Assembly: GCF_009730915.1 (NCBI RefSeq)
Contig: NC_052476.1
Location: 20,441,257-20,505,256 of the forward strand
Direction: 5' to 3'
Source: Dioscorea cayenensis subsp. rotundata
Lineage: Eukaryota; Streptophyta; Magnoliopsida; Dioscoreales; Dioscoreaceae
Length of the DNA stretch: 64,000 nucleotides
Made by a program: the position numbers and the translations under genes. The notes beneath the pieces are model-generated. The model was not told the origin of the DNA. It worked only from the letters and a program-made list of their open reading frames with translations, and made no database searches. Shown in pieces: positions 1 to 64,000 of this stretch; position 1 is the first letter of the stretch, and every line of letters starts with the position of its first letter.

Positions 1-363
1 AAACAAAAACAAATAAAATAAAAAAACTGAAAAGAGGACCACTGCTGAGAGGATGAAATCCACCGAGAGACGACAGAGATGTTTTTTTTTTCAAATATGA
101 AATCTTATTAACCTGCTCATATTTATTTTAGGATGAATCTCAATAATATTTTGTAAATACTTAATTATCTTGAATATATCAACCATTTGTTTTGTTGTAT
201 TTTTTTAACATCTCAAGAGAACAAAATAAATATCTTATTCGTCCTTCAAAATTTTTTAATTTCTTATGGATTTTTTAGTAGGATTTGAAACTAGATGAAG
301 TTTTACGGCATGCAAATATGGTATTATTTTTTACTTATAAAAACTAATTACACATCGATGTAG

Positions 364-2213
364 ATCCAACGGCGGAGGTGATAGCATTATCACCGACAAC
401 ACTAATGGCAACAAACCGGTTTGTGTGCGAGATATGCAACAAAGGGTTTCAACGAGACCAGAACTTACAACTACACCGGCGAGGTCACAACCTGCCATGG
501 AAGTTGAGGCAAAGAACAAGCACTGAGATAAAGAAAAGAGTGTATATATGCCCAGAAGTGACATGTGTGCACCATAACCCTAATAGAGCTCTAGGGGACT
601 TGACAGGGATCAAGAAACACTTTTGTAGGAAACATGGAGAGAAGAAATGGAAGTGTGATAAGTGTTCAAAGAAGTATGCTGTGCAGTCTGATTGGAAAGC
701 TCATTCTAAGACTTGTGGCACTAAAGAGTATAAGTGTGATTGTGGCACCATTTTCTCAAGGTAATTACTTTTATTTATGCATATCTATATATAATCTAGA
801 TAAGATTAGAGATTAAGTTATAGTTATTCATATGGCAGTTTTCTCATTTTATAGTTTAAAAGATATGTTTAAAGCATGTGGCATGATGAACTTGTGATAT
901 TTTCACTGTTATGATTTTTTATATATATATATATATATATTTCTTTTATAGAAAATAATTGTAATGTAAACCAAAATCATAAATAAAAAACAAAAACAAC
1001 ATACAACTTCAATTTTGAAGACTAGTATGTGATATGAGTGATATTGGCATAGCTTTATAGTGACTTTAACAAGTAGTTTTGAGTTCAAATAGACGAAAAC
1101 AACTTAGATCAATTTATAACATGAGTAAAAGTAGTAGAGTTTTAAAGTAGTTTTAACTAGTAGTTTTGAGTTCGAATTATATAAAAAAACAAAAATCTAC
1201 TTGAAAAAATCTACCTTTATAGTATTTTTACTATCTTTGTCTCAGATAAGTTTAGAGAGCATGGCTTTTAGAAACCGACGAGTTTAAAAAAAAAAAAAAT
1301 CAATATTAAAGAGTATAATGAGTAATTTTTTTTTCTGAAAACAAAATGAACAACCCTAAACAATTTGCCAATACAATGCAAAAAACAAAGATTTAAGTGT
1401 TGAAATATAACTGTTCTTAATTAATGATTGACAGGAGAGACAGCTTCATCACTCACAGAGCTTTCTGTGATGCCCTAACAGAAGAGAACAACAACAACAA
1501 CAACAAAGGCTTACTAGTACCACTACCACTACAAATACCAATACCAACAGAGAATGCTAATAACAATACTAATAAGAAGCAGCATCATCATGCAACATTA
1601 ATGGCAGAATTCTCTCCAGACTTGAAGAACCACTTAATGTCAATGCCACTGATCAAGCCTCTAACCATGGCAGCAGCAGGACCAAGCTCCATGATCTTCA
1701 GTCCTCATACAGACTCATCACCACCGTCTTCGGCTTCATTACAGCTCGGCGGAAGTCACTCATCGGCGCACATGTCGGCGACAGTGCTGCTGCAAAAAGC
1801 AGCACAAATGGGAGCAATGGCAGCAAGTGAGAACATTATAAGATCACCACCACCACATATGTTGCAGAATAGATCATCATCAGGAATGGGTATGGCAGGA
1901 ATGGCAGGACTTGATATGAGAAATTTGGGTGTGTTTCATGACCAAACCAATATGAAAGCTGGTGGTGAAGGTGGTCATAGGGCAGTTGTTTTATGGTGGT
2001 AATATTAATTATAAGATGGGACAAAGGGAGTGGGAGATGATGACTGTGGATTATATGGGAGTGGATAGAGGGAGGAGTAGTACTACTACTAGTAGTAGTG
2101 TGCATGGATTTGGGCATGCTTTTCAATGTCCAGTTATGGGAATGCATGGACATGGACATGGACATGGACATGGACAGACTGGGATTTTGGAGAAAACTAT
2201 GGAGGATGTTTAG
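364..2213 (+). CDS. IDD: IDD-family C2H2 zinc-finger transcription factor, 5'-partial
   Basis: Nuclear DNA-binding protein of the plant INDETERMINATE DOMAIN family. Two exons are visible, 364-760 and 1435 onward; the first exon, with the N-terminus and NLS, lies before the window, and 1-363 is intron ending in an AG. The reading starts inside the conserved PxAEVIALSPTTLMATNRF block. Four fingers follow: FVCEICNKGF..H, YICPEVTC..H, WKCDKCSKKY and the C2HC finger YKCDCGTIFSRRDSF split by the intron. The family motif MSATVLLQKAAQMGA is at about 1774-1818. The open frame stops at 2002, but the other conserved C-terminal motif (MTVDYMGV, from about 2040) and a His-Gly repeat are in another frame that ends at 2213. 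A one-base break is therefore likely near 1985-1992. Family assignment is firm; the subfamily is not. Confidence 0.92.
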
Positions 2214-3112
2214 GTGATTTTTGTAGTGGGTTTGTTTGTAGTGAAATATGTTAATTATTAGTGAAGATATATATATATATATATATATGTAAGGGAGTAT
2301 GTTTTTAAGAGAGTTTTTTTATGTCTAATAATAATGTTCACTTTCTAGTGAAACTACTAAAACAAAGGAGAAAAATTGGGTTTTGTTTTGTTGTTCAATG
2401 GAATGGTTCTTTTTCAGGAAGTTGGAATCATTTAGGATTTTGAAATTTTTTTATTTTTTTTTTTTTTTAAGATATTAAGCATGTGAAATTATAACTAAGA
2501 AAACAACTACAATGAAGTGGTCTATATAGTGCTAGTCTTATAAAAAGAAACACTGGAGATTGAAAAAGACATTACGAAAATTAAACAAGGAAAAACAAAT
2601 GTGATGATGTTCCACAAATCAAACTTTTTTTTTTATATATATTTATATATTTTGGATTTATTGAATGATGCTCAAAAGTATCTCATTTCTGAGTCTGAAA
2701 CACACTGCTGCTCCAGCAAAGAATTAAATGTGAAAAACAAAAAGGTAAACATATTACTATTACATATGATTGACATGTCACTTGAGAAAGGATGGCACAA
2801 GAGAAATAAATGAGCTCTCAAAAGTAATGAAAAACAAATTTAAGATAAACAAAGGCTTATTTTCCACATAATACAACTCAAAAATCATTTGAACTTTCTA
2901 ACAGCAGAAATTCAGAGAAGTCTGGGATGAATCACAAATCCAAATGATCAAGATGTGCATATAATTTACTAGAAGTTCCACTTGGTTTTTTTCTGCAACA
3001 TCTTCAGAGTTCGAATACCGGACGAGGTTGATCAGAAGAAGGGTAAATATCACACATCTGCCGAAAGGGAAACGAGAGAGAAATCTGGTACCATCTTTGT
3101 CAAAATTTTGGT
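2214..3112. other. convergent spacer between IDD and eRF3 genes
   Basis: No gene seen. It holds the 3' flanks of the two converging genes, an (AT)n run at about 2268-2288 and T-rich tracts near 2450-2470 and 2627-2660. Short ORFs here (for example 2601-2813) have no codon or family support. Confidence 0.6.
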
Positions 3113-6100
3113 TTATGCTGAAAATGAGGAGCTTCCTGCTGGTGGAAGCGCGACGACTTTTCCTATCGCAATTGTTCTCCCTGGAAAACACGTTCACAGG
3201 GTTGAGTTATCATTTGTCGTGGACTTGTAAAGATAACAAGCAAAAAGCCAATGCGGTGATTCAATCTTTTACCTTCGGTTCGTAGGGTGAACCTGCCCAA
3301 CTGCGGATAATCAGCAAAATTCTCGACGCAGATTAGATTGCTCACCTAGGAAATAGAGTAAATAAAATGGTAAATACAAGAGGAACATTAATTTATTGTT
3401 TCAACCTATTTGATTCAGAGGCTAGACCTGGATTCGGCACAAGACAGCAGCCCCTGCCTTAACAAAAAGAGGTTTTTTCTTTGCCTTCTTCTTCTTTGGA
3501 TCATCGTCTTTCTTCTTCTTCATATCAATTTCTTCTATAAGCTCAACAATTTCACACTCCTCACTGACTGCATGAATGTGCAGCACTGCTTTGTAACCAG
3601 CAGTAAAAATGGCCTGGCATGGTAAAAAGAGTATGATATAGAAACTGATATCTTCCATTAATATAGCTATCACTAACAGCAATGAGCACTTACATTGTCA
3701 ACTAATTCCAGAATTTGCAACTGGGCTTTAAATTCAAAAGTAGCAGGGACTGAACTTGCTGCATGGATTAGCGACAACAATAAGAAACAATATCAGTGGA
3801 AACATAGCATCTTCAGTAATAAACAAGTAGATCCAATAACAGACACCAATCATCATAGACAGTAGCAGAAATGAAGAAACAGCAAGGCTTTGGTTCTCAC
3901 TCATTCCCTTATTAGACCTAGTAATTTCTGTAGCAAATAAAAAATCTCAACTGTGCTAATTTTTGAAGTTTCAATGCAAGTAACTATGCAGAGATGTTTT
4001 CACATGAGGGGAACATCATGTGACTTCATCCAGTTTGTACTCATTCAGATTCATGTAATTTTGAAGAGGATGAATTTACTAACCAATATTATATTATTCA
4101 TGACATGGAATGCCAGATGATGGTTAAGAAAAAACAATAATAATCCCAATGGAAGCAGCTGAGTCATGACAGAACATACCAATGCTTGAGAGCACAAACC
4201 CAGTCAAAATTTCCTCTTCTTCAACCCCAGACAGTTTAACCCTTAAATTTTCACCAGGCCCAGCTCTAGTAACCTTATCTTCATCACAATAAACAGCAAC
4301 CACTTTCACCTGAGCCTGAAAATGACCAATAAAAAGAAATGAGTATGTTCAAATCATCGAGAAAACAATGTGGAAGGAACCATACAATAACCAGATTGAT
4401 GAAAAGGATTTAGTACTTTATTGGGCATGATCAATAAGCTATCGCCTTCCTGGATGCTTCCCGACTCTACTTTGCCCATGACAACTGTTCCCATGTCTTT
4501 GTATTTATCAATGATTGGCATCCTGCTTGCCAAAATTTATCCATCAAAACTAACAGAAGATGGAGTGGCCTGATAGAATTTTAAGATATGAAACAGAAGT
4601 AAACAGCAAAAAGATTGATTTCATACCTTAGCGGACCATTGGGGTCACGCAATGGAACTTGAATGGAATCCAGGACTTCAAAAAGACATGGACCATCCCA
4701 CCATCCACAGGTTTTTTTTTCTACTCTAGTCTTCATATTGGTGCCAACCAAACCAGAAATAGGAAGAAATTGAACATCTACAGATACGCATGCAGAACTT
4801 GCATCAGTTGTGAATATTGACTTTTCACATTAAAGCAACTCTAGCTTGACAGTTATTAAGTCTCCCCATTATGGCAACCAAAAAACAAAAATTATTTGCC
4901 TTTATTTAGAGTCAGACACAAATGGTTGGCAGAAATTCCAGAAACATAATTAATATCTAGAAATGAGACAAAATGATCATACATAGCAATGGATAGTATT
5001 GTACTGTCCAGAACTTTAGAATTCAGATCTTGAAAATACTCAATTGAAATACATCTAATGAGAAACACAATAACCAGTATCACTATCGACCTAAATTTCA
5101 ATTACTAAACTGGACTGGGCTCTATCCTAAACCTTTTTACCCCACCAATCTTCCATGCGTTGGCATATCCCATATTCCAACAATCCAAACATAGCATTAA
5201 GAGGAAAGTGATGGCTCGTAACCATGAACCATGACAGTGTTCAGAGATATAGTAAAATTTCTCATATTTCCAGAAAAGATTTGGACCCTGGTCTACCTGT
5301 TGTTACCCTGTTTATTTTGCAATTTGTACAATAAATTATATCTTAAATCAGCTGTTCCATTGTTCAAAATTTGAAGGAAATTTTTAAGTTCCAGTTTGTT
5401 ACTCATTTCACTAGACACATGGGCTCGATCTAAGCAATGACAAATTTTTATGTTCATTCACTATGTCTAGTTGTGAACTCTGACCAAGTAGGGAGTCCAG
5501 TTCAGTTGGATCAAGGTCACCCACAAAGTTTAATAGTTCTGGAGATACCTAATAATTCCAACTGACGCCTCTAATTTAAAGAAGCAGGCAAATCAAATGT
5601 CACAACAGAAGCACAATACCCAATCATGTCATGGATCACAACTTACCCTCAAGTCAAGTCAACTAAGAAGCCTTTTCCAAGTGGGAAGTAAAAAAATTTC
5701 TGGCCAGAAACCCACTCCACATCAAACCAGTGCTGAAGGCTATAGACTTCCTTCATCCTTAATCTAAATTTTCTGTTGCATATGTCAACATTCTGATATA
5801 TGATAACTTCAAACAATCATTAAAATTAAACCAATCCATCTTTGTCTTGAGTGTCTTGAGTACCAATACATGCATATCCTTTTATGGGCATATGGTTTAG
5901 ACAATTGTAATCTTGTAGAACAATTCCAACACCTCCAACAGACAGATAAATCATGCAGCATAAGCACAATTGGCATTGTTGTCTCATGATAGTGGACTGG
6001 CCCAGGAAATGTTCAAATAGATATACATATAAAACATGCCAGTCATAAGAAAAATGAAAAGTACCAAGAAGGTGGAGTCAGATAAATATCATAAAAAGGG

Positions 6101-9100
6101 GAAAAGAAAAATTCAAACCTGGTATAATTCAAGAAAGAGAGAAAGGGAGAAAGCCCAATTCATATTAGTCACTGGAGTATAGTTCTCATAAACCAATATA
6201 AATAATTAAATTAAAAATCTAATCCCAACCTTTCTTCACATTATAACCCGAAGATCTTAAGAAAGGGACCATCTTAGACTCAATCTCATCAAACCTGAAA
6301 GTAACAGGCACATGATTTGTGGAGAAATCCAGATATCATGTTAGAAAATTTAAAATTTAGTTGCTGAAAATGGAACACAAAATAAGCAAAGCACCTTTCT
6401 TTGGACCATCCTACAGTATGGTCGTCCATTTTGTTCACAACTACAACCAACTTAGAAACACCCAATGTTTTTGCAAGTTGGACATGTTCACGGGTCTGCC
6501 CCCCCTTCTCATAACCAGTTTCAAACTCCCCCTTCCGAGCGGATATAACCTATTAAAACAATGTTAGAAAAAATATGTAGCATATACAAGCAGGAAAACT
6601 ATGAAAAAGGAGCAGGCCAGTATAAATAACTTACAAGAACACCAACATCGGCTTGAGATGCACCACTGATCATGTTTGGCACATAACTTTTGTGGCCCTG
6701 CAAAAATTAACAATTAGGATAAAAAGGAAACTAAAAGCTGGCAAGCATTTATCAATGTAGGACACAGTAAATTGGACAAATGAAAATCTCAAAGCAAGTG
6801 AACATCAAGCGGTAACTTTGACAGATTCTCTTGGCAACATTGGTAACTCTAATCATTGAACTATACACCATCAAAATGCATGCCTTGTTCTTCTTTCAAA
6901 TTTCACACATTAAACCCAATGTATTGACTCAAAAACTCATTTACCAGGATAAACTCCACACAAGTAGAGGATGAAAGGGAGAAACAGAGCCATGGATTGC
7001 AAAAAGTTACCAACCAACCAAAGGACACCAAAATGGAATTAAGCAAATAAGCAATCATGGGTATAAAAAACACATCACCAAGACAACAGCCAAAAATTCA
7101 GGGATAATGAAGGCTGAGAAATATGACCGTACTGGAGCATCCAATATTGTGAACCTCGTGTTTTCTGTCTCAAAATGAGCTCTGCCAACCTCCACTGTCT
7201 TCCCCTGAGCATAAATAAAACAAACCACAAAAAATATAAGGAAATATGTAGACAATCATCATCATTGCTATAGAATATAGACCACTGTCATGCCAATAAT
7301 TGCCATTCTGCATATATGTAGTTCTGCAATTTGTCCATCATAAGAACCAATATATCTAAAAGAGAAAAAAAAAATCACCCAGAGCAAACTCCGCAAACGG
7401 TGAGAACTTATTAAGGAAGTTGAAATCCTGTAACTGAATTGAAAAAATAGTAGACAAACGCAAATATAACATACCTTTACACGCTCTTCCTCGTTAGTGT
7501 CCATGATATAGGCCATATACCTACAACAAAATAAGTCAAAAAATTGAACAATACTTGAGGGGGAGTATACACGCATCCCTGAGCAAAAATAGTGCCGCTA
7601 ATGCTTGTCTTAAAGGAGAATGCAAATAGATGCATGGCACTCAAGAACCACAGATACTATGAATCAAGATGTTAAAATATTTTCAACTCCTGATTTAATG
7701 TCTCAAAAGATACTCTAACAGGGGATGCAGGCAGTTGATTTTGTTGCCTACAGTCGCCATCTCGCTGGTTTTGTTTAATGTCACAAAAGATACTCTGATT
7801 TAAGGCCACATATTTTGTGCTCCTAATTTTGTTGCCTGTGGTCGCCAACTCACTGTGCCGTCCTATTGCTCTCTCACCCATGCACCACTAGCATTGCCAT
7901 CTCACCCGCCATCATGCCACAATCTTCCCTCTTCACAAGCACTGAGAACGAGACTTAATGAGCTGAGCTTCAACTTGGCTCATTTAGCTTGAGTACAGCT
8001 CACAGGCTTGGCTCATTTGCACCCCAAGTGACAAGCCTCACTTCCGCTGGGCAGTTGGCACTAGATTACTGTGGCAATAGCTAATATTTGCATGTATGTG
8101 ATATAAAATGTGTTATTCTTCAGAAGCATTGGCAGTGTATCTGATACCCGTCAATTGATTCAGTTATTTACTTATTTTCAAGTCTGTCTTATTTTAAAAG
8201 TCAGGTGCATATTCCTTTACATGGGACTTTTTCTTTTCTTTCTAGAATTTGTTGTATGTTTACCTTAATTACAAACCAAACAAAAAAGGTAACCTGCTGT
8301 AATAAAAGTGATAAAAATTAAAATATGTAACAAGAAAATACCAGCTTTCTCGACTTTTGTCTTTTGCTTCTTTTTCATATTTTTGAATAGTTCGATCATC
8401 CACCTGACCGCTGAGGAAAAGTATTTGCCCTCCAGTTGTGGATTTACCAGCATCTGCATTCATAAAAGCAACAGAATTCAGTAAATACATAAGTGCATAC
8501 GGTACATACCAATTTTAACAGCTAGGCAAGTGAAACAAACCAGACATGAATCGGGCTATATGGCTCAGGATTGAATAACCATGAGATAAGAAGGAAAAAA
8601 AACTTAACATAAATCCTGTCCATGTAAAGAAACAGTGGTGTAAACTTACCAACATGACCAATGAAAACAACATTTAGGTGACGTTTCTTGGCCTCATCCT
8701 TCACTTCTAAAACTTGAGCAATCTCAGGTTTAGCGATCTCTTTGTCTTTTGCTGTTAAGGAACCGACAAAACATTCGCATGGGTAAGAGAATAAATTCAA
8801 GAGGTAAACACTTAATTAAGAATGAATAGGTTATGTAAGGCATGATCAATATAGACCGAAAAACAGTAAGATAGACTGAAGATGCAGAGAGAAAAGCTTT
8901 AAACATTGGATGAAGGTGAGTATGATATGAAATTGAATTTTTATATAACCAGAGCCGACATAAGTCGCCCATAGAAGACCTCTACTTAGCTTAACAAACC
9001 TTTTAAGATTTCAGTGAAGCATATGGACATTCAATATGAAATGAAATGCCTAACATTTACTATGGAAAATTCTTGAAACTTGCCCGGTAACATTAATTAG

Positions 9101-10109
9101 AGAAACTTACCCTTTGGTTCCAATTGCAGTGACTGGAGGCCTGTTTGAATGTCCTCATTGCTATCTGAAAAAGAAGGTGCACAAGATAATTTAAACATGA
9201 GGAAAATAATTACAGGGCTGGTTTAGAAAGAGCCACAGCTACAACCATTTCTACATAAATGCTGTGGAATAAAATTTAGAAAGATCTACAAATAATATAT
9301 TCCTGGACTTAAATAAAAAGGTGACAAACCAGGAAATAAACAAACTCTAATATTGTTTTCAGCTTGAAATTAACAAACTAAACTTGTATAAGTACCACTC
9401 CATTTAGTATGCATCTCCTCTGGAATTATCACACTCAGGTAAAGACCCTTCTACCTACCAACTAAATGGAAAACAAAAATCACAAATTTGATCAACCTTA
9501 CAATAAACACACTCTAATATTGTTTTCAGCTTGAAATTAGCAAACTAAAGTTGTATAAGCACCACTCCATTTAGCATGCATCTCCTCTGGAATTATTACA
9601 TTCAGGTAAAGACCCTTCTACCTACCAACTAATTGGAAAATAAAAATCACAAATTTGATCAAGCTTACAATGAAAGGTCACATTTTGCTTTAGGTTATGT
9701 TACTGTTGCAATAAGGATACATAGAAAATCATATAAAAAAAATTATTTTCAGATGCCAAAAGAATTCTAGCTCTGATACACTTCCAAGCTTTAAGCAACA
9801 TCTATAGAATCTCAGATCACAAACACCATAGTAATTCAATTTCACACAAGTAATTCCTCAATCACAAAATCAACAGAACACGAAGAAAGATTAACGAAAT
9901 GCGAGAAGAGAATTCCTCAATTAAGACAGCACAAGAGATGAAGCACCTTGAGGTAAAGGCTGCGGCTCAGGAGGAGGATCTACGGTCTCAGCAGCGTGAT
10001 GGGCCACCGGCGCAGCGCCATCATCCTCCTTACTCCAATCATCAGCCACATCACCATCAACGACCACAGGTGGCGGCACGGCGACCTCGACTCTCGCTTC
10101 TTCGTCCAT
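3113..10109 (-). CDS. ERF3: eukaryotic peptide chain release factor GTP-binding subunit eRF3 (GSPT/SUP35 type), 16 exons
   Basis: Cytosolic translational GTPase that delivers eRF1 to stop codons. Exons on the minus strand: 10109-9947, 9164-9111, 8751-8650, 8453-8342, 7520-7475, 7204-7133, 6697-6635, 6549-6395, 6294-6230, 4777-4627, 4522-4417, 4315-4180, 3758-3694, 3613-3428, 3345-3273, 3180-3113. All phases join, giving 538 residues, close to the usual plant length. G1 GHVDAGKST is at about 104-112 (split by intron 3), G3 DAPGH at 181-185 and G4 NKMD at 243-246. The eRF3-type GKTVEVG replaces the EF1A switch sequence, which separates it from EF1A and HBS1. A lysine-rich insert (about 462-477) lies in the C-terminal domain, which ends in GRTIAIGKV. 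The N-terminal extension is short, acidic and Pro-rich. No lesions seen. Confidence 0.96.
7690..8060. repeat. repeat-derived sequence in eRF3 intron 4
   Basis: An approximately 85-bp unit is tandemly repeated (aaaagatactct, then ttgttgcct..gtcgcca) at about 7696-7765 and 7779-7850. It is followed by a stretch rich in 'ggctcattt' and 'gagct' steps (about 7955-8030) that resembles the degenerate ends of plant transposons. No coding potential. The repeat is seen directly; the transposon origin is a guess. Confidence 0.35.
9335..9668. repeat. 2 x 167-bp tandem duplication in eRF3 intron 1
   Basis: The segment beginning near 9335 (containing ctctaatattgttttcagc) recurs at about 9502 with only a few substitutions, and ends at about 9668 in a matching 'caaatttgatcaa.cttacaat'. 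It lies wholly in the first intron of eRF3. Confidence 0.85.
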
Positions 10110-12076
10110 CTACGGCGATTGGGAGGCGCGGCGACGGCAGCAACGGTGGAGGAGAAGAAGGAGAAGGTCTAGGGCTTTATAGTGACGATGAAGGCGGCGC
10201 TCTGGAGTTGGAGCTCTTCGGGCTTGCGTTTGGCCCAAGCAACTGCTTTTTTTTGCGAAAAAACCCCTGCGAATTGGGCTTGAAGTTTTGGGCCCAATAA
10301 AATGGGAATTACTTGTTTTGCGTATATATCCCTTAAAAAATACTTATTTATTCTTTTATTTTATTATTAAATTATAAATATAGTAGTAAGTAATGCATAT
10401 ATACAAACAATTTATAATAGTCTCGTCAGGGCGGAGCCAGAAAAATTTTTTTAGAGACCGAATAAAAAAAATAATGTTTAATTTTCACATAAATTAATTT
10501 AATTTATTGAAATTATATCAATTAGATGATTAAGTTTTGATATTATAGAAAGAGTTTCAGTAGTTTTTTTTTTGTGAAATATGCAACAATAATTGATTTC
10601 TTAGATTTATTATAATTTGTGAAAAAATAATAATAATAATAATAATAATAATAGTAATACATATAAAAAACCGCATGCTTTCAATTGCTAATATAAATTA
10701 AAGAATAAAAAAATTACATGATGAAATAATTTTTTGTATTTGAATAAATAAAAAAAAATACCCTGAAGCAAAAGGTTTGGGATGCCAGGACAATTCATGA
10801 CCATTAGGTTTTAGGTGAATTTTATAGCAAAATCAAAAATCCTAATGGCATATGGATAATTAATACATGTTTTATTTAAAATTATTTAATTATTTTATTT
10901 AGATTCTTATTAGGAATAATTATGCTTATCTTCTTTTTATTATTTTTTAAACTGAATTTATTGGATATAACTTATATTTTTTATTTATATAAATTTTATA
11001 TACTTTTTATATTATATAAAAAAAATTGTAAAATGTTGGGGTATATATACAAATATTAGATTTTGTGCAAATTATTATTATTTTTAACTAAACATGCCTT
11101 TCTTTTTTTTTTCTTTTTAATTTTTCAACACACCAAATTTCTAATTAGGAACTAAGAGCCTTTGAAACCAGTTATTTTAAGTGACTTTAAATTTTAATTG
11201 CTTGGACCAAGTTCATAGTAATGCCTTTTATTCTCTCTCAATTTTTTTTCATTTTGATATATACGCAGATAAATGTTTGAATATTAGAAATTTTTTTCCC
11301 ATATTTTTTAAATAACTAGTGTTTTTATATTTTATGTTTGTTAATTTTTTTTAATACTAACACAGTAACATTTCCTTGGTCTATTAGAACCTAAAGTCCT
11401 CTACCTTGTGGGCGACATAAATCTTACTGGCTGGGATTATCTTTAAAAAAAAACAAATATATAACATTCGCACTGAGTTCACTCTTGCAAAAGATTTTGA
11501 CAAAATCGACAAGTGACAAAACAAAAAAAAGTAGGTATAGAGGTGCATCAGTTACGGTGACTTGACTTACCTCTTGAGATACGACCGCTATGTAACCCTG
11601 GAAGAAAGAACAAGAGGTAAATAGGTGATCCTTACACAAAACTTCTATGAAATCATGCACATAAATTGTAATATAAGAGATTTGAATATGAGATTTCTCA
11701 ATTACAACTATGAATAATTACTATTGGGCTAATTCACGGTTTCTCTTGAAAAAAAGTTTGGATCCAAATTCAAGAAAGTTGAGAATTAATAAAAATGCAA
11801 AATAATATAAAAATAAAAATCATAATTTGAAATTACCAATATAAACATGATCACAATGGTCCGAACCCAATCAATCTAGGCTGTTTGGTTGGGTGAACCC
11901 ATTTCACATGTCCCTGCGGAACAACATAACAAATCCTGCTCCACCACCGTGCCACGCGTTACATAAGCCTCTTTCCACCTCCTTCCTATGAATTCACTTC
12001 TTGCCCGCGAACCAAGACCCAGCTCCAAATCAAACCCAACCTTTTTCCTCTCTAGATCTCGCGAAGGGGGGAAGCC
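10110..12076. promoter_or_regulatory. divergent intergenic region between eRF3 and ACBP start codons
   Basis: About 2 kb separates two genes transcribed away from each other, so both promoters must lie here. The 10110-10250 part is GC-richer (eRF3 5'UTR). From 10310 to 11900 it is strongly AT-rich with a (TAA)n microsatellite at 10627-10652. No clear TATA box can be assigned with confidence in such AT-rich DNA. A 'gggcggagccag' string at about 10430 resembles some plant transposon ends, but no partner terminus was found. Confidence 0.5.
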
Positions 12077-15000
12077 ATGGCGAGGGCTAGCTCCGGCCTC
12101 GCGTACCCGGAGAGGTTCTACGCTGCTGCGACCTATGTCGGCTTTGGTGGTTCCCCGGCTTCTTCGCTTTCATCGCTTTCACGGTTCCCGAATGATGTTG
12201 CACTTCTCCTCTATGGACTTTATCAGCAGGTAATTGGATCTTGGTTTCTAATGTTTCCGCATTGATCTGTCGCTTGTTCCTTGGTTTTCAGCTTGGTTTT
12301 TGTTAAAAATGTGTAGATCTAGTGTCTGATGGACGAGTTTTGATGGATCGTTGGGATTTGGATTTAGATCAGATAGTTTTGGGCGTTTGAATTGGTGAAT
12401 TAGGTGAAATGCGAGGTTTTTTAGCTTGTGATTGAATTGAATTGTGTTGATTTTGATTGCAGGCGACGGTGGGACCTTGCAATGTTCCGAAACCGAGAGC
12501 ATGGAACCCTGTGGAGCATAGCAAATGGACCAGGTCGGTTATGTATATCTATTCTTGCAGTCTTATGGGATGTCAAGTATATAACAAGGTTCTGATTTAA
12601 GTTTTATTTTTTATTATAATTTTCCGTGATGTAGTAATATAAAATTAATTTTCATGTATAAATCCTGGAACTTAGTTTGCATTGAAATGGACTGAAGATC
12701 CGATTTAATCAGAGAAATAAAAATCCTTTCTTATATCAAGTACTACTTAGCTGGAAGCCTGGAACAATTGGTGTTTAATAGTTGTATGGCACAAATCGCT
12801 CTATTTGCAAGTAATAGAATTATTATTATCATTTGGATGCAATCCACGCAATTAGTTGGTCAAGAAAACTTGTGACTGGTAGAGTTTGGTGGCCCGAAGT
12901 CAGCTTCAAAAGTGATGATCATATGCCTAAGATGAATGGATGTTCATCAAGTACTGGGTTGCTTTTTTCATTTGAAATTTGAGAAACTGAATGTAATAAT
13001 GTCTTCTAAAAATGTGGGCAACTGAATATAATCATGCCTTGTTCTCTAGTCTAGTTTGATTTCGGTGATGCAATGGTGAAGACCCTTTTCTATTATTGTT
13101 TCTTCTGCTGATGACCCATACTTGTTGACCCTTGCTGTTAGTTGTTACTTTGAGTATATGTTGACTTTTAATAATATTTGATTTACATAGTAATAATGCC
13201 CAAGCAACTTGTTAATTTGTGACACACCACACACTTGTCCATGATGGAATTGTTTTGTTTGCAGCTGGAATGGGCTAGGGGACATGGCTTCAACAGAAGC
13301 AATGCGACTTTTTGTGAAAATATTGGAGGTGAGGACAGGTCATGCTTTCTTTCTCATGAACTCCTCGTCAATGGCTGACTCTTGCATCTCTGACAGGAGG
13401 AAGATCCCGCTTGGTATTCTCGAGTATCTGATTCTGTTGTTGGGCCAGTTATAGATGTTGAAATGCATGTGAGTAGATTGATGGTGATTATTGAACCAAA
13501 ATTTCAAAATCTTTTATTATAATGTCATTTTTCTGAAAAATTGTTTAGAAAGATTAGCTCATTATGGCATTAAGTTGGTGAACATTTTGATTATCATAAC
13601 AAAACTGGGCTGCTCTATGCATGAAACATGGCAAACTAGTGCTATGCTGCTGTAAGACATAAATCATCATAAATTCATCAGGGGTTTGATTCAGCAGGCA
13701 TTAGAAAAATGATGGGCACATACAAACAATGCACACATAGCCTCCTAGTTATTTCATGCATCAAAACCTTACTTTCTCCGCAATTCATTAGGGGAGGAGT
13801 TGCTTGACGTTGTTCGGATTTTTTTTTCCCCAGTAGGAAATAAAGTAAATGCAGTGTGCATGCTCTTTAGCTTATTAATCTCAATAGTCAGTCCTTTGAA
13901 TCAATTTTGATATAAGGGAACTTATATGGATTTCTATCTTTTGTTTGAAGGATGGTATTTTTGAAGCGTCTAGTTATAGGCATACATTTCCTTCTAGAAA
14001 TCGTCTTTTTGCCTACCAGATATGATGCTGGATGAGTAGGGGGATCTAGTTTCCCAGTAAAAGACACACTAAATGAATGGTGCATCTAACATTTAATTGG
14101 TTCTAAATGCATTATATTTAAATTAATATTGGATTACTTGTAAACTTGTCTAATTATGATCTACTAGCAGAAACCAGAACTTGAGTCAGCTACTGCGTTA
14201 GATTCAACAAATGGTAATTCTACCTTGGAGCCTAAGACTATTCCTCCTGAAAATGGGATTATGGTGGAGACTCAGGATAAAGGTGTTGTAATGGAGGGTT
14301 TGGGTTCAGTTGGTATTTATGATCAATGGGTGCCGCCGGCTGTCTCTGGAAATCGACCGAAGCCTCGATATGAGGTGCTGCATACTTCCTTTTGGCTTGT
14401 TTTAGATTTTGTTCATCTGATATTCAGTATGAACCGTTCACAGTAAGCAAGTAAATAGTTTCTAACATCTTCAATGTTTACAGCATGGTGCAGCATTAAT
14501 ACAGGATAAAATGTATATTTTTGGTGGAAACCACAATGGTCGTTACCTGTCTGACCTTCAGGTATGCAACTTTCACATTATGCTGCCTCAATAACATATG
14601 ACAGTTATTAAGGGTCAGTTACTTGCAATTGCCTTAGATGTTTTTTGCTTAGATTGTACAAAGTTAAGTTGCTATTGATCAGGCTGAGTTAATTTTTCAA
14701 GTCCTTTATTTATATGTTTTTGTAAGGTATTACAGTCCTTCTTGTAAATGTATATGGCAATTAACTTTTTCCTTCTTGGGTTTAAGGTTTTGGATTTGAA
14801 AACTTTGACATGGTCAAAGGTAGAAGCTAAAAATACAGTGGGATCTTCAGAATCAACTTCATTGCCAGTTGCTCCATGTGCTGGCCATTCCTTGGTAATT
14901 GACTATTTTTTTGTGACATTGCGAGTTGCTTGACCTGACACTTTTAAAAGTCTGTTACAGAGGGATATTAGACAATATTTTATCAATTTTTTTTTCTTGT

Positions 15001-18000
15001 TACAGATTTCATTGGGAAATAAAATCTTTATCTATTGCTGGGCATACAAAAGATCCTTCAGAGACAATTACAGGTGTGAATGGCATAGTTTTTATTATAT
15101 CATTTATTTTCCCCATTGTTCCCTTTGTAATGTATATTTATGGAATACAACAGTGAAGGAATTTGACCCTCAGGCATGTACATGGTCAATCTTGAAGACA
15201 TATGGGAAACCACCGGTACATTCTTTGCTCCATGCTTGTGAAAATCATCCCAATCTCTTAGTTATTTTCCCAAATTTCTTGTTGTGCTAATCTTGTTTTG
15301 AGAATTATATTTCAGAGAATTCTGCATAAACTCATTTATTGCTTAACTATTGCATTGACTCCCAGAATGGTGACTGACCTTCTTTTAACTTTCATAGATA
15401 TCACGTGGTGGTCAGTCAGTAACCCTGGTTGGGACAACTCTAGTGATCTTTGGTGGCGAAGATGCTAAGCGAAATCTCTTAAATGATTTGCATATTCTTG
15501 ACTTGGAAACCATGACCTGGGATGAAATAGATACCATGTAAGAGGCACATCATCAAAGTTCATTTTCCTTTCCTAAATAATTTTGGTTCCCCATTGTGAC
15601 AAACAGCTTCTTGTTGTATCTGATTTTGGTTCCCCATACATTGGCAATTCTTTTATCTGTTAAAGAGTTTATATAACCTTTGTTAAATTGTATCATTTAG
15701 TTGTTATCATTTCTAGTGAAATGTATTTTGTTATTTTCTAAAATGTTTGTTGTCATATGTATTTTTTTATTTAACACAAGCAATCTAGGATATTAATTCA
15801 TATCCACATGAACCATTATGATCTCTGTATGCTTTGCTTGTCTTATATTCTGTTAATCCTTGGAAGAATTTGAAGTTTGTAAGGATAGGCTATCTTTCAG
15901 ATTTAGTCAGATAACTCAACTTCAACTGAAGTAGTTTGAATTATTGTCAGGGTTCACTACTAGCTTGTTATTACAGAAGCGACAATGATACAATGACTTT
16001 TGAAACTATGGCTTTACAATGATTTGATTTTTTTGGGTTCCAGAGGCACATCACCTTCACCAAGGTCTGGGCATGCAGCTGCTTGCCATGCAGATCGATA
16101 CCTTTTGATTTTTGGTGGTGGATCTCATGCAACATGCTTCAATGATCTCCATGTTCTTGATTTGAAGATTGTAAGAACTAATTGAAAGTTCGGCAGGAGT
16201 ATAGAAATAATTTGGACAAAATTAGTTTTTCTTATTTCTATAATGTCTTATTGCAGATGGAATGGTCAAGGCCAAAGGAACAGGGTGTTACACCAGCCCC
16301 ACGAGCAGGCCATGCTGGTGTCACAGTAGGGGAAAGTTGGTTCATTGTTGGCGGTGGTGATAACAAGAATGGTATGTGTGTAATTTTTTTGCTCACAGAA
16401 AACTGTTTTTAATTTATTTTCGGCAGGCTGCTGGTTACTTATGGTCAATTTTATTTATTTCTACAGGTGTCTCTGAAACACTTGTTCTTAACATGACCAC
16501 ATTGTTATGGTCTGTTGTTACGACTGTTCAAGGGCGTGTGCCTGTTGCTAGTGAGGTTCGGTCTCCTCCCTTTTGCTAATGTCTACCTTTTCTTATAGAA
16601 AGTTGAAAACTCTAAATCTGTAGTACTTATAAAATCATATGCAATGATTGTTGGTGATATCTATCTGAAAATTGCAACATCACATGCAGAATGATTTTTA
16701 TTGAAATTTAAATGTGATCATCTCTTATATTCAATATGATATGCATGGTATTTTATCATAGCATTCATCTGTGCCTGTGAGATGCTGAGCGTGTAGGATG
16801 TATAAGTACTTTCTTTGGCTTTGTTTTTTGCATTCTTCTTTGATTTCAGTTTGGCATGTCACCGCATTAGCCTAGATATCAATCTTTTTTGGCTTTTTTG
16901 TTGCGATAATGAGAACGTAAATGACTTGCTTTAAGAAAGGTTGCCTTTGATAGACTTAAGATAAGCATTACGTCATATTGAGTGATCATATGTGTCATAA
17001 ATTCAACTGACAGAACGAACATGCATGATAGATGAACCTTACATACTTAATTCTCAATATCAGTTTCATAAGAATCCATCACTAACTAAATTTGCTCTTA
17101 ACTCAAAATATCATGTTTGTGCAATGTCTTTGCATTACAAACTCTCAATCCTATGGTCATATAAAAATGTAGCCCTTTATAATCTTATGATTACTTACAA
17201 TGAACAGCCATGTAATATATCTCCAGTGACAATCTAGACTCTTTGTTTCTATTTTCATGTGGCTTCATGACAGTAGACAGGCTGTGTAAATTTTATTCTG
17301 GTGGATATCTGATCTTCGCGAGTGGTCTTTTTTTGCAGGGACTGAGTTTGGTGGTAGGCTCGTATAATGGTGAAGATTTTCTTGTGGCATTTGGAGGATA
17401 TAATGGACGTTATAGCAATGAGGTGGATAATAATTAATTTTGTTAGCTCTCCAGTTTTGTGGATGCTTAATTTCTTATGAAGATTTTGATGTTCAGGTCT
17501 ATGTTCTTAAACCAAGCCACAAATCAGAAGTGCAGCCGAAAGTGGTGGAGAGCCCTGCATCAGAAAGCATGGCTGCCCTGCTACCTACTAATGCTAGCAG
17601 GGATGTTGAGCCTGATTCTGAAACTGCTCCAGATGTGAAGATGAGAGAGATTGTAATGGACAATGGAGAACGTGCGACTTTGGTAAGAAAGTTAAAATCA
17701 AGTTGTGTTTGGAAACAGAAAAGCATGGTGGTTGTTAAGGACAACTTAATCTGGGTTAATTTTATCTCTTGCATGTCTGGGCATGTGTTCATAAATTATG
17801 GTGAACAGTAAATTAGCATGTTGCCCGCTTCCCCTTTGACATATTAGTTTGTAGGTATGGGATACAGAAATGGTTTAATTTTCCTCATGAATTTAACTTA
17901 TTCTGTTCTATTTAACATCATACGAAAGAGTAAGTAACCTGCAGTGTCAGTTTTCACTAAAGAGCCTGTAATTAAAGGTTGCATGGTTTTTTTACTCTGA

Positions 18001-19303
18001 TTCTCACTATGTAACTAATTTTTTCAGAACATTGCAAGTGAGGACGCAAACAGACAACTTGTAGAAGCTATTAAGACAGAGAAAGAAGAACTAGAAGCAG
18101 CGCTGGCAAAGGAACAAATGCAGAACCTGCAACTTAAGCAAGACCTATCAGAAGCAGATTCGAGAAACATTGAACTTACGAAGGTAAGCACCACAGACAT
18201 TCATTGAACAGACTTGATGCTGCTGTTCTGGGCTTTTGGTCTGATATTTTCAAACTGTAGATAACATTTAGAATTTGAGTAATGCTATACATCACGAACA
18301 GATTTCACGATATTTGACACGAATGCTATCCCCGGCTCCGGATTGTTAGAATTTTAGCTGCCTGTCCTGACTTCTTTTTTTGATTGTTGCAAACCATTGT
18401 TCATTACTTATTAGGTATTCAATTTACACCATTTTTCTTCTGTTCTTGTTATTAGTGCTCTTTCTTTTTTTAAAAAAAAATAAATTGTAAAACCTTCCTT
18501 TGTAGCCTCTGGGGTATGTCTGTTGAATTTAATGGACAATTTGTGTGACTACTTTGTTACATTCTTACATCCTGAGTTGCACAAAACTATAAAAACTGTT
18601 CCATGATGAGAAATGCACTCACCATGTTCTGATGTAGCCAACTCAGCCTTTGTGCAGAGATAACACTTCTTCTTAATACTTTTCTCTTTACAAAAAGTAC
18701 CTTAAACTTCTCCATATGCTTTAAACTTGCAGGAGCTTCAATCCATCCGTGGTCAGCTTGTTGCTGAACAGTCCAGATGCTTTAAACTTGAGGTATGTAG
18801 TACAGTGCCATACCGCACTTCTCACGCGGTTACTACTGTTGGCAGTAGATGTTGAATTAGCTGTTATTTGATTGGTGTATATATATATATATATTATATT
18901 TAACTGATATCTGTTTGAATGCATTGTTTTCTTTCTTCTTATTTGATATGCCAGTAAATATAAAATGGTTATCTTAGCTTATTTACGGTTGAGGGACATC
19001 CATTTCTAGTTTTAGTCTATTCTGTGTTTTCCATAGTTTACTTCAATCTGTTACTTAAACAGATGCAAATTCTGATATTGATTTTAGCATCAACAAATTA
19101 ACGAGTAATCATGTCGACAGGTTGATGTTGCGGAGCTCCGCCAGAAACTGCAAACAATGGAAACATTAGAGAAGGAAGTTGAGTTACTTCGGCGGCAGAA
19201 GGCTGCTTCGGAACAGGCAGCATTGAATGAAAAACAAAGACAAAGTTCCGGTGGTGTCTGGGGCTGGCTCGCCGGAAGTCCTCCAGATAAAACTGATTCT
19301 TGA
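12077..19303 (+). CDS. ACBP4: kelch-domain acyl-CoA-binding protein (class IV ACBP, ACBP4/5-like), 18 exons, one frame break
   Basis: Binds long-chain acyl-CoA esters for lipid trafficking; the class is usually cytosolic. Exons: 12077-12229, 12463-12533, 13265-13328, 13397-13468, 14171-14374, 14484-14561, 14787-14894, 15006-15073, 15154-15215, 15398-15537, 16044-16170, 16257-16371, 16467-16555, 17339-17422, 17497-17682, 18028-18183, 18733-18792, 19121-19303. The product is about 672 residues. The N-terminal ACB domain starts MARASSGLAYPERFY and continues VPKPRAWNPVEHSKW. Five or so kelch blades follow (IFGGNHNGRYLSDL, VIFGGEDAKRNLLNDLHILD, LIFGGGSHATCFNDLHVLDL, FIVGGGDNKNG, VAFGGYNGRYSNEV), then a Glu/Lys/Gln-rich coiled coil (about 540-650). 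Exon 8 is 68 nt where flanking phases need 67, so the frame breaks near 15016-15030. Every other junction is in phase. Confidence 0.95.
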
Positions 19304-19603
19304 TAGTTTCTTTATGGTCCTTCACTAAATTCATTCCGCGGTTGTTGTGTTTTAATTTGATTGTAATTTATTTTCCATATATTTGGCTGACCAATAATAA
19401 GCAAAATCCTTTGCTGTCTTTTTTTGTGTAATGTCTTGTAATACTCTCAATAGTTCTCTGACCATATCTTTGCTTTCATAGATAACATACACCGGGGAAG
19501 AAAATTCTTTTGTTCTGAAAATACATTGTGTACTTTTATGAGCTGAATATCATCTTCCTTGTTTGTTACCACAATAATCCACATTTTACTCAGGCCTCCT
19601 ACT

Positions 19604-21015
19604 CTATTCTATTCTTGCAGGAACACCAACATGTTCTTCAATATCACTGGTGATTACCTCGTCATTCTCCGCCAAACTCCAGCCGGCATCCTTCCTCAAC
19701 CCCATTGCCTTCATCCTCCTCCTCAACTCCTCCGCCTCCGTCCACCTCCCCATCTCCGCGTACAAACTACCCAATACCACATAATGTGCTACATTCCCCG
19801 GCTCGATCTCCACAAGCCTCCTCGCCGCAAATTCACTCAACCCCAAATCTCCATGAGCTCTACTCCCCTTCAACAAACACCCCCATATAGCCACATTTAC
19901 CTCCCAAGGCATCCTCTCTACAACCTCCACCGCCGCGCCGATCATCCCTGCTCGACAAAACATATCAACCATGCATCCATAGTGTTTAATCCCCGGCCGG
20001 AAACCATACTTCCCTTCAACCATCAACCGAAACAATCTCCGGCCCATCATAATCATCCCTGCATGACTACAAGCAGAAAGCACTCCGACAAGCGTCACCG
20101 GATCCGGCCTCACTCCCTCCTCCTCCATTTTCAAGAACCACATCAAAGCTTCATCCCCGCATTTCACCATCGCCATCCCTCCGATCACCGAGTTCCATGT
20201 CCACACATTCTTCTCAGGCATTTCATCAAACACCTTCACTGCATCCTCAACCCTCCCACATTTACTATACATATCAACCAGTGAAGTCCCCAGCACTACG
20301 TCCAACACCCACCTACTTCTTCTCACGTAGTTATGAATCCACACGCCCATTTCAACCGCGGCGCTCGCCGCACAAGCGGCGAGCGCGTTCACCATCGTGA
20401 CCCGGTTCGGTGCCACGCCAGCAAAACTGCATCCTTTCAAACATGATCAGTGCTTGGTTGAGCTTGCCGTTGGTTCTGTACGCCATGATCATGGTGCTCC
20501 AAGCCACAACTTCTCGGCTTGGCATTTCGTTGAACACCTTCTCGCAACACTGGAGATCGCCACAAGATGAGTAGAGATTGAGGAGGGAGTTGAGAACGTA
20601 AATGTCGGTGGAATGCGCGGTCTTGACGGTGAGGGCGTGGACAGTAGTGCCATGACGGAGGAGACGGAGGTGGGCGAGAGGTTTGAGGACGAGAGGGAAA
20701 GTGTTATGGTTGGAAAGGGAAGGAGGAGGAATGGGAGAGGGAGAAGGTGAGGAGGAGAAGGTGAGGGAGGTGGAGAAGGGAGAGGGAGTGGAGGAGAGTG
20801 TTGGAGAGGAAAGGGTGAGGAGGGTAGCGAGGGAGGTGGCGGAAGAGGAGGAGGGAAGGGGAGAGGAGACGGAGAACGGTGGTGGAGGTGGTGATGAAGG
20901 AGGAGGAGATGGTGGTGTTGAGAAGGAGGTTTTGGCGAATGATTTGAGCTTGGATTTGTGAGAGTTGGGATGTGGATTGTAGCCTTGATAGTGCATGTAG
21001 GATTCTTTGGGACAT
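19604..21015 (-). CDS. E-type PLS pentatricopeptide repeat protein, intronless, with two one-base frame breaks
   Basis: PPR proteins bind organelle RNA; E-type members usually act in C-to-U editing in mitochondria or plastids. The frame starts MSQRILHALSRLQS at 21015. Blocks typical of PLS repeats follow: LNSLLNLYSSCGDLQCCEKV, NEMPSREVVAWSTMI, GTSLVDMYSKCGRVEDAV and VLSACSHAGMI. The E region runs WGCLLKGSRAHGDLGLSEFA to YAEMGRWTEAEELRRRMK, and the stop is at 19604-19606. About 470 codons. The protein is spread over three frames: the first shift is near 20700-20712 (before NTFPLVLKPLAHL) and the second near 20423-20427, a TTTT run between FERMQ and AGVAPNRVTM. Each looks like one extra base. 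It may be a recent pseudogene or carry consensus errors. No DYW domain. Confidence 0.88.
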
Positions 21016-21053
21016 TGATGGATTGAGAGAGTTTTAGGTTTAGGGACTTGTGG

Positions 21054-21080
<27 letters not shown>
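21054..21080. repeat. (TA)n microsatellite upstream of the PPR gene
   Basis: About 13 uninterrupted TA units, roughly 40 bp 5' of the PPR start codon on the minus strand. Confidence 0.95.
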
Positions 21081-21087
<7 letters not shown>

Positions 21088-21115
21088 CATGGGAAATGGT
21101 AATCCGGGAAAGTCT

Positions 21116-21448
21116 CTAGATTATTTACTGTTCTTTATAGACGTCTCTCTTATAAATGTTGAATCATCATCTAACGATTGTTTATTTATATCCTCGATTA
21201 CTTACTCTTTATAGACGTCTCTCTTACAATTGTTGGATCACCATCTAACAATTGTTTATTTATATCCTAGATTACTTACTGTTCTTTATAGACGTCTCTT
21301 ACAACTGTTGGATCACCATCCAACGATTGTTTATTTATATCCTAGATTACTTACTGTTCTTTATAAACGTATCTCTTATAACTGTTGGATCACCATCTAA
21401 CGATTGTTTATTTATATCATAGATTACTGTTCTTTATAGACGTTTCTT
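21116..21448. repeat. about 75-bp tandem repeat, 4.5 copies, with internal hairpin
   Basis: Units carry 'ctttatagacgtctctctta', a hairpin arm pair 'gttggat..atccaac' around 'cacc', and 'gattgtttatttatatcct'. Unit starts recur near 21139, 21213, 21290, 21364 and 21438. It lies about 100 bp upstream of the PPR start codon. Copies differ by several substitutions, so it is not recent. Confidence 0.9.
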
Positions 21449-22015
21449 AGTGTTCTGCACCATCATGGGTTTTATGAATAATAATCACATTATAATCTTT
21501 TGTAATTTTTTAATCACATCTGGCAAATCTGATTTACAACATCCTACTGGATTTTTTTTTTCTTAAATCAACCAACATATGGTTTTTCACGGCAAGTATA
21601 ATTCTTATCATTGTTTTTTTACTGTTACTTGTCTTTTATGTACACCCTTGTCTTTTATCTCTTCTATGTCTTTTTTTTCTTAATTTTTTCTTGTTTACGG
21701 ACGTTTTCTATTATCATCACCCTTCTCTTTTATCTATTTTATCATCATATATATATATATATATATGATAATGATATATCTTGATATATTGATTTTTTAT
21801 TTTTTTTACAAAATAGACAAACTACTGTCAAGCTATTACATGAATCTGTTTTGGGTATGCCACACATCCTCACAGAGGACTTTGCTTACTCAGAAGAATG
21901 AATGTTTTAACAATTGGGCTAGTATGAGGGATTAAATTTTATATAATTTTTTCTACAATTAATAACATAGTTTTTATGAGTATAAAAGTAACAATTAATC
22001 CCTCAAATTTGAAAT
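21449..22015. other. AT-rich spacer without recognised features
   Basis: Poly-T tracts and an (AT)n run at about 21747-21767. No gene, RNA or transposon was recognised. Confidence 0.5.
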
Positions 22016-22282
22016 TGTTGAAAATAAAAGACTTTACAACCATCATCAAAACTTTTTGCACGCTTCTTTGAAAACATGAGAGAACTCCTAAAATTGAAGA
22101 AACGTTTAAAACCGGTGATATTGATGTTTGATTAGCTAAAAAAAAAAAAAATTAAAATGTTGAAAATAAAAGACTTTACAACCATCATCAAAACTTTTTG
22201 CACGCTTCTTTGAAAACATGAGAGAGCTCCTAAAATTGAAGAAACGTTTAAAACCGGTGATATTGATGTTTGATTAGCTAAA
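22016..22282. repeat. 142-bp-period direct duplication
   Basis: The segment 'tgttgaaaataaaagac' to 'tttgattagctaaa' at 22016-22140 is repeated at 22158-22282. One substitution was noticed (agagaactcc against agagagctcc), with an A-run between the copies. The near identity points to a recent tandem duplication beside the tRNA gene. Confidence 0.95.
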
Positions 22283-22351
22283 AAAAATAAATAAATAAAA
22301 ATAAAATGTCTAACAATTTTAAAATAATTTAATCTTTATCAAAATAATAAT

Positions 22352-22358
22352 AAAAAAA
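22352..22358 (-). terminator. Pol III T-run terminator of tRNA-Gly
   Basis: Seven A on the plus strand, so TTTTTTT on the minus strand, 14 nt past the tRNA 3' end: the normal RNA polymerase III stop. Confidence 0.8.
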
Positions 22359-22372
22359 GCATCAAACTAGTT

Positions 22373-22443
22373 TGCGCATCCGGGGAATCGAACCCCGGTC
22401 AGTACCGTGGGAGGGTACTATGATACCACTACACCAGATGCGC
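22373..22443 (-). tRNA. trnG-CCC: tRNA-Gly(CCC)
   Basis: 71-nt cloverleaf on the minus strand. The acceptor stem GCGCATC pairs with GATGCGC, with discriminator A. The anticodon stem GTACC/GGTAC encloses the loop CTCCCAC, so the anticodon is CCC. The T arm is CCGGGG TTCGATT CCCCGG. A box TGGTGTAGTGG and B box GGTTCGATTCC are intact. There is no intron and CCA is not encoded, as expected for a nuclear tRNA. It decodes GGG glycine codons. Confidence 0.97.
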
Positions 22444-23080
22444 TGGTCGGATTGTTGCTGCTAAACATCAATAAGTTTCAAATATAAATTGTAGAACTTC
22501 AAATTTTCAAGAAATATGTGAATTTTGAAAATTTTATGCCTATATATATATTAGAAAATATCCAAATAAAATATGCGAAAATTAAATTATAGTTTTAACA
22601 AAATGTATATTGATTTTTTGTGTTTATTATTATTTTATTTATTTTAAAATATAAAAAATAATGGTAAAAAATAGTTTAATTATTAAAAGATTTTTAATTA
22701 ATTATTGGTTTCAGATCAGCAAATAATAATGAGTAATAAAAATATATACACAAATTTTATTAATATATAAATAATTGTTATTTTTATGTAGCATATATAT
22801 ATATATATAATAAGACATGTAAAAAAAACTTATTTTATTAATTATTGACATCAGATTTTTTACCTGGTTTGTTTGTAATTTTTACTGATTCATTTATCAG
22901 GGGTACTATTTTTATGGCGGGGTGTAAATAATTTTCTTTTATTCGAGGGGCATGCAAGCAAAATAAATAAATAAAGCCATTTTCTTTTGGGTTTGACACA
23001 TTAATTGAAATTTTAAAATTTTTTTAAAATTCTCATCCAACTCATATTTTTGTGTTTTTGAAGCCGATCTCGAGGTTGGA
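22444..23080. other. AT-rich spacer, probably including the helicase promoter
   Basis: No gene seen. There are A/T tracts and a short (AT)n run near 22795-22810. The 23000-23090 part probably contains the core promoter of the downstream helicase, but no element is certain. Confidence 0.45.
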
Positions 23081-23224
23081 GGCCACGGCAAGGTGCTAGA
23101 TATAAACAACCCAAATTCGCAGCCTTGCGATCTTTCCCCATTCTCCTCGCCGGCAAGCTTGAAGCAAAGCTCTCCGTTCTTCTCCTTCGATCTTCGACGC
23201 GTGCATCCTTCTGTTGATATCCAG

Positions 23225-23605
23225 GTATTGCTCTGATAGCCTCTTGCTCAATGGCCAAACCCTAGAATTTTTGGTTCTGGATGTGTTTGGTTCTGCGTGT
23301 GTGCTTTCAATTGTTGTTTGATGAGATTGTAAACCCTAGAAATAGTGGTTGTGCATGTGTTTTTAATCGTTTCTTGATGAGATTGTAAACCCTAGAAATA
23401 ATGGCTCTGGTTGTGATTTCAGTCGTTTTTTTTATGAGATTGTAAACCCTAGAAACAGTGGTTGTTGATGTGTTTTTAAATTTGTTCTTGACTAGAGCGT
23501 AAAATTTAGAATTGGTGGTGTTTTTTTTTAAAAAATTTTGTTCATGTTTTTGGGTTCGTATCTTCAGTTCATTCCTTTGAAGATGTTGATGTTTGTGTGC
23601 ATTAG
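23225..23605 (+). promoter_or_regulatory. 5'UTR intron of the helicase gene with a tandem repeat carrying four teloboxes
   Basis: A GC-richer leader exon (about 23080-23224) ends CCAG|gtattg. The acceptor attag is at 23605, and the start ATG follows 8 nt later at 23614. Inside, a 56-74-bp unit (gagattgtaaaccctagaaa..gtggttgt) is repeated. The string aaaccctag, a telobox, occurs at 23257, 23331, 23387 and 23444. Teloboxes near plant transcription start sites bind TRB/TBP-like Myb proteins in known cases. A regulatory role here is inference. Confidence 0.75.
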
Positions 23606-23613
23606 GATCAAAA

Positions 23614-35334
<11,721 letters not shown>

Positions 35335-36550
35335 AGCAAGGCTTGTTTCTTGGATAATACTATAACGATTTTGCTGTATTGGGCGCAGGAACTATCCTTA
35401 TTGCACAGTGAAAAGTTAAAAAAAAAAATGTATTTGGAGTGTTGTTTGCTGAGGAAACTGTGAATAGCGTTTGTTGTGCATTTCGTTTTAATTTTCCGAC
35501 TTAGTTCATCATGTAATATTATTGTATGGTAGCAAAAGTACCGTGCCGTGGTTCATCGGCTGCACGAAACCGCTGTATATTGGAGTTCTAACAAGTTAAC
35601 GATCGTTTCATGTACTTGGATGGCTATTATCTTTGGTTGATGATGCATCATGGCGAGTTTTTCTGGCAGATTTATAAGCTTCAATAATATTTGATTAAAT
35701 AGTTTATTACTTAAATCCTTCTTTGGTTTATGTATGACAATTATGAGGAAGTCCCTGTAAGGTTTTACCTTCACCTAAGGGGCCCCCATATGGTGCTACA
35801 AATAATATTAGAAAACTTATTGGCAAGTGTGAAAAATAAGTGCTTTATTTTTCAGTATCAAGCTGCGGGTGTAGTGAAACGCACATTCACTCCATTTTTA
35901 ATGTTTTAATTTCACTACCAACTAGGTTACTATAGTGCAAGTAATGTTATAAAAACAACGGGTAATTTTTTATTTTTATTTTTTGAGGTGGATAAGTCTT
36001 TGTGGATCATGAGACTTGACACACTGGTATGGTGACTGACCAGCTTAGTCAAAGGGACTCAGCACATTAGTATGTTCGATTGACTTGGCGTTAATGCCTT
36101 AATGCGCTCTCTTCCACACACTAAAGACTTTTGTGTTTGTATTCGACCTAAAGTTCATTGTTCATCTCCTGCTCGAAATCAGGGAATATCAATTTTTACC
36201 AAGTATATTCGACCGATCTCTACGCTGATGTTGTTATATTTTTTTCATGTGATTGGAGGGACACATGTCGGGGCTTTTAATAGAAATGGAAACCCAGGAT
36301 ATTCCTTGGTTCCAGAACTAGGGGAAATGAGTTAAAGTTTTCATTGGCGTTTTATGTTTAATTATTACATTTTTCAAAGGGGTTGCAAGTGAAATAGTAA
36401 GGGTCTCATTCGCAAAATCTCTCGTTAAATTCGTTTTTAGTCCGCCAATTTTCTCCATTATCAATTCAAATCAACATCTCCCCACTCTTCCTCATTTTCT
36501 CTTCCCCAGTTCGAAGCAGAAGAAGCCCTAATCCAAGAGTTCCATCTCCA
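35335..36550. other. spacer between helicase and coiled-coil gene
   Basis: Helicase 3'UTR to about 35560, then AT-rich spacer, with the promoter and 5'UTR of the next gene near 36400-36550. The ORF at 36102-36335 has no recognisable product. Confidence 0.5.
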
Positions 36551-38473
36551 ATGGCGGATTCCAACCCAGCTTTGCCATCCTCAGATCAGGTATGTCTCAT
36601 CTCCGATCTTGTTGATGAGTTCTTTGGCTCTTGTTTTGATCTGAATCTGGTTTCTTAGGCCCTTACCACTGAGGAAAGGAATGATCCGAAGTTGATCGGT
36701 TTGGAGATCAAGGTGCGATGAGTGTTTCTCTTGATTTTTATCAACTTCAATCCCCGATTTGAAAGTGGAAATGTGCTGGATTGTTCTTACCTCTTTATTT
36801 AGTTGTTCTTTAGATTTGATTTTTTTTTCTTCTTGATTTTATGATTGAAGTGCAATTCTCACAGATTAGTCCTGATGAGAAGAAGGAGGATCTGCAAGAG
36901 ATTGGAGCGAAGTTTGCAGTGAGATAATTGAATTAATCTTTGGTGTATTTGCTTAAGAATTTGCCGTGGTTTTTGTTATTCATGGATCCTGTTTTCTTGT
37001 TAGGAATTGAATGAATCGCAATCCGAGCTATTAAGCAGACTTCAAAAGCTTAGAGATGTAACATTCTCCCTATATTGATCCTCTTCACTCTTCTTTTGGT
37101 AAAGAAGAGATTTTTTTTTTTCTTTTTTGATAACATCTGTATGTAATATTTCAGGATATGAAAAACTGGAGTATAACACTTGATAAACAAGTTGCAACCT
37201 ACAAAGATGTAAGTGTTCTTTGTCTAACATGTTGCAGGATCTGAAACCCAACATTTGATTTCCTTTTGATTTACTGGTTTTTACATCTATCTGCCTAAAT
37301 TGAACCATTTTGATTTCAATAGGATTATTGGTTACTAAAATTATTGGGTAAATACCATGTTGAATATATGTCCTGTTTGTATTCTTAGTTTGTGTAAATT
37401 GATGCATGCCCATAGAAGTTGATTATAGATGAATGCAATTACTGCTGATCATAATGAATGTTGTGGATTTTTTATTTTGGTTCTAGAGGTCAAATCTTAA
37501 TAGAAAGCCATCTGAGAGTTCTCGCTCAAATTAATTGCAAAAACCCAAGCTAATGTCTCCTGAAATGATCAGCATAACAATTCTTGAATGGATAAAGAAG
37601 TCATTCTTTATATGTGGTAGCAGATTATTTTTTTCCAAGATTATCTTCCAGATATTTTACTTTTTTTTTCAGTATTTGTCTGTGCTATACTTGATTTTTC
37701 TCCTGTTCTTCAATCTTTGCTTTTCTTTAGCCATATCAAACAAGATTTCTAATTTTCATGGCAATTTCGCAGCACAGATCCATCTAATTTCAGTGATGAG
37801 ATATATTCAGTACATGAAATTTATCTTCGTATCCTGTGCAGGAGCTTAAAACAATGAAGGAGTCACTCAATAGTGAATTGGATCAACTAAGATCAGTAAT
37901 ATCTTATCCTCTAATTCATTATTTGAGAGATATGCCTGTTTATATATTAACCTGTGATTGTGTTTAGGGATTCAAGGAACTCAGGACCACCCTTCAGAAG
38001 CAACAAGAGGATGTCAGTGATAGTCTAAGAAACTTGGGGGTAACTGATCTATTGTTTTGTTAATCATGTTGTTCCTTGTTATTTTTCTGGTTGCTCTAGA
38101 TGTATGCTTGTGGATTATGATTCTGTTTTAAATACTGATTATTCAATGGCCATACTATCAACTGTTTGACACTTGATTTTGCATCGTTGAAGTGGTGGTT
38201 ATCTTTTCCAGCTGTAAATTTGGCATGATATGCTGGCCTTACGTTCTCATTTTATTTACACTTCCAAGTACTCAAGATATCATTACCGAAGTGTGTTAGA
38301 GATTTAAGTGTTGCTTTTTAATTATTTTGGGTTATGTTAACAGGAACTTTTTCTAGCTGTAACTAATGTTTCTCTTTTTCTAGCAGATGGAGGATCCGTC
38401 TGAACATTCTAAAAGGACTGGAACTCATGATGCCAATGAAGCACAAAGTTCACCTGCAGAGAACTCCAAATAA
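36551..38473 (+). CDS. small coiled-coil protein of unknown function, 8 exons
   Basis: I do not recognise a named family. Exons: 36551-36589, 36659-36712, 36865-36918, 37004-37057, 37155-37208, 37842-37895, 37968-38039, 38387-38473. Every intron is phase 0 with GT..AG borders, and the product is 155 residues starting MADSNPALPSSDQ. Exons 2-6 are each exactly 54 nt (18 codons) and exon 7 is 72 nt. Residues about 32-127 are charged and heptad-like (ELNESQSELLSRLQKLRD, DMKNWSITLDKQ, ELKTMKESLNSELDQLRS), predicting one long helix. The Ser/Glu-rich tail ends ENSK. There is no signal peptide or membrane segment. The last acceptor is tagcag, a tandem NAGNAG site. Coding status is well supported by eight consistent junctions; function is unknown. 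Confidence 0.85.
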
Positions 38474-41469
38474 ATCTCTCCTTAGTTGATCCTGGTAACT
38501 TAAATTCTCAATTGTATTTTATGTCTTTTAGTGAATAGCGCTAAGAAAGATGGCTTATAAATTGAAAACATTTGGTTTCAGGCCATGGTATTAGTATCAC
38601 ACTACGACAGAATATGCATAACTATGTTTGCTTTGTTACTCCAGTGAGTAACAGATGTAGCTTGAGCTTGACTATTATTATTCTTTCATAAAGTGAAACT
38701 CAGTTGCATAATTAACATCAGTAATTATCCTTTTTCTCTGCCTGATCATTTCCAATTTTCCATATCATGGGAGCCGCAACTTTGATGGAACCCATACATT
38801 TATGAGACTTAGCAATAAGGAGTTGAGGGGACACACTTATTAATACTACTTGCACCAACATCCAATTATATCATGCCCAAACATAAATAGATGAGATATC
38901 TATTGTAATGATCTTGATATGTTTGTCATTCAATTTTAAGTGCTAGCATGTCCCAGTCTTCCTTTATCTTTTGAGAAGCTTGGTGGTTGGTTTTGTTGGA
39001 ATGTGAAAATAACATGTTATTGATGCAATTTGCAATATTTTTTTCTTTTATATGACAGAATAATCCACCAAAAAAAGAAAGCTTTCATAGTGTTGAAGTG
39101 GGTTGATGTTAGCAAATGGAAAATGAGTGCAACTCACTATCAACAGAGAACCTTATCAGCACAAGGTACATTGTTTTCCCTGCTCTGTGTTCAATTATGT
39201 CATCTTTAAAACAGACATAGTTTGAATTAGCCAGATGGACTGTTTGTTTTTGTGCAACAAATGATTGATGTTTATGTAGTTGAGAACTTGTATAGTATGC
39301 TTTGTGTTTTCCTTAAGTTTTATTTGTAATAAGCAAATGATATCTACCATTTATAATATTAAGAGTGACATATATTCTTCTTTAAAATCTTAAATTTACA
39401 ATTATATTTTCATGAAAAGCTAATTACCTATTCTGTTTTAATAATAGATGGAACATCAAATATATTTCCATAGACTATACATTTTAATTTTTTTAACACA
39501 TTCTTTTTTTTTAAAAAAAAAAAATAGGGTTCTAGTACTAAACAATAAACTAAATAAAATTATATTTTGAAAACACAAGTACAACTGATAGGATACACAA
39601 ATTAAAAGGTTAAGAATGAGTCTTTTTAGAAAATGTACAAAGATTATGTTAGTATTTCATAAATTAACTGATTTATTCAGTTTGTATACATTAACTTTGT
39701 AGAGAGTATATGTATAATATATAAAATCCTTTTTTTTAAAATTATTTTGTTGTATTTTGAAGAGACATATTAGCAGTACTAGATTGACAAGTCTTACAGA
39801 AAACAGAGTCCATAAAGTAAGATAGTATCACAAGTTAGCAGCCAAATAGTAGTCCTTGAGTGGGGTTACCTCACTTCAGTGTGACTGCAATGTGAGGGAG
39901 GGTCCTGCATGCCAAAACAAATCATATTCCACTAGATATATAAGGTTCAAGAGCAATAAGCCAAGTACCTTATTATCATTTCACTCAACATCATTCAAAT
40001 GTGTATTAGAAAACACATTGGCTAAGTGGAGTCACTTCTTACTCCACCATGAACATATCTCATGGGTGTGTTGTACTCTATATGATATGACTATATTATA
40101 GGCCACTCCACCTTGGAAATTATATATAATAACTCAATCTAATCTTAGAAGTTTAATAATTATCAATCAATATATCTAAGTAGGCTTAGGTTGCATGCCC
40201 AAGAATTAATAATATTATTATTATTTTTTTGTTCAATCATTGATATTTGGTGTTAGATAAAGGAATGATAGTTTGGTTATGAAAAAACAAACATCTTTTG
40301 TTGTGTGTTTCTTTCAGTGCTAGAAATGGTAGCAATTAGCTTGTTTTGTGCTTTATTGTTTATAATTATTAAATAAATATTTAAAACAATCACCCCGTAA
40401 TAAGGTAGGTAGTATTCCATTACTTTTTCCAGGCTTTGGAATCTTAATTCTCAAAAAAAAATTTAATCATTTTTTTTTATGGTTAATCGAATCTCACGTA
40501 TCAAAAAAATTTAATTATTTCATAAAATTTTATAAAAAATTAATTTATTTTTTAAAAATTACTTCTAATTTATATCTTCATATTTAATTTTAACAAAAAA
40601 AGTTGAATAGATTGTTAAGAGTAATTTAAAAAATAATAATAAATATTTTTTTAATATTAAAAAATAATAAATTAAAAAAAAAATGAATTTTTGATAGATA
40701 AAAAACAGAGCTGAGGGAGTATCTGAATCTCTGATGCAAGATATAAACATGATATTAAACATGATATTGGAGTTTTTAACACATAATCTTAGAAAACAAG
40801 AATAATGACTAAATTGACCCAATAGCAATGGAAACCATTCATCATGTACACTCCCAATAAGAGCAATTAATGCATCAGTCCTTACAATTTCACAGACACA
40901 CAGAGAGAGAGAGAAGTAGAGAAAGAGAAAGAAAAGAAAAGGTAGCCAATTGCAGTGAGTGAAGATGCAAAATGGGTGAAATCACTCATTAATGAAAAGG
41001 AAGGACTGAAGAGTAGTAGAAGAGGGTGTCACAGCTTTATGCAGTATATTTTTTATTAATTTTTTTTTTCCTTCAAAAAAATAAAAAGAAATATAGAAAT
41101 TTACATCATCTGAGAGAGAAAAAAAGAACAGAAGGAAAATAAAATAAAATAAAATAAAAATCTTCACCCAATTGATTCCCTTATTCTTTTGTCACCTTGA
41201 TGCATCAAAAACACAAAAGTACACATTTGATGTTGAATAGTTTGGTGATAATTATGGTGCATGTGAAACTCTTTTTGGGGTATCAAATGACAAAGAGAGA
41301 GAGAGAGAGAGAAAGAGAGGAATTACTTACAATGTCCTCTCACCTACCTCTCTGCCTCTGCTATTCCATTTTCCAACTCCCTCCTCATTTTTTTAACTTT
41401 TCAAAAATTTTTTTGGGTCTGTTTTTCAAGCTTTTGTGCTGTGCAAAAGTACTACTTCTTTCAATTGTC

Positions 41470-41502
<33 letters not shown>

Positions 41503-42864
41503 GTGCAATTTCTATTTGTAATTAAACTGCATCATCAATGGCAGAGATTCCATAAAGTAATAATTCTATCATCAATTTGGTCAATAGATCCAAAAAGAGT
41601 ACAAAGTGAAAGGGTGGATATATGATGATGGAATTAATTATATATATATATATATATTTAATCTCTAAATTTGGTATGTAATGTATCCATCTAAAATATA
41701 TTTTGATTAACTCAACAATAAAGTTATCGACATTACGGAAAAAAATTGAAAGTTTGGTTTTTTCCGGTGCATGATTGTGATGAGGTGTATTTGTGCTTTG
41801 AAAGTTTGTCCATATTGGAAAAAAAAAACCAATAATTGAGTTAAAAATTCATTTAATAATTTTGAAAAAATTATTTATTTTTTCTTAAAAAAGAGAAGCT
41901 TATTATTATGTTTGACTGGGAGTTCATTTAATTATTTCCAACCTTATCTCTTTAAACAGAATTAAAGCTACATATTACTGTGAGGTTCAGCTCCAAAAAC
42001 AAGATACCAAGAAGCCATCATTTGATTATGATACAATTGAATTGAAAAATCTCCAAAGTTGCATTAATCTCCAACTCATAAAGAAAACAAATTTGAAATT
42101 TGAAGCCACTAATGCCACTTAAATCTTCAATCAATGTTTATTGAGTTTAATCATAATTAAAATAATAATTTTTTATTTAAATAATTTTTTTAACTTTAAA
42201 AAAATTCATTTCTTATTACATGTGGCAAAGTGTGCCACATCATCTCCCACATAATTATAATTAAAAATAAAAAAAATTGACATGGCAAGATATGCCATAT
42301 CAACTACCACACAACTATATTTTAAAAAAAATAATTAAGAAAAAAAAAGTTACTAACATCACAAAGCATTAGCATTTTGTTTTGAAAATAATAATATAAA
42401 TAATAAGATATATGTTGCTCCATAATAAATATATATATATGTGATAAATATGAATAAACTAAATGATCTAAATTTCAATTTTTTTGAGTTAAAAAATAAA
42501 ATAAAATATTGCTTGTCATATTAGCTGTTAAATAAATATTAAAATAAACATTTTTACAATTCAGAAGGAATAAAAAAAAAAATCTAGAATTTATATATAT
42601 ATATATATATCATAATCTTTTCTCCTCAAACTCACCAACTCAAACAGTCCCATCATTTTAGGAACAGAATCAATGAACTAAAAAACATAACCAAATAATA
42701 AATATTGAAATGGCTCTTATAATTATTAGCCCTTCCATCCATGTCCCAACCAACTTGATAAATAAATGTAGTAGTGAAAACAGTCCTCTCACCTACACTC
42801 CCTTAACTTCACTCACTCTTTACCTCTCTCTACCTTCTCTTTCCCCCATCTCTCTCTTTCTCTA
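38474..42864. other. 4.4-kb gene-free AT-rich spacer
   Basis: 3'UTR of the coiled-coil gene (possibly with a UTR intron around 38493-38580), then AT-rich DNA. Visible items: a (GA)n run at 41294-41311, (TTA)n at 41472-41502, (AT)n near 41640-41656, and paired short hairpins at 42221-42297. The ORFs at 39856-40101 and 41197-41625 are low-complexity or lack any family signature. The 5'UTR of the HIPP gene (CT-rich, about 42780-42864) closes the region. Confidence 0.55.
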
Positions 42865-43974
42865 ATGGCAACCACACCTTCACCAACAAATGGAGAAGCA
42901 ACAGAACCACTCAAATACCAGGTAAAAAATTCAAGCTTTCAATTAGTTCTTTAAATCTCACTTCACATATATATATATAGATCAAAGAAACAAAGGAAAC
43001 TTAATCTTTGTGTTTTTGTTTTCTAGACTCTGATTTTGAAGGTCTCAATACACTGTGAAGGTTGCAAGAAACAAGTCAAGAAAGCTCTTCAAAACATTGA
43101 TGGTAAACAAAACACACACAATTTTTTTACACACTCAAATCTTTGATTCATTTGTGTTTGTTTTGTTTTCTTGGCTTGTTTTGCAGGTGTTTACAAAACC
43201 ACTATAGACTCTCAACTACACAAAGTCACTGTCACTGGCAATGTTTCTGCTGAAACTCTTATAAAAAAGCTCTTCAAAACTGGCAAACATGCAGAGTTAT
43301 GGCCTCAAATCAAGCTCAACAACACCAACAACAACAACCAAAACTCTACTCCAAACTCCAACAACAACAACAACAATAACAATAACAATAACAACAAGAA
43401 TGGTGGTAATGGTGGTGGTGGTGGTGGTGGTGGTGGGAAGAAGAACAAGAGCAAGAACAAGAATGAAGACACAGAGTTGAATGAAAACACAAATGAAGAT
43501 GCTTCAAAACCACCAAAGAAGTCCAACAAGATCACCGGAGAAACACCAACCAACACCGAAGATTCCGGCAACTCAAAACCGAAGAAAAAGAATCAGAAAG
43601 AGCCCGAGACCAATGTCAATACCGGCACTGCCACCGGAGAACAAGGAGTTCTTGAAAATGCACAGAAAGTTAGTGTTGGCAATGGAGGAATGAGTTTGCC
43701 AATATACTTACCACCACCACCACCACCAGCGGCGGCGGCGCCGCCACCTCCGGCGTATGTAATGAGCTATAATACAATGCATCCAAGTGCTAGTTATGGT
43801 GCAGCAGCATATTATCCAATGCCAGTGCAACACAATGGGTATGTTTTCTCCGGTGGTTACTATGCACAACCACCACCACCACCGCCGCTAATGATCTCTT
43901 CTCCGGCGATGACACCGGAAACATATCACCAAGTTTATGATGAAGACAATGCAAGTGTTTGCAGTATCATGTGA
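42865..43974 (+). CDS. heavy-metal-associated isoprenylated plant protein (HIPP), 3 exons
   Basis: Metal-binding, membrane-tethered adaptor-like protein of plants. Exons 42865-42921, 43027-43102 and 43187-43974, all in phase; 306 residues. The HMA domain (about 20-85) contains VSIHCEGCKKQVKKAL with the CxxC metal ligands at 29 and 32, and GVYKTTIDSQLHKVTVTGNV. The protein ends CSIM, a CaaX box for farnesylation. Between them lies a 200-residue disordered linker: a long Asn tract, a Gly tract, Lys/Glu-rich stretches and Pro runs. The corresponding DNA is trinucleotide microsatellite (aac, ggt, cca). The 5'UTR is CT-rich. Single-HMA HIPP; the exact subfamily is not assigned. Confidence 0.95.
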
Positions 43975-45291
43975 GGTTGAAATGTTGGTTTTTTTGGGTT
44001 ATATTTTTCTTGTTTAGTTTTTGAACTGTTATGGTTTTGAAATTAAGTTAAGTTTCTTAATTGAATGCTCTAATGAAATGATGTCCTAAAACTAGAAATG
44101 AGTGAATGGGTTTAAGGTTATATTCCCTGAGCTAAAAAGGACAAAAGTTAGAGTTTGAGAGGGTTCTTGGATTAAGGGGAGGGTTAACTGCATGTCTTGT
44201 ATTAGCTTGTGTGTCCTTATGATATAAAAAGTAGAGCTATATGTCCCTTTGAATGTCAGGTGACTCCTGTTTCTGTTTCTAGGGCATGTGAGTAACCTGA
44301 TAGAGAGCAAATAAATCAACAAGATAATTATTAAAAATAATAATAAATATGAAGAAAGATGGAAAGAAAAGTTTTGGTTTGACAGGATTGACTTGTCTTT
44401 GACTAAGTTGACTGGATGGGTTCACAGGTCTAAGGGTATATTCCTGAACTAGACTGGTGTAGGGTTTATATTATTTGTAGGTGAGTGTCCTACAGAGATT
44501 ACTAATTTACTACTACTACTACAAACTACAAAGAATTAGGGCACAAATATAGTGTGTGTGTGTGTGTGTATTTCTATTTTGATTGCAGGATGCCCTACAT
44601 GAAGAAATAGAGTTCTATTGTGTTTGTTGGTATCATAAGTAGTATCTGTCCTACAATAAAGACACCCACTTACTAACCCTAACTTTTTGTGCACCTTTCC
44701 ATATGAAGCAAGGCAATGCCATTGCCCAACATTATATGCCCCAACACAATGGTTCAGAGGAAATTCTCAAACTTTTGGGAGCATATAGACCTGCACATCT
44801 ACACAGACGGGAAAGAAAAAAAAGCACTTTCTGCATGACAAAAAAAGCAGAAAAAGATAAAGATGAACCTTATTGTGCACTTACTGTTCATATCTCTGTT
44901 GATGGATCTATTAATGTGTTTGCATATGAAGCATAAAATTAGTGGACATTGCTTTTAGGAAAGGTAAAAAGTCTGACATGCAAAATAGCACCATACAAAA
45001 GGGGATCTATTTTTTTACTTTTTATTCTATTGATGAAATCTTAATTGATAAGCAAATGCATCAGTATTTTTCATGGTTTGGATGTAACAGTCACACACAC
45101 ATCAAGGTTTAGTGTTATATCATTAACAATAAGTAATTCAGTCTTGCTTTGAATGAAATAAAGGAATTGAAATTATATACCAAAGTATCGAATCTTTGTA
45201 AGCTATACATTTTGCATGTAATTCACATTGAAAGCTGGTAATATGAAAAGAGTGTACCTGGTCGATCTGAGTTACAGTATTCATCTAAATT
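43975..45291. other. convergent spacer between HIPP and PP2C genes
   Basis: Includes both 3' flanks and a (GT)n run at 44552-44569. The 77-codon ORF at 44703-44936 has no recognised domain and is treated as chance. Nothing else is seen. Confidence 0.5.
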
Positions 45292-47359
45292 TTAATATGT
45301 CGATGCAGTTGACATCCTCTGTTGACCTCCTAGGAGGATCACCATAACTGTTACATCATCGTGATACTTTCTTCTCATTCCAGAGGGCACCCTCATAAGT
45401 TCTTCCAAAGTAAAACCTGAAAAGAAAGGAGAATGAAACAGAGTAGTTTTTAGTTATCCATGCCACATTATGATTTCAGTATCGGCATTGTTACTGATCA
45501 ATTACAGGGGGACTCAAAGGATGTATCTCTGTTACTTGATATATCTAATATCAGATATTTAGATTTATAGAATTTATGCAGATAAATAGTGATACCTGAG
45601 CTAATCAAATTTTCATTCGGAATGTTGAATAATTTAATTTGAAGCCATTACAATAAAGTCATACATTAATTTCAATGATGAACAATTGTTTGCTACTGAT
45701 TATCTCAATAACTTGATTACATGTACGAGGAATGATGATCACACTCAGCGAATTTCATTAATGGTGAATTTCGAAAATAAGTAATTGAATATGCATTCAT
45801 TTGTAGAAGTAGGAATGAATAACTCTGGGCTTTGCTTTTCATACACATACCTGCTTTTTTAGATGCTCTTAATACGAGTTGCTCCACTATAAACTCCGCA
45901 GGATTACCTAATGGACTACTTATGACAAAGGAACTAACAAGTTCTACAGCTTCTGCATTGCTGAAAAAGTCAAATAGGCCATCACTAGCCATTAACACAA
46001 AGCGATCGCCGGTTGAAACTCTATGGAATTTGAGTGACGGTTCAACAGAAATATAAGGAGGGCTTGAGAGGTTTGAAACTCGAAGAATTCCCATAAGAGC
46101 TTCATTCATGTTCTTCTGCAAATAACATGAAATGCAGCCGATAAAACATTAGGCAATGATTGTGTAGAATTTTAAAGAATAAAATCTGAAGAAATAAAAG
46201 ATCTTTTATTCGTATTACCTTCTTCAGATAACCTACTCCAAATGCCCGAGTTAGCTTCAACTTTCCTTTCACCTTTCCATTTACAATTGTTTTAGGATCA
46301 TCAGGGTGTTCAGATATAACTCGCATTCGTTCAATTTCATTATCAACAGAGTGGCATTCAGTGAGTTGGATAGCTTCCAATACTTCATTGTTATAGTTCT
46401 CAGCATCTCCAATTGTTGCTAATACAGCTCTGCTATCACCTAAGCTGAGAATAAAAAGGTCCTGTTGATGAAGGAGCGCAACCAGAACACAAGAACCGAT
46501 CGAAACTAAATCAGGACGATCATCCATTTCTTGCTTGACCATGTAAAGGAAATCACTTTCAGCCTGTGCAAGAGCATGTTGGAGACAATCAAGAACACCA
46601 TCCTTGTAAGAATCAAATGGCGCTTTTTTTATACACTTTGTAATTGTCAAGTCATTCATAGAGCTATGAATTGAGGGCATCTCTTCAGCAAGACCAATAT
46701 CTTCATATTCAAATAACCCATCTGTCTCAATGCCATGCTTCAACTGTGAATTCAACACATTCAAATGCAATCCAATATTCTCATATAAAGTTCCGGCTAG
46801 AAAATCAGCGGCGTCTCTTCCATTGAATCCATCATATATTGCGCAACAAAGCCATCCATTTTCTTCAGAACAAAAGGCTTGAACTCTATCTTCACCAGCT
46901 GCTCCACCAGCCAATTGCACTTCCCTCGCATTGAGAAAACCATGACTTCTTGCAGGAGCACTTGTCGGCTTTTAAAGCATTCAGATTCCATTCTGAACAA
47001 TCACTCTGAGAAGATAGGCATCCATTATACTGCAAAGAAGATGATAATATATCTGAACTTGATAGTGATGGCGAAGACGGTACTTTCCTGAACGTCTTCG
47101 GCGAATCCAAACAAGGCAATAATCCTGCTCCTATAAGACCATGGCAAATATTTGTGTTTGCTAGAGTGCAATTAGCACTCACAGCAGCACAAGTTAGCAA
47201 AGAAAATGAGCTCTTTCTTGTAATCTTCTTCATTTTTCCCAGTCCTTCAAATGATGCATCTCCGAAACCATTATTCGGATGTCCTTCATTCACAGTGCAT
47301 TGGTAGCCAAAACTAACATTAAATTGCCCATCAGCATCTGAGAGCAGTTTGTTCAACAT
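45292..47359 (-). CDS. PP2C-family protein phosphatase, POLTERGEIST-like, 3 coding exons, one frame break
   Basis: Mg/Mn-dependent Ser/Thr phosphatase; POL/PLL members act in meristem signalling. Coding exons on the minus strand: 47359-46219, 46115-45851, 45416-45292. A non-coding leader exon ends at 47822 and a UTR intron spans 47821-47389. About 509 residues from ATG 47359, which follows an in-frame stop. Motifs: LAGGAAGEDRV, YDGFNGRDAADF, GSCVLVALL, LGDSRAVLAT, HPDDPKTIVNGKVKGKLKL, TRAFGVGYLKK, MASDGLFDFFSN and RRKYHDDVTVMVI, supplying the metal-binding Asp residues. The first exon is 1141 nt, one base too long: the frame shifts within the AAAA (plus-strand TTTT) run at about 46970-46973, between NLNALK and RSHGFLNAREVQL. 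Downstream junctions are in phase. Confidence 0.93.
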
Positions 47360-47388
47360 TGTTAAGAAATCCAAATCACTTTAAATAC

Positions 47389-47821
47389 CTGAAAATGAAG
47401 CTCATATCAAAACAAGAAAAAATATATATAGATAAAATCAGGCAACAACTTTGGAAGAGGAATATACACAAACATTTAGTAAGCATAGTCACCAAAACCA
47501 CCAAAGGGATCAAATTCTCTCTTTTTTGCAGCAAAAAAAAAATACAACAAACACAACAAATTATGTGAAAAATTAAAATAAAAGGAAAGAATTATTTCAA
47601 GAAAGAATCAAATTCCAAACAAACTATTCAGTAATTTCTCCTAAACAACAATAAAATCAAATGATTCAAGATTCGATAAGAAACACAATTGTTTCAAATT
47701 ATATATCAGATTAAACCATAAACGCATAGAAATCCAACGACATGGATACTGAAATTGAAGATTAAAAGACCTGAATTTCACAATTACAGTTGAAATCAAG
47801 ATCATAATTTAGAAAACTCAC
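47389..47821 (-). other. 5'UTR intron of the PP2C gene
   Basis: Donor GGAG|gtgagt at 47821 and acceptor ttttcag ending at 47389, 30 nt upstream of the ATG. The leader exon above it holds a GA-rich run (about 47841-47853). Confidence 0.75.
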
Positions 47822-47879
47822 CTCCAAAACTTTCCTGCCGAGAGAGAGAGAGAATTTGGCGGGTGAGTGGGTTTCTTAT

Positions 47880-49626
47880 AGGCACACAAAATATATTAAT
47901 TTTCGCTTATTTATTTATTAATTAATTTATTTAGTGTGGAAATAGGAACCAGAAAAAATATTTCTTTTATATATATTTATATATTATATATGTGTGTGTG
48001 TTTTTATTAGTTGAGTGTCAAATTTGAATTCTTGATTTACCGGGTTCACTCATTATCATTTCTAGTCAAATAATGACACCTTACTCTAGTACCGATATCA
48101 GATGCATGAGTGATTGAATTCATTTTCAGTCTCAGAAAGCTTCGAATATCATAGGGTGGATTTCGCCTCCGATTTTTATCTATATTTTATTATTTACTTA
48201 TTTATTTTTTTGTTGTTCTTTTGTCTTTTTCTGGTTTGGTGTGATTCACCTCGGGTGATTTTTTGTCTTTTGTTGTTTTTGTGTTTATTGATATTGTTTA
48301 GATTATACTTGTTCGTTTTTCTATTTAATAAATATGATTTATCTATAAAAAAAATAAAAATAAAAATAAAAATAAAAATTTTTTAGCACCGATTAAGAAG
48401 CCAACTATCATTTGCTTCCTTGAAGATAGTTTTAACGTGCTAACCCATTTTGATGATTATTTCTTAAAAATATTTCCAGCATCGTTTCTATATATTATTA
48501 TTATTATTACTGCCAAACTCACTTTGGACTGCTGGTAAGATATAGGACCACTTTTTTAATGTTGTTTTTCTTAATTTTGGTTCACTATTTTGTTTGCTCA
48601 CTGTACTTTTATTTATGATTTTTATAATAAAACTGTGGTTTATTTCCATTCATTAAAAAAAATCTTCATAATTGAATTTATTTTTATCGTTTTAATTGTT
48701 AATTAAATTACTGTTTGTTCAAATTGTAAGTGGTGGGCTATAATCATATGCTCAGCATAAGAGTAAAACAATTGCTTTGAATAACTCTTAATATTAATTG
48801 GTATCATTTTTTTAAATAAATAAATTTTCAAGTGTTAATAGCTTTGGATTATTGATTTAAGTAAATGGTTAATAATTAATTAATGTTGAAATAATTATGA
48901 GAAAAAATTAAAGGGAAAACAAGAAGGAGAACATGAATTTTAAGATGGGCCCAGTTTTCATTGGACAATGAGGGGAGAATGAATTCAGTTCAATGAATTT
49001 GGATTCAGTGTGAAAATAGAGGTCCATTTGAATTTGGGGATTTTGAGTAAGGAGCATGCTGGACCATTTAATTGATTGTGGATATAAAGTAACAATGCAT
49101 AACAAATGAGAATTGAATATGTGGATTTCTATGTACCACTCTTGTGGGGGCTTGGATAAATTTAAGATATTCATTCTTATCACATATTAATATGCAGATA
49201 TACAAAAAAATAAAAAAATAAAAAAAAAGATTTTCTTATTAATAAAAAATTAATCAAATTGCATAAAGTATCAAAATAATTACTAATTAGAAAATGTGGG
49301 GCAAGTAAACTCGTTTCCGTAGTGACTATTTTACGGAAACGAGTGACTATCACGGAACCAAGACGCGGCTCCATGAGTTTATAAATTGATATCTTTTGTT
49401 TTAAAAATTATTAAATTGAGGTAATCCAACGAATAAGGATAAACCACATCTTGATTCTGTCATTTTTCTTCGGTGATACCCATCTATCATTGAACTTAAG
49501 GAATCTCAAGTTCGAGTTTCTCAAATCGCAATGTGCAAAGTCTCTTATAGATATGTGTGAAAAACACTTTTTTTTTTTGTCTTTTGCATAGCAAAGGAAT
49601 GGATGTTAACTAACAACACTAGTTAC

Positions 49627-49660
<34 letters not shown>

Positions 49661-51400
49661 CTAATTAAAAATGTGTTCATGGTTTAATTAATAATAATTT
49701 TATATAATATATTTATATTAAATGTGGTTATTTCGGTTCAAATTGTTCAAACCATAACAATACCTATTAAGGTTTTGTGGGAAAATACAAAATTAATTAC
49801 AAGTTTATAAGCAAGAATACATTTTGATTAGTACTCTTCATTTCAAATGGTAGTATGATTATAAATGAGTCTTTAAGGTTTGATATTGTAGAACACTTTT
49901 GTGAAGCCTTTCTTTGTTCGAATCTGCGAAACCTGAAATATGAAAAATTTAATTAGAATTAACAAAACATCAAAAGTTCTCTCAATACATAATTGGGACA
50001 AGAAATCATGATTTCAGCAGTAAACAAGACGATGAATTTAGAATGTATAATCTCAATAGTTTGTCGAGAATTTTGTCAAAGTTAGAATTATACAATTTAA
50101 ACGATTTGCAACGACCAAAAAGTTTCGAGCAAATATGTCATCCATAAGAGCATCATCAGTTGTTTTTTCCCTTGAAGTATTATGTGCTTGTGTGCGCATT
50201 ATCATTAACCCTTTTTGGTTTGAGGTTTTTGGAGGGTGAGAGGGGGTTAGGAGTGGTGGAGGTTGTTTGGTTGGAAAAGTGAGAAGGAAGAGAAGTTTGG
50301 AGGGGTGTTTCATCTCTCAAACCCCTCATATCCCACCCCTGGAGGGTGGGATTATTAAAAAAAAATTTAATGTTTAAATTTTTATAAAAAGATGAAATTA
50401 CTTTTTATCAATTTAAAAAATTATGATAATATTTTTTTAAAAATCTAATTTTTATTTTTTTATAATAATAATAATAGTATAATAATAATAATAATAATAA
50501 TTATTATTTGTCTTATTTTTTCAATATGTCAATTGAAAATTAATAATAATATTATAAGAATGATAAATACATATAAAAAATTGAGTTATCACTGTGGGCT
50601 CCTTTTTTTCCCCCCGGTCTTTGATTGGGATTAGACCGGTTGAAAAGCATGGATCACAAATCAAATTTTATTTTTTTTTTATATTTCAGATGATTGCGGG
50701 TTCATGACTCCTATTAGGGGTAAGCCCCTAATATTAATTACCCCAGACAATGTCATGGGAACCTCCGATTAAGAAACAAGTGTGAATGAGAAGTAACTGA
50801 GTAAACATAATAATTTTTTTATTAATTTTAAAGATGCATGTGAACACATGATCATAGACAAGAATACAAAAGTAAGAGAGCTTAACAAGAGATTTTTTTT
50901 TTTTAAAAGAAGAAAGAGCTATTTCTATCATGCTCTTCAAACTTTTTTGTTTTTTTTGTTTTGCTTGGCTGGTGTTCTTAGCTTCTTTACTAAAAGTATG
51001 TCGGACGACCCTTTTTGGCTCTGTGAATGTGGCCCTCCTCGATTTCTTTTTCTTTATGTGGGTTTGTGTCTTGACACATCGCTTAGTTCAAGCTGCGGCC
51101 ACTGTACATTTATGAGTTGCCTACTTGGTCACTTTTGCTTCTTTTATCGCTGAAGACTTTGACTCTTTATGCTTGTAAAATCTCTAGCTCCTTGACTTGT
51201 GAAACTCCTCAAGTCTTTGACTTCTTTGGTGTCTTGAAACTTCAGAGTTGCATTTGTCGCTTACATGAGGCATTTAGGTCTTGACTCTTCAATGCTTTTG
51301 AGACTTGACTATTGGATTCTTTTAAGTCGTGACCTTCAACATGGTTAGGTCATTAACTTGATAATTTTGACTTGCTTTTAAAATGGATCTCAAACTCATT
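47880..51400. other. gene-free AT-rich spacer
   Basis: No gene recognised. Microsatellites: an A-rich (AAAAAT)n at 48351-48377, (AT)n at 49631-49659 and (TAA)n at 50462-50500. A G-rich, 'tttggttgg'-containing stretch at about 50205-50345 may be another MITE-like remnant. The 51130-51330 part repeats 'cttgac' and 'gactctt' steps without a clean unit. The ORFs at 48114 and 50848 are low-complexity. Confidence 0.5.
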
Positions 51401-51924
51401 TTTTTCGAAAGAGACCTCATAATAGGGACTTTAGGAAAATCTTTGCCAACTCAACTTTTTCAATGAGTGTTGGCGAGAGACATTTTTCTTCTTTTTGTGA
51501 AAACTTTCATTCTTTTTTTTTCATCATTTTTTTGTGAAATTTTCATTTTTTTTTTTTAACTCTTCCTTTCATTTTAAGAAGAGATTTTTTTTTCTTTCAT
51601 TCTTTTTTTTTTCATTTCACCTCTTTTTACTCCAACGAGTATCAAAAGACCTCAGAGTGAGTTTCAAGAAAATCTTTTTCAACTCTTCTCTTTTTTTTTT
51701 AATGGGTGTTGATCGGAGATTTTTGTGAACTTTTTATATTTATTTTTTTCATTTTTTTCTTCCTTTCATTTCAAGAAATTTTTTCTTCTTTTCACTCCAT
51801 TTTTTACTCCAATGAGTGTCAAAGATCTCATAGTGAGCTTGAAAGAGATTTTCTTTAAAAATTTAATTCTTCATCCGAGTGAGTGTCAAAAGACCTCAAC
51901 ATGAGTTCATAGAGAATTTTAATG
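51401..51924. repeat. T-rich degenerate repeat
   Basis: At least three loose copies of a unit with a (c/g)aatgagtgt or caacgagtat block, 'aaagacctca..gtgag', then a long T run (near 51420-51470, 51630-51680, 51810-51850 and 51880-51905). Strong strand asymmetry (T on plus). It abuts the cleaner minisatellite that follows. Confidence 0.6.
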
Positions 51925-52390
51925 TAGAAAATATGAAAAATTTCTCATTACCCCAATAAAGTCAATACTTCATGGTGGAATTAGAGAAATTATGAAAAAT
52001 TTCAAATTACCCCAAGAAAGTCAAGACCTCAAGGTGGAATGAGAGAAATTTATAGAAAATATCTTGTTACCCCAAGAAAGTCAAGACTTCAAAGTGGAAT
52101 GAGAGAAATCGTTACCCCAAGAAAGTCAAGACTTTAAGGTGGAATGAGAGAAATTATGGAAAATTTCTCGTTACCCCAAGAAAGCCAAGACTTCAAGGTG
52201 GAATGAGAGAAATCAGGAAAATTTCTCGTTACCCCAAGAAAGTTAAAACTTCAAAGTGGAATGAGAGAAATCAGGAAAATTTCTCGTTACCCCAAGAAAG
52301 CCAAGACTTCAAGGTGGAATGAGAGAAATTATGGAAAATTCCTCGTTACCCCAAGAAAGTCAAGATTTCAAGGTGGAATGAGAGAAAATT
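51925..52390. repeat. 58-bp minisatellite, 8 copies
   Basis: The unit contains 'ttaccccaagaaagtcaag', 'acttcaaggtggaatgagag' and 'aaat.atggaaaatttctcg'. Copies begin near 51948, 52007, 52067, 52112, 52171, 52229, 52287 and 52346; the unit is usually 58-60 bp with one 45-bp copy. The final copies are the most alike. Confidence 0.95.
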
Positions 52391-53149
52391 TTCAAAAGAA
52401 GGCCATGCAAGGAAAAATTACCAAAATAGCCCTTGCACCAATAAATTTATCCATCATCATTCATTTTTTTTTAACCCATCCCTCATATCTTCTCTTTTTT
52501 TATCTTCCTTCATTTTTTTCCTTTTTACCCTTCATTTTTTTCATTTTTTTTACCTCTTCTTTTTTTCTCAATCATCCTTTCATTTTTTTCATTTTTTTTC
52601 TCTTTTTTTTTTACTCATCCTTCATTTTTCCTCTTTTTTCTTTTCTTCTTCCTTTTTACTCATCCTTTATTTTTTCTATCATTTTTTCATTTTTTTTTAC
52701 GAAGAAGCAATAAAATTCCAATTCAATTATGAAAAAGCTACAAGAATGTCCATAATGAAATACCCATGTTATAAACCATGCATGTCATTCCAAGATCAAT
52801 GCATCTGAACAGCCCTAGCTTAGCTTAGTTTTCTACTTACCAAACTCTGGATGCCCAATCCTAAATACATCAAAGATGGAAAGAAAAATTTTTAGACTTA
52901 TACGTACCATAAGAGTACCAGGGGCCACCAGAATCCACCGTACACAAGCAGCCGCAAGAACAACAACACTGTTTTGACACCACGACATCAATGATGTGCA
53001 CTGCGTAATAAAAGCTTCATCTCCTCATTCTTGCATGAGGTAGATCGCAGCCTTTTTGGACTAATCACCATCCCCGTCTAATAAACCAAGATGTGATAAA
53101 AACTCCTCTTATCCTTTCCATGTAGCTCCTAAACATCAATGCATTTAGT
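52391..53149. other. T-rich tract and spacer before the Copia element
   Basis: 52440-52690 is almost pure T/C with 'catttttttc' steps. The 150-codon ORF across the minisatellite and this tract is an artefact of low complexity. 52700-53149 shows no recognised feature. Confidence 0.5.
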
Positions 53150-53876
53150 GTTGTTATTAATTGAAGCATTCTGCAGAAAGGATCAAAGTTGAGGAGAAGA
53201 GGTTGTCCTGGTGGAAATATAAAATAATTAAGGGGTAAGAATGTCTTTTCATGTGTTTGAATTCTCGTTATTTCCGTTGTGAAGAGAGGAATGGATGGTT
53301 GGGATGTGGTCCATCAGTGTGATTGTTTTAAGTTCGAGGCAGCTGTAAGATTAGAATTTCGTGAATGGCCAGGATTTGGTCATCAAGACGGTGTGCATTA
53401 GTTCGAGGCAAGGTTGTGAAGCGGTTAGATGCACCAGGATGCTGCACGTGGCTAGCTGAGTCACTTAGTTTATTTCGTTTTGAGTACTAAAATTTCAGTG
53501 ATTTAAATACTCTTTGTATAGTTAGTTAAAGTAAGAGTTTTTTCTGAATTTCTGCTAAGCTTCTCCATTTTCTGTGAATTTTCTTGGATTGTATAAACTT
53601 TTTTTGTGTTTGTGATGAATAGTAAAGTTGTTCCTCATGAAGTCTAGATGCTATATAGTGATTATCAGTGGTATCAGAGCCATGAGGTGAGAGTTGTTGG
53701 TGTTAGTTTGCAGGTGAGTTGAGAGGTAGTATTTCAGTTGTGAGGTTTGATGTTGAGAAGTTTTTTGGAGTGATTGTTGAGGGTTTGTGGTGATTTTATT
53801 TTGGTAAGATTTGTGAGAGTGTTTCGAAAGTGTGTGAAGTGTTAATTGTGTGAAGGTGGTGTCAAGGTAAATAGAT

Positions 53877-54880
53877 ATGGCATCTAGTTCTTCATCTACA
53901 CCAACACCAGATATCTCTTATGCTTACTGCCAATTTTCAAAGGAGAAGGATATGAACACTGGAGCTTTAGGATGAAAACTTTTTTCATGTCCTAGAGGAT
54001 GTGGAAAATTGTAGAAGAGGGTTTTAGTGAAGAGAAGAAGCCAACTGAGAAAGAGATGGAAGATGATGCAAAGGCTTTTTTCTTGTTGCAACAAGCAGTT
54101 GATGAATCAATTCTTCACAAGTTGGTGAGGTTTGAGACAACAAAAGGAGCTTAGGATCATTTAAAGGAAGAAAATCAAGGGAGTTCTCGGATGGTTTCAG
54201 TAAGACAACAAACATTAAGGCAGAAATTTGATTTACTTTAGATGAGGGAAGATGAATCAATTCAACATTATATTACAAGTGTTTTGGCAGTGGTGAATCA
54301 AATTAGAGGTATGGGAAGTGAATTAAAGGAAGTTGATGTAGTTTTAAAGGTTATGAGGAGTCTATCTACAAGATTTGTGCATGATGTGACCTCTATTGAA
54401 GAAGCTAGAGATTTGAAGACAATGACTTTGGATGAATTGAGTGGGTCTTTACAGGCTCATGAGGCAAGATTCAATCAGATTTTTGAGAAACATGAGGGTT
54501 TTGTAGTTCAATATAATTCAAGAGGTGGTAGAATGAGGGGATGGGGAAGAATTTTTAGAGGTAGAGGAAGATTTGAAGATAATTCTAGAGGAGGAGGTGT
54601 TCAAAGGCAGGTTGTGCAACAACAAAGGCAGCAATTTCCTACTGATAATAATACATGGCAGAGAGGCAGAACTAGTTCAAGTCCATTTGGAAGATTTTCA
54701 AGAGGTCAAAGGCAGTTTGGTGGACAGAGATTCAGTGAGGAGGTTTACAGAATATTCAGTGCTTTAACTGTAAGAGATATGGGCACACACATGCTCATTG
54801 TTGGTCACAAAACAGTAATTTTGAAAAGGGTTCTAGTTCTAATTTTCAAGATGATGCAAGTACTAATGAAGTGGAGGTGA
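53877..54880 (+). pseudogene. Copia gag remnant (UBN2-type capsid, zinc knuckle)
   Basis: Starts MASSSSSTPTP at 53877. At least three in-frame stops or shifts lie before 54242 (for example near 53992 and 54239), then an open stretch 54242-54880 covers the rest of the capsid-like domain and an Arg/Gly-rich linker. The CX2CX4HX4C zinc knuckle, at about 54751-54792, is in a different frame from that stretch. Not functional as written. Confidence 0.85.
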
Positions 54881-54889
54881 TGATAGAGT

Positions 54890-56188
54890 TATTTCCTCAC
54901 TTTGGTTGCTGGATAGTGGATGCTCAAATCATATGACAAGTGATAAAAATTTATTTCACAGTTTGGATGAATCAGTGAAGCACACAGTGAAATTGGACAA
55001 TGATAGAGATGTTGAGGTGTTAGGGAAAGGATCAATTCTGGTTATGATGCAAGGAGTTAAAAAGCTGATTCACAATGTAAAGTATGTTCCTCAGTTGGCT
55101 CACAATTTGATTAGTATTGGGCAGTTGACAACTTGTGATTATGAAGTTATATTCAAGAAGAATTGGTGCAAGATATTAAATGAAGCAGGTGAGTCAGTGT
55201 TAATTCTTCACAGAAACATAAATAATTTATATCATTTAGAATTCTCTTTAGATTGTGAGCAAGTTAATCTAGTTAGTAGAAAAGAGGATGTATCCTTGTT
55301 ATGGCATCAAACGATATGGGCATTTAAATTTTCAAGGTATGCAGAAGCTAGCACAGAGGAAATGGTGATGGGTCTGCCTGAAATACAGAAAGTTAGTCAT
55401 TGTGAAGAGTGTGTGTATGGAAAATTGGCTAGATTGCCTTTTAATTCTAGAAAATCATGGAGAGCTAGGAGCATGCTTCAGTTGGTTCATGCTGATGTGT
55501 GTGGGCCAATGCAAAATGAAGCAATTGAAGGGGGTAAATATTTCTTGCTGTTTGTGGATGATTTTTCTAGGATGTCTTGGGTGTATATATTGAAATTTAA
55601 GCATGAAGTCTTCAGTAATTTTCAGAAATTCATGTCACTTGTTGAAAGGCAATCGGGATGTAAATTGAAGATCCTTAGAACAGATAGAGGGGGTGAATTC
55701 ATATCAAAAGAATTTCAAGACTTCTGTCAAGAGAAAGGCATAAAGCATGAATTGACAGCTCCTTACACACCTCAGCAAAATGGCATTGCAGAGAGGAAGA
55801 ATAGAACTTTGGTGGAGAAGGCAAGGAGTATGTTGAAAAGTCGGGAATTTGCCAAGAAGATTCCAGGCTGATGCAATTACTACTGCGACTTATGTTTCTA
55901 ATATTTCACCAACTTATGCGATTCGAGGAGAACTCCACATGAGGCATGGGTTTGAGGGTGAAACCAAAGGGTATCACACTTGAGAATTTTTTTGGTTGTA
56001 TTGCTTTTTGTTCATTCTCCTTTCTGAAATTTGCAAAAAGTTAGATGATAGAAGCGATGAAAGTGGTCTTTATTGGCTACTGTACTGATGCTAAGGCATA
56101 TAGAGTTCTGGTGCCTGATTCTGGGAAAATTCTGATCAACATGGATGTAAGGTTTGTTGAAACAAATTTTTGGAAGTGGTGCGAGAGT
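54890..56188 (+). pseudogene. Copia pol remnant: protease and integrase
   Basis: Open from about 54906 to 55871. The aspartic protease active site LDSGCSNHMT is at the start. A pre-integrase region follows with a disturbed zinc-binding part (LWHQ present, following residues altered). The integrase core D, D, E is in HADVCGP, LRTDRGGEF and NGIAERKN. A frame break at about 55860-55871 is followed by remnants in other frames (a second open stretch from 56045) that run into the N gap. Confidence 0.88.
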
Positions 56189-57188
56189 NNNNNNNNNNNN
56201 NNNNNNNNNNNNNNNNNNNNNNNNNNNNNNNNNNNNNNNNNNNNNNNNNNNNNNNNNNNNNNNNNNNNNNNNNNNNNNNNNNNNNNNNNNNNNNNNNNNN
56301 NNNNNNNNNNNNNNNNNNNNNNNNNNNNNNNNNNNNNNNNNNNNNNNNNNNNNNNNNNNNNNNNNNNNNNNNNNNNNNNNNNNNNNNNNNNNNNNNNNNN
56401 NNNNNNNNNNNNNNNNNNNNNNNNNNNNNNNNNNNNNNNNNNNNNNNNNNNNNNNNNNNNNNNNNNNNNNNNNNNNNNNNNNNNNNNNNNNNNNNNNNNN
56501 NNNNNNNNNNNNNNNNNNNNNNNNNNNNNNNNNNNNNNNNNNNNNNNNNNNNNNNNNNNNNNNNNNNNNNNNNNNNNNNNNNNNNNNNNNNNNNNNNNNN
56601 NNNNNNNNNNNNNNNNNNNNNNNNNNNNNNNNNNNNNNNNNNNNNNNNNNNNNNNNNNNNNNNNNNNNNNNNNNNNNNNNNNNNNNNNNNNNNNNNNNNN
56701 NNNNNNNNNNNNNNNNNNNNNNNNNNNNNNNNNNNNNNNNNNNNNNNNNNNNNNNNNNNNNNNNNNNNNNNNNNNNNNNNNNNNNNNNNNNNNNNNNNNN
56801 NNNNNNNNNNNNNNNNNNNNNNNNNNNNNNNNNNNNNNNNNNNNNNNNNNNNNNNNNNNNNNNNNNNNNNNNNNNNNNNNNNNNNNNNNNNNNNNNNNNN
56901 NNNNNNNNNNNNNNNNNNNNNNNNNNNNNNNNNNNNNNNNNNNNNNNNNNNNNNNNNNNNNNNNNNNNNNNNNNNNNNNNNNNNNNNNNNNNNNNNNNNN
57001 NNNNNNNNNNNNNNNNNNNNNNNNNNNNNNNNNNNNNNNNNNNNNNNNNNNNNNNNNNNNNNNNNNNNNNNNNNNNNNNNNNNNNNNNNNNNNNNNNNNN
57101 NNNNNNNNNNNNNNNNNNNNNNNNNNNNNNNNNNNNNNNNNNNNNNNNNNNNNNNNNNNNNNNNNNNNNNNNNNNNNNNNNNNNNNNN
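56189..57188. other. assembly gap, exactly 1000 N
   Basis: An unbroken run of 1000 N, a placeholder length. The sequence linking the Copia element to the inverted helicase copy is unknown, and so is the true distance. Confidence 1.
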
Positions 57189-59860
57189 AAGCCACAAAAC
57201 CCACATAAGCAATGGAAAAATTTGGAAGCCGAAAGTTGTTAAAGACGTCATACTTGAATCTTTTGGAGTGCAGATTTTGCAGCTAACATCTTCAGGAGTC
57301 TCGCCATCCAATGCATCTTCATACTGCATGAATACATATCTAAGATCAGAACAGCATTCAGGAGATAACAACCACAGCAAATGTAAGAATCAAGGGAAAA
57401 ATGTTTTTATGTCTTTCCACCTGAACACCATCCATAACAAATTCCTTGATGAAGTCAATCCCATCCTCAAAAACATACCTAAATGAATAACCCAAAGAAA
57501 AATGCTCCTGTTAGTAACTATCAAGAGATGAAAACGCATATGCTTGAAAAATAAAAAAGTTTTGGCTGATAAACTGTACCAAAACCCGAATTATGTTAAA
57601 AGAGACATAAAATGTGATTACATGGAAAATAAACAGGCAAAAAACGCAAAACACATCATGGTGACAGGAAAACAAAGAATAAAATAGTATGTGAAACTCA
57701 CTGATAATCATCCACTGCTTGTTTTTTGTTCTTAGAGCCAAACAAACTTTAGGGTTGCCCTACCTGCAATAACAGAAATTATTACTTTGGATTGTGCAAA
57801 ATATAAAACTGTTTAACAATGAGAAAAAAGACTAGCCATAGATAATACCGATTTGGTTTTCTTCCCATGCTTCTTGTTCTGCAAACGGATTCATTTTATC
57901 ACCCACAGAAGAATCCCTGATTGAAGAAAGAAATTATTCAGAAACATTCTAGAACAAATGTAAATCAATAGCATGTAACTAAATTGAGTTACATATACCA
58001 TACAGACAAAGACAAAGGATAAGGATGGTGCCAAAAAAAAGGAGAGAGAAAAAAATAAAAAAGTGGTATGTTTCTGGCAAGGTGAAGAAGACAATCACTA
58101 TATCAAGTTCACTCACTTGTACCCCTGCACAGCAGCAGCAAATCTTTTCTCTTGATTTACACCCCCCTCTTGATCATATGCATCAGGCATCCTATATATA
58201 CTGCCCTTGTTTTATCATGAGAAACAAAATGTTGTTATGATCATATAAATAAACAAAAAGGCCTTAACATGTAGAAATTCTAAAAAGATAACAATTAATA
58301 GAAACAATAATATAAAAAATAAGCGATTTACAATATCAAATCATAAGGTTTGCTTATTTACAACATAAAAAAATATAGCTATACTAATCATCCACTGATG
58401 TTTAGAATGAAAAACCCAATCGTTAATTGCATAATCATATTACGAAATATTACCAATTACCACTTTACTACATAAAAAATTTATTTCTAACTCAACAAAG
58501 TCCCCTGTGAATTATCATAAAATATATATGGAAAAAAAACCTTTGGAATCAGAAAAGAAGTGCACGTGGCATAGGTCAGGGATATACTAAAGAGAAACAA
58601 TCTGAAGTCCTTTAAACACCAATTATAGCGAGCAATCCACTTTCTTTACGAACTGAGTAACAGGTGATGGAAATGATACAGAAATTAATTCCTCATCAAT
58701 ATAATATCAGACATACTACACAAAAATATAAAACCATCAGAAGATCATTCCATGCAGCAGCACCAGCTAGTGGAATGAAACAGGAAAAGAGATTATGGGG
58801 AAAATTTGCCAAAATAACAGAGTAGAAATTGCTGCAAAACAAATGAACATAAAAGGAGTAATAACTATATGAACAAAGAGGAGATATTCATTACCTCATC
58901 AATATCATCTAGATTTTCTACATGCTCTTTTGCAAGCTCAAAAATTTGTTTCTTGTACCTATACACAATAAACCAACCAAACCTAAACAAATTAATCAGA
59001 TGCACATAATGGAGTGGATCACCAAAAGAAAATGAAGAAGAAGAATATAAGAAAAGGTCGCCAAATAGGTAAAATGAAAATAAAAAAATAAATGCAACTC
59101 TCTAATTAAAAGATAAAAGTGAATGCAGTAAATCATTACCTAAACTCGCGCTCTTCTGCTTCTGTCAACTTAACACCCTCAAAGAGATACTCATGGTCTA
59201 TAATATCATCCCTGGGATGGGCAAGTCATTTTAAAAATTTAGGCATTATTTAAGAAAAATCGGTGGGATAAAGAATTTGTATTGATACAAAACTGCAACA
59301 TATGATGAAAGAATAATTTACAGAAAGTACACCATACCGCAGTCCATACCGCAGCTCCAAAAGCTTCTTCTCTCGCCTTTTCTGCAAAATACATTTGTCT
59401 CGACACCACTCTGATACATCAATAAAACAAGATATAGCCATAATTCAGGTTTGCATAAAAATGCTCGTACAAATAATAAGCAGAGGTGAGTTATTCACAG
59501 GAGCAACAAGTCTATTTATTGAAAAAAAGCTTACTTATTCATTAACACATATAAACCCTTGATGTGATTATTTTGGACAAACCTGAGATGCCAGGAGTAT
59601 AGGGAACTTACACAAAGCAATTCCACTAGGAAGCTTGGATAAACTCAAATCAAATATATTTCCTTTGCATATTTGTACTTTAGGTCATTACTCTTTATAA
59701 ACTAATGCAAGGTGAGGGAGAATTACATTTCAAGTAAGAGAGACTAACATTTTTAGAATCCCCCAATCTAATAGGAATTAAAGAGATAAAAGGTTCAGGT
59801 GGTAGTAATTTGGTATTTCAACTTGTGAACCAAACATCCAGCCAATAACTTCCATAAACA

Positions 59861-60188
59861 TTAGGGGTGTATTCGGTCGGGGGTTAGATGGTAGGGTTAA
59901 GATTTGAAAGCTTGAAATTGTTTTAAGGAGAAAACTTTTAAATAGAATTGACCCAACTTTGACTTAATTATTAATAATCAAAATAAGTATCTTAGAATTA
60001 AAATTTTACCTTTTTAAGTAATAGTAGTTGTTTATTAATGGTGCCAATTTTTAAAATTAACTATCAAATATATTTATTTGAAGAAAAAAATCTCGTAGAA
60101 AAAGCTGGGTGGGGTAACCTGCTGGTGTTTGGTTGGAAACTTAGGGTGAACTTGGGACACCTTGGGGTAACCCAACAACCAAATATAG
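59861..60188 (+). mobile_element. MITE-like element B, copy in the helicase pseudogene
   Basis: Counterpart of the intron 7 element of the intact gene. It begins 'ggggtgtattcggtcggg' and ends 'ccaacaaccaaatatagc', and it retains a block 'ggttaagatttgaaagcttg' that the intact gene's copy lacks. Its presence in both copies shows the insertion came before the duplication. Confidence 0.45.
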
Positions 60189-62044
60189 CATAGAGACTTG
60201 CAAAACACATCTTTTTCTTTTACATTAAAAATTTAAAACAACATGTTGGCATTTGACAATTTAAAATTTTAAGTTGGTGATCTTCCAGAAGCAGAACATC
60301 TAACGCAACCATTTCTTTAAGGTGATCTAACCCCATATGGGAAAGAAACTACTAACAAACATTAAAAACTAGGCTTCATGAGCAAGAACCTTAGATCTGA
60401 AGTGTCGTCTTGCTCCATAGCTGCAGATCTTCGAATCATCTCCTCTGCAGCAGCAGCAACTAACTGGTAAGTATTTATCCGAAAGCCACATAAAAACAGA
60501 CATCATGAAAACCTCACCTTCCTCCTTCGAAACCTTGGATTCCATCAACTATTGAAGAAGCACAAAGACAATTAAAAGAATAGTCACATCAATCAGGATC
60601 AAGAAATCAACGACACGTCTTCTTAAAGAAAGGAACAAAAATGAACAAACAAATAAATTGCATGATAAGATAAAGAAAAGTTGAGGGCTTCATTTGGCTA
60701 CTAAACCTCTCTATATATTTTTCTACTCTAAAGCGTTCAATTTTGATTAGCATTAGTGATGAACTCAACAATGCCTAATTACTTGGATAATTATGTCTCT
60801 GTTTTGAGTTTTTTTTTTCGTTTTTAATTGTTTTAAATTAGTTAGTGATAAGTTTATTTGGAATAAATTATCCTTCAAATAGAATTAAAATCTCTCCATC
60901 TAGGAGTTTAGCCGCATGAGGAGGTACATTTAATTTATTCTATTCACAGCTCAATTAGAGAGAACTATTAAATAAATTCTTGTGAGGGAGAGACTCGCAT
61001 TCCTTGATAGCAAGAGACTATCCATATCTTACCTTAGTTCTGTCAGGGAAAATTCACAAGCTCTAGTCAAGGGTCTGTGAATTGGGCGGCATCAATCAGA
61101 AGGTTAAAAATATAGACATGGTAAAAGTACTTCGGTGTATGAGACTAGTTTGAAAAATAAGCAAACATTACAACCTTTAGATCCTCACCCACAAAATAAA
61201 TAAATAAATAAAAAGAGCATTCAATATCTACCGGAAATAATTGTATGAACCGTGAGGTGACAAACAAAGGATTCAACTTTATTAAAAAATGAAGAAGGTA
61301 AGTTGGCTCGTGATAAACTTGAAAATAGGTTATTAGATATATCTTGGTAACAAGCTAAGAAACTCCTTCCAAAATATTACAAACTAAGGAATTTGTGTGC
61401 CTAGAAGTTGGACTGATATTTTTATATTTAGACAAGGAATTATTCAGAAGCAGTAACTTGTTTTTGTCATCATTATTCTAATAGAATAGTCAATGATTCC
61501 TAAGGTAAAATCCATCTTATTCTTTGAACCATTACAATCCACTCTAGTCATTTAGACCAAGATGGTTGTGGTAATCACTAAATCAACACTGTTGAAGAAC
61601 AAATTATACTTATTTTTCAACAACTAAAATGTATGTTACTTTTCTTCTAAACAGAGGATTTGGTTATATTGAACTGCCTCTAGTCTTGCACACATGTACT
61701 CATGTTCTATCTTCGACCAAAGAAGGGATCAACATGATAAGTTAAAAAATAAAAATAAAATTGAACTTCATTTGTCATTGAAGTACCTTCCGAGTTCCAG
61801 CTGCATCTCTTTCTCTAATATTCCTTTCCAGTTGCTCTCTTGCTTCTTGATCACGTATTCTAGCTGCTTCTGACTGCAGAAGGCCAAAAAAATATTAAGT
61901 TAGGTAAAAGCAATGGTACTTGCATTTTAAGACCATCAAAATTAAAAATGATCCAGTAACATAGTAACATAGCATAATAATCAGCAAAAATATCAATTTA
62001 AAGGAAAGGCAACAGATAAAATATTCCTCAATTAATATAGTAAA

Positions 62045-62345
62045 TCTTTAAAAAGACCAGGTAGTGGGGTCACCCCAGGTTACCCCAAGGCACTGACCAT
62101 ACACCCCAAAGTTATCTTGCTAACATTTTTTGGTAAAGTTTAATTATATAAATAACTTTCTTTATTAATTAATTAAAAAATTTATTAATATTAATTTAAA
62201 AAACAATCAATAAATTTTAAATTGCAAAACAAAAATTTGTTTTGATTAGTATTAATCAAGTCAAAATTTGGTGAATTCTAAAGAAAACCCTTTCCTGCAA
62301 AACCATTTCAAGCTTCCAAACTTTTTAGCCCTGCCATTCTAACCT
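62045..62345 (-). mobile_element. MITE-like element A, copy in the helicase pseudogene
   Basis: Counterpart of the intron 4 element, inverted with the rest of the duplication: 'tcaccccaggttaccccaag' at the left and 'agccctgccattctaacc' at the right. Differs from the intact gene's copy by small indels. Confidence 0.45.
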
Positions 62346-63351
62346 ATAACGAATCATACAGTGGTTGTCGGTGCAAACAGGATTATCCCAACAAACTACA
62401 ATCATACTCACAAGACGGTGCCCGTAAGGGCAAACTGCCATCTACATAATCTCTTCGCTCGTGATTATACTACATGTGCAATGCTTTATAAACACATAAG
62501 CAGATGCTTTAGCTTTCTATAGTGCTTTTGAACTTTTAAACATTGATCAAACAGATAATATACAAACCCTGTAGCATTGAGGAAAAAGTATAATTTGTCT
62601 TTACATATTATGAATTGGCACACAGTCAACTTAACTCTGACCATTCTTCTATAAAAACAAGTTTCCAAGTAAAAACAACTAAATAAATAACTTAAAATGA
62701 ACCACCAAATACATTATCATATAATAGTACACTTTCAATCACAACAAAATAATAAACACAAAAATAAATAATATAAGGTACCTCACTGTCATTATCGCCA
62801 TCATCAACCTCAGAAGTACGGCTTCGAACTTGGCGCCCAACATCTTTGCATGTAGTCACCTAATGCATAGCATAAATCAAAAGAAAATCAAGTACCTGAC
62901 AACATAGGACTGAATGACAGCTAACCATATGAAAGGGAAAGTGCTATGAAGGAAAACACCATGCCTCATCATCTTCATCATCTTGGGTTTCATTTTTCCT
63001 CCTAAAACGCTTTCTATGGGACTCTTTTTTTCCAGGCTGAGAAGCTGCAGAGGTGGCAGTTACTGAGCCAGCTCCTTCATCATCGTCATCATCAGCATCC
63101 AACAATTTGTAACTCATTTGCTTCTTTGCAAACAAAGCTGCTTCTTTTTCCTGTCTTTGGTAATCCTGGATCAAGTAGAAAATATGTAAACCTAAGGATA
63201 TACTTAACAATTAAAAAAAGAAAGCACCAAACTATCACAGTTTGTAATCAAAGTACCAAATAACTTTTGCAATTTTAAGAGCCTTTGACATGTAACTTGG
63301 AACAGATTAATGTACCTTTTCTAAACTGATTGCAAGCATAACCATCATTAC

Positions 63352-63780
63352 ACGGATACGCGGTCGACACGGTCGGACACCGTATCCGACACCCTCTCAT
63401 ACGATTGGACACCTCTCGACATGCCTGGGCACGGCCGAACTAGATTTTTGCAAAAGTTCGGGTTGAGATTTTCGCCGGCATGAGGCTTGTAAGAGGATGA
63501 AATTGAGGTGATGAGAGGTGGAGCATGATGACAAAGACGGCAACTGCGAGGGTTCGAGGGAGGGGCTTTATGAGTCTCTACGCGCGGAGGTGACGAGGGC
63601 TATAGAGGTGGAGGAGAGGCGCTGCGCGCGGCGTTGACGAGGGCTCGAGAGGTGGTCCGGTGGTGTAGAGGCGCCACGCGGGTAGGTGACGAGGGGAGGG
63701 TTGGAGACAAGGAGAGGCGAGGGCGGCTCATAGGGTTCCAAGCCTTTTAACATCTTAGGGTTTCTCCACAAACATCAATC
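63352..63780. other. GC-rich block with short palindrome and GC minisatellite, abutting the duplication breakpoint
   Basis: GC content rises sharply at the exact end of the helicase homology. It opens with 'cggatacg' and its inverse 'cgtatccg' about 20 bp apart (63353-63389), amid repeated cgacac/ggacac steps. From about 63575 to 63700 a unit containing 'ccctcgtcac' and 'gcgcgc' (minus strand) recurs about three times. The minus-strand ORF 63771-63568 runs through this and is Pro/Arg/Ser-rich, with no recognised domain. It could be a transposon end, captured gene 5' region or 5'UTR; I cannot tell. Confidence 0.5.
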
Positions 63781-64000
63781 CTGACCGTTCGTTTATTATT
63801 ATTTTTTTTAATTTTGTTTGCAATTTATTTTTTTAAATATTTATTATAAGATATTATTAAGTGAAATTTCAAATTTAAATAACAAATTTAATATTATTAT
63901 AATTATACATTATATTATATTATATCATCATTTATTTTTAAATTAAGGAAGTGATATTTGATATTAGTGTATTTACTATTGCTATGTCAATGTTGATGAC
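63781..64000. other. AT-rich sequence to window end
   Basis: Abrupt return to AT-rich DNA with poly-T and 'attatatt' steps. No feature recognised. Confidence 0.5.

Follow-up and report, generated by a model that had tools for sequence, protein, structure and literature searches.

A probable duplicated pseudogene of a PRP2/DHX16-type helicase gene in a cluster of partial copies

Related systems and the present locus

A survey of rice pseudogenes reported that some pairs of a duplicated pseudogene and its parent yield complementary small RNAs (PMC2708354), and in Arabidopsis the FOLT1/FOLT2 and TAD3 loci were described as producing small RNAs, with silencing of the parent linked to methylation (PMC5257005). 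The gene concerned here belongs to the type called ESP3 in Arabidopsis, which is described as the equivalent of human DHX16 and yeast Prp2 and whose Arabidopsis form also bears the embryo-lethal name EMB2733 (PMC2709443); ESP3 is reported to restrain post-transcriptional silencing (PMC12259633).

We analysed a stretch of 64,000 nucleotides (the window; coordinates above 64,000 continue its numbering), which holds an intact gene of this type (the parent) and an inverted copy of it, D1 (Table 1). Besides a Copia element, the window also carries BIRD-IDD zinc finger and PPR genes. Like the rice duplicated pseudogenes, D1 is disabled, intron-bearing and near a functional parent, whereas here, unlike in the rice pairs (PMC2708354), six partial copies form a cluster and the 584-Mb assembly yielded no complete gene of this kind besides the parent, which also sets the latter apart from ESP3, DHX16 and Prp2. 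As with FOLT/TAD3, there are extra, partly truncated copies of an important gene otherwise present once (the FOLT2 copies are rearranged and partly truncated), but the copies described there lie on another chromosome (PMC5257005), while those found here are on the parent's own. Earlier work on this locus did not appear among the best matches of a literature search.

Structure and lesions of the copy

The parent protein matches DHX16 over its full length (residues 1-1051 against 1-1035, 1209.9 bits) and has the DEAH core and an intact frame, which identify it as PRP2/DHX16-type. Its exon boundaries were set by hand; the exon order followed in part the Arabidopsis protein and was afterwards compared with DHX16. 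A close match to exon 21 was found in the parent only, the next best being 61% among the 44 of 217 candidates scored.

The original prediction that exons 3 to 15 are repeated in inverted orientation with their introns, still close to the parent, was borne out: the match, placed there at 57189-63351 and 23970-30102, is a single inverted one of 6.2 kb that runs from 57189 to 63352 against parent 23969-30103 with 95.6% identity, and all 13 exons of the parent model are present together with the introns. All 13 acceptors (AG) and 13 donors (12 GT, 1 GC) agree between the two copies, and the GC donor, assigned by the model to intron 3, would be common to both. Two intron repeats occur in D1 and the parent alike and are therefore older than the duplication. 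Homology as a whole begins in the 5' flank, at parent 23126 with some pieces as far out as 22909, takes in exon 1 and continues into intron 15, where the assembly gap cuts it off. Flanking non-coding DNA and introns were therefore copied alongside the exons, as in a duplicated (non-processed) pseudogene. A processed pseudogene is ruled out by the retained introns.

An 868-bp insertion (63353-64220), at which parent 23871-23968 is missing, stops the match to the parent at 63352. Of this insertion, the 648 bases that fall within the window have at least 56 matches genome-wide, themselves included, with 40 of 64 candidates scored. When its two ends were compared by short words, no match exceeded 9 bases, so that no terminal inverted repeats were found, and no target duplication was seen at the insertion. 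Beyond it, 64221-64938 holds 67 of the 131 bases of exon 2, all 100 bases of exon 1 with its ATG and 0 substitutions, and 5' flank. The copy had been predicted to lack promoter and start and to begin in intron 2; neither is supported, as exon 1 with its ATG and the 5' flank lie just outside the window and the insertion and the gap set the visible limits. This 5' part is 7.0% diverged from the parent overall (50/712), a comparison that in the flank passes over tandem repeats of 56 bp, where some of the alignment may be wrong. A second tRNA-Gly is present in the D1 5' flank at the matching place and orientation, in a segment only 79% alike; in the window, Rfam (gathering thresholds) and ARAGORN detected nothing besides tRNA-Gly.

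All four predicted frame-breaking indels were confirmed and all are insertions (Table 1); with them, stops appear in the read frame, and the frame of D1 is disabled. Three further indels are in frame (exon 4, -9; exon 6, -3; exon 8, +12), of which those in exons 4 and 6 are common to other copies as well and therefore need not be lesions of D1.

Table 1. Features of the locus in window coordinates.
Feature	Position	Strand	Details
tRNA-Gly(CCC) upstream of parent	22373..22443	-	Rfam/ARAGORN
Parent, intact 27-exon PRP2/DHX16-type DEAH helicase gene	23614..35334	+	1055 aa model
Copia element	54242..55868	+	gag, Pol beta-barrel domain and integrase by Pfam
Assembly gap	56189..57188		1000 N; directly abuts D1
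D1, inverted copy of parent 23969-30103	57189..63352	-	exons 15 to 3 in + order; gap cuts 3' end
D1-D near-identical tract, parent 29036-30103	57189..58256	-	upper edge approximate
D1 exon 15	57254..57323	-	+1, A
D1 exon 13	57702..57763	-	+4, GTTT tandem insertion
D1 exon 11	58117..58200	-	+4, TATA inserted at first base of exon
D1 exon 8	59338..59410	-	+1 frameshift; +12, tandem copy of exon end and donor
Dispersed repeat in D1 exon 2/intron 2	63353..64000		insertion runs on to 64220, past window

Decay, origin and placement of D1

Between D1 and the parent, 150 of 5115 intron sites (2.93%) and 18 of 981 exon sites (1.83%) are substituted (P = 0.055), and exons carry no fewer indels for their length (7 per 981) than introns do (24 per 5115; P = 0.33). 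Nonsynonymous changes number 10 in 781 sites. With assumed values of omega, 12.6 are expected with one copy neutral and its partner at omega 0.1 (P(<=10) = 0.29), 22.9 if both are neutral (P = 0.002), 2.3 if both are at omega 0.1 (P = 0.0001) and 4.6 if both are at 0.2 (P = 0.02). When copy D was used as outgroup over 23969-29084, the introns gave 44 changes assigned to D1, 45 assigned to the parent, 2 that were ambiguous and 30 that had no outgroup; nonsynonymous changes were 4 on D1 and 1 on the parent, and synonymous changes 0 and 2 (1 without outgroup), the exon counts being too few for a test. The substitutions agree with a pair in which one copy decays neutrally while the other, the gene, is under constraint, and relaxed selection on D1 is indicated by the comparison of models with assumed omegas, the polarised counts being small. 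Exon 1, unsubstituted, is short but odd under plain neutral decay. Moreover, the difference from the parent varies from one part of the gene to another (best segment 24167-27138, 54/2953, matched by 0 of 1000 shuffles), so that the neutral test may be weakened by exchange with the parent. At 7e-9 per site per year, an intron divergence of 2.9% corresponds to about 2 million years, a figure that we kept out of the evidence.

We therefore consider it likely that D1 arose from the PRP2/DHX16-type gene nearby by copying of DNA and is a duplicated (non-processed) pseudogene, most likely an ordinary one in an unusually active cluster. A local segmental duplication would have given rise to it, probably taking the upstream tRNA-Gly along; exon 2 is split by an insertion with dispersed-repeat sequence, and four frameshifts have closed the reading frame. 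D1 would have decayed neutrally since the duplication, would have taken part in ectopic gene conversion with one or more of the other copies, and is presumably of no use to the plant.

Its location is subject to the assembly. Each of the five gaps met in the 264 kb read measures exactly 1000 N, so the size of the gap at 56189-57188 is probably a placeholder; base 57189 is the first after it, hence the visible 3' end of D1 is set by the assembly, and an intact 3' part could lie behind the gap. The predicted inversion stands as assembled, whereas both the orientation and the distance of 22 kb (35334 to 57189, gap included) hang on the one scaffold join across this gap. D1 may also be real yet wrongly placed or oriented, its contig (57189-112520) having been joined to that of the parent through the placeholder; this is unlikely but deserves serious weight: D1 starts at the first base past the 1000 N, the equal size of all five gaps points the same way, and a further pair of contigs in the cluster overlaps in inverted order (146148-155329 against 195471-186196, 95.9%). 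Against it, the flanks on the contigs of D1 and D can be aligned over about 8 kb, spread across 67223-82158 and 69-91% alike, and the copies found genome-wide sit in the same stretch of C6, which makes at least the chromosome neighbourhood credible. In all other respects this reading agrees with a duplicated pseudogene. An unpurged allele (haplotig) of the parent, with no duplication at all, has a very slight chance of being correct. The gap at the boundary and the collinearity with the parent from 5' flank to intron 15, insertion aside, would suit it, as would the divergence of 2.9% in introns, which is within the range seen in heterozygous plants; beyond the 5' flank and the tRNA-Gly segment, the further matches are one of 309 bases (83.5%, 20784-21081 to 74555-74251) and some short ones, and the other side lies behind the gap. 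However, D1 has four frameshifts, two of them common to a third copy on another contig, its nonsynonymous changes exceed the expectation for two constrained alleles, indels are as frequent in exons as in introns, and its upstream flank mostly resembles copy D and less so the parent. We rejected the allele as the main reading; given the frameshifts, the two sequences are not both working alleles. Scarcely credible is a short N-terminal protein made from exon 1, part of exon 2 and the insertion: exon 1 is unchanged and 95 codons run through exon 2 into the insertion without a stop, but the tail is insertion sequence, and indels of a length not divisible by three occur in exon 3 of D, C5 and Dr and in exons 1-2 of D0.

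Possible sequence exchange and possible small RNAs in the cluster

Counting D1, the cluster holds six partial copies in 170 kb, or four should one of the contigs be allelic to another; the other five (D, Dr, C3, C5 and D0) lie further along C6; exons 21-27 are absent from all six as far as visible. Copy D, 128 kb from D1, shares with it a tract of about 1 kb that is 99% identical: mismatches are 8/1003 in the tract (8/1052 over 57189-58256) against 313/4074 in the body (P = 2e-21), a contrast matched by 0 of 1000 shuffles. D also has the exon 11 and 13 insertions of D1, without that of exon 15. The tract and the two common frameshifts suggest ectopic gene conversion; the tract sits at the end of a contig, a place in which a chimeric assembly could look like conversion. 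Should the parent be drawn into such exchange as well, it could acquire frameshifts from the copies.

Exact matches to the parent were found for 3345 of 6144 D1 21-mers (57189-63352), and of the 3168 positions of the parent CDS, exact 21-mers cover 920 from D1, 916 from D, 321 from Dr, 320 from C3, 257 from C5 and 117 from D0. The Copia element is on the + strand, so that read-through from it would be antisense to D1, and an open frame from 56045 into the gap resembles, we presume, further Copia sequence. D and Dr contain exons 1-4 in opposite orientation on the same contig, and their arms (175627-181546 and 195471-189574) are 97.2% identical and 8027 bp apart with no N between, which would make this inverted repeat a better hairpin candidate than D1. 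Small-RNA control of the parent by D1, put forward in the original prediction as speculation, is permitted by the sequence, as its shared 21-mers show, but is not favoured by it. That small RNAs of the cluster act on the sole complete PRP2 gene, through D1 antisense or, more plausibly, a D/Dr hairpin, appears improbable. The 21-mer cover, the nearly identical arms, the Copia element pointing at D1 and the Arabidopsis precedents FOLT and TAD3 speak for it, while the D/Dr spacer is 8 kb, the right arm stops at a gap, D1 is about 22 kb from the parent against 10 kb for the rice pairs, and the rice survey gives antisense small RNAs from just 145 of 11,956 pseudogenes in grain data (PMC2708354). 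Still more speculative, and highly improbable, is that the cluster would be a self-targeting silencing locus, in which D/Dr chiefly and D1 second feed small RNAs against the sole complete PRP2/ESP3 gene; as the Arabidopsis form of that gene restrains silencing, the copies would then form a feedback loop with the silencing machinery and a latent hybrid-incompatibility locus. If small RNAs do arise from the cluster, it would offer a natural test of truncated copies silencing an important gene.

A core splicing gene with disabled companions that appear to exchange sequence is thus both a reason for caution and a test bed. About half of the D1 21-mers are common to the parent, so short reads will cross-map, and expression and variant calls for this gene in the species need copy-aware mapping.

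Structure of the inverted helicase copy

Comparison of the window with itself gave 24 matches. The longest, an inverted pairing of 23969-30103 with 63352-57189, spans 6204 columns at 95.6% identity; the second longest is a 348-base tandem repeat. The inverted match agrees with the original prediction of an inverted copy (D1) of a DEAH helicase gene (the parent, here found to be of PRP2/DHX16 type), carrying exons 3-15 with their introns, and the four frame-breaking indels expected in exons 8, 11, 13 and 15 were present, with stops following in the parent's frame. D1 differed from the parent by 18 substitutions among 981 aligned exon bases and 150 among 5115 intron bases of exons 3-15, together with seven exon indels (exon 8, +1 and +12; exon 11, +4; exon 13, +4; exon 15, +1; exon 4, -9; exon 6, -3). 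Because the exon 4 deletion is common to copies D, C5 and Dr, and that of exon 6 is also in D, either the parent or a common ancestor of the copies may have undergone these two changes. Moreover, base 57189 is the first after 1000 N (56189-57188), a gap absent from the original prediction, so the downstream end of D1, in intron 15, is the start of a contig and not the end of the duplication.

D1 had also been predicted to begin inside intron 2 and thus to lack a start and promoter, which was wrong: behind an 868-bp insertion, homology resumes at 64221-64938 with part of exon 2 (67 of 131 bases), an exon 1 that keeps its ATG and is unchanged from the parent (0 of 100 bases), and a 5' flank with a putative promoter. 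The insertion replaces parent 23871-23968, where exon 2 ends with its donor and intron 2 begins. It has no parent match up to 64220, and its first 648 bases after 63352, the part covered by the repeat search, recur at 55 further sites of the assembly (56 rows with D1's own, best 40 of 64 candidates scored). Of these rows, 17, D1's own among them, begin at the first base of the insertion, as expected for a repeat end. Further along, a tRNA-Gly(CCC) at 66594-66663 has the place and orientation of the parent's tRNA (22373-22443), the segments being 79% alike, but a separate origin is possible for this segment, since a similar one lies at 88166-88458. Adjoining the parent's tRNA-Gly, about 1.3 kb upstream of the ATG, is a 142-bp tandem duplication (22012-22302).

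Cluster of partial copies and its assembly

Partial copies of the parent found in the window and 200 kb downstream (continued window coordinates)
Copy	Position	Strand	Parent exons
D1	57189-64938	-	
C5	150309-152061	+	1-4
C3	153260-155329	-	16-20
D0	173289-174352	+	1-2 and start of 3, then 32 bases of 19
D	179794-188305	+	1-7 and 10-20
Dr	189574-191321	-	1-4

When parent 23126-24735 (8 rows, every one within C6:20464382-20632544), parent 30104-32400 (7 rows, six on C6 and one elsewhere of 87 bases at 81%) and the first kilobase of D1 (3 rows) were searched against the whole genome, the copies fell in the same stretch of the chromosome sequence C6. The 264 kb hold five gaps of exactly 1000 N each, and two contigs overlap in inverted orientation (146148-155329 against 186196-195471, 95.9% over 9.3 kb), so the order and orientation given for the cluster need long reads before they can be relied on. 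The overlap may represent a palindromic duplication, alleles or misordered contigs, and the six copies would become four if the C5/C3 contig were an allele of the D/Dr contig end. In D0, the start of exon 3 is fused directly to the exon 19 piece (174330-174400) in a template-switch-like junction. Elsewhere, 47048-50140, beside a PP2C-domain frame (46105-46971), has a direct copy at 89041-92442 (87-90% identical), and 51926-52387 is a tandem repeat of about 59 bp in 8 copies.

Probable neutral decay and sequence exchange

Our best reading would combine local duplication at the DNA level, insertion of a repeat into D1, neutral decay and ectopic conversion. Between D1 and the parent, indels were not rarer in exons (7 per 981 bases) than in introns (24 per 5115; P 0.33), and coding changes comprised 10 nonsynonymous and 8 synonymous. 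One neutral and one constrained copy predict 12.6 nonsynonymous changes, which fits. The fit is poor for two neutral copies (22.9) and for two under constraint (2.3 with an omega of 0.1, 4.6 with 0.2), the omegas being assumed.

In parent 23969-29084, 313 of 4074 sites distinguish D1 from D, but in 29085-30103 only 8 of 1003 do (P 2e-21); the low-difference segment begins at 29036, and 0 of 1000 site shuffles, which assume independent sites, were as strong. As D is also nearer the parent in this tract, with 29 of 1003 sites different where the body has 313 of 4074, the simplest account would be a transfer of D1-type sequence into D, or both copies may have drawn on a third source. Of the frame-breaking insertions, those of exons 11 and 13 also occur in D and that of exon 15 does not, so two frameshifts are present on a second contig. 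The tract, lying at the end of the D1 contig, could be an assembly chimera, but its 0.8% mismatch argues against plain reuse of identical reads. Divergence of D1 from the parent is uneven too, with 50 of 712 sites different in the 5' part but 98 of 4074 over the body (P 5e-9), and agreement is closest at 24167-27138 (54 of 2953; 0 of 1000 shuffles as strong). This unevenness could reflect exchange with the parent or just a fast-changing flank with tandem repeats.

The complete gene and possible complementary RNA

The parent model (23614-35334) has 27 exons and an open frame of 1055 residues without internal stop, matching human DHX16 over residues 1-1051 (1209.9 bits); a table of PMC2709443 gives DHX16 as the human equivalent of Prp2 in yeast and ESP3 in Arabidopsis. 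We searched the assembly (584 Mb, 2249 contigs; window at C6:20441257-20505256) with its protein (57 rows, best 44 of 217 candidates scored). Among these, a 98% match to exon 21, which holds most of the helicase core, came from the parent only (runner-up 61%), and copy D gave fragments of exons 18-20 at about 90%. When the DNA of 32475-35334 was searched (44 rows, best 40 of 180 candidates scored), the parent was returned together with 43 matches at 66-81%. Of the 43, 42 were confined to query 1870-2413 within intron 24, apparently a dispersed repeat, and the remaining one (C7:640936, query 394-927, 67%) represents a distant helicase exon. Since neither exon 21 nor 32475-35334 gave another close match, the parent is the sole complete gene of this type found among the candidates scored; a lower-ranked one could lie among the others, although any close copy would be expected near the top of the ranking.

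Exact parent matches were found for 3345 of 6144 21-mers from 57189-63352, so complementary RNA from D1, if made, could act on the parent. A Copia element from 54242 on the + strand is directed toward D1, with the gap between them, and its read-through would thus be antisense. Precedents for extra copies accompanying silencing of an important gene are described in PMC5257005 (FOLT, TAD3) and PMC2708354 (rice). A better candidate hairpin than D1 is the D/Dr inverted repeat on one contig, whose arms of about 5.9 kb (175627-181546 and 195471-189574; C6:20616883-20622802 and C6:20630830-20636727) are 97.2% identical, carry helicase exons 1-4 and flank a spacer of 8027 bp, the right arm ending at a gap.
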